A DNA stretch of 64,000 nt from an uncultured Pirellulaceae bacterium (GTDB taxonomy: Bacteria; Planctomycetota; Planctomycetia; Pirellulales; Pirellulaceae): the NCBI GenBank assembly GCA_938084685.1, contig CALKGE010000009.1, positions 1-64,000 on the forward strand, in the 5' to 3' direction. The notes below the pieces were generated by a model that saw only the letters and a list, made by a program, of their open reading frames with translations, had not been told where the DNA came from and ran no database searches. A program made the translations under genes and the position numbers. This document shows positions 1 to 64,000 of this stretch, piece by piece; position 1 is the first letter of the stretch, and the number at the start of each line of letters is the position of its first letter.

Positions 1-135
1 AGTCGGGATGCAGAAATTGCCAAGTCAACGGTTTCCGAGATACTAGCAGGCAAGAAGCCGTTTAGCCGGAAGATTATCCGCAAGTTGGCAGATTACTTTA
101 CTGTCGATATAAGCGTACTGTCAGCGAATCTCTGA
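1..135 (+). CDS. C-terminal end of XRE/HigA-like antitoxin-type HTH protein (partial)
   Basis: The window opens inside a gene read in frame 1 that ends with TGA at 133-135. The visible 44 residues contain the recognition helix and last helix of an XRE-type helix-turn-helix (AKSTVSEILAGKKPFSRKII, then RKLADYFTVDISVLSANL). The pattern 'STVSEILAGKK-F-R--I-KLA-YF-VD-S-L--NL' is typical of HigA-type antitoxins and related small XRE repressors, which bind DNA and usually a cognate HigB RNase toxin. The N-terminus and any toxin partner lie outside the window, so a toxin-antitoxin role is inference. No downstream partner is present; the next gene is on the other strand. Confidence 0.7.
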   Translation, partial: SRDAEIAKSTVSEILAGKKPFSRKIIRKLADYFTVDISVLSANL

Positions 136-169
136 GAGCTACGATCAGCATAGATTGACGCCACAGAGG

Positions 170-1495
170 TTACGATGTGGCAGCCCCTGGCGTTTTGGAG
201 TGCGTTTGCTGCGGGAAGTCGAAGGTCAGGACGAGTGGTTCGGTTCCCGTGTTTTCGATTTCCACACCGCCGCTGTTAAGTGCGGCCTGAGTGATGAATC
301 CGATCTCGGGATAGATTTCGCCCAGCTTCATATCCTGGTGATATCGCACTTCAAGTTTTCCAACTCGTCCGCTCCCGCAGTTCGTGTGGAACAGCGCCGG
401 ACATTCCGGACAGAAATTCGTCCTGGCACCCGGCTCGAGTGTGAGACGGAGGATTGAGCATTTCTGGTCGCCGAGGAAATCGCCGTAAACAATCCACTTG
501 GCGTCGACTCCGTCACCTGCGAATTCTTCGGCGATGATTGCTGGACGTGAATTCTTCCGCACGAAGTCCGGATCCTGGTTTGCTTCGAAGTCGAACTTTT
601 CAACCAGGTACTCCCAGTCTTCATGTTTATCCTTGGGATAGTCTTCTTCGCGGCAAGCGTAAAACGCATCCGCTGCGCCGATCCGCCCGTCCAGCGTCAG
701 GTCTTCCGCCAGGAAGTGTTCATCCATCGTGACATGCAGTTCGTGGGTGCAAAGATCCGTCGGCGAGTGCAATACGCCATTTGGCATCACGAAGCCGTTA
801 TCAATATGCATCATCGTGTGCGGTGACAAATGTCGGACTCCATTGTACTCGCCCTTTCCAAAACTCTTCATGCAGGCAAGAAACTGATCCTTTGTTACAA
901 ACGGGTAAAGCCCCATGGCTGTGGTGTGATAGTGCGACGGACTGACACCTGGGTTGTCGAAAGAATTGATGTCATAGACTTCCCACTTGGCCCAATGCAG
1001 GTGATGTGGAATCGGATTCAGGTTGTCGAATTTCTTGGACACAATCGGCCAGGTCGGCTCGCCGTACAGCGATTTTGAGAAAGCGGTGACCTTTTCACCC
1101 ATGACCGCTTCTGGACTGGCGAGGATCAAATCCTGCAGCGAGATGACTTGTCCGTCGGGGGTGAGGACGTGCGATTCACCTTCGCGAAATGGAGCTTTAT
1201 TTGTGCGCGTGTCGATGACACCGGTTACGATCGGAACGGTGCAACACATCCAGAGTTCATCGAGTCCGGTACCATTCATGTAGTCCGGATAATACGACTC
1301 TGCATCAAGGCGAAGACGTTTCCCTGGCGTACAAAAGGTCCGGCCCGCGTAACGGTGCAGTAATTGTAATACTCCGTCGTGGTTATTGAGGCAGTCGTCG
1401 AGAATCGAATCTGATCCTCCGACGGTTCCGTCGATAACATCTTGTTGGGGGTACTCGTGCAGTTTATCTGCGAGAATGGACGTCGAAGCAGTCAT
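170..1495 (-). CDS. cupin-fold protein, possibly phosphomannose-isomerase-like
   Basis: This is a 441-residue cytoplasmic protein with no signal peptide. Histidine-rich stretches fit a double-stranded beta-helix metal site: PHHLHW (about 163-168), SHYHTTAMG (about 187-195) and HIDNGFVMPNGVLHSP (about 230-245), the last resembling the P-x-G-x-x-H strand of mannose-6-phosphate isomerases. A second small beta domain with CPEC and HTNCGSG follows near residue 360-385. Metal-dependent sugar isomerase or dioxygenase activity is possible, but I do not recognise a characterised family. The ATG start is preceded by GAGGTG. It stands alone: the neighbour upstream is more than 690 bp away and points the other way. 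Confidence 0.6.
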   Translation of the reverse strand: MTASTSILADKLHEYPQQDVIDGTVGGSDSILDDCLNNHDGVLQLLHRYAGRTFCTPGKRLRLDAESYYPDYMNGTGLDELWMCCTVPIVTGVIDTRTNKAPFREGESHVLTPDGQVISLQDLILASPEAVMGEKVTAFSKSLYGEPTWPIVSKKFDNLNPIPHHLHWAKWEVYDINSFDNPGVSPSHYHTTAMGLYPFVTKDQFLACMKSFGKGEYNGVRHLSPHTMMHIDNGFVMPNGVLHSPTDLCTHELHVTMDEHFLAEDLTLDGRIGAADAFYACREEDYPKDKHEDWEYLVEKFDFEANQDPDFVRKNSRPAIIAEEFAGDGVDAKWIVYGDFLGDQKCSILRLTLEPGARTNFCPECPALFHTNCGSGRVGKLEVRYHQDMKLGEIYPEIGFITQAALNSGGVEIENTGTEPLVLTFDFPQQTHSKTPGAATS

Positions 1496-2111
1496 GAGTG
1501 ATGCACCTCAATGAGTCTGAAGAAGTGGGTTGGTCGCAAAGAGTGTTCTGGAGTGATGATAGTGCGAAATCGAGTTTCCCTGGCAATTCCGCTTTAAATA
1601 TTAAGAAAAAGACGTGGGATCTCGCCCAGCGTGCCCTTAAAATATGCAACCTCTTTTATAACAGATGGTTGCACCACGAAAAGTGGAGGCGGTTACAAGG
1701 ATTGGCAGCAGGGCTGGGCGATTCAAAGCGTCGAATGTACGACTACCCCAAGGAAATTTTTAAGCAGTTGATCGATTGATCGTGAATGCCGTTGTCAGCG
1801 TCACAATTTGGCAATCTTAAAAGACTCCTCTCCAGACGAAGATCTGGTTCAATTCTTTTTCTGCCGCTGAAACAATCAATTTGGAGGTAGGTTACTAATC
1901 TGCCAAGGTTGCTTTCGTACCAATTTTCAAGGCTTCAAGATTTCAAGATGCGACCTAAGAAATCGTGGCCGCTCCCGTTCCAAATCTCTGCTTCCATTTG
2001 ATAGCTACTCAAAGCTCGTATTTCGACGCTCAAAATGTTCGTTCGTCTTTTTTAACACCCAGGGGCCTGGACGGCTCCAGGGTAGGGTCCGCGGTAATAG
2101 CTCCGCAATTC
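1496..2111. other. non-coding stretch
   Basis: About 615 bp lie between the divergently arranged cupin gene and the MBL-fold gene. Open frames here lack recognisable protein patterns and ribosome binding sites. A short string at 1684-1710 (gtggaggcggttacaagg) faintly resembles tRNA/tmRNA 3' ends but does not fold as one. I see no RNA gene here; the only clear signals are the promoter and operator at its right end, listed separately. Confidence 0.5.
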
Positions 2112-2140
2112 TTGACTCGTACGCAACGGGAGCATATAGT
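2112..2140 (+). promoter_or_regulatory. sigma-70-type promoter of the MBL-marR operon
   Basis: TTGACT (2112-2117) and TATAGT (2135-2140) are separated by exactly 17 bp, a near-consensus housekeeping promoter. It lies 50 bp before the GTG start of the MBL-fold gene, and transcription would begin inside the palindrome at 2143-2156. Confidence 0.75.
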
Positions 2141-2142
2141 TT

Positions 2143-2156
2143 AATAGTTAACTATT
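2143..2156. promoter_or_regulatory. 14-bp palindromic operator, probable MarR site
   Basis: AATAGTTAACTATT is a perfect 14-bp palindrome that begins 2 bp downstream of the -10 element and covers the expected start site. MarR proteins bind short palindromes of this kind, and a MarR gene is the second gene of this operon, so autorepression is the simplest reading (inference). Confidence 0.7.
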
Positions 2157-2189
2157 TGTTCGAACGATCGACTGAGAGGAAGCAAATTC

Positions 2190-3056
2190 GTGAGGCATGT
2201 CAATGAAAGAATTGCTTTGGGGGCTTTGTGCCTGTGTCTCATTCCGGCATGGATTTGTTCCGCACAAGAAAATGATGACGGCAAACCGGAGCTTGAGATC
2301 CGCGTGGTCTTCGACAACACTTCCGCGCGGGAAGACCTGAATCGATCGTGGGGATTCTCGGCAGTCGTCGATTTTGGTGGACGCCGGTTGTTGTTCGATG
2401 CGGGTAGCGATCCTGTTTTACTGCTGGAACATCTGGAAAAGATGCAGATCGATCCCAAGACGATCGAGCACGCGGTCATCTCCCATCAACATGGAGATCA
2501 CTTGCGGGGCGTGTATTGGGTGTTCGAGAAGAACCCGAAAATGAAAGTCCACTTCCTGGATAGTTTTCCAGACGAAGCATTTCGTCGTGCGGCAGGGGTG
2601 AAGATGAAACCCAACCGGGTGACAGGACCTTTTCAGGTCATGCCCGGAGTTTTTTCCACCGGAGCTGTTGAGGGGTTGCCCTCCGAGCAATCCCTGATCA
2701 TCGAAACATCTCAAGGACTCGTTATGATTGTTGGTTGCTCTCATCCCGGCCTGGTCAATCTGGTTGAAACGGCTCAGGCCCAACGCGAAAAGAAAACGGT
2801 TAGTCTGTTGCTCGGCGGGTTTCACTTACTCAGGAAAGAACCAGCGGAGATTCAGGCGACGATCAAGCGACTTGAAGACTTAAAGGTTAAGGCAGTCATT
2901 CCGGCACATTGCTCAGGTGATCTTGCGAAGGAACTCTTTCAACTCAACTACGGCGATCGTTACCACACGGCCGGCGCGGGGAGACGGGTTGTGCTCGAAA
3001 AGGGGAAATTCGTTGTGAGTACTCTGCCTGACCAAAGCGCAAAAAATAACGAATGA
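2190..3056 (+). CDS. exported MBL-fold metallo-hydrolase
   Basis: A 288-residue metallo-beta-lactamase-fold protein. Residues 1-25 form a signal peptide ending near CSA-Q. The zinc motif HxHxDH appears as SHQHGDH (about 98-104), followed by GCSHPG, the GGFHL strand and a late PAHCSG histidine. This arrangement is that of the group annotated as 7,8-dihydropterin-6-methyl synthase-like MBL proteins (COG1237 type). The start is GTG at 2190, chosen because GAGAGGAAG sits just upstream and the signal peptide begins there. Its stop overlaps the MarR start by 4 bp (ATGA), so the two are translationally coupled. Substrate unknown; export to the periplasm is predicted. Confidence 0.85.
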   Translation: MRHVNERIALGALCLCLIPAWICSAQENDDGKPELEIRVVFDNTSAREDLNRSWGFSAVVDFGGRRLLFDAGSDPVLLLEHLEKMQIDPKTIEHAVISHQHGDHLRGVYWVFEKNPKMKVHFLDSFPDEAFRRAAGVKMKPNRVTGPFQVMPGVFSTGAVEGLPSEQSLIIETSQGLVMIVGCSHPGLVNLVETAQAQREKKTVSLLLGGFHLLRKEPAEIQATIKRLEDLKVKAVIPAHCSGDLAKELFQLNYGDRYHTAGAGRRVVLEKGKFVVSTLPDQSAKNNE

Positions 3057-3544
3057 ACCAGGAACACGAATTACCGGATCTCAAAGATGAGTTTCCCGAC
3101 ACTCCGGCCCGGCGAGCGGTGGTTTCCATCGTCAGGGGGTTCGGTGCCGTGTCACGACACATGGGTCCGCACTATGCGAATTTTGGACTGACGCCTCCCC
3201 AATTTCAAATGCTCACCGTGCTCAATCGATTGCGAGGTGAACCGATTACCCAGCGGCGACTTGGTAAGGAACTATACGTTTCCTTTCCTAACGTGACGGT
3301 CATGTTAAGACGCCTGGAGCAATCCGGCCTGATCGAGCGGGCGGTCAACCAGGCGGATCGTCGTGAGAGGTTTGTAAAGATCACACGCAAGGGGCACGCC
3401 CTGCTGAAACGGATCTGGAAAGTTCAACAGGACCAACTGGAACAGGTAACGACCGGTCTGGAGGACGATGAAAAACTCGATCTGGCTCGGTTACTCAACA
3501 AAATGATTCAGGCACAGTCTGGCTCGGCCATTGAGAAACCCTGA
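3053..3544 (+). CDS. MarR-family transcriptional regulator
   Basis: A 163-residue protein with a winged helix at about 45-115: the helix LTPPQFQMLTVL, recognition region QRRLGKELYVSFPNVTVMLR, and the wing ADRRERFVKITRKG, whose D-x-R signature is characteristic of MarR proteins. Long N- and C-terminal helices would form the dimer interface. It overlaps the MBL-fold gene by ATGA and probably represses the operon through the palindrome at 2143-2156, responding to a small ligand. The ligand is unknown; a substrate or product of the MBL hydrolase is a reasonable guess. Confidence 0.9.
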   Translation: MNQEHELPDLKDEFPDTPARRAVVSIVRGFGAVSRHMGPHYANFGLTPPQFQMLTVLNRLRGEPITQRRLGKELYVSFPNVTVMLRRLEQSGLIERAVNQADRRERFVKITRKGHALLKRIWKVQQDQLEQVTTGLEDDEKLDLARLLNKMIQAQSGSAIEKP

Positions 3545-3616
3545 TACAGACACTCCAGGAACAAACAACCGAAACACCCCAACGAAACTCTTTCCCCATG
3601 TCAAAGGAATAAGGCC

Positions 3617-5653
3617 ATGTCTTCGACCATCCAAAAACGACACCATCGCGGAATTTGCAGGTTTTGCATTGCTTTTACTGTCACTGCGATCGTCTCACTG
3701 TCTAATTCCACAACTCTTTGGGGCGATACCGTTCGGGTACCCCAGGATCACAAAACGATTCAGGAGGGAATTGATGCGGCAGAGGATGGAGATATCGTTA
3801 TTGTTGATGCGGGAACCTATAAGGAACGCATCCAGTTAAAGCCGGGCGTCACTGTCCGGAGTGCGGGTGACGATACCAAGGGTGAACTTGGTCTAAAAAG
3901 AGCCGAGACAACGATTATTGATGGCAATGTGGCGGGGGCAACAAATCCGGGTGTGGTAATGGCTGAGGATTCCACGCTCGATGGATTCAGCGTGACTGGC
4001 ATTGGCAAGTACGACGAGGACCGCTGGAACAAGCACCACGCCACCCAGGGCGAAGAGCAGGCAAAGGAACTGATTGGTGCACCGGGAACAGCAGGAATCG
4101 CAGTGACCGGAATCACTCGCTGTACCGTTACCAACAACATTGTGCATCACATCGGTTACACGGGCATCGGCATAACCGGGGCGAAAGGCAAACAGGTTTC
4201 ACCCCATATCTTTCGTAACATCGCCTATCGCAACATGGGTGGCGGAATTGGTTCTATGCGGGGTTCGAGTGCGATCGTTGAGGAAAACATCTGCTTTGAA
4301 AACTTTTATGCAGGAATCGGTCACGAGCGAGCCAACCCTTTGGTAATTAACAATACCTGCTACAAGAATGTGCGGGCAGGCATTGGCATTAGTGAGGGCG
4401 CTTGCCCGACGGTTCGCGGCAACAAGTGCTATCAGAACCGCCGAGCTGGTATCGGTATTCGTACTGAAGCCACCACGTCGCCCATCGTGGAACACAATGA
4501 ATGTTATGAGAACGATATGGCCGGGATCGGTTCACGTGACGATGCGACACCCATCATCCGCCACAACCGTTGTTACAAGAACGAAATGGCCGGAATCGGC
4601 AGCCGTACCAATTCCCGCGCACTTATCGAACACAACGAGTGCTTCGAAAACAGGATGTCGGGAATTGGCTGCCGGACTGGGGCGGAACCAGTGATTCGTC
4701 ACAACCGTTGTTACAAAAACGAAATGGCCGGAATCGGTTCCCAGGATGAAGCCAAGCCGGTCATCCTGGACAACGAGTGCTTTGAGAATTTGATGGCCGG
4801 AATCGGGACAGAAACGGAAGCGGTCGCCGTGATTCGCGGCAACAAATGCTATAAAAACCGTCTGGCTGGCATTGGAGCCAGGTTGGGAGCGCGGCCGATC
4901 ATTGAGGGGAATCAATGTTATGAGAATCTGCAGGCCGGCATTGGCTCTGAGGACGATGCAGCCCCGGTCATTCGAAACAACCAATGTGACAGGAATGGGC
5001 AGGCTGGAATAGGAACCCGATTAGGAGCGCGAGCGATCATTGTAGAGAACCAATGCCGTAATAATTCCAGAGCTGGTATTGGAGTTCAGGAAGAAGCCAA
5101 AGCCATTATCCTTGGCAACCAATTGATTGAAAACAAGCTTGTCGCGATCGGAATTCGCAATGGTTCTGATGCCTTTATCTGGAAAAATAAACTCGTCAGG
5201 ACCGGCGGGATGCCACCGATGATAGCGATTCGTGAGAATTCTTCAGCCTTGGTTACCAGCAATACCATCACGGGTGGAGGTGTGGCTGGCGTCATGGTTC
5301 ATGGCACCGCAATAATTTCGGATAACGAATTCCAGGGCAACGGTCCCCGAGCAGGTGGCCCACCAAACTTTGCGGCATGGATTCAAGCTGGCTCTAACGT
5401 GTCATTCTCTGGTAATCGCACTGACCGTTGGCGACACGGACTTTTTGCCTCGGGCGCGAATCATGTCTCGGCAACCGACAACATCGTCAGTAACTTTCGC
5501 GGAACGGGAATTGTCGTCAACAAGTCTGCTTTGCCAGCTCATATCTTTGGCAATGTTGCTCTTTCCAATAATGAAAACGACAAAGCCGCCAGCGTTGAGG
5601 GTCCACAGGGCATTGTTGATGAGAACATGCTGAAGAAGCCCGAAACGCCTTGA
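3617..5653 (+). CDS. secreted right-handed beta-helix protein with cysteine-ladder repeats
   Basis: A 678-residue protein with an N-terminal export signal (hydrophobic stretch about 17-35 ending LWGD), then the VPQDHKTIQEGIDAAEDGD motif that starts many NosD/pectate-lyase-like beta-helices. Residues about 220-500 consist of some 13 coils of 22-24 residues with the core N-x-C-Y/F-x-N-x-x-A-G-I-G. Twelve successive coils keep the cysteine and almost all keep AGIG, so a cysteine ladder along one face of the solenoid is expected. The C-terminal part continues as less regular coils. AAGGAATAAGG lies just before the ATG. It follows marR by 72 bp and may be co-transcribed. No catalytic residues are recognisable, so it may be a binding or structural surface protein rather than a lyase. 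Confidence 0.85.
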   Translation: MSSTIQKRHHRGICRFCIAFTVTAIVSLSNSTTLWGDTVRVPQDHKTIQEGIDAAEDGDIVIVDAGTYKERIQLKPGVTVRSAGDDTKGELGLKRAETTIIDGNVAGATNPGVVMAEDSTLDGFSVTGIGKYDEDRWNKHHATQGEEQAKELIGAPGTAGIAVTGITRCTVTNNIVHHIGYTGIGITGAKGKQVSPHIFRNIAYRNMGGGIGSMRGSSAIVEENICFENFYAGIGHERANPLVINNTCYKNVRAGIGISEGACPTVRGNKCYQNRRAGIGIRTEATTSPIVEHNECYENDMAGIGSRDDATPIIRHNRCYKNEMAGIGSRTNSRALIEHNECFENRMSGIGCRTGAEPVIRHNRCYKNEMAGIGSQDEAKPVILDNECFENLMAGIGTETEAVAVIRGNKCYKNRLAGIGARLGARPIIEGNQCYENLQAGIGSEDDAAPVIRNNQCDRNGQAGIGTRLGARAIIVENQCRNNSRAGIGVQEEAKAIILGNQLIENKLVAIGIRNGSDAFIWKNKLVRTGGMPPMIAIRENSSALVTSNTITGGGVAGVMVHGTAIISDNEFQGNGPRAGGPPNFAAWIQAGSNVSFSGNRTDRWRHGLFASGANHVSATDNIVSNFRGTGIVVNKSALPAHIFGNVALSNNENDKAASVEGPQGIVDENMLKKPETP

Positions 5654-5911
5654 CCTGTTACCGCCAGCGCAATCCGGCACTGCCTGCCGCGACACTGTGC
5701 CGACCGAATTTTCCGAAACGCCTCTGAACACGAACTTCATCCTGGCCCAGTTACGAGCCACAGATGCAAGATATCTCGCTTGATGCCCTGATGGGTGGCG
5801 GCTAGATTCAGGGACAGCTGAAACGGCTGAATTCACCCCTCCAATCCGGAATGAGTTCGTCCCTGGCAGCTCGACATTCCCTACCCTGATACGATTGACA
5901 AGGAGCTCATC

Positions 5912-7195
5912 ATGTTCTGTAACCAGTGCGAACAAACACAAAACGGAGTCGGCTGCACGGACGTTGGCGTTTGCGGAAAAGACGAGGACATGCAATCGCT
6001 GATGGAAATTCTGTTGTATGGCGTGAAAGGTATGGCGGCGTATGCCCATCATGCTCGGCGTTTGGGGAAAACCGATGAATCGGTAAGTGCATTTATCGAA
6101 GAGGCGCTCTTTGCCACGGTGACGAACGTCAACTTTGACATCGAAAGCTTGCTGGAGATGGTCCTGGAATGCGGCAAAAAGAATCTGCGGGTCATGGAGA
6201 TGCTGGACGAAGGTCACGTCGAGCGTTTCGGTCAGCCTGAACCGAGTACGGTTTACGAGGGCACCCGGGAAGGCCCCGGAATTCTGGTAACCGGGCACGA
6301 CCTGCTCGATCTGTCCGACTTGTTGGAGCAGGCGGCGGGTCAGGGCGTCAACGTTTACACGCACGGTGAGATGCTGCCGGCGCATAGTTATCCAGCGCTC
6401 AAGGCACATCCCCATCTGGCAGGTCATTTCGGTAGTGCCTGGCAAAATCAATTGTGGGAGTTTCCGACTTTTTCAGGCGCGATCCTGGGAACGACCAACT
6501 GTGTGCTGATCCCGCCGGACACTTACGCGGATCGTCTTTTTACAACTCGGGTAACTTCGGTTCCGGGCGGAACCCGTTTGACCGGCAACGACTTTTCCGA
6601 TGTGATTGAAAAGGCGAAACAATTACCACCACTGCCGGAAAACAAGGTTGGCGAAAGCACGATTGGGTTTCACCACAATGTCATCAAAGGGGTTGCTGGG
6701 CAGGTTGTCGACGCGGTGAAATCCGGAGCCATCAAGCGGTTTTATCTGATTGGCGGTTGTGACGGCGCTGAGGCCGGTCGGAATTACTACACCAAGGTTG
6801 CTGAGCAGTCCCCGGAAGAATCCGTCATTCTGACGCTTGGCTGCGGAAAATTCCGAATTCGTGACAACGATTACGGTACCGTCGCCGGACTTCCACGACT
6901 CCTGGACATGGGACAATGTAATGATGCCTACGGAGCAGTACAGGTTGCGGTCGCTTTGTCGGAGGCTTTTGAGTGTGGCGTGAACGATCTGCCGCTTGAA
7001 ATCGTTTTGTCCTGGTTTGAACAAAAGGCAGTCGCCGTTTTGTTGACGCTATTGGCATTGGATGTCAAAGGGATTCGTGTTGGACCGGTTGCCCCCGCGT
7101 TTGTCAGTCCGAACGTATTCCAGATTCTCCAGGATCGGTTTGATCTGAAGTTGATTGAATCAGAACCTCCTGCCGAATTGGTGCAACTCGCTTAG
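5912..7195 (+). CDS. hcp: hybrid cluster protein (hydroxylamine/NO reductase), short form
   Basis: A 427-residue hybrid cluster protein. The N-terminal [4Fe-4S] ligands are C3-x2-C6-x8-C15-x5-C21. All expected hybrid-cluster ligands are visible: H129 (TGHDLLDL), E153 (HGEMLP), C197 (TTNCVL), C283 (GGCDGA), C311 (LGCGKF), C336 (MGQCND), E370 and K372 (WFEQKA). It is more than 100 residues shorter than the ~550-residue enterobacterial type; the space between the N-terminal cluster and H129 is short, as in the class found in archaea and Thermotoga. Such proteins reduce NO or hydroxylamine and act in nitrosative stress. CAAGGAG precedes the ATG. The protoglobin gene follows 41 bp downstream. Confidence 0.93.
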   Translation: MFCNQCEQTQNGVGCTDVGVCGKDEDMQSLMEILLYGVKGMAAYAHHARRLGKTDESVSAFIEEALFATVTNVNFDIESLLEMVLECGKKNLRVMEMLDEGHVERFGQPEPSTVYEGTREGPGILVTGHDLLDLSDLLEQAAGQGVNVYTHGEMLPAHSYPALKAHPHLAGHFGSAWQNQLWEFPTFSGAILGTTNCVLIPPDTYADRLFTTRVTSVPGGTRLTGNDFSDVIEKAKQLPPLPENKVGESTIGFHHNVIKGVAGQVVDAVKSGAIKRFYLIGGCDGAEAGRNYYTKVAEQSPEESVILTLGCGKFRIRDNDYGTVAGLPRLLDMGQCNDAYGAVQVAVALSEAFECGVNDLPLEIVLSWFEQKAVAVLLTLLALDVKGIRVGPVAPAFVSPNVFQILQDRFDLKLIESEPPAELVQLA

Positions 7196-7236
7196 ATCAA
7201 ACAAGTCAAAAACCAGTCGAATTCATTACGGTTTCA

Positions 7237-7818
7237 ATGCTCACAATTGATGAAGAAAAACTTGAAAGCGATGCGGACTATCGCTTCAAGTACCTGGCCG
7301 AGTTTGTTGGATTCACCGAGGACGATGCTCGGGCAATCCTGGCGTTCGCGCCCCATTTAGGGCCGCGTATTCCTGCCTTGGTGGACACCACGTACGAGAA
7401 GCTGCTTGGTTACGATGCGACCGCGCGTCATTTCGTATCGAAGCAGCACGGATTTGATGGGGAGCCTCCGGCCGACCTGGCAAGCCTTACGCTTGACCAC
7501 CCTCAAATCCGGTTTCGCAAAGACCATCTCAATCGATATCTAATGCAGCTCATCGGTCGATCCTATGATGCAAAGATGGTGATGTATCTCGACATGGTTG
7601 GAAAAATGCATACCTCTAAAGCGGGCAATAAGGATATCCGTATCCCGCTGGTGCAGATGAATGCACTCATGGGATTGCTGAGCGATATCCTGATCAAGGA
7701 GATAATTTCCGCTCCAATCGACGACGATTCGAAATCACGCACTCTGCTGGCGTTTAACAAAATTTTCTGGATTCAAAACGACTTTATCAGCCGCAACTAT
7801 ACTGTCGCTGAACTGTGA
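7237..7818 (+). CDS. single-domain protoglobin
   Basis: A 193-residue protein that matches protoglobins over its whole length: an N-terminal helix with YLAEFVGFTEDDA, the F-helix region YLDMVGKMHTSKA with H125 as likely proximal haem ligand, and the C-terminal NKIFWIQNDFISRNY. There is no attached signalling domain, so it is a stand-alone gas-binding globin and not a globin-coupled sensor. Protoglobins bind O2, CO and NO. Position 41 bp after hcp on the same strand, without its own clear promoter or strong Shine-Dalgarno, suggests a two-gene NO-handling operon (inference). Confidence 0.85.
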   Translation: MLTIDEEKLESDADYRFKYLAEFVGFTEDDARAILAFAPHLGPRIPALVDTTYEKLLGYDATARHFVSKQHGFDGEPPADLASLTLDHPQIRFRKDHLNRYLMQLIGRSYDAKMVMYLDMVGKMHTSKAGNKDIRIPLVQMNALMGLLSDILIKEIISAPIDDDSKSRTLLAFNKIFWIQNDFISRNYTVAEL

Positions 7819-7991
7819 ACCGGCCGCATGGAAAAGCAGGCGGGGTGTATCCGGTGACTTTGAGATTTTCGTGGTTAGCCATTTAGGCCGGCGGCCGTCC
7901 TGTGACGATCGCGACCAACACTTCTCCAAATCCAAACCTCAAAACCCCTTGAATAAAACATGGCGTACTGACGTACTGGCGCCTTCGCCTT

Positions 7992-8024
7992 AGTTGTACC
8001 CCTCTGAGTGAAAGTGGTACAACT
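7992..8024. repeat. 9-bp inverted repeat
   Basis: AGTTGTACC (7992-8000) and GGTACAACT (8016-8024) are perfect reverse complements separated by 15 bp. It lies in the roughly 300-bp gap between protoglobin and the next gene, about 100 bp before the latter's start. No T-run follows, so an operator or RNA hairpin is as likely as a terminator. Otherwise the gap from 7819 to 8127 shows no gene. Confidence 0.6.
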
Positions 8025-8127
8025 ATGGGGAGTGCGTCAATTCCTGCGTGCCGTTTTTTTCCGATTGACCAGATTCAAACGTTTCTGGAGGATCGGTCAA
8101 CCTGAAACGTTCCCCCGAAGAAGTCTC

Positions 8128-8673
8128 ATGAACTGGAATGCATTAAGCGCAGTTTCTAGCGCACTCGGTGTTCTCGGAGTGCTGGTCAGCCTTGTCTATT
8201 TGGCGGTTCAGATAAAACGGCATACGCAGCAAATGCGGTCTCAGGCCTACCTCTCTATTGCAGATTCAACGAGAAAACTATTGATGGAATTGCGAGGAGA
8301 TACCGAGTTGCTTGAGCTGCTACTTCGAGGAAACAGAGACTGGGATAGCCTTAGCGCGAAGGAGCAGTGCCGCTACCACCTTTGGAACGTGGACGAGGCG
8401 CAACTCATGGAAACGGCGTTTGTGCTATGGCAGGAACAGGGCATCTCAGAGACCGCTTACCTTGAGCGGGAAAAGTATTACGTAAGCCTTCTCCGGATGC
8501 CTGGGCGAACCCACTGGTGGAATAACTACGTTCAACATCTGGACGACCGCTTCGAGGCCAGAATTAATGAGATACTGAAAGGGACCGAGACCTTGGACTA
8601 CGGATCGTTCCTGGAAAGGTTTCCGATGTACAAACGTCCCGAGGATGATCTCCTGAGCAAGCCTGAAGCATGA
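8128..8673 (+). CDS. hypothetical protein with one N-terminal membrane helix
   Basis: I prefer the ATG at 8128 (MNWNALSAVSSALGVLGV) over upstream codons because the opening 'MNW-A-SA----G---V--SLVYLAVQI' is a recurrent start in a widespread family of unknown function. The 181-residue product has a single transmembrane segment at about 7-30 followed by a soluble helical domain rich in charged residues (KRHTQQMRSQAYLSIADST, WNVDEAQLMETAFVLWQEQG, FPMYKRPE). Function unknown; topology suggests a cytoplasmic domain anchored in the membrane. No operon partner. Confidence 0.6.
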   Translation: MNWNALSAVSSALGVLGVLVSLVYLAVQIKRHTQQMRSQAYLSIADSTRKLLMELRGDTELLELLLRGNRDWDSLSAKEQCRYHLWNVDEAQLMETAFVLWQEQGISETAYLEREKYYVSLLRMPGRTHWWNNYVQHLDDRFEARINEILKGTETLDYGSFLERFPMYKRPEDDLLSKPEA

Positions 8674-8699
8674 TAGCAGGTCAAACACAGCCCTGAGCA

Positions 8700-9137
8700 T
8701 CACCCGTCAGCAGAATGCGTTTCACATCTGCCGTCTTCCACATAAAACGTAATCTCGTGGGGGTCATCATCTTCTTGCCAATTGAACCGTAGCGTTACGG
8801 TAAAGTCGTCTTCAGCAAAAACTCGAATACTTAACAGAACCTCGGTTCCCCACAGCTGACTGGGAGTATCAAACGACGGAACGCCATCCACAGCGGCCGC
8901 ATATGGTTCGTAGAACTCAAACGCCTGGTCCTGTATCAAGCTGCAAACCTCTTGCCAGTTTGACTCGACCCACTCGTATCCTGACAACGCAGCTTGTGAA
9001 GGACCATCATCAGTACCACCAGCCAGACAGACTTCAATTGGGCTTGGTGAATACTGGACAGAAACCTCATCGGTTTGCCAATCCACATCCTCAGGGTAGA
9101 GTTCGCCAAGCTTGGGATGAGTGTAGGTGTCCATCAT
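8700..9137 (-). CDS. hypothetical acidic protein
   Basis: A roughly 145-residue acidic cytoplasmic protein with no membrane segment and no family I recognise. Two methionines (9137 and 9134) are preceded by AGGAACG on the minus strand, a better ribosome site than that of the upstream ATG at 9152; either start leaves the body unchanged. A beta-rich middle (EVLLSIRVFAEDDFTVTLRF) and an acidic tail are visible. It is convergent with the gene before it and stands alone. The size and style recall single-domain immunity-like proteins, but nothing in the context supports that. Confidence 0.55.
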   Translation of the reverse strand: MMDTYTHPKLGELYPEDVDWQTDEVSVQYSPSPIEVCLAGGTDDGPSQAALSGYEWVESNWQEVCSLIQDQAFEFYEPYAAAVDGVPSFDTPSQLWGTEVLLSIRVFAEDDFTVTLRFNWQEDDDPHEITFYVEDGRCETHSADG

Positions 9138-9245
9138 ATCTTCGTTCCTCATGATTTCGGGAGAATACTTACAATATTTACTATGGCAAATATAACTCGC
9201 GAATGAAATTGTTTGTCAGAATTCAAAGCTAAAGGGAGTCTGGCC

Positions 9246-9431
9246 ATGGACGTGGTTAATCTACTTGGAATCGAGTGCCGCATCGTCAAAGAGGTGACTC
9301 ATGAAGGCCAGCCTGCTCGGCTCGTGTCTGGCTTAACTACTTTTGACACGGATCTCGAAGACTTGTGGGTTCCGGTGAACTCATTGTGCTGCTCCTGTAT
9401 TCGTTTTGCTAAGCCAGATCGAACAGCATAA
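9246..9431 (+). CDS. possible small protein
   Basis: An open frame of 61 codons starts at ATG 9246, 3 bp after AAAGGGAGTC, a plausible ribosome site. It ends 23 bp inside the 3' end of the convergent pirin gene. The product (MDVVNLLGIECRIVKEVTHE..., with a VxSLCCSC stretch) has no recognised domain. It could be a genuine short protein or a truncated fragment of a longer one, since its cysteine-rich tail coincides with the overlap. Low confidence. Confidence 0.3.
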   Translation: MDVVNLLGIECRIVKEVTHEGQPARLVSGLTTFDTDLEDLWVPVNSLCCSCIRFAKPDRTA

Positions 9432-10107
9432 TCTCTGCATGGCCTGTCGCACGGATCGTGAGCAAAGCTTCGTCCCTGATTGCTGCTCCATCGCTTGTTC
9501 CGAGAGCAATGTCGTTAATCGCTACGCTCCCTCTAAGGATTTGCAACCAGGCATTTCGTCCAGCGGGCAAGTCATAACTGATTTGTTTTCCTGCATCGAT
9601 CTTGGCTAGATAGATGCGAGCGTCCTGATGAATTGCCAGCGATCCTTGTTCTGCCGTGGGCGAGGCCACCAGTCGTAACTGATTGGTCATATCGCCATCG
9701 TCAAATCGTTTTTGCTCGTAGCTCGGCTCGATACTCTTTCGATCAGGAAGCAACCAGATTTGATAGAGATGTGTTGGCTCAGTACTTGATGGATTGAACT
9801 CGCTATGCGTGATTCCCGTACCGGCTGACATTCGTTGAAACTCGCCGGGGCGAAGAACTTCTCCGTTCCCCATCGAGTCCCTGTGTTCCAAGGCACCTTC
9901 AAGGACGTAAGTCACAATCTCCATATCGTGATGAGGATGCGTACCGAATCCCTGTCCTGGTTCGATGTGATCCTCGTTCATCACTCTCAGTGACCGAAAT
10001 CCCATGTGCGTCGGATCGCGGTATCCAGCGAATGAGAACGTGTGCCGAGCCTTCAACCAACCATGATCGGCGAAGCCTCTTTCCTCTGCTTTGCGAATCT
10101 GAATCAT
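9409..10107 (-). CDS. pirin-family protein (YhhW-type)
   Basis: A 232-residue bicupin matching the bacterial pirin/quercetin 2,3-dioxygenase group. The N-terminal signature RKAEERGFADHGWLKARHTF is followed by the metal motif GTHPHHDMEIVTYVLEG (about 55-72) and GTGITHSEFN (about 96-105), which together give three histidines and a glutamate for one metal ion. The C-terminal cupin is degenerate, as usual. Pirins of this kind act as quercetinases in vitro; the natural role is uncertain. It lies 44 bp downstream of the SDR gene on the same strand, so the two are probably co-transcribed. Confidence 0.9.
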   Translation of the reverse strand: MIQIRKAEERGFADHGWLKARHTFSFAGYRDPTHMGFRSLRVMNEDHIEPGQGFGTHPHHDMEIVTYVLEGALEHRDSMGNGEVLRPGEFQRMSAGTGITHSEFNPSSTEPTHLYQIWLLPDRKSIEPSYEQKRFDDGDMTNQLRLVASPTAEQGSLAIHQDARIYLAKIDAGKQISYDLPAGRNAWLQILRGSVAINDIALGTSDGAAIRDEALLTIRATGHAEIMLFDLA

Positions 10108-10151
10108 GACGACCTCATTGGTAACAACTCAGGACGTTGCGATTTAAACAC

Positions 10152-10907
10152 CTATTTTGCCAGGAATCCGCCGTCCACGGGCAAGGAAATACCTGTCGTG
10201 AAGGAAGCTGCATCGGACGCCAGATACAAGACAGCTGCAGCGATCTCTTTGGACTCGGCAAATCGCCCCATCGGATGAAGTGATGCAAGTTGCTGTCGTC
10301 CTTCCGATCCTTCGTCCCCGGCAAACCGGTCGATCATGTCCGTTGCCGTTGCGCCTGGAGCGACCGAGTTCACTCGGATTCCCTGGTCGGCAAGTTCCAG
10401 TGCGGTTGTTTTTGTAATCCCTTCAACGGCGTGCTTGGAGGCGTTGTAAATGGAAGCGCCGGGTACCGCTATATGTCCGAGAATACTTGTCGTGTTGATG
10501 ATCACACCGCCGCCAGAAGCTAGCATCGCGGGTATTTCGTACTTCTGGCTCAGAAAGACGCCAAGCACGTTAATGTCAAACACTCGCCGATATTCATCCG
10601 CATTGAACTCCGTAACTGGCCCACCGCTCTCGATACCGGCGTTATTGAAGGCGATGTCCAGTCGTCCGCATCGTGCAACCGTTTCGTCGACAAGACGTTT
10701 GACTTGATCTTCCTGAGTCACATCGGTCTGGACAAAGCAGGCATCGCCTCCGTCATTGTTGATGCTGGCAGCGACGGCCTCTCCCAATTCAGCACGACGC
10801 CCAGCCAGGACGACTTGCGCACCTGCCTTTGCAAATTGAATGGCGGTTTCCTGGCCAATACCGGACGTTCCGCCTGTTACCAAAGCCACTTTTCCTTCGA
10901 AGTTCAT
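10152..10907 (-). CDS. classical SDR-family oxidoreductase
   Basis: A 251-residue short-chain dehydrogenase. It shows the cofactor motif TGGTSGIG (about 11-18), the DV after beta-4, NNAG (about 88-91), catalytic serine in NTTS, YNASK (about 153-157) and the C-terminal signature LPVDGGF. This is the FabG-like glucose/3-oxoacyl reductase shape, with NADP or NAD specificity not decidable. It is the first gene of a likely two-gene unit with pirin. The substrate is unknown. Confidence 0.92.
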   Translation of the reverse strand: MNFEGKVALVTGGTSGIGQETAIQFAKAGAQVVLAGRRAELGEAVAASINNDGGDACFVQTDVTQEDQVKRLVDETVARCGRLDIAFNNAGIESGGPVTEFNADEYRRVFDINVLGVFLSQKYEIPAMLASGGGVIINTTSILGHIAVPGASIYNASKHAVEGITKTTALELADQGIRVNSVAPGATATDMIDRFAGDEGSEGRQQLASLHPMGRFAESKEIAAAVLYLASDAASFTTGISLPVDGGFLAK

Positions 10908-11191
10908 ATCGTTTATTCCTCGTTTAGATTTCAGGTGAATTGTTTATTTGTAATGTTGGGGTAAAGAACTTACTCGCATCCTATAACGTTTCTCTTCGCC
11001 TGTCCCCTGTCATTGCGGAACGGGCCTGATTGCTGTGGATGCGCCGCTACTGCTTGTTTGTTTTATCGATTGCTTTCAATATAGCGTTCACAAGTTCTTA
11101 AGCTGGTCGTTGTTCCCTTTCGAAGTCAGAACCAGTTCCCGTAGAAGACTCGTCAGCACAGCTTGTCTTCGTCGTCAGTTGTCAGAACCTG

Positions 11192-11226
11192 AATTCTACC
11201 GGGCTACTGCTCAATCCGGTAGAATT
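11192..11226. promoter_or_regulatory. 11-bp inverted repeat at the start of the GH5-like gene
   Basis: AATTCTACCGG (11192-11202) and CCGGTAGAATT (11216-11226) are perfect complements with a 13-nt loop. The right arm ends 5 bp before the ATG at 11232, so the structure sits where the ribosome site should be, and only GGG separates it from the start. It may be an operator or an RNA hairpin that limits translation. The remaining gap 10908-11191 shows no gene. Confidence 0.65.
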
Positions 11227-11231
11227 GGGTC

Positions 11232-12329
11232 ATGCACAAGACTTCGATTACTTCGTTGATTTTCTGGCTCGGTTTGACCAGCCACTGCCTCGCTACCGAG
11301 CTTGAATGGGTCCGTGTGGCTGACGACCAGCGTTCTTTCGTGCTGGAGGTTTCTGGGCAGAGGTTCGTCCCGTGGGGCTTCAACTACGACCACCAGGAAG
11401 GGAGCGGGCTGCTGATCGAGGACTATTGGGATGAGCAATGGTCGACTGTCGAGGAGGACTTCAAGGAGATGAAGTGCCTTGGGGCGAACGTCATTCGCAT
11501 CCATCTGCAATTCGGCAAGTTCATGGAAGCGGTCGACAAACCGAACACGCATTCACTGGAACAGCTTGGACGGCTCGTGAAGCTGGCCGAAAAGACGGGC
11601 CTCTATCTCGATCTGACCGGCCTCGGTTGCTATCACAAACAGGATGTGCCGCCCTGGTACGACAAGCTTGACGAACAGGAGCGGTGGAATGCCCAGGCGG
11701 TATTCTGGGAGGCGGTCGCCGCCCGCTGTGCAAATAGCCCTGCGATATTTTGCTACGACCTGATGAACGAGCCCGTTGTTCCGGGCGACCAGAAACGAGA
11801 CGACTGGCTGGGTGGTGCATTTGGCGGTAAACATTTTGTCCAGTTCATCACGCTGTCAGCGGCAGGGCGACCTCGCCACGAAATAGCGCAGAAGTGGATC
11901 AGCAAGCTCGTGACGGCGATCCACAAGCATGATCGGCGCCATCTGGTCACGGTGGGCCTGGTGCCCTGGAGCCTGAATCGCCCCGGCCTGACATCAGGCT
12001 TCATTCCCGAGAAAGTCACAGGCGAACTCGACTTTATCGCCATGCACATCTACCCAGAATCAGGCAAAGTGGGCGAAGCGATTGAGACGCTCCAGGGATT
12101 TGCGGCGGTTGGTAAGCCCGTTGTCATAGAGGAAATCTTCCCGTTGAAATGTTCGGCCAAAGAACTTGGTCCGTTCCTCGACGAATCGAGGAAACATGCG
12201 GCGGGGTGGATTGGCTTCTACTGGGGCAAGACGCCTGCCGAGTATCGTCCGCCGAAGACGATCCGTGACGCAATCGTGTTGAGTTGGCTGGAGTTGTTTC
12301 AGGAAAAGCGTAAGCAAGTCCTGCCGTAG
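11232..12329 (+). CDS. secreted GH5-like glycoside hydrolase
   Basis: A 365-residue protein with a signal peptide (about 1-22) and a (beta/alpha)8 glycosidase fold of clan A. The acid/base appears as DLMNEP (E180), the nucleophile as VVIEEIFPL (E300 or E301), and the substrate-binding stretches GANVIRIHLQFG and FIAMHIYPE are in the expected order. It most resembles mannanase/cellulase-type GH5 relatives, but the exact family and substrate cannot be told. No carbohydrate-binding module or anchor is present. It is monocistronic, and a perfect hairpin abuts its start codon. Confidence 0.85.
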   Translation: MHKTSITSLIFWLGLTSHCLATELEWVRVADDQRSFVLEVSGQRFVPWGFNYDHQEGSGLLIEDYWDEQWSTVEEDFKEMKCLGANVIRIHLQFGKFMEAVDKPNTHSLEQLGRLVKLAEKTGLYLDLTGLGCYHKQDVPPWYDKLDEQERWNAQAVFWEAVAARCANSPAIFCYDLMNEPVVPGDQKRDDWLGGAFGGKHFVQFITLSAAGRPRHEIAQKWISKLVTAIHKHDRRHLVTVGLVPWSLNRPGLTSGFIPEKVTGELDFIAMHIYPESGKVGEAIETLQGFAAVGKPVVIEEIFPLKCSAKELGPFLDESRKHAAGWIGFYWGKTPAEYRPPKTIRDAIVLSWLELFQEKRKQVLP

Positions 12330-12365
12330 TCGTCATTCGGAAATGTCGAGCGCGAAGAGACCTAT

Positions 12366-12523
12366 CGTCATCATCATCTTTATCTTCATCTTCTTCTTCC
12401 AGGCATCTGCACGAGTGAACAGCAGAGGCGCTGGTTGCGAAAGTTGCGAGAGTTGCGAAAGTCGATGAAGCGATGGGACTGGCGATCGAAACAGAAACAG
12501 AAACAGAAACAAAAACAAAAACA
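12366..12523. repeat. cluster of three short tandem repeats
   Basis: The intergenic gap holds a TCATCATCATCTTTATCTTC-type trinucleotide run (about 12366-12400), three 9-bp units of TTGCGAAAG/TTGCGAGAG (12435-12461), and four GAAACA plus two AAAACA units (12488-12523). They are non-coding low-complexity DNA. The last run ends just before the metallophosphoesterase ribosome site (AGGAATCAGG), so length changes could alter its expression. Confidence 0.7.
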
Positions 12524-12540
12524 GAGCAGGAATCAGGTAA

Positions 12541-13437
12541 ATGAGTATTCCCCCCATTGATCATGACCGTCGATCATTCGTTCGCGACGGTTCACTTTAC
12601 TTGCTGGGCGCCGGACTCGGTATGTCACACGTCTCCGAGTTGTTAGCTGACAAGTCTCAGCGCAGCGTGCGGCTAGGCTTGGTGACCGATATGCACTACG
12701 CTGACAAAGCTCCTGCCGGATCGAGGCACTACCGGGAGACGCTCGCCAAGCTGGAAGAGGCTGCCATCCGATTTCAGCAGGATCAGCCTGATCATGTCGT
12801 TGAGTTGGGTGATTTTATTGACGCCGCTGATTCGGTCGAGGTCGAGAAAAGATACCTCCAGCGAATCAATAAGGACTTTGCGGCGCTTCCCGGCCAGAAG
12901 CACTACGTTCTTGGCAATCATTGCGTTTACACTCTCACCAAGGAAGAGTTCCTCGAAGGCGTTGGTCAAAAAAAGTCTTACTACTCGTTTGATACTGGCG
13001 GGTTTCATTTTGTCGTCCTCGATGCCTGCTTCCGCAGCGACGGTAAGCCGTATGGCCGCAAGAATTTCCAGTGGACTGACCCGAACATCCCGGCGGATGA
13101 GGTGGAGTGGCTCAAAGCAGACCTGCAAGCAGCAAGTGGCAAAACCATCGTGTTCGTCCATCAGCGACTTGACGTGAGCAACCACTACGGTGTCAAGAAT
13201 GCGGCCGCAGTGCGCCAGGTGCTGGAAGAGTCAGGAAAGGTACTGGCTGTCTTTCAAGGACACAGCCATAAGAACGAACTGAAAGAGATCAATGGCATCC
13301 ATTACTGTGTCCATCGTGCAATGGTCGAAGGTTCAGGGGCGGAGCACAGCGGATACTCGACGATGGATCTGTTTGCCAACGAGACGATTCGAATCACGGG
13401 ATTTCGTGAGCAGAAGAATTACGAGTGGAAATCCTAG
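12541..13437 (+). CDS. exported calcineurin-like metallophosphoesterase
   Basis: A 298-residue protein with a Tat-like N-terminus (DRRSFVRDGSLYLLGAGLG, about 9-27). All binuclear-metal motifs are present: D50-x-H52 (TDMHY), GDFID (D91), GNHC (N126, H127), VHQRLD and GHSH near 240. The fold is that of the secreted alkaline-phosphatase D/purple-phosphatase-like group. Substrate could be a phosphomonoester or a nucleotide. The start has AGGAATCAGG a few bases upstream. It is followed by a convergent decayed redoxin gene. Confidence 0.88.
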   Translation: MSIPPIDHDRRSFVRDGSLYLLGAGLGMSHVSELLADKSQRSVRLGLVTDMHYADKAPAGSRHYRETLAKLEEAAIRFQQDQPDHVVELGDFIDAADSVEVEKRYLQRINKDFAALPGQKHYVLGNHCVYTLTKEEFLEGVGQKKSYYSFDTGGFHFVVLDACFRSDGKPYGRKNFQWTDPNIPADEVEWLKADLQAASGKTIVFVHQRLDVSNHYGVKNAAAVRQVLEESGKVLAVFQGHSHKNELKEINGIHYCVHRAMVEGSGAEHSGYSTMDLFANETIRITGFREQKNYEWKS

Positions 13438-13603
13438 CATGCCTTGCGGGAAACAGATCGAATGCGACGAGAAGCTGCCGCGGGAAAAACCTAAGAGAGG
13501 AAGGTCAGTATTTTTTTCGCTCAGAATTCTCGTGCGATTTTTTTGCACCACGCCGTCGGATTTTTCTGACCTCGCGGCTCAGTCTTCATTTCAACGAGGG
13601 CGC

Positions 13604-14332
13604 CTATTTATTCAACTTTTTTAGTTGTTCCAAAATCTCAGTTGGACTCGGGCGATCACTAAAACTGGCTGCCCGCTTTGCGTACCTTATAACTCCCGCT
13701 TTGTCGATCACAAACGTGGCAGGGCGATTACTCCATTCGGTGTGAATCCGCATCTGAAAAGCGACGCCATACATGGCGCTGACTGTCAAAGAGGGGTCCA
13801 TCAACAAAGGATATTTCAAGTCGTCCGTACTCAGACCGACGTCCTTCAACAGTGACTTGGCAGTCCAGGATTCATGGGGGTCGATTGCCAGCAACTCGAC
13901 ATTGTTATCATGAAATTCGGCAAGGCTGTTGCGCAACTGCGCAAGCTGAGAATGGCAAACAGGTCATGTATCTCCGTAGATGAATACTAGCACCACGGGC
14001 TTTTCGCCGCGAAAACTGGAAAGCCGAACCTTTTTATTGTTGGCCGAGATTAATTCAAAATCGGGCGCTAGTTTTCCAATCTGTGCCGAATCGATCGCCA
14101 GGGGATTCCAACCGGTCAAAGTTTGGCGAACCGCCGAATCGAGGGAGGCTTCCTTACGCAGTTTCATATAACTCAAATGCATCCTGATGTCGCGGTTTGG
14201 CTCATTTTTCATCAGTGCGTCAACATCCAGTTTCGCTCCTTGCCCCAACATCGCCAGTGAATCAATCAAGTACAATTTGACAGCAGCATTTTCCTCTCGC
14301 TCCAACGCTTCCTGCAATAAATCGACTGGCAC
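13604..14332 (-). pseudogene. HEAT-repeat/redoxin gene remnant with in-frame TGA at the active-site cysteine position
   Basis: One minus-strand reading frame runs from GTG 14332 to a stop at 13604, interrupted by a single TGA at 13966-13964. Upstream residues look like HEAT repeats (VDLLQEALEREENAAVKLYL), followed by an AhpC/TSA-type redoxin: GKLAPDFELISANNKKVRLS, VVLVFIYGDT, TGA, PVCHSQLAQLR, LLAIDPHESW and NRPATFVIDKAGVIRY. The TGA falls where redoxins have the first cysteine of C-x-x-C, so it reads as U-P-V-C. Two readings are possible: a selenocysteine redoxin (a hairpin follows, listed separately), or a Cys-to-stop mutation. Against function, a TAA at 14338-14336 interrupts the HEAT region and a transposase fragment replaces the 5' end, so at present the locus is probably decayed. 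Confidence 0.7.
13929..13944 (-). promoter_or_regulatory. candidate bSECIS hairpin downstream of the TGA
   Basis: In mRNA sense, TTGCGC-AGTT-GCGCAA forms a 6-bp stem with a 4-nt loop. The loop starts 25 nt after the TGA and has G at its second position. Bacterial SECIS elements are expected about 16-37 nt after UGA with a G in the first two loop positions, so the geometry fits. A short GC-rich hairpin can also arise by chance. Confidence 0.4.
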
Positions 14333-14404
14333 ATTTTAACCCAGATATCCAAGCGTCTGCGCAGAGAGGATTCGCCGATCCGTGTCGGTTGATTCCAATG
14401 CTTT

Positions 14405-14623
14405 TCGGCCCAGGAATTTCCCTTCACCACCGGCCGTTTACGCTGGACATCATTCATTAGGATTCGCTTCTTACCGAGTTTCGCCTTGAGCACTTGGTTT
14501 TCGGTACGGAGATAATTGATGGCTCGCTGCTGCTCCCGGTTCAAAGACAATTGCATCTCTCGGCCGAGATACAGCAACGCGAGTTGACGAAAACTTCCTT
14601 TGTATCCGAGTTTCTCCTTCGTG
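14405..14623 (-). pseudogene. transposase/integrase N-terminal fragment
   Basis: The minus strand encodes EKLGYKGSFRQLALLYLGRE, then LNREQQRAINYLRTENQVLK, KLGKKRILMNDVQRKRPVVKG and, after a one-frame shift near 14425, KFLGRKALE. This is the N-terminal HTH/leucine-rich region of the rve-type transposases common in planctomycetes (usual continuation: a DDE integrase core, absent here). The fragment runs straight into the HEAT-redoxin frame, so an insertion or recombination event has joined them. Boundaries are approximate; no terminal inverted repeats were seen. Confidence 0.6.
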
Positions 14624-14937
14624 TACTATTCTTGATCCTCGCCCTGCGGTCGCGAATTTTCGGGCGGATCCTCACGCGCAAACATGAGTGAGAGCGACTG
14701 CTCTAGTTGGGCAAAAGCGATCGGTGGAGCCATCGAAGAACCGATCACGATCGTCACGCTCGTGACGTTCTATCTTTCGACGAACTGCTTGGGATCGAAT
14801 TGAACGAAATTTGAGACTTGTCACCACCTTCTTGCGCCCTAAAGTGCCACTGAGTGACAAAAACGACACGGCCGTTCGTATTCTCTCGAAAGTTGGATCG
14901 AGACAAAAATAAACAGCGTTTATCAAGGAGAGTTGTA
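14624..14937. other. non-coding stretch upstream of the fasciclin gene
   Basis: No gene is visible. At 14751-14769 a stretch (ACGCTCGTGACGTTCTATC) is 18/19 identical to part of the tspO gene at 24699-24717 and would encode a similar TLVTFY segment, so a shred of a second tspO is possible. AAGGAGAG at 14925-14932 serves the next gene. Confidence 0.4.
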
Positions 14938-15720
14938 ATGAAATCGTTTTCCAAGTCCTACCTGGCTGCAATCGTCTTCGCGTTAATTGGCCTCACCGCC
15001 AGTGTGAGCATTGCAGGTGAAAAGAAGGACATCGTCGACACAGCCGTAAGTGCTGGATCTTTTAAAACATTGGCCGCTGCTCTCGGTGCTGCCGATTTGG
15101 TAGATGCCCTGAAGAGCGATGGACCTTTCACGGTATTCGCTCCCACAGATGAGGCGTTTGCCAAGCTGCCCAAGGGGACCGTTGAGTATCTGCTCAAGCC
15201 TGAAAACAAGGGCCAACTAGTTGCGGTTCTCAATTATCATGTAGTTGCCGGTAAAATTCCGGCAAGTAAGGTTCTAAAGCTCGACCAAGCTACCACACTG
15301 GAAGGCCAACAAGTCGCCATCAAATCCGGCGAAGGCAAAGTAAAAGTCGGTAATGCAAACGTTGTCAAGACAGACATCCAATGCTCGAACGGCATCATTC
15401 ATGTCATCGATAGCGTGCTGCTGCCCCCAAAGAAGACAAAGGTGGGTGCCGCTGACAAGAGGCGAATGATCGAGCATGCGGTTGCCCGCGGCGTCGATTT
15501 GTACAATGCCGGCCACCACGCCGCCTGTGCGAAGATCTACACGTCAACGGCCCGCGAAATGATTAAATACGGCCACCAGATGCCCCCGCTGGTTATGAGC
15601 AGCTTGAAGTCCGCGTTGACAACAGCCGAGAAGACTCACTGCCCGACAAAGAAAGCCTGGGTGCTGCGACGTGGACTCGACCGTGTCTACTACGCCATGC
15701 TGGATCACAACCAGTGGTAA
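14938..15720 (+). CDS. secreted fasciclin (FAS1) domain protein with C-terminal extension
   Basis: A 260-residue protein starting at ATG 14938, chosen because AAGGAGAG lies 5-6 bp upstream and a clean signal peptide ([20 protein letters not shown]...) begins there. The FAS1 domain spans about 30-165, with the H1 motif [16 protein letters not shown], the YH motif [10 protein letters not shown] and the H2 motif [14 protein letters not shown]. Residues about 170-260 form a helical extension with [20 protein letters not shown] and two cysteines; it is not part of FAS1 and I do not recognise it. FAS1 proteins mediate adhesion. It opens the cluster of putative light-stress genes and is followed by a strong hairpin. 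Confidence 0.9.
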
Positions 15721-15742
15721 TGAAACGATAGAAAAATTCGAC

Positions 15743-15767
15743 GCCGACCACGAACTTCGTGGTCGGC
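15743..15767 (+). terminator. rho-independent terminator-like hairpin after the fasciclin gene
   Basis: GCCGACCACGAA and TTCGTGGTCGGC form a perfect 12-bp stem with a one-base centre, followed by TTTGTTTG. It lies 22 bp after the fasciclin stop codon and is the clearest terminator in the window. Confidence 0.85.
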
Positions 15768-15818
15768 TTTGTTTGTCGAGTTAGAAGTCATTAGCAATTC
15801 GAAACAAAGGAGAGTACC

Positions 15819-16148
15819 ATGAGTGCCAAATACTGCTCCCCGTTGTTGATCCTGTTGATCCTGTTGCTTCTGCTGCCCGTTTACTGGACCAGCGCAGAGG
15901 ACACGAGCACAAATCATTCCGAGATCAGCGAAACCGCTCGCCTCATCAAACCGGCCCTCGACGCCAACTCATCCGATGACGACGCAAAAACTTTGAGCCG
16001 ACTGCAATCGCTAGCCGAGGCAGCGGCGCAGAGGCTAGGTCCGGATCACATCGGAAGCTCGATCCTGCTCGCCTCGCTCAAGGCGTCTAAAACGATCGCT
16101 CTCGGCAATCGCAAGGAAACGGCCATTCAGCTTCGCCGAAGTCTTTAG
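15819..16148 (+). CDS. N-terminal part of a split SOUL haem-binding protein
   Basis: A 109-residue frame with a very hydrophobic signal peptide (SPLLILLILLLLLPVYWTSA) and a short helical region (RLQSLAEAAAQRLGPDHIG, KTIALGNRKETAIQLRRSL). It ends in TAG at 16146-16148, and the same frame continues directly into the SOUL domain. The helical segment is therefore most simply the N-terminal part of one ancestral exported protein of about 301 residues, cut by a nonsense mutation. AAAGGAGAG precedes the ATG. If TAG is not suppressed, this product is an exported peptide without the haem domain. Confidence 0.6.
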   Translation: MSAKYCSPLLILLILLLLLPVYWTSAEDTSTNHSEISETARLIKPALDANSSDDDAKTLSRLQSLAEAAAQRLGPDHIGSSILLASLKASKTIALGNRKETAIQLRRSL

Positions 16149-16151
16149 CAG

Positions 16152-16724
16152 GTGTACGACATGATCACCTTTAAACCCGTCCTCGAAGCCGAAACGCCCG
16201 AGGGGTTTCCGCGTTGGACTCCTGTTGGCAAGATCGAAGTCAAAGAGTACCCCGCCTATCGCCTGGCCCGCTATGAAATGCAACTGGCTGCCCGAGACAA
16301 TTCGGCCTTTTTCATACTTTTCAATCACATTAAAAAGAAAAAGATCGAAATGACCGCCCCCGTCCAAATGGAATATCGGCTCGACGACGGAAAAAATCCT
16401 CAGCAGACAAACATGGCTTTCTTGTATGGCTCGACGGCCATCGGCAAAAAGGGGGAAATGGAATCCGGAGTCAAAGTGAATGACATCCCTGCCGGCTTGT
16501 TGGTGAGTATCGGCATGCGCGGACAACGTTCGCAGGCGCAGATCGAATCCATTCACAGTGTCTTGAAATCCTGGCTCAAGCGGAATCGCGGCAAATATGC
16601 TGCCGATGGACCGCTCCGCGTGATGGACTACAACAGTCCCTTCGTCCAAGGCAACCGCCGCTACTATGAGATTCAAATTCCGATCCGTCTGCTCACCGCG
16701 AAGGATGCGAAATTGCCTCATTGA
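16152..16724 (+). CDS. SOUL haem-binding domain, downstream half of the split gene
   Basis: About 190 residues in the same frame as the preceding piece. The SOUL/HBP signature is clear: PVGKIEVKEYPAYRLARYEM, FFILFNHIKKKKIEMTAPVQ (the I-x-MTAPV motif), DIPAGLLVSIGMRG and the ending YEIQIPIRLLTA. SOUL proteins bind haem or tetrapyrroles. Possible reinitiation codons are GTG 16152 and ATG 16161, but no good ribosome site exists and the piece has lost its signal peptide, so it is probably not expressed as intended. A sequencing error at the TAG is an alternative. Confidence 0.75.
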   Translation: MYDMITFKPVLEAETPEGFPRWTPVGKIEVKEYPAYRLARYEMQLAARDNSAFFILFNHIKKKKIEMTAPVQMEYRLDDGKNPQQTNMAFLYGSTAIGKKGEMESGVKVNDIPAGLLVSIGMRGQRSQAQIESIHSVLKSWLKRNRGKYAADGPLRVMDYNSPFVQGNRRYYEIQIPIRLLTAKDAKLPH

Positions 16725-16735
16725 TCCAAAGATAT

Positions 16736-16963
16736 ACTTACGCGCTGTTCGGACTGGTTACTTATGCAACCTTACAACTTGACCAATCACGCAACCCTCA
16801 AAAAAAATGGTCTTGGATTATAACTCTGGTCGATCCTGCTTGGGGCACCGTCTTGTCCGCGTCGGTTAGTTGCATCGGCTTTTTGATCGGCAAATGGTTG
16901 TCCTGGCACACGACAAATAGCTGGCTCGACAGGTATGGGAACGGCAATCCTGAATCGAGTTAA
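16736..16963 (+). pseudogene. DUF2177-family membrane protein remnant
   Basis: The frame starts without an initiation signal right after the SOUL stop and encodes the C-terminal half of a DUF2177 protein: ALFGLVTYAT, then WSWIITLVDPAWGTVLSASV. Between these, the family's Y-D-L-T-N-L-A-T-L segment is found only by shifting one base (YNLTNHATLKK, about 16772-16805); the frame returns at a run of eight A. Thus an inserted T and a lost A compensate each other, and the N-terminal half is missing. It is a decayed gene. DUF2177 genes are often found with photolyases in light-induced clusters, which fits its position. Confidence 0.65.
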
Positions 16964-17064
16964 TCGATCAACCTGTTTCGATATTCGACACCATTAGTTA
17001 TTGGAAAGAATGCTATATAATCATATCTCAATTCAATCGCAGTCATTGAACGTCGAGACATCGC

Positions 17065-18045
17065 ATGGAGACAACGATGGAAAATTCATCTGCAAATGAC
17101 GAGCCAATCCGCATTGGTATTTCATCATGCCTTTTAGGCCAGCAGGTCCGTTTTGACGGTGGGCACAAACACGATCGATACTTGACCCAAACCCTCGGTA
17201 ACTACTTCGAATGGCTTCCCGTCTGTCCGGAAGTCGAAGTTGGGCTAGGCACTCCACGCGAGACAATCCAATTGGTGCAGATTGACCAGCAGGTCCGATT
17301 GCGAACGACCAAAACCCACATCGATCTGACCAGCAAAATGCGAAAATTCGCCAGGCAAAGAGTAGCAGCCTTAGCCAAAGAAGATCTCAGCGGCTACATA
17401 TTCAAGAAAGACTCCCCAAGTTGCGGCATGGAACGTGTGAAGCTCCACCAGCCAAAAGGACAAGCGAAACGAACGGGCGTCGGTCTCTTTGCAGAAGCGC
17501 TCATGGCAAAATTACCGCATTTACCCGTCGAAGAGGAAGGAAGACTCTGTGACCCGCGCTTTCGTGAAAACTGGATAGAACGAGTATTTGCCTATCACTC
17601 GCTCAAGCGGCTCTGGACCGGCCGTTGGCGGCTTCGCGACTTGTTCGAATTTCACACACGATACAAGTTTGTCTTACTAGCACATTCCGAAAAGGAATAT
17701 CGCCAACTCGGCCGCCTCGTCGCAGATTCCAAATCGATCCCGCGTCAAGAACTCAGAGACCGTTACCAAACGGAATTCATGACTGGCTTAAGCAAGATCG
17801 CCACGACCAAAAAAAATACCAACGTGTTGCAGCACATGCTGGGATTTTTTAAGAAGGACCTCGACCCGGCATCGAGACAAGAATTGCTCTCTCATATCGA
17901 AGACTATCGAAAAAGTCTCGTGCCGTTGGTTGTCCCGCTCACACTCATTCGACACTATGTTCGCATCCTGGATGTGGAATACCTTCGCGATCAGGTCTAC
18001 CTGAATCCACACCCCAAAGAGCTGGCGCTCAGAAATCACGTTTAG
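17065..18045 (+). CDS. DUF523-DUF1722 fusion protein (YbgA-like)
   Basis: A 326-residue protein with two domains. Residues about 14-160 are DUF523 (IRIGISSCLLGQQVRFDGGHK, PVCPEVEVGLGTPRE, FKKDSPSCGMERVK), with cysteines at SSCLLG, VCPE and PSCG that could hold a metal cluster. Residues about 195-310 are DUF1722 (FHTRYKFVLLAHSEKEYRQLG, NVLQHMLGFFKK, PLTLIRHYV). The same fusion (YbgA) neighbours photolyase genes in many bacteria. Starts at 17065 or 17077 are both possible; GGAG lies before the second. A TATAAT at 17016-17021 may be its promoter. Confidence 0.9.
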   Translation: METTMENSSANDEPIRIGISSCLLGQQVRFDGGHKHDRYLTQTLGNYFEWLPVCPEVEVGLGTPRETIQLVQIDQQVRLRTTKTHIDLTSKMRKFARQRVAALAKEDLSGYIFKKDSPSCGMERVKLHQPKGQAKRTGVGLFAEALMAKLPHLPVEEEGRLCDPRFRENWIERVFAYHSLKRLWTGRWRLRDLFEFHTRYKFVLLAHSEKEYRQLGRLVADSKSIPRQELRDRYQTEFMTGLSKIATTKKNTNVLQHMLGFFKKDLDPASRQELLSHIEDYRKSLVPLVVPLTLIRHYVRILDVEYLRDQVYLNPHPKELALRNHV

Positions 18046-18064
18046 CGGCGATAATGGAAATCGC

Positions 18065-19537
18065 TCATGTGATGGACTCTTCTGCCGAACACTCTGATTT
18101 TTCGACAGTCCGAGCAATTTTACGTAGCATACCGGCGAAGATGAATTGATGAAGCGGATACAATGCGTACCAGTAGGCAAGACCGAATAGACCAACAGGA
18201 TCGAATTCCGTGGTCTGGCGAATCGTCGACTTGCCTGCATGACTTGTAACTTCAAATTCCAGCCACGCTCGGCCGGGCACTTTCATCTCTGCCTTGAGGC
18301 GTAGCAAACGATTCGGTTCAAATTGCTCGACTCGCCAGAAATCCAATGCGTCGCCGACATGCAGGTTGACCGGATCACGACGACCCCGTCGAACGCCAAT
18401 GCCACCCACCAGCAGATCCAGGAAACCGCGAAGTTGCCACAACCAGTTTGCAAAGTACCAACCCGTTTTCCCGCCAATTCGTTGAATCGAGGCAAACGCA
18501 GACGAAGCTGGTACTGCAACTTCGACAGTCCGCGAATCAACCAGCCTCGACCCAAATCGCGTACCACCCCAGCTTCGCTCTTTACCGGCCGACGAAAGTG
18601 CATCGGACCAGCGCGTTTCAGCGAACTCGTTATCCTCATTTACCAACGCTCGGCTAATCGCTTCGCGAAGTCCGCGCGGCCGGACCGAAAACGTCTGCTC
18701 CGCGAGTTTGTTCGAGACAAGTGTCGGGTTTTTCAGACTATCAACCATTTTTCTGCCCACGCGCGCATAAATGGGGCTCACCAATCCCAGCCATAAGCTG
18801 GACAGGTACGGCGTAATCAAGGGAACGGGAATCATCCATCGTCGTAACTCGCGCTGGCGAGCGTATTCCTGCATGATGTCGCCGTAAGATACCTGGTCTG
18901 GTCCGCCAATTTCGTAAACTTGCGAATTTCCCTCGGGCAGGTCAATCGCTTCCAGCAGGTAAGCCAACAGATCTTCAATGGCGATCGGTTGTGCCTGCAC
19001 TCGAACCCATTTTGGACAAATCATCATCGGCAAACGTTCGACCAAAGCGCGAATCAACTCAAAAGAAAGGCTGCCCGAACCAATCACAATCGATGCTCGG
19101 AACTCGATGACTTGAGCCTGAGACGCCCGCAGCCGGTCTCCCGTTTCCTGCCGACTGCGGAGGTGCTTGGAGAGCTTTTGATTTTGATTGCCGAGCCCGC
19201 CAAGATAGATAATGCGTTTCACTCCCGCTTTATCGGCGGCCTCCGCAAAATTAGTGGCTGCTTCGCGGTCCTCAATTTCAAAGTCTTTGCCGGCTCCCAT
19301 CGAATGCACAAAATAAAATGCCGTATCAATGCCTGCCAACGCTGTATCGAGTGAGTCGCGATCGAGCACATCGCCCGATAGGACCTCGGTAGTTTCCGCC
19401 ACACGGAGTGCCAGACTCTCTGGCCGACGCGTAAGACAGCGAACAACATCCCCCCGCTGCTCCAATAACGAAAGCAAACGCCCGCCTACGTAACCGGTAG
19501 CACCAGTAAGCAATATTCGTTTTTCACTTTTTCTCAT
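18065..19537 (-). CDS. NAD(P)-binding SDR with C-terminal DUF2867 domain
   Basis: A 490-residue protein. The N-terminal half is an atypical/extended SDR: RILLTGATGYVGGRLLSLLE (about 7-26), DTAFYFVHSM, RIIYLGGLG, IEFRASIVIGSGS. The C-terminal part from about 325 is DUF2867 (WGTRFGSRLVDSR-like start, SIQRIGGKTGWYFANWLWQL, VGDALDFWRVE, HQFIFAGMLRKIA). This fusion accompanies photolyase and YbgA-like genes in light-responsive clusters of proteobacteria and planctomycetes; its reaction is unknown. It is divergent from the photolyase across an 84-bp gap and convergent with the YbgA-like gene. Confidence 0.9.
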   Translation of the reverse strand: MRKSEKRILLTGATGYVGGRLLSLLEQRGDVVRCLTRRPESLALRVAETTEVLSGDVLDRDSLDTALAGIDTAFYFVHSMGAGKDFEIEDREAATNFAEAADKAGVKRIIYLGGLGNQNQKLSKHLRSRQETGDRLRASQAQVIEFRASIVIGSGSLSFELIRALVERLPMMICPKWVRVQAQPIAIEDLLAYLLEAIDLPEGNSQVYEIGGPDQVSYGDIMQEYARQRELRRWMIPVPLITPYLSSLWLGLVSPIYARVGRKMVDSLKNPTLVSNKLAEQTFSVRPRGLREAISRALVNEDNEFAETRWSDALSSAGKERSWGGTRFGSRLVDSRTVEVAVPASSAFASIQRIGGKTGWYFANWLWQLRGFLDLLVGGIGVRRGRRDPVNLHVGDALDFWRVEQFEPNRLLRLKAEMKVPGRAWLEFEVTSHAGKSTIRQTTEFDPVGLFGLAYWYALYPLHQFIFAGMLRKIARTVEKSECSAEESIT

Positions 19538-19606
19538 CGCGTCAGTCTGCTTCAGGGAGGAAAGCAGCTCGGAATTTTACGAGATGCTAAAGACACTTGT
19601 CGAGTC

Positions 19607-19617
19607 CTATACTATAG
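19607..19617. promoter_or_regulatory. short palindrome in the divergent SDR/photolyase promoter region
   Basis: CTATACTATAG has 5-bp inverted arms around a central C and offers TATAGT-like -10 elements on both strands. On the plus strand AAGACA (19590-19595) is 17 bp before TATAGT (19613-19618). This could be an overlapping divergent promoter pair for the SDR and photolyase genes. Confidence 0.45.
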
Positions 19618-19669
19618 TGCGGTGCAAAGTACCGACAACCATCGAAAATTCCTTTTTATAATAACGCCT

Positions 19670-21145
19670 GTGATTACAACTCCCGAACTCCGCATCCGAG
19701 TCGTTGGCAGCAAAGACGTCGTTCGTAACGGGGATTTTGTCCTCTACTGGATGATTGCCAATCGTCGTGTTGTATGGAACTTTAGCCTGCAAAGGGCCGT
19801 CCAGTGGGCTCGAGATCTGAAAAAGCCGCTGGTTGTCTTTGAGCCGCTTCGCTGCGGATACCGCTGGAACAGCGATCGAATCCACCAATTCGTGATTCAA
19901 GGAATGGCCGATAATCAAAGAAGATTGGCACGCAAACCGGTCTATTACTTCCCCTACCTGGAGCCGGAACATGATGCAGGCAAGGGCTTGCTGGCGGCAC
20001 TGGCGAAACGTGCCTGTGTCGTGGTGAGTGACGATTTCCCTTGTTTTTTCCTGCCGCGAATGATCGACGCGGCGGCGCGACAAATCCCCACGCGGTTTGA
20101 GTTGATCGACTCCAATGGCCTGCTACCGATGCGATCGGCCAATAAAGTCTTCTCGCGAGCATTTGACTTTCGCCGCTTTCTGCAAAAAAATCTGCGCCCC
20201 CACCTCGACGAGTTCCCCGAACCCGACCCGCTAGTTGGTTCTCGCTTACCGAAAATCGACAAATTGCCGCGCGAAATCACACAGCAGTGGCCCGTAGCAA
20301 AAATCGATGCTTTGCCGAGCAATCCGGGTTTCCTGAGCGATTTCCCTATCGGTCACTCGATTCGCGTCGCTTCAACTCATGGTGGCACCAGGCAGGCTGA
20401 AAAGAGACTTCGCAATTTTGTCACACAAAAGCTGCCACGCTACTGCGAGCGGCGGAATCAGCCGCAGGAAGACTTCACCAGCGGTCTCTCGCCTTACTTG
20501 CATTTCGGTCACATCTCGGCTCATCATATTTTCACCGAGACAATGATGCACAGCGGATGGTCGTCGCTGCACATTTCCGCAAAAGCAAACGGCAGCTCCA
20601 GCGGTTGGTGGGGAGCCAGCGAACCGGTCGAGGCTTTTCTCGACCAGCTGATCACGTGGCGCGAAGTCGGCTACAACATCTGCTGGCAACGCGAAGACTA
20701 CGACCGCTACGAATCATTGCCGGATTGGGCACGAAAAACACTTGCCGAACATGCAGGCGATCCGCGTGAACACGTCTATTCGCTCGAGCAATTTGAGAAC
20801 GCCAAAACACACGACGAACTTTGGAACGCTGCCCAGCGTCAATTGGTCAGGGAAGGTCGTATTCACAACTACCTGCGGATGTTGTGGGGAAAGAAAATCC
20901 TCCAGTGGTCGGCCAGCCCGCGCGAGGCCCTCGCTATCATGCTCGAGTTGAACAACAAATACGCCCTCGATGGCCGCAATCCAAACTCTTACAGCGGTAT
21001 TTTCTGGGTCCTCGGTCGCTACGATCGTGCCTGGGGGCCGGAACGCCCAATTTTTGGAAAAATTCGCTACATGAGCAGCAAAAACACCGCACGGAAAGTT
21101 CGCGTCAAAGATTACATCCGCAAATATGGACCGTACGAAAGATGA
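19670..21145 (+). CDS. phr: class II CPD photolyase
   Basis: Deoxyribodipyrimidine photolyase of class II, which repairs UV-induced cyclobutane dimers using light and FAD. The N-terminal part shows GDFVLYWMIANRRVVWNFSL, the antenna-domain entry typical of this class. The FAD region has TSGLSPYLHFGHIS, EAFLDQLITWREVGYN, HDELWNAAQRQLVREGRIHN and the class II ending GRYDRAWGPERPIFGKIRYM. About 491 residues from GTG 19670; an in-frame GTG at 19622 would add 16 residues, but it lies at the likely transcription start and family members begin near ELRIRVV. It is the diagnostic gene of the light-stress region. Confidence 0.93.
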   Translation: MITTPELRIRVVGSKDVVRNGDFVLYWMIANRRVVWNFSLQRAVQWARDLKKPLVVFEPLRCGYRWNSDRIHQFVIQGMADNQRRLARKPVYYFPYLEPEHDAGKGLLAALAKRACVVVSDDFPCFFLPRMIDAAARQIPTRFELIDSNGLLPMRSANKVFSRAFDFRRFLQKNLRPHLDEFPEPDPLVGSRLPKIDKLPREITQQWPVAKIDALPSNPGFLSDFPIGHSIRVASTHGGTRQAEKRLRNFVTQKLPRYCERRNQPQEDFTSGLSPYLHFGHISAHHIFTETMMHSGWSSLHISAKANGSSSGWWGASEPVEAFLDQLITWREVGYNICWQREDYDRYESLPDWARKTLAEHAGDPREHVYSLEQFENAKTHDELWNAAQRQLVREGRIHNYLRMLWGKKILQWSASPREALAIMLELNNKYALDGRNPNSYSGIFWVLGRYDRAWGPERPIFGKIRYMSSKNTARKVRVKDYIRKYGPYER

Positions 21146-21170
21146 CGCGTTTCCAGCAGCCACCTGCCAC

Positions 21171-21272
21171 TTATTCATCGGGTCGGTCGCTGGCTATCAG
21201 CGCACAAAAGGTTGCCGCCACCACAATGCTGAAAACAACACAACCAAATATGAAGATGCCGAAATTATTCAT
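21171..21272 (-). CDS. 33-residue single-helix membrane protein
   Basis: The frame MNNFGIFIFGCVVFSIVVAA continues TFCALIASDRPDE and stops at 21171. It is one hydrophobic helix with a short acidic tail. Its ATG lies inside the end of the preceding small gene (AATGAATAA), an 8-bp overlap, so translation would be coupled. The composition and coupling make it more likely real than chance, but no family is recognised. Confidence 0.55.
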   Translation of the reverse strand: MNNFGIFIFGCVVFSIVVAATFCALIASDRPDE

Positions 21273-21441
21273 TGGATTTACCACCTAACAAAAAGGTCCC
21301 AAAACTCAAGATGGATGGCACCCAAAGGCCAACATATAAGCCTTCCTCTCTACCGCCTGTAAACCACAGGTAAACCGACAGGGCGAATGATGCGGAGGCG
21401 GCAATGAAAATACCAAGCTTTGCCATTTGCAATTTATTCAC
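21265..21441 (-). CDS. 58-residue small membrane protein
   Basis: Encodes a protein starting at GTG 21441, 6-7 bp after AAGGAATAG, with two hydrophobic segments: AKLGIFIAASASFALSVYLW and EEGLYVGLWVPSILSFGTFL, linked by a short turn FTGGR. The second segment (GLWVPSILxxG) recurs in small bacterial inner-membrane proteins. An internal ATG (21426) is an alternative start. It is followed by the overlapping 33-residue gene, and both are read toward the end of the photolyase gene. A role as small subunits of a membrane complex is possible but unproven. Confidence 0.65.
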   Translation of the reverse strand: MNKLQMAKLGIFIAASASFALSVYLWFTGGREEGLYVGLWVPSILSFGTFLLGGKSNE

Positions 21442-21798
21442 AATCTATTCCTTATTTTCCGGGTAATGGTCATGGCAACTGTTCCTGCTATGCACGTGCC
21501 GCATTGTCTGTTCCAAAATTCGTTGACGAAGCTTGCAACTATTCTCGAACAGAGACTTTGTCTGCAGGTGCGCCGGACACTAGTAGCTGACTGGCCATTT
21601 GGTCCAAAATTTAGTTCATTGATACTCTAGGGCGTGGGAGTGCCGTGACAAGGCTCAAAAATCGTTCATCAGGAAAGAGCGAGCAGCGAAGTGCGATTAC
21701 GTACAATTCGGTTCAAGGTCTCGACCAGAGTGAACAACGGTCACGACAACTGACAGAGTAAAAAGAAGTTGTCGGAAAACTCACATTTCCTGTGAGGT
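21442..21798. other. non-coding stretch
   Basis: Between the small membrane gene pair and the end of the MerR-type gene I see no gene with an acceptable start and family pattern. Short minus-strand frames (for example one ending EQTMRHVHSRNSCHDH) are interrupted. It may hold the promoter of the small gene pair. Confidence 0.4.
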
Positions 21799-22683
21799 TC
21801 AGGTATCAATCGATGAATCCTCGGCCGGGCTGTGCATTGTCTGTGCGAACGCTTCTACGTGCTGAAGGTTGTCACAGTAGGCTGAGTACTTCATCTGTTG
21901 GCGGACGGTTTCATCAAGCGCCCGCCCGCCGACAACGAAGGCGACGTCTAACCCATACTCATCATAGAGCTGCGAGTAAGCTTTGATGAATTCAGCTTCA
22001 TCGGCCAGGTGGCTGGCGCTAATCCAGAAAATTCGCGGTCGATGCTGTTTGATTGCGGCGCCAAGTGTACTAAATGGAAGGTTGTTACCGAGCGAAGTGG
22101 CATTCCACTTCTGGTCGCGAAGCACGAGCTCTACCATCGTCGTTGCCAGGTTGTATTGATCCCCTTCGACCGATCCACCGATGGCAATCGGTGCCTCCGA
22201 TGGCGGAGGAAAAATGAGCATACGCAGTTCGTGAAGCAGTCGCAGCACAAATTCACAACTCAATCGTTCTTGATAAACCTCAGCGTCGCCACACTTCCAA
22301 AGGTCGCCAATTTCTTCTAGTGACTTCGCCAGAACTTGATCACAAATAACGCTGATGCTGTGCTCGGCAAGAAAGAGGTCGAATACGATCTGCCGGGTCT
22401 GCTCTTCGTCGCCATGGATCAGTGCCTTCGTGAGTTGACCCGCAGCTCGGTCGATGACTCGATTTGACTGGCCGGTAGTAGCCGGCAGCCCAAGAACTTC
22501 AGGCCGAATCAATTGGTGTTGGCTGGACCGCAAAAAGTCGAGCAGACCACCCACCGGAATGCGGCGATGCCCTCCCGCAGTGTACTGAGTAGGGATCACA
22601 CCCTTGTCGCACCAGCGTTTGACAGACGATTCGCTGACCTGAATCGCCCGCGCAACCTGTTTGGGGGTCAGGAGTTCCCTCAT
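21799..22683 (-). CDS. MerR-type regulator with degenerate cobalamin-binding (CarH/LitR-like) domain
   Basis: About 294 residues from ATG 22683, which has TGAGGA upstream. Residues 1-45 are a MerR/excisionase-type winged helix (LTPKQVARAIQVSESSVKRW, GGHRRI). Then come a four-helix bundle (about 75-165) and a Rossmann-like B12-binding fold. In CarH, cobalt is held by W-H in the bundle and by the E-x-H-x-x-G histidine. Here the bundle has LWKCGDAEVYQERL (K after W, and E-R instead of E-H) and the B12 loop reads EGDQYNLA (Y in place of H). Adenosylcobalamin binding, and hence B12-dependent light sensing, is therefore doubtful. It is divergent from the sigma-factor gene, across a region with paired direct repeats. 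Confidence 0.85.
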   Translation of the reverse strand: MRELLTPKQVARAIQVSESSVKRWCDKGVIPTQYTAGGHRRIPVGGLLDFLRSSQHQLIRPEVLGLPATTGQSNRVIDRAAGQLTKALIHGDEEQTRQIVFDLFLAEHSISVICDQVLAKSLEEIGDLWKCGDAEVYQERLSCEFVLRLLHELRMLIFPPPSEAPIAIGGSVEGDQYNLATTMVELVLRDQKWNATSLGNNLPFSTLGAAIKQHRPRIFWISASHLADEAEFIKAYSQLYDEYGLDVAFVVGGRALDETVRQQMKYSAYCDNLQHVEAFAQTMHSPAEDSSIDT

Positions 22684-22699
22684 TTCAACAATCCTCAAA

Positions 22700-22909
22700 A
22701 GAACGTTGTGAACGTATTTATTATACCACTTCAAATTGAAGACAGTACTATATATGACCACACCAACCTGTATAGAAGAAAATTACTTGTAAACACTGAT
22801 AGAAAAACGACTTAGGGGAAATAATATAAAAATGAACGATTTGAACGTTTTTTACCTTTGCCTATGGCTGTGCTCAGCGGTATTATGTACATGAACGGTA
22901 TGAACGATT
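22700..22909. promoter_or_regulatory. three pairs of 9-bp direct repeats between merR-type and sigma genes
   Basis: The core TGAACG occurs twice at 9-bp spacing in three places: 22700-22717 (AGAACGTTG TGAACGTAT), 22833-22850 (TGAACGATT TGAACGTTT) and 22892-22909 (TGAACGGTA TGAACGATT). The first covers the likely start site of the MerR-type gene (TATAAT on the minus strand at 22725-22720). The other two flank the sigma-factor promoter. CarH-type regulators bind direct repeats, so these are probably its operators. Confidence 0.65.
22858..22886 (+). promoter_or_regulatory. promoter of the sigma-factor gene
   Basis: TTGCCT (22858-22863) and TATTAT (22881-22886) are separated by 17 bp. The element sits between two repeat pairs at 22833-22850 and 22892-22909, an arrangement that would let a bound repressor occlude it. 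Confidence 0.6.
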
Positions 22910-23062
22910 TAATGGCCGCTTGCAATCTGGCTCTCAGTTGTCAGCCAAACCAGAGGATAGACAACGTTCTCGCGAATTAGACCTGACTCGCCAGTGAACG
23001 GCTCAGACAGGAATGAGCCCCGCTATCAAAATCACCCCCTTTTGAATTTATCGGAGATTGCA

Positions 23063-24034
23063 ATGATTTCTACGATTAGTCGCCCAGCAGAACAAACCGT
23101 TCGATCTGAAAAAAGCCACGACTCTTCCCTTCGCCAGGCGGCGCTCAGTCTCCTGCATAGGGAGATTCAATTCATTTCCAATCAAAGTTTTCATTGTGAC
23201 GCCGCAGATTCCGAAATTTTGGTGGTCCACGAAACTTGCGAGAAAGGGATGTCGGAGTCAGCAATGACCAGCGTTCCCAATGACTTGCCGGCACATTTGG
23301 CGCGACTTTGTGAAACCGAATTATTGTCGGCGAAGCAGGAACGGTACTTGTTTCGCAAAATGAACTACTTGAAATTCCGAGCCAACGTGATCCGCTCGTC
23401 GCTAGATCCTGAATTTCCCGATCCGCATGCGATCGAAACCGTGGAGTCATTCCTCGCCGAAGCTCAGGCGGTTCGAGATCACATTGTCAAGGCAAACACA
23501 AGGCTTGTCATTTCCATCGTGAAAAAGTTCGCCGGCTCGCAACTCTCTTTCGATGAAATGTTGAGCGACGGCATTTTCTGTCTGATGCGTTGCGTCGACA
23601 AGTTCGATTACGATCGCGGTTATCGATTCAGCACCTACGCTTTTGGTTCGATCGTCAGGAATACGCACGGCAAGATCGCAGACCAGCAGAAGCAATCCGC
23701 TCGCTTTATCAGCAATGTAAACAGCAGCGATGGCTCGGCTTTCGACGTCGAAAATAAAGAGAATTCTGAAGCGATTAATGAGCAGACCTGGTCGTCTCTC
23801 AAGACAGTAATTTCAAAATTAATCAACAAACTCGATCGCAGAGAACAATTCATCCTCCGCGGACGCTATGCACTTGGCGGGAATGTTGATGTCAGGACAT
23901 TTCAAAGTCTGGCCGACAAGCTTGGTGTCTCCAAAGAGCGTGTCCGGCAACTTGAGCAGCGGGCCGTGAAAAAATTACGAGTTCTAGCGGCTGATACAGA
24001 CCTCGAGGCGATGTGCGACTTCGTTGGTAATTGA
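23063..24034 (+). CDS. sigma-70-family RNA polymerase sigma factor
   Basis: About 323 residues from ATG 23063, which is preceded by CGGAGA; frames extending further upstream lack such a site. It has sigma region 1.2-like LSAKQERYLFRKMNYLKFRA, regions 2.1-2.4 (IVKANTRLVISIVKKFAG, FDEMLSDGIFCLMRCVDKFD, YRFSTYAFGSIVRN) and region 4 (FQSLADKLGVSKERVRQLEQRAVKKLR). It is larger than an ECF factor and lacks region 1.1, so it is an alternative group 2/3-like sigma of a kind common in planctomycetes. Its divergent pairing with the MerR-type regulator suggests that it drives the neighbouring light-stress genes (inference). Confidence 0.9.
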   Translation: MISTISRPAEQTVRSEKSHDSSLRQAALSLLHREIQFISNQSFHCDAADSEILVVHETCEKGMSESAMTSVPNDLPAHLARLCETELLSAKQERYLFRKMNYLKFRANVIRSSLDPEFPDPHAIETVESFLAEAQAVRDHIVKANTRLVISIVKKFAGSQLSFDEMLSDGIFCLMRCVDKFDYDRGYRFSTYAFGSIVRNTHGKIADQQKQSARFISNVNSSDGSAFDVENKENSEAINEQTWSSLKTVISKLINKLDRREQFILRGRYALGGNVDVRTFQSLADKLGVSKERVRQLEQRAVKKLRVLAADTDLEAMCDFVGN

Positions 24035-24092
24035 ATTTTAGACAAATCTGCTGCCATGAACTCAATAGAAAAGAGCGGGGTTGCATCGTGAA

Positions 24093-24140
24093 ATGCGATT
24101 ATCGGCGGCGGCATCTCCGGCATCACGGCTGCTACCAAAC
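24093..24140 (+). pseudogene. FAD/NAD(P)-binding enzyme remnant
   Basis: In one frame the DNA encodes AIIGGGISGITAATKL, the N-terminal Rossmann FAD motif (GxGxxG) of amine-oxidase-like flavoproteins, followed at once by stops and shifts. The gap 24035-24330 holds nothing else intact. Such FAD oxidoreductases are frequent companions of photolyase clusters, so this is probably the last trace of a deleted gene. Confidence 0.5.
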
Positions 24141-24330
24141 TTTGAAAAAAGACCGGGCCGCGACCGCTCGGATGAGTTCGCTCGCCAAATCCCCGACCTG
24201 TTGTACCAACCAATCGGCCGAAAACCGAGAAGGAAAACATAGAGGAAATTGGTGTGGCGGACACCTTACCAATCGAAGAGGAATTGGTGTCGAGTCTTTT
24301 CAGTTTTGAGTCTTGTTGAAGGGGACGCTG

Positions 24331-24810
24331 GTGAATCGCAAGAATTATCGTTGGATTGGTCTCGTTGTCTTCATCGGTATCTGCCTCGGTACGGGTGGCC
24401 TCGGAGCCATCGCCACCACGTCCGAGATCGAAGGCTGGTACAAGACAATCGATAAGCCATCCTGGAATCCGCCGAACTACATCTTCGGTCCGGTATGGAC
24501 CACGCTCTATGTCATGATGGCCATCGCCGCCTGGATGGTATGGAAGCAGGATGGATTCAAGACCGCATCTAGACCGCTCAAGTTGTTTGCTGTGCAGCTC
24601 GGGTTGAATGTTGCTTGGTCCTGGATCTTCTTCGGGATGCACCAGCCGGGTTGGGCGTTCGCCGAGATCGTGCTTTTGTGGCTGGCTATCGTGGCGACGC
24701 TCGTGACGTTTTATCAGACATCGAAGCTTGCCGGCTGGTTGATGGTGCCATACCTGGCGTGGGTCAGCTTCGCGAGTGTATTGAACTTTACGATCTGGCA
24801 GTTGAACTAA
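24331..24810 (+). CDS. tspO: TspO/MBR-family tryptophan-rich sensory protein
   Basis: A 159-residue membrane protein with five transmembrane helices. The family signature is clear: [22 protein letters not shown] is split across helix 1-2, then [29 protein letters not shown] and [20 protein letters not shown]. TspO binds and may degrade porphyrins and takes part in light and oxidative responses. GTG 24331 is chosen because AAGGGG lies 7 bp upstream; TTG 24313 would add six unlikely residues. Its place beside photolyase, sigma and MerR-type genes supports a photo-oxidative role. Confidence 0.93.
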
Positions 24811-24932
24811 GTTTTCCCATGTGAATCTTGCCGTTGCCTAATGTGCATTTGTGCGTGCTGGCTGACGGCTGCGCTAGAGAGGCCTACCGGCGCCCACCGT
24901 CGCAAATCCCTATGTACCTGTACCAAACGACC

Positions 24933-24962
24933 AAGGCCCGCTGGTGGTCACCAACGAGCCTT
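24933..24962 (+). terminator. hairpin downstream of tspO
   Basis: AAGGCCCGCTGGT and ACCAACGAGCCTT pair over 13 positions (three G-U) around the loop GGTC, followed by ATTCGTTT. It lies about 120 bp after tspO and could terminate transcription in either direction. It borders the tmRNA-like fragment. Confidence 0.55.
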
Positions 24963-24971
24963 ATTCGTTTC

Positions 24972-25021
24972 GAGACAGGTTGTGCAACCCAGTCGAGTGG
25001 AGGCGGCTACTAGGACTCGCA
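24972..25021 (-). repeat. imperfect copy of the tmRNA 3' end and flank (candidate att scar)
   Basis: On the minus strand, GCCGCCTCCACTCGAC is identical to the last bases of the tmRNA at 35.4 kb plus its 3' flank, and similarity continues through (C/T)(A/G)GGTTG(G/C)AC(T/A)ACCTGTCTC. The bases upstream do not form a T-arm or tRNA, so it is not a functional gene. An extra copy of a tmRNA end about 10.4 kb from the real one is what integration into ssrA leaves behind. The rest of 24811-25172 shows no gene. Confidence 0.55.
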
Positions 25022-25172
25022 ACGGGTATCGAAAAGTAGGTAATTCGTATTGCATCGAGAACGTTATTTTTAGGCCGAGATAACTTCTACTACACTTTAA
25101 TGCATAAACTACATCATCGTTTCGCAAACACGACTCATTCACTGGACGTGTGCTATTGCCACACGGATTGAA

Positions 25173-27260
25173 TTACTGATGCCAGTCACCGGCAAAGAAA
25201 TCCCGGTAGACGTGCTTATACCAGACGGGCGATGAAGGTTCGCCTTCCTGCCCGAATCGGTCAATGGGCACAACCCAGTATCGCGTCGTGCCGCCGCCTG
25301 CTTCATGTGAAAACGTGGTGTCGCTAATCGGTTTGTCGGTGAGACGCACGATCTCCCAGTGAGACTTGCCGAGTTTGTAAATGCGATAGCCGACGACGCC
25401 TTTTTCGGGGCTGGGCTGCCAGCGAAGTTCTGCAGATTGACCTCGCTCGCGCAGCATGACTTGCTCGGGTGCGGCGGGAATTGTCAATCCATAAGGTGAC
25501 GGGCCGCTCTCCACGCCCAGACTGTTGACTGCACGGACGATGTAGGCGTGAACTGCGTATTTGTAGTTTTTGGATGACGCGGGGCGCTTTGTCAGATCGA
25601 TTTTTGAGTCGACAAAGCGTGTTGCCGTGAGCGGATCGTCGTTCAGTTTCCGTAGGTCCGTAATGTCGTTGATTGCCACGACGACTGGTGCGTTATACTC
25701 CGGATCGTTGTCGCTCCATGCTTTGGGTTGACCGCGCCGCACGGTGTCGACATGAACCGTGCCACGGTAGAGGTTGTAACCGATCACGTCGGTTGCTGTA
25801 TGCTTAGCCCAGTCGATTTCGACGCGGTCGGTTGCCATTACCGAAACGATCGGAGCTGCCGGAATTCGAGGTTGTGTTCGTGCGAGTCGGCTGGGGCGAC
25901 TCTCGCGACCGGCCTGGTTGATCAAGGTGACTCGATAGAAGTGGATTTCGCCTGCAGCGACTGTATCGTCGTTGTACGCTGCATCTTTGGTGTTGGCGAT
26001 CTTCTCGAATTGCGCATTCCACGACGTAGCAGCCTTGGCGCGGTAGACGTTGTATGACGCCACTTTCTTCGACTTGCTCGGCGGCCACGCCAAGGCAACA
26101 CGAAAACCGGATTCTCGCACTTCGGTTGACAGCCGTAAATCGAGAGGGGGGTCGATGGGGAACCCGTCCGAGCGTTTTGCAAAACGGTAGGTCCAAATCT
26201 GCGGGCCGCTTTTGTCTGCCGCGACAGTTTCCAGAACGAAGAGGTTTTGTTCTGGCCAGTAGCTGAGGTTGCGAGCTCGGCTGGCGCTGGGATCAGGTTC
26301 GCGGCGCGGGTTCAGCTTGGTCCACTTCATCTGGGCGACATCCAGTGCCCATGTCTCGAGAGATCCTGTCGGCTCGCCGCGGCGGACGACGCAAAGACAA
26401 ACGCCGTTGGCGTCGTCAAATGCCATCTTGGGATTGGTCGAATAAGTGCCTTCTTTCTTGCCGGGCGGATGCGGTTCGGTTTGAATGCCTACCCAACGAT
26501 CGGTGTCCAGCCGGTAAAGCCACGTGCGTTCGTCATTGGAGTATTGGCTACCAAACATCACCAAGCAATTGTTCTTCGTATCGTAACACACTCCCATGCC
26601 GTCACGCCGAGATGGCGGATCGGGCGGACGCCGTTGCTCCAATCGATTTGCGTAGGCATCGTAAACGAATAATGCATTGGTTGGTCCGCCCGCCCCTTGG
26701 CCGCCAAACGAAATCGTCACTTCGTGATTAGCGTCGTAGGTCGCCGCGCTGTTCAAACCGCCGATCACGTCGTGCGAGTATTTCTCCGGCCGCTTGTAAG
26801 GCGGCGGCCGCATGTTGGTCCAGCGGTTCGTTTGCGGATCGTACAGCCAGGCGTTGGACTGTTTCAGTTTGATCCCTCGACTCCACTGGAAACCGTGACC
26901 CAGCGAACCGCCCGGAAACGCGACAAACCTCCGTTGAACGACGTCGAACGTATTCGACCCGTCAACACAACACACGCCGGGCGGAGAAGTGTTCGGAAAC
27001 CGCTGCCGCCACTGACCACTGCCGATGTCACAAGTGAATAAGTAGAACCCTTGTGGAATTCCATCGTGTCCGCCGAAGTGAATCCAATTGCCGCTTGCCG
27101 GATTCATAGCTCCGCTGCCTTCGTATTTCAGAGGGGGTGCAGGCAGGTCGTCGCGCGGGCTTTGTTTCACCCACTGGTTGACTGGATGATCGGACCAATC
27201 GTCGGCAAAGACGGAGACGTTTATCACCAGCAGGATGTAGAGAGAATATTTCAACGACAT
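25173..27260 (-). CDS. secreted Kelch-propeller protein with fibronectin type III repeats
   Basis: A 695-residue protein with signal peptide (about 1-19). Residues about 50-370 form a Kelch-type beta-propeller: repeats such as IHFGGHDG, NAWLYDPQTNRWT, VTISFGGQGAGGPTNALFVY and CLVMFGSQYSNDERTWLYRL. Residues about 385-690 carry three fibronectin type III-like modules (VASYNVYRAK, VIGYNLYRGT, VVGYRIYKLG). No copper-ligand set of galactose oxidase is evident, so a binding role is likely. It is the last gene of a minus-strand block that begins with the HzsA-like gene and includes a pseudogene. Confidence 0.82.
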   Translation of the reverse strand: MSLKYSLYILLVINVSVFADDWSDHPVNQWVKQSPRDDLPAPPLKYEGSGAMNPASGNWIHFGGHDGIPQGFYLFTCDIGSGQWRQRFPNTSPPGVCCVDGSNTFDVVQRRFVAFPGGSLGHGFQWSRGIKLKQSNAWLYDPQTNRWTNMRPPPYKRPEKYSHDVIGGLNSAATYDANHEVTISFGGQGAGGPTNALFVYDAYANRLEQRRPPDPPSRRDGMGVCYDTKNNCLVMFGSQYSNDERTWLYRLDTDRWVGIQTEPHPPGKKEGTYSTNPKMAFDDANGVCLCVVRRGEPTGSLETWALDVAQMKWTKLNPRREPDPSASRARNLSYWPEQNLFVLETVAADKSGPQIWTYRFAKRSDGFPIDPPLDLRLSTEVRESGFRVALAWPPSKSKKVASYNVYRAKAATSWNAQFEKIANTKDAAYNDDTVAAGEIHFYRVTLINQAGRESRPSRLARTQPRIPAAPIVSVMATDRVEIDWAKHTATDVIGYNLYRGTVHVDTVRRGQPKAWSDNDPEYNAPVVVAINDITDLRKLNDDPLTATRFVDSKIDLTKRPASSKNYKYAVHAYIVRAVNSLGVESGPSPYGLTIPAAPEQVMLRERGQSAELRWQPSPEKGVVGYRIYKLGKSHWEIVRLTDKPISDTTFSHEAGGGTTRYWVVPIDRFGQEGEPSSPVWYKHVYRDFFAGDWHQ

Positions 27261-27303
27261 TGTAATCCTTCGTTATCTTTTTTGGCGGTGAAATTTGAAT
27301 CGA

Positions 27304-27725
27304 TTATTTTGGGAAAGTCTGACACGCGCGCATCAGACCGAGTGTCGCCCAGGTGCTGCCGAAGTTGGTGATCGGCATCGGGTTCTTGTAGGGTGTCGTG
27401 TCGGTATATGTTTCGTCTTATTTAGCCACGCGAACGCTTTCTTACGACTGTCGCTCGCCGCAGCCTTTTCTTTTGGATTGAGCGCGATATGCGGCACAAG
27501 TGCCATGTAGGCTAGTCTTGCCGCTACTTCATCCGACTCGAAAAACGGCGGCGGTCGGTTGATCGGCAGTGCCGATGACTAGGCCCAATTATCATTGGTT
27601 TCCTGGTGCTGAACGATGTGAACCGCGCGTTTGTCGTTCGATTCGTCGCAACGAGCTTGCCCAACATTAACCAGCACAGCGTTGAATAAATCGAACATTC
27701 CCACGTGAAAAAAATGAGCGGACAT
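27304..27725 (-). pseudogene. decayed secreted/metabolic protein gene
   Basis: From ATG 27725 the minus strand encodes MSAHFFHVGMFDLFNAVLVN, GQARCDESNDKRAVHIVQHQ and ETNDNWA, then an in-frame TAG, then LPINRPPPFFESDEVAARLA and AFAWLNKTKH. A shift is needed to continue into TPYKNPMPITNFGSTWATLG and LMRACQTFPK before TAA at 27304. This is the style of planctomycete prenyltransferase/squalene-cyclase-like helical repeat proteins (repeats ending in a tryptophan-rich turn). At least one nonsense and one frameshift mutation make it non-functional. It lies between the HzsA-like and Kelch genes. Confidence 0.65.
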
Positions 27726-27767
27726 TAGTTTGGCTCCCCTTTGCCGCTATGATGTCAAATGGAATAG

Positions 27768-30700
27768 CTATTTGTCTCCGGTATCCACTACGGAAAAACG
27801 CCTTTCGATTCGCGTCACGTTGCCCTGGCGGTCCTTGATCGAAATCATCAACGTCCCCAAATTCAGTTCGGTTATCTGATTTTGAAATTTGTATTCCCAT
27901 ATGCCCGTTGTTGTTTCTCGAAATAGTGAGGCCGCGTTCTTGCCTGCCTTTACATCGTTAATCGGGAAGTCGGCGATAACCTCGAAGCTGTCCGGATCGA
28001 GTCCGGACGAATAGTCGTGCATGCCAATGAGAATGCGCGATAAGGAAGCGTTTGCGCCGGCCCTGGGATAAGTCAGCGTAAGCGTGGGTCGATTATCGTC
28101 GCACAGCCAGCCGTATGTTTCCTTTTGCGGATCTTCGACGTCGTATTTCAAGTCGATCGGGCAGCCCAGATCGATCCAGCGGACAATTGTCCGCCGGTCT
28201 TCGTCGGTGAGCGGCTTCACTTTGCCGGATTTCACGGCGGCCGGCGGCGGCATGATACTGCCGGTGAAGTCAAGGTCGGCCAGGTTGCGATGGTGCGGCG
28301 TGTTATTGATCGGCTTGCCTTTCCACTGCAGGGTATTAGCGTCGCCGGGCACGGTTTCAGTCGGAAGATCGTCATTGGTCCAACCGTCGAGGCGCTCACC
28401 GAATATCTTCCACGCCAGCAGACTGCGGCGCGACTGGAACATGCGGATATAGCGAGAGGCATTGCTGTATCGCCAACCGTGGCCGCTGACCGGCTTGTAG
28501 CCGAAGCGGGCCTGTCGGTCGGCCGCCAGTCGATAATAAGTGCCGGAAGGAAGCGTCAGTCGGTTAACGATCGCGACGACCGGTTTGTCGTCATCGAGCA
28601 CCAGATTGCCTGGCGGCTCTGTCGCGTTCTGCGTATGGCACGCGACGCAACTGCGATCCAGAATCGGCTTGATGTCGCGATAGAACTCCACATTTTTGAC
28701 ACCCTCTTCAAATCGCAGCCCGGTTGCGTTGTCCTTGTCCCACTGCTTGCCGGGCTCATCCTGCTTCCGAGCGGAAAGCAGTGGCGTACTTTTCGTCAGA
28801 TCCCATAACTGATAGTCCGATTTAGCGGCGGCCGTTTGCTCGAACAGTGTCGGCTTCTGGCTGTGGGCGTGGCAACCGCCACAGTTCGTGCGGACCTCGC
28901 CCGGCCGAAGCTGATGCCAGGTTTGGCTCATGTTGAGCACCATCCCGCGTCGGTCGAGTGTCTGAAAAGTCCAGGCGATGTCGGCAGGGATCTTGGCCAG
29001 AAAGCTCGTGTCGGGATTGTTGTCGGGATCTTGCGGTTGCTTGCCGTCATTGAATTTGCGGACGGGAATCTCACCCAGGATGCGCAGCCGCTCGTTGGCG
29101 TGGTTGTAAAAACTGCCTTGCGGCGCCGTCATGATGCGGTCGCTGGTCGGTTCCATCGCGAGGATGCGGATGGCGTGGATGTCGCTGTTGCTATAGCGTC
29201 CCGCATCCGCGCCCTGATGCGTCCAGTTGTACGAGGCGCCGTTCTCGGCGCTGTTGAATGGATCCAGGCCGAAATAAGGATCATCGCCACCTCGGTAGGT
29301 TGCCGTCACGCTTCCCTCGGGAACCTTGCCGAAGGGATAACTCTCGCGCTTATAGAGGCTCGACGCGCCTACCAGTCCAAAGGGCGTGCCCTCAGGTAAA
29401 TGCGGCGAAGCCTTTCCGTCGTTTGACAAGGGCTCGAGTTGCTTCGGCTCGGCCACGCCGTAAATCCGCTTGTAGGGCACCAGCGCCCGCGGCCATTGCT
29501 CGTTGTAGTTCGGATCGTTTTTGATCAGCCGCATGTCGGCCGGCTCCTCAACCGCCGTACCCGACTTGATCAGGTATATTCCCCCGTCGACTACCGGCAG
29601 TTTGAGCGTGCCCTGCGAGTTGATCGGCCCTGGCGAATAGCAGGTCAGCAGGTGATTGTCCGGCGCGCCCGAGGGGTGCGTGAACTTGCCTACCTGTTGA
29701 GACTTGGGATTATTCAGATCTGACAACCCCGACACTCCTTCGCCGCCGTGCGTAAACGGCGTTAGCGAAACGATCCCGTCGGGTGTAAACGGGTAGTGCA
29801 TATACCTCGGAACACCGTTGTAATGCCGACTCATCCGCACGGGTGTATTTCGCGGATGAAGATAATCTGCCGGCCCAAACGCCGAATAGCCCTTTCGCGG
29901 CTGCGGCGGAAATTTCAAGTATCCGCCAAAGCCGTTGTTGTTGTTGATGTAGTAGGACTCCAGCACAATGCTCTCGTCGGAGAGCTGCGTCTGAAAATGG
30001 AAGGAGTTGTTGGCCCCGATGCCGGCGAACTCGAAGGCGCTCATCAGCGGACCCCAGTTGGTGCCATCAGGGTGAATACTCCACAGTCCCCACGAATCGG
30101 AGCTACGCAGTCCCTGGTTCTCGAACGAGCTAAACATGATCCGCCCATCGACCAGTACCACCGGGTGCAGTGCCTGGCTGATGTTCAAAAAGCCGATCTG
30201 CTGTAGGTTGCCGCCATCCTCGTCCATGACGAACAACTGCAGCGTTGGTCTGCCAAACTTCGGCGGGCGAAAGCCGTTACGGTTGCTTACAAAGACCAGT
30301 TTCCCGCCGGGCAAAGGGCACGGCCCCAGATTCAGCACGCCGTAGGCGATGCGGTCTTTGCCATTTGTAGATCCACCGAACTTCTCATTCCAATCCGCCG
30401 CCCCCAAATTGGGTGTAAATTGTTGATTCGTCAACTGCACGATTTTTCGCGACTTGACGTGAATCTTGTATATGTCCGAACCGTGCACGGGCAGTCCGCC
30501 CCAGGGCGCGAAACCTTGCTTCAGATTATGGAACTTCGCGAAGTAGACCCACTCTCCGTCGAAGGAGACCATGGGGTCAACAACAGAGCCGTCGCCGCCC
30601 TCGACGAGAACTTCTTCCTTGCCGTCTGGATAGAGAAGCATCAGATCTGCACCCGGGTCCAATCGCGTAGGATCGCCAATCTCCGCCCAGCGCGAGTTTT

Positions 30701-30920
30701 TCTCATCCCCAAACCGTGGCGCGCGTACATACACAATTGGGTAGTCGAGCTTGACCGACGCATCCGTGCTAACGTTCGGCACCGTCATGTTGAGAGGTTT
30801 GGAATATCGATCTTTCGAGGGGGACTGCGCTAGAGCTGGCGTTGCCAACAAAACAGTCAAGCAGAGTGCCGACATCAAGAAGGCAATATGTATGCAAAAA
30901 TCTGGAGATTTCCTATTCAT
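27768..30920 (-). CDS. dihaem HzsA-like (hydrazine synthase alpha-type) secreted protein
   Basis: A 1050-residue protein with signal peptide (about 1-31, ALA-Q). The N-terminal half is a six/seven-bladed propeller with PD40-like blades (VSFDGEWVYFAKFHNLK, GKLVFVSNRNGFRPP). The middle and C-terminal parts contain the domain seen in hydrazine synthase alpha subunits, with two c-type haem motifs: CGGCH (about 665) and CVACH (about 745). It is found widely in planctomycetes that do not perform anammox, so hydrazine synthesis should not be inferred: the zinc and haem environment of true HzsA cannot be checked here. A periplasmic redox or polymer-related role is likely. It is divergent from the DUF1549 gene across 198 bp. 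Confidence 0.8.
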   Translation of the reverse strand: MNRKSPDFCIHIAFLMSALCLTVLLATPALAQSPSKDRYSKPLNMTVPNVSTDASVKLDYPIVYVRAPRFGDEKNSRWAEIGDPTRLDPGADLMLLYPDGKEEVLVEGGDGSVVDPMVSFDGEWVYFAKFHNLKQGFAPWGGLPVHGSDIYKIHVKSRKIVQLTNQQFTPNLGAADWNEKFGGSTNGKDRIAYGVLNLGPCPLPGGKLVFVSNRNGFRPPKFGRPTLQLFVMDEDGGNLQQIGFLNISQALHPVVLVDGRIMFSSFENQGLRSSDSWGLWSIHPDGTNWGPLMSAFEFAGIGANNSFHFQTQLSDESIVLESYYINNNNGFGGYLKFPPQPRKGYSAFGPADYLHPRNTPVRMSRHYNGVPRYMHYPFTPDGIVSLTPFTHGGEGVSGLSDLNNPKSQQVGKFTHPSGAPDNHLLTCYSPGPINSQGTLKLPVVDGGIYLIKSGTAVEEPADMRLIKNDPNYNEQWPRALVPYKRIYGVAEPKQLEPLSNDGKASPHLPEGTPFGLVGASSLYKRESYPFGKVPEGSVTATYRGGDDPYFGLDPFNSAENGASYNWTHQGADAGRYSNSDIHAIRILAMEPTSDRIMTAPQGSFYNHANERLRILGEIPVRKFNDGKQPQDPDNNPDTSFLAKIPADIAWTFQTLDRRGMVLNMSQTWHQLRPGEVRTNCGGCHAHSQKPTLFEQTAAAKSDYQLWDLTKSTPLLSARKQDEPGKQWDKDNATGLRFEEGVKNVEFYRDIKPILDRSCVACHTQNATEPPGNLVLDDDKPVVAIVNRLTLPSGTYYRLAADRQARFGYKPVSGHGWRYSNASRYIRMFQSRRSLLAWKIFGERLDGWTNDDLPTETVPGDANTLQWKGKPINNTPHHRNLADLDFTGSIMPPPAAVKSGKVKPLTDEDRRTIVRWIDLGCPIDLKYDVEDPQKETYGWLCDDNRPTLTLTYPRAGANASLSRILIGMHDYSSGLDPDSFEVIADFPINDVKAGKNAASLFRETTTGIWEYKFQNQITELNLGTLMISIKDRQGNVTRIERRFSVVDTGDK

Positions 30921-30988
30921 CGGCGAGCTCGCTATAAATAAGGGGATATCGACTCAGAAATATTGTCGCTGATTGCCGGGTGCAAGTA

Positions 30989-30994
30989 TATAAT
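30989..30994 (+). promoter_or_regulatory. -10 element upstream of the DUF1549 gene
   Basis: TATAAT at 30989-30994 in the divergent HzsA-like/DUF1549 gap; no convincing -35 is present at 16-18 bp. Transcription from here would give a leader of about 120 nt. Confidence 0.35.
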
Positions 30995-31118
30995 CCCTTT
31001 CAACGCTGGTCACGAAAGAGTTTACACAACGTTACTTCGTTTTGCCAACGACTCTCGAGGCACGGTGCGTGGTGAAGATTCAGCCCACTATCTGGAGGAT
31101 TCCTGCGGAACGCCTGCC

Positions 31119-32753
31119 ATGATTCGATCCCTTAGCTTTTCGTTATCGACGGTATTAATCTTCTTTGTTGTTGCTTGCGCCGCGGCTCGTGGCGACGACC
31201 AGTTGCGCAACACGATCGACAGTCGAGTAGAAGCCGTTTGGAAAGCGAAGAAGATTGCGCCGGCTGAATCGTCGACGGATGCCGAATTCTTGCGGCGGGT
31301 TTATCTGGATTTGCTCGGAACGATACCAACGTTTGACGAAGCCGTCGCGTTTCTCGATGACAAGGCCGTCGACAAGCGGTCGAAGTTGATCGACCGCTTG
31401 CTCGACGATCCGCGGTTTGCCGGCCATCAGTCCGAAGTGTGGGACCAGGTTCTGTTTGGACGAAACCCGCCCGGCTACGGCACTGACAAGCGCGAAGGAT
31501 TCCAGACGTGGCTACGCAAGCAGTTTTCCGATAATACACCCTACGACCAGTGGGTCAAAGCGATTCTGATGGCCGAAGGCAATACGGTCGACGATGGCGC
31601 GCCCATGTTCTTTGTCCAGTATCGCAATCAACCGGAAGATGCGACCGAAGCCGTCACCCAAAAATTTCTTGGCGTTCAACTGCAATGTGCCCGCTGCCAC
31701 GATCATCCGTTCGAACCATGGACACAATTAGACTTCTATGGCACGGCCGCATTTTTCGCACGATTGCAGGTGGTTGACGCCGGCAAGAAGAACAATTTGA
31801 CGATGTACGCCATCGGCGAAAAGAATCTGGGTGATGTGCTGTTCACCGGACCTGTGACAGAACAGGAAGTTGGCAAGAAGGGTGAACCGGTGAAGCCGAA
31901 GTTCCTGCACGGCGACGCGCTGGTTGAACCGGAGCTGCCCAAAGACTTCGAAGAGCCCCGCAACTTTCCCAATGGCATGATGCCGCCCAAGCCGAAGTTT
32001 TCGCGGAAGGATCAACTGGCATCTTGGATCACCAAAGCGGACAATCCCTATTTCGCTCGCGCTGTGGCGAACCGCGTTTGGGCTCAGTTCATGGGCCGAG
32101 GCATCGTCCATCCGGTGGACAATATGAGCGAGTCGAACGAGCCGAGCCATCCCGAATTGCTCGACGAGTTGGCCTCCGCGATGGTGGCGCACAAATTCGA
32201 CTTGAAGTGGTACATCCGCGAGTTGGTCAACAGCCGCGTGTATCAACTTTCCGGCAGCGGATCGGTTATAGAACCCATGCCGGCGCTGTTCGATCAGGCG
32301 CGGACACGACCGCTAACCGCCGAAGAGTTACTCGATTCGTGGAACGTCGCGACCGGCTACGAAGCGATGCAACAGGCGGCAAAAGCAGAACCTTCAACTG
32401 ATCGATACGCCCCGTTAGGATCGGGCTATTTGATGCGGTTTTTCGGCACGCCCAACAACGGAGTGGGCGATTTTCAAGGCGGGCTGCACGAGCACTTATA
32501 CATGAATAACGGCGGGATCGCGCGACTGCTCGGTTCTGGAAAAGGTGGATTGTACGATAGATTGCTGAATTCGGAATCGGCTTGGGAAGAACGCGTGGAT
32601 CGTCTGTACTTATCTATATTAACCCGACGGCCGACCGATGAAGAACGTAAGCGGTTCGTCGCTTACTTTACTGCCGAAAAGGATCCTCGCTCGCGGATAG
32701 GCGAAGCGATCTGGGTTTTGATGACTTGCAGTGAGTTTCGTTTTAATCATTAA
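31119..32753 (+). CDS. secreted DUF1549/DUF1553 protein
   Basis: About 544 residues from ATG 31119, where a signal peptide (MIRSLSFSLSTVLIFFVVAC) begins. DUF1549 covers about 35-240 (FLRRVYLDLLGTIPTFDEAV, FAGHQSEVWDQVLFG, CARCHDHPFEPWTQLDFYG) and DUF1553 about 280-540 (RKDQLASWITKADNPYFARAV, ANRVWAQFMGRGIVHPVDNM, LTAEELLDSWN). It lacks the N-terminal cytochrome c (PSCyt1) module of its paralogues in this window, but keeps a C-x-x-CH motif in DUF1549. It forms an operon with the DUF1501 gene 39 bp downstream and the WD40 gene. The biochemical role of these planctomycete-specific pairs is unknown. Confidence 0.9.
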   Translation: MIRSLSFSLSTVLIFFVVACAAARGDDQLRNTIDSRVEAVWKAKKIAPAESSTDAEFLRRVYLDLLGTIPTFDEAVAFLDDKAVDKRSKLIDRLLDDPRFAGHQSEVWDQVLFGRNPPGYGTDKREGFQTWLRKQFSDNTPYDQWVKAILMAEGNTVDDGAPMFFVQYRNQPEDATEAVTQKFLGVQLQCARCHDHPFEPWTQLDFYGTAAFFARLQVVDAGKKNNLTMYAIGEKNLGDVLFTGPVTEQEVGKKGEPVKPKFLHGDALVEPELPKDFEEPRNFPNGMMPPKPKFSRKDQLASWITKADNPYFARAVANRVWAQFMGRGIVHPVDNMSESNEPSHPELLDELASAMVAHKFDLKWYIRELVNSRVYQLSGSGSVIEPMPALFDQARTRPLTAEELLDSWNVATGYEAMQQAAKAEPSTDRYAPLGSGYLMRFFGTPNNGVGDFQGGLHEHLYMNNGGIARLLGSGKGGLYDRLLNSESAWEERVDRLYLSILTRRPTDEERKRFVAYFTAEKDPRSRIGEAIWVLMTCSEFRFNH

Positions 32754-32792
32754 CTTCGAAGAATTATAATTCTGTCATCCCAGGACCAAACC

Positions 32793-34058
32793 ATGAAATG
32801 TCCAAACTTCGAACATGTTTCCCGACGAGCGTTGCTCAAAGGAACTTTGGCCACGGCTGCTGGCGGCTCGCTGATGAACTGGGGCAGCCTGTTCAACTCG
32901 CAAGCCACGGCCGCCGAGGTGAACAAAAACCAAAAACGCTGCATTTTGCTATGGATGAACGGCGGCGTCAGCCAGTTTGAAACGTTCGATATGAAGCCGG
33001 GACGTCCAACCGGCGGCTTGTTCCGGCCAATCTCGACAAATTTGCCCGGTACGCAGGTGTGTGAATTGATGCCCAAGATCGCGCAGAACATGGATAAACT
33101 GACCGTGATCCGTTCGATGCGGACGTCGCAAGTCGATCATCCCGGAGGCATTCACTTGATGCACACCGGTTACTCGCAAGCTGCCGGCATTCGATTTCCC
33201 GAAATTGGCGCGGTTATAGCCAAGTACCTGGGCCGCGACGGATCCGACTTGCCGAATTTCATCAAGATCTTTTCGCATGGCAACACAGGCGCGGGATTTT
33301 TGGGACCGAAGTTTCAACCGTTTGCACTCAGCCCCGAAGGCCGACTGCCGACATTCTCTACCTCAAATTTGAATCCACAAATCGAATCTCGCCGTAATGA
33401 GTTGCGAAATTTCGTCGAAGACGTTTACGCTCGGCGGCACAAAGCCGAAACCGCACGCATGCATCGCGAAGCGTACGAAGCCGCGCGGCGACTACAAAAC
33501 GTACATGACGTGTTCAAGATCGATGACGAGTGGAACAAATACCGTGACTTATACGGTGATTCGGCGTTCGGCCGCCGCTGCTTGATGGCTCGTCGGCTGA
33601 TCGAAGAGGGCGTGCCGTTCGTGGAAGTCGGCCAGAGCAGCTACGATTCGCACGCGGACAATTTCGTCTGGCATCGCGCGCTGGTGCCGCCCATGGAGCA
33701 CGCCTGGGCGGGCTTGATGACCGACCTGGAACAACGCGGTTTGCTCGAGCATACCCTGGTCGTATGGATGGGTGAAATCGGCCGCACGCCAAGAGTGAAC
33801 AATCGCAGTGGTCGCGACCACTACGTCCGCTCGTGGAGCACGGCACTCGCAGGAGCCGGCGTGAAGGGCGGAGTCGTCTACGGTGAATCGGACCTGGACG
33901 GCATCGACGTGAAGGACAATCCGGTAACCGAAGGCGATTTCTTTGCGACGATTTATCAGGCGCTAGGTATTGATCCGGAAACGGAACATTACAACGGCGT
34001 GCGACCGATACCGATCGCGCCGTTTGGTTCCGACGTGGTGAAGGATGTACTTGTTTAA
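32793..34058 (+). CDS. DUF1501 protein, Tat-exported
   Basis: A 421-residue DUF1501 protein, sulfatase-like in fold. The N-terminus has a twin-arginine signal (SRRALLKGTLATAAGGSLMN). Diagnostic stretches follow: CILLWMNGGVSQFETFDMKP, LTVIRSMRTSQVDHPGG, SYDSHADNFVWH, LEHTLVVWMGEIGRTPRVNN and GRDH. The metal-type residues D and H of alkaline-phosphatase superfamily members are recognisable, but the nucleophile is not, so enzymatic activity is unproven. It is the partner of the DUF1549/1553 protein upstream. Confidence 0.92.
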   Translation: MKCPNFEHVSRRALLKGTLATAAGGSLMNWGSLFNSQATAAEVNKNQKRCILLWMNGGVSQFETFDMKPGRPTGGLFRPISTNLPGTQVCELMPKIAQNMDKLTVIRSMRTSQVDHPGGIHLMHTGYSQAAGIRFPEIGAVIAKYLGRDGSDLPNFIKIFSHGNTGAGFLGPKFQPFALSPEGRLPTFSTSNLNPQIESRRNELRNFVEDVYARRHKAETARMHREAYEAARRLQNVHDVFKIDDEWNKYRDLYGDSAFGRRCLMARRLIEEGVPFVEVGQSSYDSHADNFVWHRALVPPMEHAWAGLMTDLEQRGLLEHTLVVWMGEIGRTPRVNNRSGRDHYVRSWSTALAGAGVKGGVVYGESDLDGIDVKDNPVTEGDFFATIYQALGIDPETEHYNGVRPIPIAPFGSDVVKDVLV

Positions 34059-34124
34059 CGAAGACGATCGCAGAATCTCGCATCACTAAATCATTATTCT
34101 GTAACATACGATTTTGTGACTACT

Positions 34125-35321
34125 ATGAAAATCAACAAACCAAGTCATCGATGGCAACTGAAATTTGAAGGCGAGTGGCCGACGTCGGTCGCCTTTCTGG
34201 GGGATAGCCGCAAACTTGCGGCGGGCAACCGCGGCGGAGAGATTTTTGTGTGGAATCTGCCGGAAGAACCGCCGGCTCCCCAGCAGGATGAAAAGGACGA
34301 ACAGGAAAAGACACCGCCCGACCATCCACCCACACGGCAACTGACGGGGCACGACAACGGCATCAGCCGGCTTGTAGCGACGTCCGACGGCAAGACGTTG
34401 GTTTCGTCCAGTCTGGACCGCACCGTGCGGCTATGGGATGTGAATTCCGCCGCCACGGGGTCGACCGAAGTGGTGCTCGATGCCAAAGACCGGCAACGCC
34501 GTGCTCGCTACAAAGGTGAAGACGAAAAGAAGAAGATTTTGGAAGCTCCGGGCGTCAAAGTTGAAACCGTGGACTCTGCTGCGGAGCTGACAGGCCACCG
34601 CGGCTGGGTCGGCAGCCTGGGACTAAGCGGCGACCAGAAGCAATTGATTAGCGGTGATGTGACGTCGTTGGTGATCACGTGGGATCTGGCTGCGCGTAAG
34701 GAAAAATCGCGCTGGACTGGCCACCCGTGGAACTGGGCCGTTGCCACGGCGCTTTCGCCTGATGGAGCTACCGCACTGGTCAGCGAATACACGTACAAAC
34801 GCGACGACTTCGACATTCCCGCTGCCGGTTTGAAACTGTGGACAACGGTCGACGGCAAAGAAAAACTGGACCTGTTGAAATTGCAATTCCCGAACCTCGA
34901 TCCGAAAGCAACCAGCTACGGTTCGGCTCAGGCTTGGCGCAAGTTCGTCAAAGGCGGATTGATCGCCGCCGATTTTTCGCCGGACGGCAAGTTCATGGCG
35001 GTTGGCCAGGGCGGCGAAACTGATACCGGGAAAGTGCATCTGCTTGATGCTGCCAGCGGCGAGCTGCTGCGCACCGTGTCGGGCCATCGCTACGGCGTCT
35101 GCGATGTAAAATTCTCGGGCGACGGCCAATATATTTTGTCCAGCGGTCGCGACACTACGATCCGCATCTGCCAGGTTTCCGACGGCAAAGAAGTCGCAAC
35201 CTTGGGCAAAGAGCGGGGCGGCCAGTACAAGGACTGGATTCACGCCTTGGCCATTTCCCCCGACCAGAAAACTGTCGCCGGAGCCGACATCGCCGGCTTT
35301 GTACACGTCTGGCAACTGTAG
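34125..35321 (+). CDS. WD40-repeat protein
   Basis: About 398 residues starting at ATG 34125 (an in-frame GTG at 34116 would add three). At least six WD40 blades are visible: SVAFLGDSRKLAAGNRGGEI, LVATSDGKTLVSSSLDRTVR, SLGLSGDQKQLISGDVTSLV, ADFSPDGKFMAVGQGGE, VKFSGDGQYILSSGRDTTIR and LAISPDQKTVAGADIAGFVH. There is no clear signal peptide, so a cytoplasmic scaffold is expected. It follows DUF1501 by about 66 bp, and WD40 genes commonly complete such DUF1549-DUF1501 operons. Confidence 0.85.
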   Translation: MKINKPSHRWQLKFEGEWPTSVAFLGDSRKLAAGNRGGEIFVWNLPEEPPAPQQDEKDEQEKTPPDHPPTRQLTGHDNGISRLVATSDGKTLVSSSLDRTVRLWDVNSAATGSTEVVLDAKDRQRRARYKGEDEKKKILEAPGVKVETVDSAAELTGHRGWVGSLGLSGDQKQLISGDVTSLVITWDLAARKEKSRWTGHPWNWAVATALSPDGATALVSEYTYKRDDFDIPAAGLKLWTTVDGKEKLDLLKLQFPNLDPKATSYGSAQAWRKFVKGGLIAADFSPDGKFMAVGQGGETDTGKVHLLDAASGELLRTVSGHRYGVCDVKFSGDGQYILSSGRDTTIRICQVSDGKEVATLGKERGGQYKDWIHALAISPDQKTVAGADIAGFVHVWQL

Positions 35322-35418
35322 CCGCGCATCGCTTGCCGGCTCGTTCAGCAATCTACTCGAACGCTGTCAAAGAGACGGGCCTTGGTTGGATTGAGACAGG
35401 TAGTCCAACCTGGTCGAG

Positions 35419-35777
35419 TGGAGGCGGCGGGAATTGAACCCGCGTCCCGCAATATTTCCATGCAAGCTTCTACGCACATAGTTGAGCTTCTAAATTTAGC
35501 AAATCAGCACTCCACTCAACATGATTACTGATTCGCGATCTCGAAACTTGATTTAGATTACTGCGTGTCAAGCATGACAGTAATCGATCTGGATTTGCAA
35601 CGGGCAGTCAAAGCTCTCCAGCTAAACCTTTCAGCCCGGGTTGCCTTTACTTAGGCAGCCAATGCGAGATTATTCTCTGCAATTAAAGTTGTTCGGTCAG
35701 CTTTTTACGTGGCCAACTGACCAACCACGGTACGCCACTTACACTTCAGGCTATCCGGTCGATACCAATTCGCCCCC
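35419..35777 (-). ncRNA. ssrA: transfer-messenger RNA (tmRNA)
   Basis: The minus strand gives GGGGGCG at the 5' end (35777) and CGCCTCC-A at the 3' end (35419), which form the 7-bp acceptor stem with one G-U; CCA is not encoded. The T-arm CGGGTTCAATTCCCG is canonical. The tag frame, read from 35680, is GCA GAG AAT AAT CTC GCA TTG GCT GCC TAA, giving AENNLALAA, in line with planctomycete tags that end in ALAA. Size about 359 nt. tmRNA rescues stalled ribosomes and marks incomplete proteins for proteolysis. It overlaps nothing and lies just before uppP. Its 3' end is copied imperfectly near 25.0 kb. Confidence 0.95.
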
Positions 35778-35800
35778 GTGTAAATAAAACAACTGATTAC

Positions 35801-36649
35801 TCAGCCGCTAACTGTATATATCAACAATATACACCCTAACGGAATACACCAAATCGAAAACCAATGGAATTTTCCCCGTTCCAATAAAACCAATAACAAC
35901 CGTAACGAAATAATCCCCACCACCGCCGAAATAACCATACCCAAGATCATCAGACGCCAATTATCTGTAAAACCAACACCCAACAGATCCCGCAACGACA
36001 ACATCACTCCGCCAGAATCAAGAATCCCCCTGCAGATCGTCACAATCCCCGCTCCGCCAATCACCGGAATCGCCAACAAAAAGGAAAACCTCGCCGCCAA
36101 CTCAGACGATAACCCCGCTCGCCTCCCCGCCACAATCGTAAACCCGCTCCGACTCGCACCAGGTAATATCGCAATCGCCTGAGCAAACCCAATCACCAAC
36201 GCCGATCGCCAGCCGACTCTGGACACTTGGTCACAACCGGGCCCACCCTTGCCAACAGGCTCTCTAATAGACTGGCCCGCCTCGCGACCCAGCCAAAGAA
36301 CCGCCCCCGTCACCACCAACATCGCACCAGCAATCTCCCCCCGATGTAATGCCTCCTCCCAACCAAGCAGACCAACCAACAGGCCGATCGCACCTGCCGG
36401 AATCGTACCCACCACCAGCGGCCAGACGAGATGATGGTCAGTCGACAACAACGACCACAAGCGATCAAAGTAAACAATACAAATCGCCAACAACGTACCC
36501 ACATGCAGCGCAACGTTCAGCACCGCAAAGCCTTCACCCTCCAAGCCCCAGAATGTATGCAAGGCCACAAGATGCCCAGATGAACTGACAGGCAGAAATT
36601 CAGTTACCCCCTGAACAATTGCCAACAGGATAAGTTGCCAAACTTCCAT
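35801..36649 (-). CDS. uppP: undecaprenyl-diphosphatase
   Basis: A 282-residue polytopic membrane protein of the BacA/UppP family, which dephosphorylates undecaprenyl diphosphate to recycle the peptidoglycan lipid carrier and contributes to bacitracin resistance. Signature regions: LLAIVQGVTEFLPVSSSGHL (about 8-27), with the E and S residues of the first motif, and FAQAIAILPGASRSGFTIVA (about 154-173), the second motif with the catalytic arginine. Seven or eight hydrophobic helices. Length matches the family (about 270). It is transcribed with a small membrane protein gene just upstream. Confidence 0.95.
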   Translation of the reverse strand: MEVWQLILLAIVQGVTEFLPVSSSGHLVALHTFWGLEGEGFAVLNVALHVGTLLAICIVYFDRLWSLLSTDHHLVWPLVVGTIPAGAIGLLVGLLGWEEALHRGEIAGAMLVVTGAVLWLGREAGQSIREPVGKGGPGCDQVSRVGWRSALVIGFAQAIAILPGASRSGFTIVAGRRAGLSSELAARFSFLLAIPVIGGAGIVTICRGILDSGGVMLSLRDLLGVGFTDNWRLMILGMVISAVVGIISLRLLLVLLERGKFHWFSIWCIPLGCILLIYTVSG

Positions 36650-36667
36650 AAGCTACTTATCCATAGG

Positions 36668-37171
36668 CTATTTGTCACGCTTCCAACGCCGAGCATAACG
36701 GCCGGCAAAGAAACTCTGCGCAATCAACATGAACATGCAAACCAGACACCACATCGCCTGCTTCCCCGGCGGACTCTGCTCCAAATCCAACTGGAAATAA
36801 GAAATCACGTCGTTCGGGCCCTCAGACAAAATCAAAATCGCAAACATCCCGGCATACGTGGCAATAAAAAAGAGATTCCCCAGCGCCGCTGCCCACAAGG
36901 TTGACCAATCAATAAACACGACCATGTACGCCAGCAGACCTAACTGAATCACGCCAGACAACAACATGTAATAAACCCAGCGATTCAACTGCGACTCTTC
37001 CGTCGCTCGAAAGGCACCCCACACACTCTGCAGCGCAGGAATCGACTGCAAAAGAATCTCCGCCAGCATCGTCGCCGCCAGAATATAAACCACCTTACGA
37101 CGCGCTGCACCCCAGTTAGCATGCGCGAAACGTTGCGTTGTTGTAGATGTGCTTGTCGCCATATTCGTCAT
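36668..37171 (-). CDS. hypothetical four-helix membrane protein
   Basis: About 167 residues with four predicted transmembrane segments: VVYILAATMLAEILLQSIPA, WVYYMLLSGVIQLGLLAYMV, ALGNLFFIATYAGMFAILIL and MWCLVCMFMLIAQSFFAG, followed by a basic tail (RYARRWKRDK). I do not recognise a family. ATG 37171 has GGTGG just before it; ATG 37162 is an alternative. It lies 18 bp upstream of uppP on the same strand, so the two are probably co-transcribed, but a shared role is not evident. Confidence 0.65.
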   Translation of the reverse strand: MTNMATSTSTTTQRFAHANWGAARRKVVYILAATMLAEILLQSIPALQSVWGAFRATEESQLNRWVYYMLLSGVIQLGLLAYMVVFIDWSTLWAAALGNLFFIATYAGMFAILILSEGPNDVISYFQLDLEQSPPGKQAMWCLVCMFMLIAQSFFAGRYARRWKRDK

Positions 37172-37257
37172 GCCCACCAATATAACACACCAAGCATTTA
37201 CAAAGCGTTATCATAAAAGATGTGTCTTCATTCCCTTCATTTGAAAACCGTAGCACC

Positions 37258-38340
37258 ATGCACAGATTACTCGTCTCCCTATTCAGTCTCACCATCGCAC
37301 TGTCAGCAAATGCAGATGATGCCGTCCTCAAGCAGGTCACGTCAATCGGCACAAACGGCCTTAGCTCGGCCGAATTCATCTATCCGCTCGAGGGTCGCCA
37401 AACCCCTCAATGCCATGCCTCCACCATCGAAAGCACTCCGACCGGACTGGTTACAGCCTGGTTCGGCGGCACCCATGAAAAAAATCCTGATGTCGGCATC
37501 TGGGTCTCACGTAAAGTAGACGGCAAATGGACTCGGCCTGTCGAAGTGGTCAACGGAGTCCAGTCCGAAGAAGTCCGCTATCCCTGCTGGAATCCTGTTC
37601 TCTTCCAACCCTCCAAAGGTCCGTTGATCCTCTTCTACAAAGTTGGCCCCTCGCCTCGAACCTGGTGGGGTATGCAAATGACCTCCAAAGATGGCGGCAA
37701 AACCTGGACTGATCCTGTCAAACTTGGAAAAGACAAATCCATCGGACACCTGATTGGACCTGTCAAAAATCGTCCGATCGAACTCGAAGACGGCACGCTC
37801 CTCTGCCCTTCCAGCACGGAACATAACAACTGGCGCGTCCACTTTGAACGCTCAGCCGATGGTGGCAAAACCTGGGAAGTCATTGGCCCGATCCACGACG
37901 GCGAAAAATTCAATGCGATCCAGCCCAGTATTCTTCGCTACAAAGATGGTTCGATGCAGGTCCTCTGCCGCTCGCAGGAAAGCGTCCTGGTCGAAAGCTG
38001 GTCGACCGACGGAGGCAATTCCTGGAGCCAACCCGCCGCCACCTCCCTGCCCAACCCGAACGCCGGTACCGATGCCACCACGCTCAAAGATGGACGACAA
38101 ATCCTGATCTATAACCACACGGTCAGACGAGCTCCCTTCCCGGCCGGTAGGAATATGCTCAACGTCGCAATCTCGGACGACGGCAAATCCTGGAAACCTG
38201 TTCTCACACTGGAACGAGACAAAAGTGAGTACTCGTACCCGACCGTCATCCAGGACAAGTCAGGAACGATCCACGTCGTCTATACTTGGTGGCGGCAAAC
38301 GGTCAAACATGTCGAAATCGATCCGGCACAACTCAAGTAA
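37258..38340 (+). CDS. secreted sialidase/neuraminidase-like (BNR repeat) enzyme
   Basis: About 360 residues from ATG 37258, where the signal peptide MHRLLVSLFSLTIALSANA-D starts. The six-bladed propeller carries Asp-box repeats SKDGGKTW, SADGGKTW, STDGGNSW and SDDGKSW. Earlier pieces HASTIESTPTGLVTAWFGGT and RYPCWNPVLF match the COG4409-type predicted neuraminidase group. Conserved arginines and an acidic nucleophile region exist, but the substrate may be another glycan. It is the first of three same-strand genes for secreted hydrolases. Confidence 0.85.
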   Translation: MHRLLVSLFSLTIALSANADDAVLKQVTSIGTNGLSSAEFIYPLEGRQTPQCHASTIESTPTGLVTAWFGGTHEKNPDVGIWVSRKVDGKWTRPVEVVNGVQSEEVRYPCWNPVLFQPSKGPLILFYKVGPSPRTWWGMQMTSKDGGKTWTDPVKLGKDKSIGHLIGPVKNRPIELEDGTLLCPSSTEHNNWRVHFERSADGGKTWEVIGPIHDGEKFNAIQPSILRYKDGSMQVLCRSQESVLVESWSTDGGNSWSQPAATSLPNPNAGTDATTLKDGRQILIYNHTVRRAPFPAGRNMLNVAISDDGKSWKPVLTLERDKSEYSYPTVIQDKSGTIHVVYTWWRQTVKHVEIDPAQLK

Positions 38341-38376
38341 TCCCTGCAACACTCTACTCCGCTGTAAACCATCAAA

Positions 38377-39594
38377 ATGAAAAAGATTCTGAACATTACC
38401 CTGCTCCTGCTGCTCGCAACCACCTGCGCTCAGGCTGACACCTATCTGAGTGATGATGCTATCACGGCTGCCACGGACGAATTAGCTCGAGCGACCGAAG
38501 CAGGTGAAATTGAAGGAGGAATGCTGCTGGTGCATGTCCAGGGTAAGCAGGTCCTGCTCGCCATTGAGGGGCAACACGATTTCGAAGATAACCTGGAATT
38601 CAAACAGGACTCGCTGCTGCGCATCTACTCCATGACCAAACCGATCACCTCGGTCGTCGCCATGACGCTCTGGGAACAGGGAAAATTCAAGCTGGATGAT
38701 CCTGTCTCCAAGTACATTCCCTCCTTCGGTGATGTAAAGGTAGGAGTGGTAGCGAATGGTCAACTGACTCGTGTTCAACCGAAGCGAGAGATCACTGTCC
38801 GAGACCTGCTCTCTCACACCTCTGGCTACAGTTACAGCCCCGCGCCGGGAACTCCGTTTGGCAAAGAATACTATCAACGCGGCATGTTCTACACGCACAA
38901 CGGGATGTACCCGCCAAAGATGTCCATCCGCCAGGCAGCAGATCTACTGGCGCAGATACCGCTGCACCATCAACCAGGTGAAAAATGGACCTATGGACTG
39001 AGCGTTGATATCCTGGCCGCCCTGATTGAAATCTGGTCCGGTGACCCGCTGCAAAAATATATGAACCGGTCGCTCCTGAAGCCACTCGACATGCGGGACA
39101 CCTCGTTCGATATTCCTCGCAGCAAACTCGATCGCTTCGTCTCCTGCCTTACCTGGGAAGGAGATCGACAGGTGGTGATCGATAAATGGAACAGCAGTGG
39201 CTACTGTGATGGGTTTCAATTCCACGGCGGCGGAAGCGGCCTGGTCAGCACGATCGACGACTACGGTCAGTTCGCTCAGATGTTAGCCAATTGGGGCGAA
39301 CTGAGTGGGACTCGAATCCTGAAACAAACCACACTCGAAAAAATGTTCAAGAATCAGGTCCCTGAAGGAGGCGGTCGCTCGTTCGGTCTGGGGTTTGCCG
39401 TTGAATCCTCAAAATTCCCCGGAGCTGATAAACTGCTGGGTGAATTCGGTTGGGGTGGTTATGCCAATACCGAGTTTCGAGTCATCCCCGAAGCAGGTGT
39501 CAGCATGGTCTTCATGCGGCAAACCGTTCCGTCCAACCATCGTATGTCCAGAAAGCTGTTTACCATCCTGAAAAGTGGTATCACGATCGAATAA
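38377..39594 (+). CDS. exported serine hydrolase (beta-lactamase/class C-like)
   Basis: A 405-residue protein with signal peptide (about 1-20, AQA-D). The catalytic S-x-x-K is SMTK (S85, K88) within LLRIYSMTKPITSVVAM. The tyrosine of the Y-x-N-type motif is probably in KWTYGLSVDIL, and the HGGGSG motif stands for K/H-x-G. The context LLSHTSGYSY fits the esterase/beta-lactamase-domain group (Pfam beta-lactamase). Such secreted enzymes are mostly esterases or peptidases rather than resistance enzymes. It is 36 bp after the sialidase-like gene and likely co-transcribed. Confidence 0.88.
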   Translation: MKKILNITLLLLLATTCAQADTYLSDDAITAATDELARATEAGEIEGGMLLVHVQGKQVLLAIEGQHDFEDNLEFKQDSLLRIYSMTKPITSVVAMTLWEQGKFKLDDPVSKYIPSFGDVKVGVVANGQLTRVQPKREITVRDLLSHTSGYSYSPAPGTPFGKEYYQRGMFYTHNGMYPPKMSIRQAADLLAQIPLHHQPGEKWTYGLSVDILAALIEIWSGDPLQKYMNRSLLKPLDMRDTSFDIPRSKLDRFVSCLTWEGDRQVVIDKWNSSGYCDGFQFHGGGSGLVSTIDDYGQFAQMLANWGELSGTRILKQTTLEKMFKNQVPEGGGRSFGLGFAVESSKFPGADKLLGEFGWGGYANTEFRVIPEAGVSMVFMRQTVPSNHRMSRKLFTILKSGITIE

Positions 39595-39665
39595 TTAACC
39601 CAAACATGTTTGTTTCCCGTTAAGGGAACTGCACCACAAATCAAAAGTAAGTAAAGGTGTCGTCC

Positions 39666-41234
39666 ATGAGAATCACTATCTTCTCACTAGTCTGTCTATT
39701 CTCTTTATTCATGTGCCTCACTGCCGCACAGGCCGAGGTCTCTGTCTCCAATCTGTTTACTGATCATATGGTCGTCCAGCAGGGTAAGCCGGTTATCGTC
39801 TGGGGCGAAGAGACGCCCGGGAAGCCGGTCACGGTCACCATGGCAGGCGGTACCGCCACTGCGACCACAGGTGATGACGGACGTTGGACCGCCAAGCTAC
39901 CCGCCCTGAAGGCAAATTCGGGTCCTCATGAAATCACCATCCAAGGTAGCTCGACCATCAAAATCAGTGACGTCCTTGTAGGCGAAGTCTGGGTCTGTTC
40001 CGGGCAGTCCAACATGGCCTGGCCAGTAGCGGCTGCGAATGACCCTCAATTAGAGGCACTCGCCGCCCGTTTCCCTCGCATGCGAATTATTTCTGTTCCG
40101 CAGGTGGGAAGTCAGCAGGCCCTGGACAACTTTAACGGCCAGTGGGAACTGGTAACTCCAGAGACCGTCCTCCAGTTTTCAGCCGTGGGCTATTTCTTCG
40201 GACGCCAGCTCCACCAGACGCTGGACGTCCCTGTCGGTCTGATTGACAACGCCTGGGGAGGCTCGGCCTGTGAAGCCTGGATCCCGCGTGACGTCCTCCA
40301 GGAAAACGGCCACACAGAACTATTAGCTCACTGGGATAAACTGGCCGCCGATTATGACGCCGAAGCGGTCGAAGCCAAGTACCAGAAAGCATTGGCCAAC
40401 TGGAAAGAACGAGCCAAGGCAGCCAAAGCGGCTGGCAAACCAAATCCTCCTGCACCTCGTCGCCCCCGCAATCCGCTAGTGGGTCAGCATCGTCCCGCCA
40501 ATCTGTATCACGGAGTGCTCAATCCGATCATCGGTTATCCCATTCAGGGAGCCATCTGGTATCAAGGAGAATCGAACGCGTCGCGCGCGAAACAGTATCA
40601 GGAGCTCTTCCCGTTGATGATTGAAACCTGGCGTAAGGCGTGGGGACAGGGAGACTTCAGTTTCTACTGGGTCAGCCTGGCCGACTTCAAAGATGAAGTT
40701 TCCGAGCCATCCGACGCTGACTGGGCAGAACTGCGTGAAGCGCAGACCATGACCATGAGCAAGCTGCCCAATACAGGCGAGGCGATCATCACCGACCTGG
40801 GTGAAGCACATGACATTCACCCGCGTAATAAACAGGATGTCGCCAAACGACTCGCTCGCTGGGCGCTCGCTCAGAACTACGGTTACGACGCACTTGTCTA
40901 TCGCAGCCCCATTTATAAGTCTCACGAATTACGGGGCAACAGAATACTGATTACGTTTGACCATGTTGGCGGTGGATTGGATACTCACGACGTCCGCGAA
41001 GTCCTCGGCTTTACGATTGCCGGCAAAGATCAGAAATTCCATCCTGCCAAGGCACGCATTGTCGGTAGAGATCAGGTAGAGGTCTGGTCTGACGACGTGT
41101 TAGAACCTGGTGCCGTTCGTTATGCGTGGGCAAACAACCCGATTTGTAATTTGCAAAACAAGTCACACCTGCCAGCCACTCCCTTCCGTACCGATCGATT
41201 CAAAGGGATTACCGAAGGGGTTCTCGTTCGGTGA
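39666..41234 (+). CDS. secreted sialate O-acetylesterase-like protein
   Basis: About 522 residues from ATG 39666 (a GTG at 39657 is less likely), with signal peptide [20 protein letters not shown]. An N-terminal beta domain ([20 protein letters not shown]) is followed by the SGNH/GDSL catalytic core: the block [14 protein letters not shown] (S115), [27 protein letters not shown] and [20 protein letters not shown] with the catalytic D-x-x-H. These enzymes remove O-acetyl groups from sialic acids or hemicelluloses. With a sialidase-like neighbour, an acetylated glycan substrate is plausible. Confidence 0.9.
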
Positions 41235-41253
41235 CAAAAGGTAGTATCAAGTC

Positions 41254-41955
41254 ATGACAGGCCGACCTAACGCTGAAAGTTCGACCGAAGCGTTCTATGA
41301 CGATCTGGCTGCGTCGTATAACGACATCATCTACCGCTGCGCACCTCGCTACGAGGAGATGCAGGATACGTTACTTGAGTACATCCCGGCTGATTTACAG
41401 CCCGAGTATATCCTCGACCTTGGTTGTGGCACTGGGAATCTGACTCTCAAAGTAATGGAGGCGTTTCCCCACGCCCAGGTGGTAGCACTCGACCTTTCGG
41501 CAGAAATTCTGGACGTGGCCCAGCGGCAATGCGGAGATGACCGTGTCAGTTATCTCCAGCAGGATTTTAATCAGCTCGATTTGCCCGATTCCAGAATCGA
41601 CCTGGTCGTTTCTTCGATTGCGATTCATCATATTGACGATCCAGCCAAGCAGCGTCTGTTTCGGGATGTCTTCGCCAGCTTGCGGCCGGGTGGCGTTTTT
41701 ACCTTTGTGGATCAGTTCCGAGGCGAGACGCCTGCGATCTACGATCAGCATATGAAAGTCTGGAAACGCTTTGCCGATTCCAAAGGAGTGCCACCCGAGG
41801 AATGGGAGATGTGGATGGAGCATCAGGAGCAGCATGACTACCACGCGACGGTCGGTGAACAGATGGAGTGGCTTGCCGAAGCCGGCTTTACCCAAGTCGA
41901 TTGCCTCTGGAAACATGTGCTCTGGACATTACTGACAGCACGTAAGGAGAGTTGA
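41254..41955 (+). CDS. class I SAM-dependent methyltransferase
   Basis: A 233-residue protein with the SAM-binding motif I ILDLGCGTGNLTLKV (about 48-62), motif II VVALDLSAEILDVAQ, motif IV DLVVSSIAIHHIDD and LRPGGVFTFVDQFRG. This is the UbiE-like small-molecule type; the substrate is unknown. It is the first gene of a compact plus-strand operon of six genes: next start overlaps its stop or follows it within bases. Whether it belongs functionally to the catabolic genes downstream is uncertain. Confidence 0.88.
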   Translation: MTGRPNAESSTEAFYDDLAASYNDIIYRCAPRYEEMQDTLLEYIPADLQPEYILDLGCGTGNLTLKVMEAFPHAQVVALDLSAEILDVAQRQCGDDRVSYLQQDFNQLDLPDSRIDLVVSSIAIHHIDDPAKQRLFRDVFASLRPGGVFTFVDQFRGETPAIYDQHMKVWKRFADSKGVPPEEWEMWMEHQEQHDYHATVGEQMEWLAEAGFTQVDCLWKHVLWTLLTARKES

Positions 41956-41960
41956 TTCAG

Positions 41961-42536
41961 ATGTACTCAGAATCGCACTTTCCCTGGTTCGCTCTGCTCA
42001 TTTTACTGGGACCCGTGATCCTCATTCCGGTGATCATCCAGACCGCTCAGCCGTTGTTTGATCACGAGGCGGCCCTGGAGGATATCGGGGTGGACGTAAA
42101 TGATGAGGACTCCGAAATATCGCCGCAGGAATTGGCCGCAGCAAATTCAAGCCGGATAAAACGTATCATTGGAATGTCGCTGGTGACGGTCCTCCTATTG
42201 TGGATTTTTCTGAGTATCAGAAAATATCAGATTGAAGCGAATGGGCTGGGTATTCGTTTTGGTTACCTTGGGATTTGGGGAAAGAGGGTTTCACGTCAGG
42301 ATATCGCTCGCGCTTATCCTACCGAATGTCGTTTCTCTGAATTCCTGGGACTTGGGATTCGCTTTGGATTTCGTTCCAAACGATGGGGATATGTTTGCTG
42401 GTTTGGCGATGGTGTTCACATCGAAAGGACCAATGGCAAAAAGTATGCGTTCTCCTGCCATGACCCAAAAGCCTGTATTGCTGCCTTAAACCTGTCGGAA
42501 GAACAAAAGACACCTACTGAGGAAGACGAAGTATGA
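41961..42536 (+). CDS. hypothetical membrane protein
   Basis: About 191 residues from ATG 41961, with AAGGAGAG upstream (inside the end of the methyltransferase gene). Two hydrophobic segments (FALLILLGPVILIPVIIQ near 10-30 and IGMSLVTVLLLWIFLSI near 70-90) flank an acidic loop; the C-terminal half (GIRFGYLGIWGKRVSRQDIA, HIERTNGKKYAFSCHDPKAC) resembles PH-like domains of YcxB/DUF type. No certain family. Its stop overlaps the start of the mannonate-dehydratase-like gene by 4 bp. Confidence 0.65.
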   Translation: MYSESHFPWFALLILLGPVILIPVIIQTAQPLFDHEAALEDIGVDVNDEDSEISPQELAAANSSRIKRIIGMSLVTVLLLWIFLSIRKYQIEANGLGIRFGYLGIWGKRVSRQDIARAYPTECRFSEFLGLGIRFGFRSKRWGYVCWFGDGVHIERTNGKKYAFSCHDPKACIAALNLSEEQKTPTEEDEV

Positions 42537-43489
42537 AATTAGCATCTGTCCTGACACCGCTATCCGAAGAGAATCTGGCTCTGGCTGCTCAAACCGGAGT
42601 GGAATGTGTCACGATCCGTTATCAGGGACCGACGTTGGAAGATTGGAAGCCGGCGGTCGAGCTGATCCGCAGTTATGGTATGGAGATCGCCGCGGTCGAA
42701 GACGCCATTGCGATGGAGAACATCATCCGTGGCGCGGAAGGTCGTGACGAGGAGATCGAAGGTATCATTTCGCTGCTTCACATCATGAAGGAACTGGACA
42801 TTCCGGTACTCTGTTACAACTTCATGGCAGGTACCGACTGGGTTCGTACCAAGACCGATGTGTTGGATCGAGCCGGAGCCAAGGTGACTCAGTTCAACCT
42901 GGATGAAATTGACGAAGCAGTTTCACTGGACGACGCATCCCGGTCACTGGCGCATGAATCGTTGGCTGCCGACTCCCTCTGGGAAAACCTGCAGTATTTC
43001 CTGGAGAAGGTGCTGCCAGTCGCTGAAGAACTGGAAATCGATCTGGCAATGCACCCGGATGATCCGCCATTGGAAGAGTTCATGGGGCGAGCCAGAATCA
43101 TGAACTGTGTCGATGGTTTTCGTCGGTTAGTCGAGCTGGTTCCCAGCCCACGCAACGGAATCTGTTTCTGTCAGGGATCGTTTGTAGAAATGGGAGCTCC
43201 GATTCCTGATACGATCTACGAACTGGGGCCTCACATTCGTTACGTCCATTTTCGTGATATTCGAGGTACGAAGGAGAACTTTACCGAGACGTTTCACGAT
43301 AACGGTCCAACCGACATGGCCGCCGCGGTCAAAGCGTATTACGACGTCGGATTCAATGGGCCGATCCGTCCCGATCATGTGCCTCAGCTTTTTGGAGAAG
43401 ATGACGGCGAGCCCGGTTACACTCAGCTAGGCCGCCTGTTTGCCTATGGATACATGCGTGGCCTCATGCACGCCGCTCAACAACAATGA
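42533..43489 (+). CDS. mannonate dehydratase (UxuA)-like protein
   Basis: A 318-residue TIM-barrel protein. Motifs of the UxuA family are present: YNFMAGTDWVRT (about 97-108), AMHPDDPP (about 177-184, metal ligands), GICFCQGSFVEMG (about 205-217), YVHFRDIRG (about 235-243) and RPDHVPQL. Mannonate dehydratases convert D-mannonate to 2-keto-3-deoxygluconate in hexuronate breakdown. It is shorter than the E. coli enzyme (394), so it may act on another sugar acid. It is the third gene in the operon and overlaps the RraA-like gene region. Confidence 0.85.
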   Translation: MKLASVLTPLSEENLALAAQTGVECVTIRYQGPTLEDWKPAVELIRSYGMEIAAVEDAIAMENIIRGAEGRDEEIEGIISLLHIMKELDIPVLCYNFMAGTDWVRTKTDVLDRAGAKVTQFNLDEIDEAVSLDDASRSLAHESLAADSLWENLQYFLEKVLPVAEELEIDLAMHPDDPPLEEFMGRARIMNCVDGFRRLVELVPSPRNGICFCQGSFVEMGAPIPDTIYELGPHIRYVHFRDIRGTKENFTETFHDNGPTDMAAAVKAYYDVGFNGPIRPDHVPQLFGEDDGEPGYTQLGRLFAYGYMRGLMHAAQQQ

Positions 43490-43500
43490 AGGAAAACCAA

Positions 43501-44163
43501 ATGTCGGAACCTACTGAAATCAGCTTGGACATGATGCGTGAAAAGCTTTACGCCGCCGTTGTGTCAGATGCTCTGGATGCACTGGGGTACAAGAACCAAT
43601 CTCCTCGCGTTGCATTGCCACCTCAGACCAGTGAAGGTGTCCTTGTGGGACGCTGCAAGACTACGCAGTGGGAGGACATCGATTTTGAAGATCCTTCTCC
43701 TTACGAGCTGGAACTGAAAGCGATCGATGCCTGCCAGCCAGACGATGTTTTGATCTGTGCTGCCAATGGCTCCCTGCATTCAGGTGTGTGGGGCGAGTTG
43801 CTTTCGACCGCTTCCAAAAACCGGGGGTGCGTCGGCGCGATTATTCATGGTGCGGTACGAGATATTTCCAAGATTAAAGAGCTGGGGTTTGCCGTCTACG
43901 CATCGGGTCGCTGCGTGTATGACAGCATGAATCGTCAGCGCGTGATCTCGATTGATGAGCCCGTGGAAATAGATGGTGTCACTTTCTGTACCGGCGATCT
44001 GGTGATTGCCGACGACGATGGGGTCGTGGTGGTTCCGCAGGAAATAGAAGAGCAGGCGATCGCGAACGCCTGGAAAAAAGTTCACGATGAGAATATCACT
44101 CGGGATGCCATCATCAACGGTATGCTGGCGACCGAGGCATATAAAAAGTACGGTGTGCTGTAG
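43501..44163 (+). CDS. RraA-family aldolase/decarboxylase-like protein
   Basis: About 220 residues starting at ATG 43501, which has AAGGA 7 bp upstream; ATG 43486 overlapping the previous stop is possible. The RraA/HMG-aldolase fold is seen in VVSDALDALGYKNQSPR, GVWGELLSTASKNRGCVGAI, HGAVRDISKIKELGF (the R-D metal/substrate motif) and GDLVIADDDGVVVVP. Members are 4-hydroxy-4-methyl-2-oxoglutarate aldolases or oxaloacetate decarboxylases; the E. coli RraA is an RNase E regulator. Between a dehydratase and hydrolases, an aldolase role on a 2-oxo acid is likely. Confidence 0.88.
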   Translation: MSEPTEISLDMMREKLYAAVVSDALDALGYKNQSPRVALPPQTSEGVLVGRCKTTQWEDIDFEDPSPYELELKAIDACQPDDVLICAANGSLHSGVWGELLSTASKNRGCVGAIIHGAVRDISKIKELGFAVYASGRCVYDSMNRQRVISIDEPVEIDGVTFCTGDLVIADDDGVVVVPQEIEEQAIANAWKKVHDENITRDAIINGMLATEAYKKYGVL

Positions 44164-44213
44164 TCTGCGAGACGGTCACTGTCTTCAAGGTTATCAGGAA
44201 GGACAACCGCGAA

Positions 44214-45698
44214 ATGCCAGAACGAAAAAGGATTGGAGTGATTGGATTTCTTCATGAATCCAATACTTTTATTTCCACGCCGACAACCTTTGAAGCATTT
44301 CAGAATGACTGGTTGCTTGAAGGCGAAGCTTTTCGTGATGCGATGTCGGGTGCGCATCATGAGACGACCGGTTTCTTCACTGCGCTGGATGAGAACGCAG
44401 GTGAATTCGAAGCGGTCCCGATTATGCTCGCCCGCGCCATGCCTTACGGAACGATAACGGCTGACGCCTATGATCGGATTGTCAGTCGTATCCTGACGTT
44501 ACTGAAAGAAGCTGGGCCGCTGGACGGTCTGCTGGCCGCTCCGCACGGCGCGACAGTTTCCGAAGAACATCCGGATGCGGACGGATATTGGCTTACCGAA
44601 GTTCGCAAAATCATCGGGCCGGATGTGCCTCTGATCGCGACGCTGGACCCTCATGGAAACCTGTCTCACAAAATGGCGGCTGCCTGTGACGCCATGATTT
44701 CCTATCGAAGTAACCCTCATCTGGATCAGTTCCAGGTGGGCAAGCAGGCGGCAGAACTTTTATTTGATACGTTGCGAGGAATCGTCAGGCCAACCATGGC
44801 GATTGCCACTCCGCCGATTGCGATCAATATTCAGAAACAGGAAACAACGGTCGAGCCCTGCCTGCCGCTGTACCAACTGGCCAATCAACAGCTCGCCGAT
44901 GAATCCGTACTGACCAATAGCATTATGCTCGGTTTTCCCTACTCGGACGTTGAAGAAATGGGAGCCGCGTTTATGGTGGTTACCGACAATGATCCGGAAA
45001 AAGCGAGTGCCTATGCGAGCCAATTGGAAGATTACCTGCATGAGCATCGTGCAGAGTTTCAGGCAGATCTGGAAAGTGTTGAACAGACCGTTCAACGGTG
45101 CAGTCAACTGGAAGGCCCGATCTGCTTGTTGGATATGGGAGACAACACTGGTGGCGGCTCGCCTGCCGACAGCACGATTTTGTTGCATGAATGTCAGCGG
45201 CAGGGACTGACCAACACGTTTGTCTGTCTGTATGACCCGGCGGTTGTTTCACAGCTGGCGGACGTAGAGGCAGGTGACAAGGTGGCGATTGAAGTCGGCG
45301 CGAAGACAGATGATCTTCACGGGGTGCCATGGACTGGCGACGTGCAGATCCTGGGCAGGTATGACGGCAAGTTTTACGAGCCTCAGCCAAGGCATGGCGG
45401 AGCGACCGATTGTGATCAGGGTCCCACAGTCGTAGTGAGGCATGCATCCGGTTTGACGATCATGATCACGTCCAAAAGACAGCCTCCGTTCAGCCTGAAG
45501 CAATTGACTGCCTTTGAAGTCGATCCTGCATCATTTCATATTCTGATTACCAAAGGGGTGAACGCCCCCATCGCAGCTTACAAGCCGGTCTGCAGCGAGA
45601 TCATCAGAGCAAATACACCGGGCGTGACAACAGCGGATATGAATCATCTCGATTACAAATCGAGACGTGTGCCGTTGTATCCGTTCGAAGAAGTTTAA
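44214..45698 (+). CDS. M81-family metallopeptidase (MlrC/microcystinase C-like)
   Basis: A 494-residue protein of the M81/MlrC family. The N-terminal MlrC domain includes RIGVIGFLHESNTF (metal-binding H-E), DGLLAAPHGATVSEEHPDAD, PLIATLDPHGNLS (D and H) and SYRSNPHLDQ. The C-terminal half has CLLDMGDNTGGGSPADSTIL. MlrC cleaves linearised microcystin peptides; most relatives probably act on other amides or small molecules. It lies between RraA-like and aspartoacylase-like genes, which suggests an amide-bond substrate in the same pathway. Its end overlaps none, but the next start is only 17 bp away. Confidence 0.88.
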   Translation: MPERKRIGVIGFLHESNTFISTPTTFEAFQNDWLLEGEAFRDAMSGAHHETTGFFTALDENAGEFEAVPIMLARAMPYGTITADAYDRIVSRILTLLKEAGPLDGLLAAPHGATVSEEHPDADGYWLTEVRKIIGPDVPLIATLDPHGNLSHKMAAACDAMISYRSNPHLDQFQVGKQAAELLFDTLRGIVRPTMAIATPPIAINIQKQETTVEPCLPLYQLANQQLADESVLTNSIMLGFPYSDVEEMGAAFMVVTDNDPEKASAYASQLEDYLHEHRAEFQADLESVEQTVQRCSQLEGPICLLDMGDNTGGGSPADSTILLHECQRQGLTNTFVCLYDPAVVSQLADVEAGDKVAIEVGAKTDDLHGVPWTGDVQILGRYDGKFYEPQPRHGGATDCDQGPTVVVRHASGLTIMITSKRQPPFSLKQLTAFEVDPASFHILITKGVNAPIAAYKPVCSEIIRANTPGVTTADMNHLDYKSRRVPLYPFEEV

Positions 45699-45714
45699 TA
45701 CGAGCAAGTGTTTC

Positions 45715-46599
45715 ATGAGTCTGTTTAGTCGAGAAGTAATAGATAGTGGTGTTGCGGGACCTCATCTGGTAATAACCGCAGGAGTTCACGGGGACGAATT
45801 TGAGCCGATGCAGTGTATTCATGCGCTGATGGATCAACTTCCAGGACAGTTGCTGCAAGGAAAATTGACGTTGGTTCCTTGCGTCAATGTGGATGCGTTT
45901 CTGTCAGGGGATCGGACAGGTGCAGACAACCTGGACCTGGCCAGAATCTGCCCAGGTGACCCGGATGGTTCGATCACGATGCAGGTCGGCCACGAGCTGA
46001 CCGAGCTGATCAAGTCGGCAGATTACTATATCGATTTGCATACCGGTGGCACTCGATTTTCCGTTTACCCACTCACCGGGTATCCACTCAACCCCGACCC
46101 GCAGGCCTTGGAAGGTTCGCGGAAGATGGCAGAGGCATTCAATCTGCCATTTATTTGGGGAACTGATTGGCGGCTTAAAGGGCGCAGCATGTCGATCGCC
46201 TGCGAAAACAAGGTTCCAGCTATTTATGCCGAGTACCTGGGTAGTGCGCAATGTTCGCAGCAGGGAGTTGAAGACTACATCGATGGTTGTCTCAATGTGC
46301 TGGGCATGTTGGGCATGCTGCAGCGGGAGCAACCGGAATCACGCGTGGAAACGGTGGTGGAGGATGCCAGCGAAGGTTCGGGCCATATGCAGATCTGTCA
46401 CCCTGCTCCGCTGGATGGTTTGCTGACACCAAACTACACGTTGGGTGATATTGTCAGCGAAGGTGACATTCTGGGAGTGGTACGCAGTATTGATGGCAGT
46501 CAGTCGGTTGAACTGATTGCTGGGCAGAGTGGTACGATCATTGTGCTGCACACGTTTTCCATGGTGCGCGAGGGTGATGCGACGTTTGTGATCGCCTAG
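45715..46599 (+). CDS. succinylglutamate desuccinylase/aspartoacylase-family protein
   Basis: About 294 residues from ATG 45715. Zinc ligands typical of AstE/ASPA enzymes appear in TAGVHGDEFEPMQ (H25, E28) and YYIDLHTGG (H). A C-terminal beta-barrel extension (TLGDIVSEGDILGVVRSIDG) is like a barrel-sandwich/biotinyl-lipoyl-like fold often seen in this family. Such enzymes hydrolyse N-acyl amino acids. It closes the six-gene operon, so a deacylation step in the pathway is likely. It is convergent with the following DUF1501 gene. Confidence 0.85.
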   Translation: MSLFSREVIDSGVAGPHLVITAGVHGDEFEPMQCIHALMDQLPGQLLQGKLTLVPCVNVDAFLSGDRTGADNLDLARICPGDPDGSITMQVGHELTELIKSADYYIDLHTGGTRFSVYPLTGYPLNPDPQALEGSRKMAEAFNLPFIWGTDWRLKGRSMSIACENKVPAIYAEYLGSAQCSQQGVEDYIDGCLNVLGMLGMLQREQPESRVETVVEDASEGSGHMQICHPAPLDGLLTPNYTLGDIVSEGDILGVVRSIDGSQSVELIAGQSGTIIVLHTFSMVREGDATFVIA

Positions 46600-46629
46600 A
46601 CTTTGAGTTTGCTTACGCCGGGTGATTGT

Positions 46630-48069
46630 TTACGACAGGATGTCATGCATGATTTCGCCATGCACATCGGTCAGTCGCATATCACGTCCACTGAAGCGGA
46701 ACGTCAGTTTTTCATGGTCCATACCGAGCGTATGCAGCATAGTGGCGTGGAGGTCATGAATCGAGACTTTGTTTTCGACTGCCTTATAACCGTACTCGTC
46801 GGTCGCACCATAGACCGTACCACCTTTGATTCCTCCACCACACATCCAGAGTGAGAATCCGAATGGATTGTGATCTCGGCCATTGGAACCCTGGGCAAAC
46901 GGAGTTCGTCCGAATTCACCTGAGCAGACAATGAGGGTTTCTTCGAGCAGTCCTAATCGGTCCAGGTCACTGATCAATCCAGCGATGGGAACGTCAACCG
47001 CGTCAGCGTTTTGCTGGTGTCCATTTTTCAGATTACCATGTTGATCCCAACGGTCATGTCCCACGTTGGGGCAGGTTACTTCGATAAAGCGGACACCTTC
47101 CTGGACCAATCGACGGGCGAGCAGAAGTTGACGGCCATAGACCGCCGTCCCTTTGGTTTTACGGTCAAAGCCGTAGAGGTTCAGAGTCTCCTCTGTTTCC
47201 TCTTCAAAGTTCGTGACACGAGGAACAAAGTTCTGCATACGGTAGGCAAGTTCGTAATTTGCAATGGCAGATTCTATCTGATCTTCGTGATGGACTCGGT
47301 CAGCTTCCCTGCTATCCAGTTTTTGCAGTAGAGCCAGCTTGTTTCGCTGCAGCGTATCGGATGATTCGATTCTTTTGACGTAGGCGACTGGTTCACCCGA
47401 GGCTCCAAAAACAGACCCTTGATAACTGGCAGGCAGGAAACCGCTGCCGAAATTATCAAGCCCTCCGGGTGGCGTAAGCCCTCCGTTGAGTACGACATAG
47501 GCGGGCAGGTTTTCACATTCGCTTCCCAGTCCGTAGCCAACCCAGGCGCCCATACTGGGGCGGCCCTGGATACCGATACCGGTATGCAGGAAGTAGTTGG
47601 CATTGGTGTGTTCGGAAAAGCTGGAGGTCATCGAGCGGACGATCGCCATCTTATCGACATGTTGAGCGATATTTTTGAAGAGGTCACTACATTCAATCCC
47701 ACTTTCACCGTAATGATTGAATTTCCAGGGGCTGGCCAACGTCTTGCCAATGTTATTGAACTGTGTGGGTTCAATCTCCATCGCGAACGGCTTGCCATTG
47801 TCCTCGACAAGTCTTGGTTTTGGATCCCATGTGTCGACTTGGGAAGGTCCCCCATCCAGGTAGAGATAAATGACATTTTTCGCCGTTGCCGGGAAGTGGG
47901 GGTCACGTGGCAGGAAGGGTTGTTTGCTATCACGACGTCCCTCTTGAACGGCTTTACCATCCTGAGTGAACATGTGAGCCAGTGCCAGTGAGCCGAACCC
48001 CATTGCACTTTGACGCAACAGTTCCCGCCTGGAGATTGGTGAAGGTCGATAATTTCTACAGTGAGCCAT
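46630..48069 (-). CDS. DUF1501 protein (pair with PSCyt1 gene upstream)
   Basis: A 479-residue DUF1501 protein with Tat-type start ISRRELLRQSAMGFGSLALA. Landmarks: VIYLYLDGGPSQVDTWDPKP, MAIVRSMTSSFSEHTNANYF, RFIEVTCPNVGHDRWDQHG, LIVCSGEFGRTPFAQG and GRDHNPFGFSLWMCGGGIKG, which are the sulfatase-like repeats of the family. It lies 18 bp after the large DUF1549/DUF1553 gene on the same strand and ends 30 bp from the convergent aspartoacylase-like gene. Confidence 0.92.
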   Translation of the reverse strand: MAHCRNYRPSPISRRELLRQSAMGFGSLALAHMFTQDGKAVQEGRRDSKQPFLPRDPHFPATAKNVIYLYLDGGPSQVDTWDPKPRLVEDNGKPFAMEIEPTQFNNIGKTLASPWKFNHYGESGIECSDLFKNIAQHVDKMAIVRSMTSSFSEHTNANYFLHTGIGIQGRPSMGAWVGYGLGSECENLPAYVVLNGGLTPPGGLDNFGSGFLPASYQGSVFGASGEPVAYVKRIESSDTLQRNKLALLQKLDSREADRVHHEDQIESAIANYELAYRMQNFVPRVTNFEEETEETLNLYGFDRKTKGTAVYGRQLLLARRLVQEGVRFIEVTCPNVGHDRWDQHGNLKNGHQQNADAVDVPIAGLISDLDRLGLLEETLIVCSGEFGRTPFAQGSNGRDHNPFGFSLWMCGGGIKGGTVYGATDEYGYKAVENKVSIHDLHATMLHTLGMDHEKLTFRFSGRDMRLTDVHGEIMHDILS

Positions 48070-48087
48070 GAGACTTTTTTCGGTTGA

Positions 48088-51000
48088 TTAATGGATGTAG
48101 ATGAATGGTTTTGTGTTGATCAGGACATGACCCAGGTCTGCCCATAATCGTTCGTCTTTACCGAAGTTTTCCTCGGAGATCTTATATTCCTCTGCCTGAA
48201 TCTGCATGAATTCAACAGAGTCAGCGATTTCCTGGTCAGAGGGAGCACGCGCGAATGCCTCAACGTACATTTGCCGCACTTTGTCTTCGACGCTCATTTC
48301 AGGTAACGCGGCGATCCGCCTACCCCAAAGCGTTGCCTGTCCGACGACGAAAGGATCGTTCATCAGGATGAGTGCCTGGCTGGGTACATTCGAGACGTTG
48401 CGACGTCCTACCGAATTAAAGGGGATAGGCATATCGAAGGCTAGCATCATGGGACTCAGGAAATTCCTGCGGATGCTGATATAAACACTACGTCGTCCGC
48501 TGCCGTCCAGCGGTCCAGAGCCAGGTCGCCCGCGTCCAGTCATGAACGGTGTCAGGAAAACCGGAACACTTGGCCCAAACTGATTTTTGTCCAGACGTCC
48601 TGAAATCGCCAGAATGCTATCCCGAATCGCCTCGCCTTCGAGTCGACGAATGTTCTGCCGATAGAAAAGGTTGTTGGTCGGATCGATGCTGTTGTAATCC
48701 GGATTGGGGGTGCTGTCCATCTGGTAGGTACTGCTGAGCATGATCTCCTTGAGCATCGTTTTGATGGACCAGTTGTGTTCATGGATAAATCGCAAGGCCA
48801 GATGGTCCAGCAATTCGGGGTGCGTTGGTCGCATCCCCAGCACGCCAAAATTGTTGGTCGTAGAGACGATGCCTCGACCAAAGAGATGGTGCCACAGGCG
48901 GTTTACCATCACGCGACTGGTGAGCGGATTAGATGGGTCAATAATGTCGTTAGCCAGTTGCATACGACCACTGCCAGTATCTTTGACAGGAGCCTCGCCA
49001 ACGATGGCTGACAGGAGTTGCCGAGGTGCTTCCTCGCCCAGCACCTTAGGATTCCCACGAACAAATACATTTTCGTTTTCACCATTACCATCGGCGATGA
49101 CGAGCACATGTTGAGGGGCTGGGATCGAGCTTTCCAACTCGCGGAACTGCTGCCACTTCTGTGTCACGGCAGCCTGTGCCCGCTCGGGGACATCTGCAAG
49201 TTTATGCTGGTATGCCCAGTTAATCAGACTGACCTGCGCGTCATTGAGCTGGGAATCGTGCCAGGCGTGCAGTGCCGCCTCCCACTGTTTTCCGAAGCTG
49301 GCAGCAAAGGTTGCGTGATCTGTGATACTGTCGTCTGCCATGTCGATGATCAGCGTGTTAGGAATATCTCCCGGGCTACCTTCGCTGGTTTGTCGCACGT
49401 CTTCGATACTCACGCTGCCGCCACCTGTATCGAGAAATTCGACAAACGCTTTGTGACCCTTGTATCGGTGGATATCTCCTTGCAGTCGATGCCAGCGTGA
49501 GCTCTGTTCTGAATTGACATTGGTGGAGAATCCGCCAAACAGCAAACCGTTATAACGGTACATGAAGAAGCCATCGAGGATCATGCGGGCGGTGACATCT
49601 TTTCCCTGAAGCTTCATCTGGATGGCGTTATGATTCAGGTCAAAGGTCGGACTGCGGAACGAGCCTATAAGTCGATTTGACAATTGACCTGAATGAATCG
49701 CTCCGGTTTTGAACAGCTGGATTGATTCTCCGCGGAGGTCCAGAGTTCCCGAAGGTGTGGGTTTGATGGGAAACGCTTCGCCGTCAATAAACCACTCGGT
49801 CGTCCATTGCTGCAGACCGTCGATCTGCGGACTGCGCGCCAATACGTCTTCGACCTGGGCTACCATGTCAGAACTGCGCTTTGCTTCCGCGGCAATTCGC
49901 GGTTTGATTTCGTCGGCTGGCAGATTCATAAGATTTCGCCAGACATGAAGCGGGTGTTGAACATTGCCGGTCTCATCGGCAGTCAATGCGACAACCCAGC
50001 GTGCCAACAGATCAGCATCCAGGTTGCGTTCGGCAGCGACCGCCTTGGCATCTCGCCCTTGCTGCGTGGAGTTTGGGTAGTTGCTGAATTCAATGTGGTC
50101 GAGTCCGATGTTGCCCCAACCACCCTGTTGATCATCGACGGCAACTATCTGTGCCATCTTGCCCTGATGGGCTGAGACATCCCAATGGATGGGCCGGAAG
50201 ACGTTGGTGGAGAAACCTGGTTGTGAAAGTACCACCTTGCCATCAATCACCAGATTGACGCAGGTTTTGCCTGCATGGTTTCCGCCACAGATCATGAAGT
50301 GAATGAACCGATGGTCGATTTTGAAGGGGCGGCTGATCAGCTTTCCTTTATGGGCATCTCCTTTACCAACGTCTCCCTGATCGCGGACGTTGTGAGAATT
50401 CGCCCAGCCTTTACCAATGGCTTTTTGATCGCCCTGGTAGTCAGCTTGCGTTTCTTTGGTGACTGGTTCCTTGCCAAAGGCGGTCCCTTCGACGGTCCAG
50501 CCTTCAAAATTACCATCCTCGAAGTCTTCAAACAGAACGGTCTGCTGCTCTGTTTCTCCATCTTTGGGGGTGCCATGAATGACTTCGCGGGCTCCCAGTA
50601 GGTACTTGGCAAAATCGGTGCCGCTGAGCGTACTTTGTGGCGAGATCGCGGAGGCCAATTCGGCTGACAGGTTGGCCTGCAATTCTTCCATCTGATGTAA
50701 CAGCGGTTTCATCACAGGCTCGGGATAGATAGCACGTACATCGCGACGTGAGCTTTGCATGAATCCTGTCAGCGCATAGTAGTCTTTGGCAGAGATCGCA
50801 TCGAATTTGTGATCATGACAGCGAGCACAGCCGACGGTCATCCCGAGGAATGCTTTGCCCATGACATCGATCTGGTTGTCGATGCGGTCCGCTTCATCTT
50901 TTCGCACGTCAACGGGGGCATGTACTGCCTCACCCAGCCACCAGAAGCCGGTACCACGAATCGACTCGTTGTATCCGTCAGCCCCTAACCTGGGTTCACT

Positions 51001-51903
51001 CATCAGGTCGCCAGCAATGTGTTCCCGTACGAGTTGGTCGTATGGCAGATCAGCATTGAACGCTCGGATCAGGTAATCACGGTATTGATGGGCGTGGGGA
51101 ACGGGGTAATCAAATTCGTGACCGTAGGATTCGCCGTATCGGACAACATCCATCCAGTGACGAGCCCAGCGTTCGCCGAAGTGAGGTGATTCGAGCAGCT
51201 CGTCAATTACCGCTTCAAAAGCAGTTTGAGTTTCTGCCGGATTGTCGAGGAACGCTCGAACCTGATCGGGTGTCGGAGGAAGTCCGATCAAATCGAAGTA
51301 GGCGCGTCGAATTAAAGATTCGCGGATAGCGTTTGGATTAGGCGCGAGCTTCGCTTCTTCCAGCTTTTGCAGGATGAAGTAATCCAGGCTGCGACGGGGC
51401 CACGATTTATCGGCCACCTTTGGCGTGGGGTGGTTTTCCGGACCTTGCCAGACCCAGTGATCTTTCATCCGTGTCGCCAGGTCGAACTGGTCGTCAGATT
51501 CCCGCTCTGTTACTGATTCATCGGGCCACGCAGCTCCGTCCTGGATCCACTTGGTCAACTTTGCCACGTCCTCTTTGGAGAGGCGGTACTTGGGAGGCAT
51601 CTGGTAAATGTCACCGTAGTTTATTGCATCGATAAACAGGCTCTCTTTGTTGCCCGGTTCGATGGCTGGCCCGGTATCGCCACCTTTCAGCAGGAGCGAT
51701 CGCCCATCCACGCGCAATCCACCTTTGATGTCCTTGGATTTGATGCTGTGACATTCATAGCAATGTTTGACCAACAGTGGCCGGATTTCGTTCTCGAAAT
51801 ACTCCAACTGTGCATCGGAGAATTTTGTTTTTTCCTGCTGAGCTTCTATCGAGGTCGTGAAAACAACCAGAGAGAAAGCGATAAGGAGATATTTGGATGT
51901 CAT
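48088..51903 (-). CDS. PSCyt1-DUF1549-DUF1553 secreted protein with inserted beta-sandwich
   Basis: A very large (1271-residue) secreted protein with signal peptide (about 1-21). The PSCyt1 cytochrome c module lies at about 30-130 with HCYECH as haem motif. DUF1549 follows (RRAYFDLIGLPPTPDQVRAF, FGERWARHWMDVVRYGES, CARCHDHKFDA). Residues about 450-640 and 690-860 contain inserted beta-sandwich, carbohydrate-binding-like segments (LFEDFEDGNFEGWTVEGTAF, WDVSAHQGKMAQIVAVDDQQ). DUF1553 closes the protein (SRVMVNRLWHHLFGRGIVST, RRLEGEAIRDSILAISGRLD). It is the upstream partner of the DUF1501 gene. The inserted modules suggest that polysaccharides are bound. Confidence 0.9.
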   Translation of the reverse strand: MTSKYLLIAFSLVVFTTSIEAQQEKTKFSDAQLEYFENEIRPLLVKHCYECHSIKSKDIKGGLRVDGRSLLLKGGDTGPAIEPGNKESLFIDAINYGDIYQMPPKYRLSKEDVAKLTKWIQDGAAWPDESVTERESDDQFDLATRMKDHWVWQGPENHPTPKVADKSWPRRSLDYFILQKLEEAKLAPNPNAIRESLIRRAYFDLIGLPPTPDQVRAFLDNPAETQTAFEAVIDELLESPHFGERWARHWMDVVRYGESYGHEFDYPVPHAHQYRDYLIRAFNADLPYDQLVREHIAGDLMSEPRLGADGYNESIRGTGFWWLGEAVHAPVDVRKDEADRIDNQIDVMGKAFLGMTVGCARCHDHKFDAISAKDYYALTGFMQSSRRDVRAIYPEPVMKPLLHQMEELQANLSAELASAISPQSTLSGTDFAKYLLGAREVIHGTPKDGETEQQTVLFEDFEDGNFEGWTVEGTAFGKEPVTKETQADYQGDQKAIGKGWANSHNVRDQGDVGKGDAHKGKLISRPFKIDHRFIHFMICGGNHAGKTCVNLVIDGKVVLSQPGFSTNVFRPIHWDVSAHQGKMAQIVAVDDQQGGWGNIGLDHIEFSNYPNSTQQGRDAKAVAAERNLDADLLARWVVALTADETGNVQHPLHVWRNLMNLPADEIKPRIAAEAKRSSDMVAQVEDVLARSPQIDGLQQWTTEWFIDGEAFPIKPTPSGTLDLRGESIQLFKTGAIHSGQLSNRLIGSFRSPTFDLNHNAIQMKLQGKDVTARMILDGFFMYRYNGLLFGGFSTNVNSEQSSRWHRLQGDIHRYKGHKAFVEFLDTGGGSVSIEDVRQTSEGSPGDIPNTLIIDMADDSITDHATFAASFGKQWEAALHAWHDSQLNDAQVSLINWAYQHKLADVPERAQAAVTQKWQQFRELESSIPAPQHVLVIADGNGENENVFVRGNPKVLGEEAPRQLLSAIVGEAPVKDTGSGRMQLANDIIDPSNPLTSRVMVNRLWHHLFGRGIVSTTNNFGVLGMRPTHPELLDHLALRFIHEHNWSIKTMLKEIMLSSTYQMDSTPNPDYNSIDPTNNLFYRQNIRRLEGEAIRDSILAISGRLDKNQFGPSVPVFLTPFMTGRGRPGSGPLDGSGRRSVYISIRRNFLSPMMLAFDMPIPFNSVGRRNVSNVPSQALILMNDPFVVGQATLWGRRIAALPEMSVEDKVRQMYVEAFARAPSDQEIADSVEFMQIQAEEYKISEENFGKDERLWADLGHVLINTKPFIYIH

Positions 51904-52101
51904 GATTCCATGATTCCGTGATTTGTATAAACGTCTGTTTGTCCGGCAGAAAACTGCCGGAATCGGGGAGGTATTGGATTACCTGTACAACATTATAGTA
52001 GGATAAAGGTGACTCGTCTGAACATCGGGCGAGAAACTACTGTATATGTAACTTGTGACTGGACTTGATTAGTTTCGGGACAGATTTGGGGAGTCAACAG
52101 C

Positions 52102-52836
52102 GTGAGAATTCGATCAACCTTCGCCCTGTTCGTGTTCATGTTTCTTTCATCGTCTCTTTGGTCAGCCGAGCAGCCTGATAATGTCTTTTTGATGATCGGT
52201 CAATCCAACATGGCTGGCCGGGCAAAGATGCAGGAAGAGGATAAAAAGCCCTTTGATGGCGTGCAGCTGTTAAATGCGGACGCTAAGTGGGAAGCGGCTG
52301 TAAACCCGCTCAATCGTTTTTCTGCATTGCGAAAGGATATTTCGATGCAGCGGATCGGGCCCAGTGCCGGGTTCGGTCCTGCGGTTCAGGCTCATTTCAA
52401 AGAGAAGTCGGTTGGATTGATCGTGAACGCCCGCGGAGGTTCGTCGGTCAAGCAGTGGCAGCCAGGGATGCCTTTGATGGTGACTTCGCTTCAGCGTTGG
52501 AAGGAAGCCGGTAGCCCCAAATTATCAGCTGTTATCTGGCATCAGGGGGAATCGGATGCAGAGGATCCTGACTATTTGAAGAAACTGGCGGTCGTTGTAA
52601 GTGAACTTCGTGCTAAGACGGGTCAACGTGATCTGTTATTCATCGCGGGTGAAGTCTTTGGTGACAGACCAGTCAACGAGAAGATCCGTTCGATCAGCGA
52701 GTATATTCCGAACACCGCTTATGTTTCGGCGAAGGGACTAACCGTCTTTGACGGTGTGCACTTTGATCGCAAAAGCATTCTTGAACTGGGTCGCCGGTAC
52801 GCTCAGAAGTACATCGAGTTGACGACAAAGCAATAG
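52102..52836 (+). CDS. secreted SASA-type carbohydrate esterase
   Basis: A 244-residue protein with signal peptide (about 1-21, SAE-type cleavage region) and an SGNH-fold esterase core: FLMIGQSNMAGRAKM (catalytic serine), IVNARGGSSVKQW (Gly block), VIWHQGESDAEDPDYLKKLA (Asn/Gln-Gly block) and VFDGVHFDRKSILELGRRYA (D-x-x-H). It belongs to the sialate O-acetylesterase/DUF303 group of acetylxylan- or sialate-type esterases, of shorter form than the one at 39.7 kb. It is flanked by two minus-strand DUF1501 operons, both of which point toward or away from it, and is monocistronic. Confidence 0.88.
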   Translation: MRIRSTFALFVFMFLSSSLWSAEQPDNVFLMIGQSNMAGRAKMQEEDKKPFDGVQLLNADAKWEAAVNPLNRFSALRKDISMQRIGPSAGFGPAVQAHFKEKSVGLIVNARGGSSVKQWQPGMPLMVTSLQRWKEAGSPKLSAVIWHQGESDAEDPDYLKKLAVVVSELRAKTGQRDLLFIAGEVFGDRPVNEKIRSISEYIPNTAYVSAKGLTVFDGVHFDRKSILELGRRYAQKYIELTTKQ

Positions 52837-52878
52837 CGGTCAAAACTCAGAAAGCATCAACTCGCCTTGCCGCACGGT

Positions 52879-54327
52879 TCAGGCAAGCAGTTGTTTAATC
52901 AGCTTGCCGCCGATGTCGGTCAGACGGAAGTCGCGACTCTGGAAACGGTACGTCAGCCGTTCATGATCCAGTCCCAGCAGGTGCAGGATGGTTGCCTGCA
53001 GATCGTGAACGTGCACCGGATCTGTCACGCTGTAGTATCCCAGATCGTCCGTTTCACCGATGGTAACACCACCTTTGACTCCGCCACCGCACATCCACAT
53101 CGAAAAGGATTCGATATGGTGGTCGCGGCCAAGCATATCACGCGGCTCACCCTGCGGAGTACGTCCGAATTCGCCACCCCAGACTACAATCGTATCTTCC
53201 AGCAGACCACGGGCTTCGAGATCTTTGATCAGCGCGGCCGCCGGCTGATCGACTTCTTCACAGCGGGCATCCAGGGCTTCGTTCAGGTTTGTACCGGCGT
53301 TGCCGTGGTGATCCCAGTCGGTGTGATAGAGTTGTACGAAACGGGTTCCTCGTTCGACGAGTCGTCTGGCCAGCAGGCAATTTCTACCAAACGACGGCTT
53401 GGCGGTATCGCCGATTCCATACATATCGAGCGTTTCCTGATTCTCTTTGGACAGATCCATCAGTTCCGGAGCACTCGATTGCATGCGGTATGCCATTTCA
53501 TAGGTGGCAATACGCGTCGCGATTTCCGGGTCACCGACTTGTTCGAGGCGAGCATTATTCAGGTCTTTCACAGTCTCGACGAAATTGGCTTGCCCCTGTT
53601 GGCCGATACCATCGGGTCTGGCCAGATTGAGAATCGGGTCCGCTCCGTTGAGAAACGGAACGCCCTGATAAGTGGAGGGCAAAAATCCGCTTCCCCAGAG
53701 AGGTGTGCCACCACGAGGTCCGCGGGGTCCCGAGTGCATCACGACGAAGCCGGGCAGATCGTTGGATTCGCTTCCGATTCCATAGGTTACCCAGGCACCC
53801 ATACTGGGCCGTCCGAATCGCTGGAAACCGGTGTTCATGAAGAGTTTGGCGGGACCATGATTGAAAACTTCGGTCTTCATGGAGCGAATGATGGCGATTT
53901 TGTCTGCCAGTTCACCCAGATGGGGAAGCAATTCAGACATCTCCTGCCCACTGTCCCCTCGCTTATGGAATTTCCGCTTGGTACCCAGTAGCTGAGCGTC
54001 TTTTTTGAGGAAGGCAAAGTTCTTTCCTTCCACATAGGATTCAGGGATGACTTGTCCGTCCATCTCCTGAAGTTTTGGTTTGTAGTCAAAAAGCTCAAGC
54101 TGGCTGGGGCCGCCGGCCATGAACAGGTAGATGACTCGTTTCGCTTTGGGTGCGAAGTGGGGATCCTGGGGAGCTAACGGATTGGTACTGCGGTCAGCAT
54201 TCTCTGCTGCACCAAGATTTCCTTCAGCTAACAGCGAAGCCAGGCCAATAGAACCGATACTGAGTCCGGCATTGGAAAAAAAGTGACGACGTGTTTGTTC
54301 GCGAACGATTAATTGTTCTGGTGACAT
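52879..54327 (-). CDS. DUF1501 protein (second minus-strand pair)
   Basis: A 482-residue DUF1501 protein. The start contains RRHFFSNAGLSIGSIGLASL (Tat-like). Landmarks: VIYLFMAGGPSQLELFDYKP, IAIIRSMKTEVFNHGPAKLF, RFVQLYHTDWDHHGNAG, IVVWGGEFGRTPQGEPRDM and GRDHHIESFSMWMCGGGVKG. It starts 3 bp after the preceding gene's stop and is thus translationally coupled to it. It is nearest to the protein at 46.6 kb among the four paralogues here, judging by the shared WMCGGGxKGG motif. Confidence 0.92.
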   Translation of the reverse strand: MSPEQLIVREQTRRHFFSNAGLSIGSIGLASLLAEGNLGAAENADRSTNPLAPQDPHFAPKAKRVIYLFMAGGPSQLELFDYKPKLQEMDGQVIPESYVEGKNFAFLKKDAQLLGTKRKFHKRGDSGQEMSELLPHLGELADKIAIIRSMKTEVFNHGPAKLFMNTGFQRFGRPSMGAWVTYGIGSESNDLPGFVVMHSGPRGPRGGTPLWGSGFLPSTYQGVPFLNGADPILNLARPDGIGQQGQANFVETVKDLNNARLEQVGDPEIATRIATYEMAYRMQSSAPELMDLSKENQETLDMYGIGDTAKPSFGRNCLLARRLVERGTRFVQLYHTDWDHHGNAGTNLNEALDARCEEVDQPAAALIKDLEARGLLEDTIVVWGGEFGRTPQGEPRDMLGRDHHIESFSMWMCGGGVKGGVTIGETDDLGYYSVTDPVHVHDLQATILHLLGLDHERLTYRFQSRDFRLTDIGGKLIKQLLA

Positions 54328-54330
54328 GAT

Positions 54331-57300
54331 TTAATCCCGAGTAATAAACTCGTCAAGATTTAGTAAAACGCGAGTCAATGCTGTCCAGGCTGCCGCATCG
54401 CTTTGGGTCAGGTTTTCAGGAATGAATCCAGGGGCTGCGGATTTAGCCTCTTCCGGATTTTCGGCATACCATTGTTTCTGACTATCCAGGAATTGTTGCA
54501 GCCGAACCTGTTCGAACGGAGTGGGCGTTCTGGTGAGTGTACGTTGGAAGGCCAAATCGATTCTTTCTGAATCGCTGAGTCCGTCAGCTTTGAGGACCTG
54601 TTCGGCAAGCATTTGAGCGAATTCAAAGAAAGCTCGGTCATTGGCCAGCGTCAGTGCTTGCAGTGGTGTATTACTTCTGGACCTGCGTGTGCACGTGGTG
54701 TTGGCATCCGGGGCGTCAAAGGTGGGCATCAGTGGGTAGGGGCTACTCCGCCAGAAATAGGTGTACATGGCTCTGCGGAAGCGATCGTCCCCTTTACTTT
54801 CTGGCCACGCTTTTTTCTGCTGGGTGAGAATGTAGATTCCTTCTGGCTGCGGAGGATAAACTCCTTTTCCACCGATCTTGGTGGAAAGAATGCCAGCGGC
54901 CTGGATACTGCAGTCCCGAATCGCTTCGGCTTCCAGACGAATGCGAGATTGTCTCGCGACCAAACGGTTGTCCGGGTCACGTTCGATCAGTTTGGCCGTC
55001 AGTTTTGACGACTGTTGGTAGGCTGCCGATGTGAGCACCAATCGGTGGAAGGCTTTGATACTCCAACCGGACTCGCGGAATTCCGACGCCAGCCAGTCCA
55101 GCAGTTCCGGATGTTCAGGTAGTTCGCCCTGTAGTCCGAAATCGTTTTCGGTACGCACGATACCCATGCCGAACAGCCGTTGCCAAAATCGATTAACGGT
55201 TACGCGCGCGGTCAATGGGTTTTCATCGCTCATCAGCCAGCGTGAAAAATCGAGTCTGTTGACGTAGTCGTTCTCGGTGGTGATCGGTGGCAGGACTTCT
55301 GGTACATCAGGGGCGACCTGGGCACCGGGTCGCAGGAAGTCTCCACGAATTTGAATATGGGTTGTTCTGGGCGTAGCCAGTTCCTCCAGCACCATGGTGC
55401 TGGGGATTGATTTTTCGAGTGCGGAAAGCTGGGACTTCAGCGAGTCGACTTTGGAGACGAGCGATTTACGCGTGACATCGGTTTGTTTGTAAGCTTCGAC
55501 GATCTGAGCATCCTCTTCTTTCGTCCGCTCCTCCTTCTTGAGCAGTGCGACAATGCTGGCTGGTGTGTCCAGCAGGGCTGGGTCTTCGTTGGTGACCGAC
55601 AGACTGAAGCACCCGACAAGGTAGTTGGGTGCTGTGTTGTTGTGGAACATCGTCACCGTCAGTCGGGCTTTCCCTTTCAGTTCAACCGGTTTGGTGGGCA
55701 GGAAGATTGCTTGCCGATCCACATTGAGTGAGCCAGATTTGACGTTGATGGCCCAGCCTGTGTTCTCTTTCCCGTCGATGGAATGGTAGACGGGGTAGCC
55801 ATCCTGCGAGTGATCTGCGATCGCTCGACCCAACTCGATTTCGACCTTTTCGCCTCCTGCGAGCGTGATAAACGCGTTGAATTCGCTGAGTACGAAGTTT
55901 CCATTGCCCGCTCGGCCCGGACCCGACTCGGGTAAGCTCTTGTGCGTGTTTGCTTCCAGTCGGATCGCGGTGAGCTTATCCATGTCGATGTCGTAATGGA
56001 CGGTGTAGGTGTCGTTGGCCGGAACGCTGAAGTCTACCAGTAGCTGATCATCCTCGATCTTGTTGAGCACAGCCCCTTTATCCGTGGACCAGTCGGCTGG
56101 AACCTGTCGCGACCAGTTGACCTCCTCGGCGGCAATCAATTTGGCTTTCCAATCGTCAAATCCGGCCATAAATGTTTTGTCGTGGGCGGCGAGTGGAACT
56201 TCGGCAGCTTGCAGGTCTGCTCGCAGTTGTTCACGTTGCGCAAGTTGTTGATCGGACGGTACGCTGATTTTGGGGCCAGAACCCGCGGCATCATTGTTGT
56301 CTGAGGTGTTGTTGAAAATTGCGTAGAGCTGATAGAAGTCCCGTTGAGAGATCGGATCGTATTTGTGTTGATGGCATTGAGCGCAGATCAGCGTGAGTCC
56401 CAGGTAGACCGAGCCGGTTGTGGTGACCCGGTCGACTACCGATTCGACTCGAAACTGCTCGTCACTCGTGCCACCCTCCTGGTTGATCAACGTGTTGCGG
56501 TGGAATCCGGTGGCAATCAGCTGCGAGGTTGAGCGGTTTTCGATGAGGTCACCAGCCATTTGTTCCAATGTAAACTGATCAAATCCCATGTCGGCATTCA
56601 ATGCTTTGACAACCCAATCCCGGTATTTCCAAACCTCGCGCGGACCATCGATCGTAAAACCATTGGAATCCGCATAGCGTGCCAAATCGAGCCAATGCCG
56701 GCCCCATCGTTCTCCGTAACGGGGCGAAGAGAGAACCTGATCGATCAGCTGGTCGTACGCATCAGGTGAATCATCCTGCTGAAAAGCGTTGATCTGTTCT
56801 GGGGTGGGAGGGATACCGAGCATGTCCAGATAGACTCGACGAATCAATGTTGCCCTGTCTGCTGCGGGAGAGGGGCTTAGCCCTTCTTTCTCGAGCCGAT
56901 GCAGTATGAAGGCATCGATGCCGTTGTTAACCCAGTTGGTAGCCTGAACCTGAGGAACAACGGGGCGAGTGATAGGCTGAAACGCCCAGTGATCACTTTT
57001 TCGACGTCCCAGGCTTGTCGATGCTTCCTCCTTGGAAAGTTTTGCACCCTGAGCAATCCAGTCACTGATAAGTTTTATTTGCTCGTCAGTCAGTGGATCC
57101 AGATCCAGCGGCATTTGGTCAATTTCGCTTTCCCCAGTGAGGACTTTAATGAGCAGGCTGTCGGCAGGTTTTCCGGCGAGTACTGAGACACCATGGTCAC
57201 CACCTCGCATCACCAGACCACCGGTGTCAACTCGGAAGCCACCCTCCTGAAGATCGGTGCCGTGGCAGTCGGCACAATGCTCGATGAGAAGAGGCTTAAT

Positions 57301-57387
57301 CTGCTTGGTAAAGTCGATTTCCTGGCCTTTGGTCGCAGCAGCAACCATCATGAGTAAGGCCAGGCTTAGCGCGCAGTAGCGAAACAT
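54331..57387 (-). CDS. PSCyt1-DUF1549-DUF1553 secreted protein
   Basis: About 1018 residues from ATG 57387, where the signal peptide MFRYCALSLALLMMVAAATK starts; GGGAG lies 11 bp upstream. The N-terminal cytochrome c module has HCADCH (about 35-40) and QMPLDLDPLTDEQIKLISDW. DUF1549 follows (RRVYLDMLGIPPTPEQINAF, YGERWGRHWLDLARYADSNG, CAQCHQHKYDPIS). A beta-sandwich segment (about 430-590) and a helical spacer precede DUF1553 (ARVTVNRFWQRLFGMGIVRT, AEAIRDCSIQAAGILSTKIG, RRSRSNTPLQALTLANDRAF). Operon with the DUF1501 gene. Confidence 0.9.
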   Translation of the reverse strand: MFRYCALSLALLMMVAAATKGQEIDFTKQIKPLLIEHCADCHGTDLQEGGFRVDTGGLVMRGGDHGVSVLAGKPADSLLIKVLTGESEIDQMPLDLDPLTDEQIKLISDWIAQGAKLSKEEASTSLGRRKSDHWAFQPITRPVVPQVQATNWVNNGIDAFILHRLEKEGLSPSPAADRATLIRRVYLDMLGIPPTPEQINAFQQDDSPDAYDQLIDQVLSSPRYGERWGRHWLDLARYADSNGFTIDGPREVWKYRDWVVKALNADMGFDQFTLEQMAGDLIENRSTSQLIATGFHRNTLINQEGGTSDEQFRVESVVDRVTTTGSVYLGLTLICAQCHQHKYDPISQRDFYQLYAIFNNTSDNNDAAGSGPKISVPSDQQLAQREQLRADLQAAEVPLAAHDKTFMAGFDDWKAKLIAAEEVNWSRQVPADWSTDKGAVLNKIEDDQLLVDFSVPANDTYTVHYDIDMDKLTAIRLEANTHKSLPESGPGRAGNGNFVLSEFNAFITLAGGEKVEIELGRAIADHSQDGYPVYHSIDGKENTGWAINVKSGSLNVDRQAIFLPTKPVELKGKARLTVTMFHNNTAPNYLVGCFSLSVTNEDPALLDTPASIVALLKKEERTKEEDAQIVEAYKQTDVTRKSLVSKVDSLKSQLSALEKSIPSTMVLEELATPRTTHIQIRGDFLRPGAQVAPDVPEVLPPITTENDYVNRLDFSRWLMSDENPLTARVTVNRFWQRLFGMGIVRTENDFGLQGELPEHPELLDWLASEFRESGWSIKAFHRLVLTSAAYQQSSKLTAKLIERDPDNRLVARQSRIRLEAEAIRDCSIQAAGILSTKIGGKGVYPPQPEGIYILTQQKKAWPESKGDDRFRRAMYTYFWRSSPYPLMPTFDAPDANTTCTRRSRSNTPLQALTLANDRAFFEFAQMLAEQVLKADGLSDSERIDLAFQRTLTRTPTPFEQVRLQQFLDSQKQWYAENPEEAKSAAPGFIPENLTQSDAAAWTALTRVLLNLDEFITRD

Positions 57388-57575
57388 ATACAGTAGTACT
57401 CCCGTTGGTTTATCCCGTTTAGTATAGCTGAAATATCCTGTCAGTTCCCGCACATAAGATAACTGCTATTACGGCCGGATAAGGTTATTTCTTACAATCT
57501 GCGGCACCTGAGGTAGACAGAGTGCCCCAACCTTTTCAGGTGGATTAACGACGGAGTGTGAGGGAGCAAAATTCG

Positions 57576-58070
57576 ATGCATAGAGAATATTTAGCACCGG
57601 TTTTCCTGGTGATGGCCGTGGTCATGACTGGATGTTCAGTGGATCGGGCACTCCGCGCTCCGGAGAAGAAAAACTTGAACGTTTTTCAGCCCGGTTCTTC
57701 CCGATTGCAGTTGATTGCCGAAGTAGGAACACCGGCCAGTACCGAGTACCGCAATGGCCAGCGTGTGGATGTTTTTGTTTTCCAGCAAGGCGAGAGTAAG
57801 GGATGGAATTACCTGCGAGCTGCCGGCTATGGTGCGGCATTGGTTATGACGTCCGGGATTTCTGAAGTGGTGGCTTATCCGGTCGAGGCGCAGACGGAAT
57901 ATCCCGAGATCGTTGCGCAGGTAACGTATGACGTAAACGACACCGTCACATCATTGGAAGTTCTGAAAGACGGGCTGGTGATCAAAGCGGAGGGACCGGT
58001 GGCAACTGGAAATTCGGCTGTTAACATTGCCGCTCCTGGTGGTCGGCAACCTGATACGCAGTTTCAGTAA
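57576..58070 (+). CDS. putative lipoprotein, SmpA/BamE-like
   Basis: About 164 residues from ATG 57576, which has GAGGGAGC upstream. The lipobox MTGC (cysteine near residue 20) predicts a lipid-anchored protein. The segment VFQPGSSRLQLIAEVGTPAS followed by YRNGQRVDVFVFQQGESKGW resembles the SmpA/OmlA fold, in which a short helix-turn with G-x-P is followed by beta strands. A single hydrophobic stretch (AAGYGAALVMTSGISEVVAY) occurs in the middle. Function unknown. Monocistronic, divergent from the DUF1549 gene. Confidence 0.7.
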   Translation: MHREYLAPVFLVMAVVMTGCSVDRALRAPEKKNLNVFQPGSSRLQLIAEVGTPASTEYRNGQRVDVFVFQQGESKGWNYLRAAGYGAALVMTSGISEVVAYPVEAQTEYPEIVAQVTYDVNDTVTSLEVLKDGLVIKAEGPVATGNSAVNIAAPGGRQPDTQFQ

Positions 58071-58144
58071 TGGCCGGCGAGGTATCTGAGTATGTCTCGG
58101 CCCAGGGATGCTGAATTAGAAGTTGATGGCGAGCGGAGCTTATC

Positions 58145-59047
58145 CTACTCCAGCAGGTCTTCGACTGAGATGCTGAAGATGTCTGTTTTGCCTTTGACTT
58201 CACCGACATATACGATCCGTTTTCCGTCCGGGTGCCAGCAGGCGAAGTCGTCTTTACCCGGATTGTCGGTGACCTGTTTCTGATTTGAACCATCGGCGTT
58301 CATGATGAAGATTTCATAGTTGCCATCGCGCAGGCTGGTATAGGCAATTTTGTTGCCGTCAGGAGAAAAGACAGGACGCGTATCCAGTCCGGGGTGATCG
58401 GTCAGCTGAAATATTCCCGAACCGTGAGCGGACATTCTGAAAATGTCAAAGTTGCCGCTTCTTGTGGAGGAGAATGTGATGACATTTCCTGTGGGTGAAT
58501 AACGAGGATAGGTGTCGAGGAAATCGGACTTGGTCAGCTCTTTTTTGTTTTGCAGCCGGTTATCTGTTTGCCAGAGCTGTTGTGAGCCATTGGTTTCCGG
58601 AAACGAGTAGACAACATGCTGGCCGTCCGGGCTAATGGTGAGAGCTCGGACACAGGCAAACCCGCCGCCCGGGTTAAGGCTGTGGAGTTCTCCTTTTTCC
58701 ACATCCTGGACATGCAGTACGGTGTGCAGGTTGCCGTCATTGCGGATGTAGGCATACCGTTTCATATCCTTGGCAAAGTCGATACAGATTTCATTTGTGT
58801 TGGCACTGGCATGAAAATCTTCCACCGCTCCTGTTTCCAGATTCAAACGCTGGAGTTTAATCAGCTGAGCAGTTTTCAGAGTGGAGTAGATCAGCTCTCG
58901 GGTATCGTGCGTGAAACAGAGATCCTGTTTCATTTTGCCATCGTTTGTCAGGCGGACGGGATCTGCAGCATTCGTGGCGACCGGTGTTAAAAGATGGACC
59001 AGTAATAGTGTCCCGGCAGCAAAAAGAAGTCGTTTAGAAGAGTTCAT
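58145..59047 (-). CDS. secreted TolB-like PD40 beta-propeller protein
   Basis: About 300 residues from ATG 59047, preceded by GGAG; the ATG at 59062 is upstream and less well placed. A signal peptide (KRLLFAAGTLLLVHLLTPVA) is followed by PD40/WD40-like blades: LTISPDGQHVVYSFPETNG, YPRYSPTGNVITFSSTRSGN, RPVFSPDGNKIAYTSLRDGN, ACWHPDGKRIVYVGEVKGKT. This is the TolB C-terminal propeller pattern in a periplasmic protein. Its start overlaps the end of the upstream DUF1501 gene by 14 bp, so they form an operon. Confidence 0.88.
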   Translation of the reverse strand: MNSSKRLLFAAGTLLLVHLLTPVATNAADPVRLTNDGKMKQDLCFTHDTRELIYSTLKTAQLIKLQRLNLETGAVEDFHASANTNEICIDFAKDMKRYAYIRNDGNLHTVLHVQDVEKGELHSLNPGGGFACVRALTISPDGQHVVYSFPETNGSQQLWQTDNRLQNKKELTKSDFLDTYPRYSPTGNVITFSSTRSGNFDIFRMSAHGSGIFQLTDHPGLDTRPVFSPDGNKIAYTSLRDGNYEIFIMNADGSNQKQVTDNPGKDDFACWHPDGKRIVYVGEVKGKTDIFSISVEDLLE

Positions 59048-60371
59048 GAATGAATTCTCCATCCGGCAGTACGTTCAATTCTGCGCGAGCGATACTGTCG
59101 ATCCCCATGCAGTCCAGCATGGTAACTCCGACACCTGTAGGTTCGATTTTTCGCGAAATTGGATGTTCTCCCTTGGCGTCACTTGCCCCGACGACCTGTC
59201 CCGGCTTCACGCCAGCCCCGGCCCAAATCGAAAAGTAATTGTGTTGCCAGTGGTCGCGGGCAGCCCGGTTGTTGATTCGCGGGGTTCTACCAAATTCGCC
59301 CATACAGACGACCAGTGTAGATTCCATCAGACCGCGGTCATACATGTCATCCAGAAAGGCAGACATCGCCTTGTCGAGGATTGGACAATGGCGGTTGGGT
59401 AGCAGGTCAAAGTTCTTCACGTGGGTATCCCAACCGAAGTCGGTGTTAGGACTGAAGGCCTCTACAAACTCGCTCCAACTTACATTGACGAACGGGACCT
59501 CTGCTTCGACCAGTCGACGCGCGAGTAGTAAACTTTGGCCGAACGATGACTGCCCATAACTTTCACGCAGGGGGGTTTTTTCCCGAGCGAGATCGAGGGA
59601 GTCGAGTGCCTGCTTGTTGGTGAGCAGTGTAAAGGCCTGTTTGGATTTGCTGTCCCAGGCATCGAATGTATCGGCGGTGACGTTCCGTTTGATTTTGTCG
59701 AGTTGATTCTGGAGGCTGCGTCGGTGGGCGATGCGGTCCGGTGTGACTCCGTCGACCAGTTTCAAGGCGGGGATATTAATCGTGCCCAGCTCGTCACACT
59801 GGATCAGGAATGGATCGTACGCTTTCCCCCAGTCTCCGCCTCCATAGCCGTCAATGGTTTTGACAACATCACGCGGGATTCCGCGCGAGAGCATGACATA
59901 AGGGGGTAGGCCTTCACCTGCGCCGCGAGCACGGGAAACAATCGATCCCCAGCTGGGTTGAATTTGGATTCCTCGCCCTTCCCGCGCACCTGTGTATCCG
60001 TAGGTACCAGCTCCGGGGTGACCACCATCGTGTGTGACATTACTGCGAACCAGTGCGAACTTGTCAGTTCGGGCAGCAAGTTTAGGAACGAGTTCTGTAA
60101 ATCGGACGCCAGGCAAGCTGGTGGGGATCGTTCCAAATGGCCCTCGGTAATTCAAAGGTGCATCTGGCTTTGGGTCGAATGTGTCGAGGTGGCTGGGGGC
60201 GCCCCAGAGCCATACGAAGACAATCGATTTCGCTCGACCCTGTGCAGCAGCCTGAGCAATCTGCTCGCTGGAGAGCATTGCTGTTAACGGGAGTGCTGCA
60301 CCAGCCTGCACAAAGGCGCGTCTGGAGACTCCGTCACAGCTTCGACTTTTGAATTCGCCCAGTCTGAGCAT
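59034..60371 (-). CDS. DUF1501 protein (without DUF1549 partner)
   Basis: About 445 residues; ATG 60371 has CCAGGATCAC upstream, better than the ATG at 60398. A Tat-type start (SRRAFVQAGAALPLTAMLSS) is followed by FVWLWGAPSHLDTFDPKPDA, FALVRSNVTHDGGHPGAGTY, FVNVSWSEFVEAF, GWDTHVKNFDLLPNRHCPIL, LVVCMGEFGRTPRINNRAAR and DHWQHNYFSIWAGAGVKPGQ. It is the most divergent of the four copies here and pairs with a propeller protein instead of a cytochrome/DUF1549 protein. Confidence 0.92.
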   Translation of the reverse strand: MLRLGEFKSRSCDGVSRRAFVQAGAALPLTAMLSSEQIAQAAAQGRAKSIVFVWLWGAPSHLDTFDPKPDAPLNYRGPFGTIPTSLPGVRFTELVPKLAARTDKFALVRSNVTHDGGHPGAGTYGYTGAREGRGIQIQPSWGSIVSRARGAGEGLPPYVMLSRGIPRDVVKTIDGYGGGDWGKAYDPFLIQCDELGTINIPALKLVDGVTPDRIAHRRSLQNQLDKIKRNVTADTFDAWDSKSKQAFTLLTNKQALDSLDLAREKTPLRESYGQSSFGQSLLLARRLVEAEVPFVNVSWSEFVEAFSPNTDFGWDTHVKNFDLLPNRHCPILDKAMSAFLDDMYDRGLMESTLVVCMGEFGRTPRINNRAARDHWQHNYFSIWAGAGVKPGQVVGASDAKGEHPISRKIEPTGVGVTMLDCMGIDSIARAELNVLPDGEFIHELF

Positions 60372-60468
60372 GTTTTGTGATCCTGGAAATAGATTCATTC
60401 TTGACGGTAGTCAATTATAAGATGGTCGATAGGTGAGTGCATAGCGTGAGTCATTGTTTGGAAGGGAG

Positions 60469-61248
60469 TTAATCCATTGAGAGAATAACTTCATCTCCCA
60501 GGCTGATGTTGCCGCCATCGCAATCGTCGGTCAGTTTTGTATTGGTGCTCAGGCGATAGTAGTGATTGAAATGCGCGGGGTCGCTCCAGTCTGGCAGGCA
60601 AGCCTGACGCTGGCGAGCGACGATGTCGGCAAACCGTGGAGTTATCTCGCCGGTCTGTGAGCAGCGAGTGGGGACGACGCAGCGTTGACAGGAGTTGGTG
60701 CCGAGCAAGCGGACGTTACCGATAGAGAAAGGTTTCTGGCTGGCCCACAGCTGGTCTTCCCAAAAAGGTGGGACGCCGGTCACTTCGATATTAGGACGTA
60801 ACCGTTGACGAATCTCACGGACGGTCATGTCACCGAACCAGGATGCCACCATTTCGAGTGTTGCGTCACTGATAATCGTAGGTCCGTTGGCCTCCAGATC
60901 GTCGGGAATTCCGGTCATGGGATTGTGCTGCAGCGTGTCGAGTTCGGGGTGGAATTGCTGCATCCAGGTGAGCAGGCGGTCGTGATCCGAGCGTAGATCG
61001 AAAAACTCCATGGCGCCGTCTGCAGGTTTGCTGATGACTGAGCTGTACCAATTGTTGTGGAATTGGCTTTCGTACAGATGGACTTCGGGATAGTTCTTGG
61101 CGTTGAAGTATTTTCCGTCGGTATCAACCAGAGCCAGTTCACGGTCATGTTCGAGTGCGCCGGAGGGCAGAACATCGGAGTATTCCAGGTCGGCACCGTC
61201 AAAGGACTTGAGAGGGTATATGGTAATTTTGCTGACCAGAGGAATCAT
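60469..61248 (-). CDS. MOSC-domain protein
   Basis: A 259-residue protein with an N-terminal beta-barrel (MOSC_N: VSKITIYPLKSFDGADLEYS, LEHDRELALVDTDGKYFNAK) and a C-terminal MOSC domain (RPNIEVTGVPPFWEDQLWAS, NVRLLGTNSCQRCVVPTRCS, ISLGDEVIL). The cysteine in NSCQRCVVPT is where mARC/YcbX-type proteins bind the molybdenum cofactor. These enzymes reduce N-hydroxylated compounds. No ferredoxin domain is attached, unlike YcbX. Its start overlaps the stop of the SRPBCC gene (ATGA), so it is coupled. Confidence 0.88.
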   Translation of the reverse strand: MIPLVSKITIYPLKSFDGADLEYSDVLPSGALEHDRELALVDTDGKYFNAKNYPEVHLYESQFHNNWYSSVISKPADGAMEFFDLRSDHDRLLTWMQQFHPELDTLQHNPMTGIPDDLEANGPTIISDATLEMVASWFGDMTVREIRQRLRPNIEVTGVPPFWEDQLWASQKPFSIGNVRLLGTNSCQRCVVPTRCSQTGEITPRFADIVARQRQACLPDWSDPAHFNHYYRLSTNTKLTDDCDGGNISLGDEVILSMD

Positions 61249-61799
61249 GACTTGGCATGCACCTTTTCCACGGTTGCCTTTAGTATTTCCAGATCTTCGC
61301 GGAGTTGTCGTTCTGCCTCGTCGGACAGGAAGGGGGCCATCAGCCTGCCGATGCCGCTGTAAAAGCAGACGACTTCCTGACGTATGATAGTCTGGTTGCC
61401 GTGTGGTTTGAGTTCCCAGGTGGTTTGCGTTTTAAAGACGTTCGTTTCGCTGGAGGTGATCAGCTGTGTGCTGGGGAATATATCTTCGATGGTGATCGGT
61501 ACGGTGTGTTCTGAACCTTCGCTTTGCAACACCATCAAGGCGGTATGACCAGGGAGATTAAATTCAGGATCCATGGGAGTGATGGATTTAACGCTGGCTT
61601 GCCACTGGATGACCCGCTCCGGTTCATGCAGGTAAGGAAAGATGACTTCGATCGCAGCATCGATTCTGATTTCGGCGCGATAGATGTACCGTTGGCTGCC
61701 GACCAGCATGAGGACAGAGAAGGGAAGTGCAAACAGTACAAACATCCAGAAGATGATCTTGAACAGTTTACGTTTGAAGAGGTCGAGCATTGTGTGCAT
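61245..61799 (-). CDS. membrane-anchored SRPBCC (START-like) protein
   Basis: A 184-residue protein with one N-terminal transmembrane helix (LFKIIFWMFVLFALPFSVLM, about 12-32) followed by an SRPBCC/polyketide-cyclase-like domain: YRAEIRIDAAIEVIFPYLHE, VIQWQASVKSITPMDPEF and a C-terminal helix with EAERQLREDLEILKATVEKV. Such domains bind hydrophobic ligands. It overlaps the MOSC gene by 4 bp and shares its promoter. The link to MOSC is not understood. Confidence 0.75.
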   Translation of the reverse strand: MHTMLDLFKRKLFKIIFWMFVLFALPFSVLMLVGSQRYIYRAEIRIDAAIEVIFPYLHEPERVIQWQASVKSITPMDPEFNLPGHTALMVLQSEGSEHTVPITIEDIFPSTQLITSSETNVFKTQTTWELKPHGNQTIIRQEVVCFYSGIGRLMAPFLSDEAERQLREDLEILKATVEKVHAKS

Positions 61800-61850
61800 T
61801 ACCTGCGGGTCGTCGTTATTTGGGTTGGCGAGTGATGGAACCAGCTGATA

Positions 61851-62909
61851 TTAGAATAATCGCCTTTGGCCGGATTTTGGAATGGGAGGTCGAAATAGTT
61901 CGCAGTTCTGTGGTGGCATTTTCTGATCCAGCTCATATTTTCGCCTGAAGATTCGGAACATGGTCTTGATCTGTTCAGCGATCTCGCCGGTGCCTACCAT
62001 TCTCTCTCCCCAGGCGGCGCTGTTCATTTTTCCTTGACGGGTTTCCCGGATTCTTTGGAGCACCTTGTCCGCTCGGGTTGGCTGCGTTCGCTGCAGCCAT
62101 TCGATGAATACTGGTTCTACGGTTAGCGGCAGTCGCAGCAGGATGTAGTTGGCGGTAGTGGCTCCTGATTCCTTTGCCGCCTGTAGTATCTGCGGGATTT
62201 CGGATTCGTTCAGACCTGGAATGATTGGTGATGTCATTACGCCTACCGGAACCTTGGCGTCTGCCAGCATCCGGACGGCTCGTAAACGGGCAGCGGGGAT
62301 ACTGGTCCGAGGTTCCATATCCCGCGTTAACTGCGGATCGAGCGACGTGATTGAGAGGTAGACGTGGACGAGATTGTTTTCGGCGAGTGGTTGGAGGATG
62401 TCGAGGTCGCGTGTGATCAGAGCATTTTTAGTGATAATGCTGACCGGTTGCCGGGCCTCGAGTGCCACTTCCAGGCATTGCCGCGTCAGTTGGAATTTTC
62501 GTTCCGCGGGTTGGTAGCAGTCGGTGACTCCGGAAAACGTAATCGGCTCGGGCTTCCAGGAACTCTTTGCCAGGAATTCCCGCAGCAAGTTTGCGGCGTC
62601 ATGTTTAACGACGATTTTTGTTTCGAAGTCCAGACCTGCGTTGAACCCAAGCAATTCATGGCTGGGCCGCGCGTAGCAGTAGGGACAAGCATGCCCGCAG
62701 CCACGGTAAGGATTGATGCTGTAGCGGAATGGAATGTCTGGTGATTTATTTTCGGAGACAATGCTGTTGGAAGCGTCTGGAAGGTATTCGATTTTGCGAT
62801 TGGTGAGGGTGCGAAGATGCTCGCGATCCCATTCGACATGCTCAAGGTCTGGCTCCTCGTGAACGGTCTCAAACCGATTCGGTGGATTAATATTGGAACC
62901 GTGACGCAT
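61851..62909 (-). CDS. PA0069-family radical SAM protein
   Basis: A 352-residue radical SAM enzyme. The N-terminal RHGSNINPPNRF and INPYRGCGHACPYCYARPSH with C-x3-C-x2-C bind the [4Fe-4S] cluster. Later motifs: ITFSGVTDCYQPAERKFQLT, VSIITKNALITRDLDIL, TRDMEPRTSIPAARLRAVRM and NYILLRLPLTVEPVFIEWL. These match the 'PA0069 family' proteins related to DNA photolesion lyase (SplB-like), of unsettled function. No partner gene is evident upstream or downstream. Confidence 0.92.
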   Translation of the reverse strand: MRHGSNINPPNRFETVHEEPDLEHVEWDREHLRTLTNRKIEYLPDASNSIVSENKSPDIPFRYSINPYRGCGHACPYCYARPSHELLGFNAGLDFETKIVVKHDAANLLREFLAKSSWKPEPITFSGVTDCYQPAERKFQLTRQCLEVALEARQPVSIITKNALITRDLDILQPLAENNLVHVYLSITSLDPQLTRDMEPRTSIPAARLRAVRMLADAKVPVGVMTSPIIPGLNESEIPQILQAAKESGATTANYILLRLPLTVEPVFIEWLQRTQPTRADKVLQRIRETRQGKMNSAAWGERMVGTGEIAEQIKTMFRIFRRKYELDQKMPPQNCELFRPPIPKSGQRRLF

Positions 62910-62977
62910 TTAGACTTCCTTGACTTTCGAACGAGAATCAATCTCTGCCATCATCTTACCGCGATGGCATCTTTGTT

Positions 62978-63448
62978 TCATTCAGGTTCAGGCGAAAGTG
63001 GGGGGCCACGCAGCTGAACCTGCTGGTCTCTTTGTCGTTGGTTCCACTTTGCGAATCGTTCGTCGAGCGCGGACGCGATCTTGTCAGCGTTATCCCAATT
63101 GTCCTCCACATGGTAGATCGTCTCATGAGTTAACTCAAACGCTTTACAGTAATCACTGAAGTACCGCTTGATGTAGTACTGTTGGACAAAGGCGTTACCC
63201 CTATCGGTGAAATCTCCATCGGTAAGCCGTGAGCCACAGAACTGGATCACGTACTCTCTGCCAGACATTTGCCGTTGGGAAACACGTTCGAGTGACTCGG
63301 CCGAGTCTGCTTCATGATGGAAATCGTTGACGAGCTCACGGGATAACGCCCAGGCGAAGAAAAACCCCATGTGGGTCAGGGCGTTGTCCTCGGCCGCGCT
63401 GGCCGGAAAATCGTTGTTCCAGTGATAGTCGGGGTCGTCATACTTCAT
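62978..63448 (-). CDS. hypothetical protein (DUF7832-like)
   Basis: A 156-residue soluble protein. The opening MKYDDPDYHWNNDFP, followed by ALTHMGFFFAWALSRELVND, resembles a family of small bacterial proteins annotated as DUF7832 ('YDDA-WH-GGDFP' then 'THIGMFLAW'). C-terminal residues YCKAFELTHETIYHVEDNWD are also acidic. Such proteins are often solitary or near toxin-immunity loci, but no such context exists here. Family name from memory, function unknown. Confidence 0.6.
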   Translation of the reverse strand: MKYDDPDYHWNNDFPASAAEDNALTHMGFFFAWALSRELVNDFHHEADSAESLERVSQRQMSGREYVIQFCGSRLTDGDFTDRGNAFVQQYYIKRYFSDYCKAFELTHETIYHVEDNWDNADKIASALDERFAKWNQRQRDQQVQLRGPPLSPEPE

Positions 63449-63589
63449 CGAACTAATTTTGCCGGCAATAACAGATCCGCGTTGAATTATCCGCTGCTGA
63501 TTGACTTTACCGTAGAAAGGTACATGACGTCAAAGTTTGGTCGTCGATGGTGGAGCACGCTCGCCACTATGTAAATAACGGTAGTTTCG

Positions 63590-63595
63590 TATAAT
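63590..63595 (+). promoter_or_regulatory. -10 element upstream of purE
   Basis: TATAAT at 63590-63595, 67 bp before the purE start. No matching -35 is seen at 17 bp (CTATGT at 63567-63572). The gap 63449-63662 holds no gene. Confidence 0.4.
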
Positions 63596-63662
63596 GAAAC
63601 ACTTAAATTTCGGCCGGTTCATTGCTGAAGCGAACTGGCAGATCGGTTTAAGGAGAAATCCA

Positions 63663-64000
63663 GTGTCAGAATCCACGGAACCACTTGTTGGTATCATCAT
63701 GGGGAGCAAGTCTGATTTGCCCACGATGGAACATGCTCGGGACATTCTTACCCAATTCGGCGTGGCCCATGAATGCCGCGTTGTTTCCGCTCATCGGACT
63801 CCCGAGTGGCTTGTGGAATATGCCAAAACCGCGGAAGAGCGAGGGTTGAAGGTGATTATCGCGGGTGCCGGCGGTGCGGCTCATCTGCCAGGGATGGTGG
63901 CTTCACTCACCACGTTGCCAGTCCTCGGAGTGCCCGTAAAATCTCGTGCCCTGTCAGGTTTGGATTCACTTTTATCGATCGTGCAGATGCCGGGCGGTGT
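63663..64000 (+). CDS. purE: 5-(carboxyamino)imidazole ribonucleotide mutase, N-terminal part
   Basis: Starts at GTG 63663, 6 bp after GGAGAA, and runs out of the window. The visible 112 residues contain the class I PurE signature: [35 protein letters not shown] with the substrate-binding S-A-H-R-T-P, and [20 protein letters not shown], then [20 protein letters not shown]. PurE catalyses N5-CAIR to CAIR conversion in purine biosynthesis. About 50 residues of the C-terminus are missing. purK would be expected next. Confidence 0.95.

What the first reader, a model, noticed from the sequence alone, without database searches (positions are those of the whole stretch)
13604..14332. Redoxin frame with TGA exactly at the catalytic cysteine and a SECIS-like hairpin
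Seen: one continuous minus-strand frame with a single TGA (13966-13964) reading GDT-TGA-PVCHSQL, where redoxins carry C-P-x-C; a TTGCGC-AGTT-GCGCAA hairpin starts its loop 25 nt after the TGA with G in second position. Known: bacterial selenoproteins place U at the active-site cysteine and need a bSECIS in that distance. Against: TGC/TGT to TGA is a one-base change, a TAA cuts the HEAT part upstream, and a transposase fragment replaces the 5' end. So either a selenoprotein gene in decay or an ordinary pseudogene.
Basis: partly seen in the sequence, partly recalled or inferred. Interest (0 to 1): 0.72.

Follow-up and report, generated by a model that had tools for sequence, protein, structure and literature searches.

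The report
Beheaded selenocysteine redoxin gene
This bacterial gene carries a UGA codon and a hairpin that are conserved in its relatives and likely insert the rare amino acid selenocysteine into a predicted redox enzyme, but in this genome the gene has lost its front end next to a transposase-like fragment and may no longer work.

Summary
In detail: the frame, the single TGA (13966-13964), the hairpin with its loop 25 nt on, the upstream TAA and a transposase-like fragment are all there. Of 241 genomes of the same family, 13 hold a close homologue (the window's included) and all 13 carry TGA at that codon; so do 16 of 16 site-bearing loci from named genomes, 9 of them the same loci. The hairpin is nearly invariant and covaries; the window copy has a C-G to U-A swap. 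It belongs to a family of predicted UxxC selenocysteine redoxins with an N-terminal HEAT domain: a new variant of the known Prx-like UxxC selenoproteins. The window copy has lost about its first 100 residues and a TAA cuts the HEAT remnant, yet 239 codons tested show no neutral drift: a recent truncation, or a shorter live gene. Nothing here shows expression.

The parts
13604..14332 (-). retained open frame of the HEAT-redoxin gene, 242 codons with one in-frame TGA, then TAG
   Evidence: 46-58% identity to homologues in 12 other genomes
13964..13966 (-). TGA codon, predicted selenocysteine, first position of the UxxC motif
   Evidence: TGA in 13 of 13 genomes and 16 of 16 site-bearing loci, 9 of them the same
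13955..13957 (-). Cys126, second position of UxxC; aligns with the Cys of TxxC in peroxiredoxin-like proteins
   Evidence: alignment; invariant
13929..13944 (-). bSECIS-like hairpin TTGCGC-AGTT-GCGCAA
   Evidence: covariation; consensus fold; single-strand fold
13682..14080 (-). redoxin domain (AhpC-TSA, PF00578)
   Evidence: 96.9 bits, residues 85-217; predicted peroxiredoxin fold
14081..14390 (-). remnant of the HEAT-repeat domain, cut by the TAA
   Evidence: alignment with full-length homologues; HEAT_2 in full-length relatives
14336..14338 (-). in-frame TAA inside the HEAT remnant
14330..14332 (-). GTG, first possible start after the TAA (hypothetical)
   Evidence: no start was tested
14393..14577 (-). 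frameshifted fragment of an IS3/IS481-like transposase (weak naming); junction with the HEAT part between about 14392 and 14375

Best explanation
The window holds a 5'-truncated copy of a bacterial redoxin gene whose in-frame UGA, conserved in its relatives together with a downstream hairpin, is predicted to be read as selenocysteine. In intact relatives the protein is likely exported (signal-peptide-like start, not scored here), has a HEAT-repeat domain and then a peroxiredoxin-fold domain with a UxxC motif, and would act as a thiol:disulfide oxidoreductase or a reductase of peroxides. Decoding would go by SelB bringing Sec-tRNA(Sec) to the UGA, positioned by the hairpin 25 nt downstream. In the window copy a rearrangement has put a transposase-like fragment against the middle of the HEAT domain, and a TAA now stops the original frame. 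The gene is therefore most likely a recent pseudogene. Shown: TGA and hairpin conservation, covariation, presence of selA, selB and tRNA-Sec, truncation, absence of measurable drift. Inferred: Sec insertion, export, redox activity, loss of function.
For: 13 of 13 genomes with E <= 6.4e-45 have one TGA in the match, at GDT-U-P[VI]CH (the query had Cys there, so Cys forms could match too). 16 of 16 loci L047-L062 that contain the site have TGA in the matched copy; 9 are the same loci as, and one of the two scan patterns asked for Cys. Codons CAG and TTG in the hairpin are identical in 13 of 13, while other invariant Leu columns use 3-6 codons. Hairpin on 22 loci chosen for having the TGA motif: 96.2% of 132 cells paired, both-side changes at two pairs, covariation score 0.144 against a shuffled mean of 0.078, reached by 0 of 500; slid versions reach at most 0.079. 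It meets the published bSECIS constraints (PMC13188914, passage seen): loop 4 nt, at least 4 bp, G in the first two loop bases, spacing 25, MFE -9.9 kcal/mol. selA 535.8 and selB 379.2 bits, over cut-offs; tRNA-Sec 65.6 bits, cut-off 47. SelA (E <= 1e-60) is found in 12 of 13 carriers against 110 of 228 other genomes, Fisher p = 0.0027, not corrected for kinship. The three genomes of the Cys-form loci L030-L032 are not among the 122 SelA hits.
Against: No selD over cut-off in the genome (best 19.4 bits against 125). The window 49-mer folds no better than shuffles (135 of 200). An alternative hairpin (columns 19-23 with 29-33) pairs 95.5% of cells, though without covariation. Two of the five covariation measures of the main hairpin are reached by 32 and 211 of 500 shuffles. 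Relatives L067 and L068, left out of that count, have the TGA but break four of its six pairs; L034, also left out, keeps all six. The site is not TGA everywhere: a tandem second copy in L060 has TAA, P0005 is listed with Trp and P0001-P0004 with Cys (DNA not seen). G195, a carrier at 63% completeness, has no SelA hit. Against 'pseudogene': best-fit neutral length 0, upper bound about 0.2 substitutions per codon over 239 codons, about 0.5 for the part before the TGA alone (other parameters held fixed, synonymous changes saturated). Other selenoprotein genes of this genome were not surveyed, apart from one formate dehydrogenase-like match under cut-off and without a stop.
Confidence: 0.8

Rival explanations
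1. The truncated gene is still alive: translation would start at GTG 14332 or at an internal start and make a shorter, cytosolic UxxC redoxin with selenocysteine.
For: Redoxin domain intact; 4 of 69 otherwise invariant columns changed, within the range of 0-7 seen in 11 other homologues; no measurable neutral drift; hairpin kept by a compensatory swap.
Against: No sigma-70-like site was found on the minus strand of 13400-14900 (a weak test); only part of a HEAT domain would be left; a recent loss explains the lack of drift as well.
Confidence: 0.18
2. An ordinary cysteine redoxin pseudogene in which TGC or TGT mutated to TGA by chance.
For: TAA and transposase-like fragment at the 5' end; the change needs one base.
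Against: TGA at the same codon in 12 of 12 other close homologues of the family, and frozen codons plus a covarying hairpin downstream.
Confidence: 0.02
3. The TGA is a plain stop and the gene makes a HEAT protein and, separately, a redoxin C-terminal half.
For: The protein database lists pieces: P0009, P0013 and P0014 end at GDT, P0006 and P0007 begin at the second residue after the codon.
Against: The stop would cut one predicted fold between strand 113-117 and helix 124-135; Cys homologues run through the site as one chain (P0001-P0004; L030-L032).
Confidence: 0.02

Closest known systems
Prx-like thiol:disulfide oxidoreductase selenoproteins (PF00578, UxxC; PMC1088965, PMC13188914)
   Same: AhpC-TSA/redoxin domain with Sec at the first position of UxxC instead of TxxU; bacterial SECIS right after UGA
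   Different: N-terminal HEAT-repeat domain and likely signal peptide in relatives; all 17 records have planctomycete-type titles; the window copy is truncated
Redoxin family selenoprotein (PF08534, UxxC) in the table of PMC13188914
   Same: domain and motif
   Different: I saw only the table row, no sequence; I could not tell whether it includes the HEAT form
SelL-related redox protein (NF040769)
   Same: best NCBIfam match of the window protein (52.2 bits)
   Different: far below its cut-off of 120 bits, so not a member by that model
AhpE-type peroxiredoxin (1xvw) and ResA (4nmu)
   Same: sequence profile match and predicted fold (1xvw, 4nmu)
   Different: AhpE has TxxC and ResA CxxC (both recalled), here UxxC; no HEAT domain in either (recalled)

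Membership tests
bacterial selenoprotein | in-frame UGA at a position where relatives have UGA or Cys | tested here: met
   13 of 13 genomes UGA; Cys in L030-L032 and in P0001-P0004 as listed (DNA not seen); exceptions: TAA in a second L060 copy, Trp in P0005 as listed
bacterial selenoprotein | bSECIS: spacing 16-37 nt, loop 3-9 nt with G in the first two bases, stem 4-16 bp, MFE <= -7.5 | tested here: met
   25 nt, AGUU, 6-bp inverted repeat (5 stacked at the loop in the MFE fold), -9.9 kcal/mol (constraints from PMC13188914); bSECISearch itself was not run
bacterial selenoprotein | selA, selB and selC in the genome | tested here: met
bacterial selenoprotein | selD in the genome | tested here: inconclusive
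   not found in an 89.75%-complete assembly; the queC-like neighbour of selD in relatives not found either (no positive control)
bacterial selenoprotein | selenium in the protein | not testable with these tools
   needs 75Se labelling or mass spectrometry
Prx-like UxxC thiol:disulfide oxidoreductase selenoproteins | AhpC-TSA domain with UxxC | tested here: met
   PF00578 96.9 bits; TGA-PVC
Sec peroxiredoxin (TxxU) | Sec at the Cys position of TxxC | tested here: not met
   U aligns with the Thr, Cys126 with the Cys
SelL-related redox protein NF040769 | score over 120 bits | tested here: not met
   52.2 bits

The most novel reading that the evidence does not exclude
Planctomycetes own a distinct family of exported HEAT-repeat selenoproteins with a UxxC redoxin, absent from current selenoprotein lists. 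The window caught one copy in the act of being cut free of its HEAT domain and signal peptide by a transposon fragment, leaving a still-selected cytosolic selenoprotein.
Probability: 0.15. Interest if true: 0.65.

Novelty: new variant of a known kind. Interest (0 to 1): 0.5.

Why it matters
Selenoprotein genes are often cut at UGA by standard annotation (PMC13188914, passage), and several database entries of this family end or begin at the codon. A conserved HEAT-redoxin selenoprotein adds a domain architecture that I did not find in print, with an unusually conserved bSECIS that covaries. The window copy, plus a frameshifted copy (G149), an internal relic (G066) and a tandem copy with TAA at the Sec codon (L060), make it a possible case for studying how selenoprotein genes are lost.

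Tried and rejected
Alternative hairpin (columns 19-23 with 29-33): well paired but no covariation. Branch-specific dN/dS: own branch 0.026 against 0.035, but the own branch length ran to its bound, so I used a profile of added neutral time instead, re-fitting only the tested branch. Conserved neighbours in 16 loci with up to 4 kb on each side: apart from the gene itself, only genes shared by groups of two or three loci. Another DNA copy of the transposase-like stretch in the genome: none. Lost N-terminus elsewhere in the window: no credible match; the rest of the genome was not searched for it. A second copy of the TGA-plus-hairpin motif in the genome: none with up to 3 mismatches. TGA counts in lower-ranked redoxin hits are not all Sec candidates: in L040 and L041 the TGA is at the end of the match, as a normal stop. 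Rows dropped from the 13-genome count: G194 (contig-end fragment), G066 (51-56 residue relic), G201 (29% identity, own TGA) and G055's second, 29% copy. In the tree (support values not printed) P0001-P0004, Cys as listed, fall inside the TGA clade, which would mean repeated Sec/Cys exchange, but I did not see their DNA; L066 was cut there and its placement means nothing.

Full report
The observation. The minus frame 14332-13604 is open for 242 codons except for one TGA at 13966-13964 and ends in TAG. It encodes a remnant of HEAT repeats and an AhpC-TSA/redoxin domain (96.9 bits). The hairpin TTGCGC-AGTT-GCGCAA lies at 13944-13929, 25 nt between TGA and loop. Upstream, a TAA stands at 14338-14336, and the frame continues as HEAT sequence to about 14375-14392, where it meets a frameshifted transposase-like fragment. 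That fragment's longest relative (P0122) resembles IS3 and IS481 transposases only weakly: 18.2 and 16.2 bits, under cut-off.

The genome. It is a 3.43 Mb, 14-contig assembly, 89.75% complete. That it is a planctomycete is inferred: its genus-mate G233 has the homologue on a contig of 16,798 bases, the length of JABJJO010000052.1, titled a Planctomycetaceae bacterium. It has selA (535.8 bits) directly after selB (379.2 bits), both over NCBIfam cut-offs, and a tRNA-Sec gene (65.6 bits, cut-off 47) on the same contig. No selD passes the cut-off; 17 of 20 genomes given to one search have one, including 6 of the other 8 members of the genus. In five relatives (L095, L096, L097, L099, L100) selD sits next to a gene that reads as queC (named from recall; in the sixth, L098, the contig ends there). 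That protein finds nothing in the window's genome, in a search without a positive control. An assembly gap is the simplest reading, not a proven one.

The family. Among 241 genomes of the family, 13 hold a homologue at E <= 6.4e-45, the window's included, and each match has one TGA, at GDT-U-P[VI]CH. The search query carried Cys there, so Cys forms were not excluded. A scan of GTDB contigs with two peptide patterns gave 17 loci; 16 contain the site and all 16 have TGA in the matched copy; 9 of the 16 are the same as. One of these loci, L060, has a tandem second copy with TAA at the site. In 392 genomes of the phylum 9 match at 1e-20: the window, L065, L066, L067 and L068 have TGA at the site, L071 a UMTC motif, L069 Cys, L070 and L072 neither. 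Cys forms with the same layout, L030-L032 at about 30% identity, occur in three genomes absent from the SelA list. In the protein database P0001-P0004 are listed with Cys and P0005 with Trp; their DNA was not seen.

The hairpin. On 22 loci that all have the TGA motif, 96.2% of cells pair, and two pairs change on both sides: C-G to U-A in the window copy, L059 and L060, and G-C to U-G in L055. 0 of 500 shuffles reach the covariation score; 32 and 211 of 500 reach two other measures. Left out of that count were L034, which keeps all six pairs, and L067 and L068, which break four of six. A rival hairpin has no covariation. In the coding sense the stretch is frozen: CAG and TTG identical in 13 of 13, while other invariant Leu columns use 3 to 6 codons. 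It fits the published bSECIS constraints (PMC13188914, passages seen). By energy alone the window's 49-mer is unremarkable.

Chemistry and fold. U123 stands between strand 113-117 and helix 124-135 in a confident model (pLDDT 87.3), which matches peroxiredoxins. U aligns with the Thr of TxxC and Cys126 with its Cys. This is the UxxC arrangement described for Prx-like selenoproteins (PMC1088965, passage seen). Relatives P0002, P0003 and P0014 carry HEAT_2 before the redoxin, and the N-termini of full-length relatives look like signal peptides; that was not scored.

State of the window copy. Compared with L018 and P0002 it lacks about the first 100 residues and has the TAA. Yet its retained part breaks only 4 of 69 columns invariant in the other 11 homologues compared (range 0-7), and a likelihood profile over 239 codons prefers no neutral time, with an upper limit near 0.2 substitutions per codon, or near 0.5 for the part before the TGA alone. 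So the truncation is recent, or the short gene is still used. I favour the first because the original start and export signal are gone and no minus-strand promoter-like site was found (a weak test), but cannot decide.

Co-occurrence. SelA is found in 12 of the 13 carriers and 110 of the other 228 genomes, p = 0.0027 without correction for kinship. The exception, G195, is 63% complete.

Literature. I saw passages of PMC1794560, PMC4807772, PMC13188914, PMC9312934, PMC2398784, PMC12013277 and PMC1088965, not whole texts. No paper listed by my searches joined HEAT repeats with a Sec redoxin (listings only, most subscription journals are not held).

Noticed in passing
L060 1184-2221: A tandem second copy of the gene has TAA, not TGA, exactly at the Sec codon (1865-1867), in an otherwise open frame, with a hairpin whose loop reads GGTC. 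The record title gives coverage 3.9, so error, fresh inactivation or UAA decoding are all open.
   Followed up: partly
G228 and G230 (genus of the window): selD with an in-frame TGA but no selA match at E <= 1e-60.
   Followed up: no
L036 1492-1659: Isolated 51-56 residue relic of the same family in genome G066, which has selA.
   Followed up: partly
L029 around 2004: The G149 copy of the gene is frameshifted near residue 170 of the query.
   Followed up: partly
L034: More distant HEAT-redoxin with TGA (DGUGGC) and a GCGCAGTTGCGC hairpin at the same spacing.
   Followed up: partly
P0005: Database homologue listed with Trp at the Sec position.
   Followed up: no
window 35416-35777: tmRNA gene on the minus strand (159.5 bits).
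   Followed up: no
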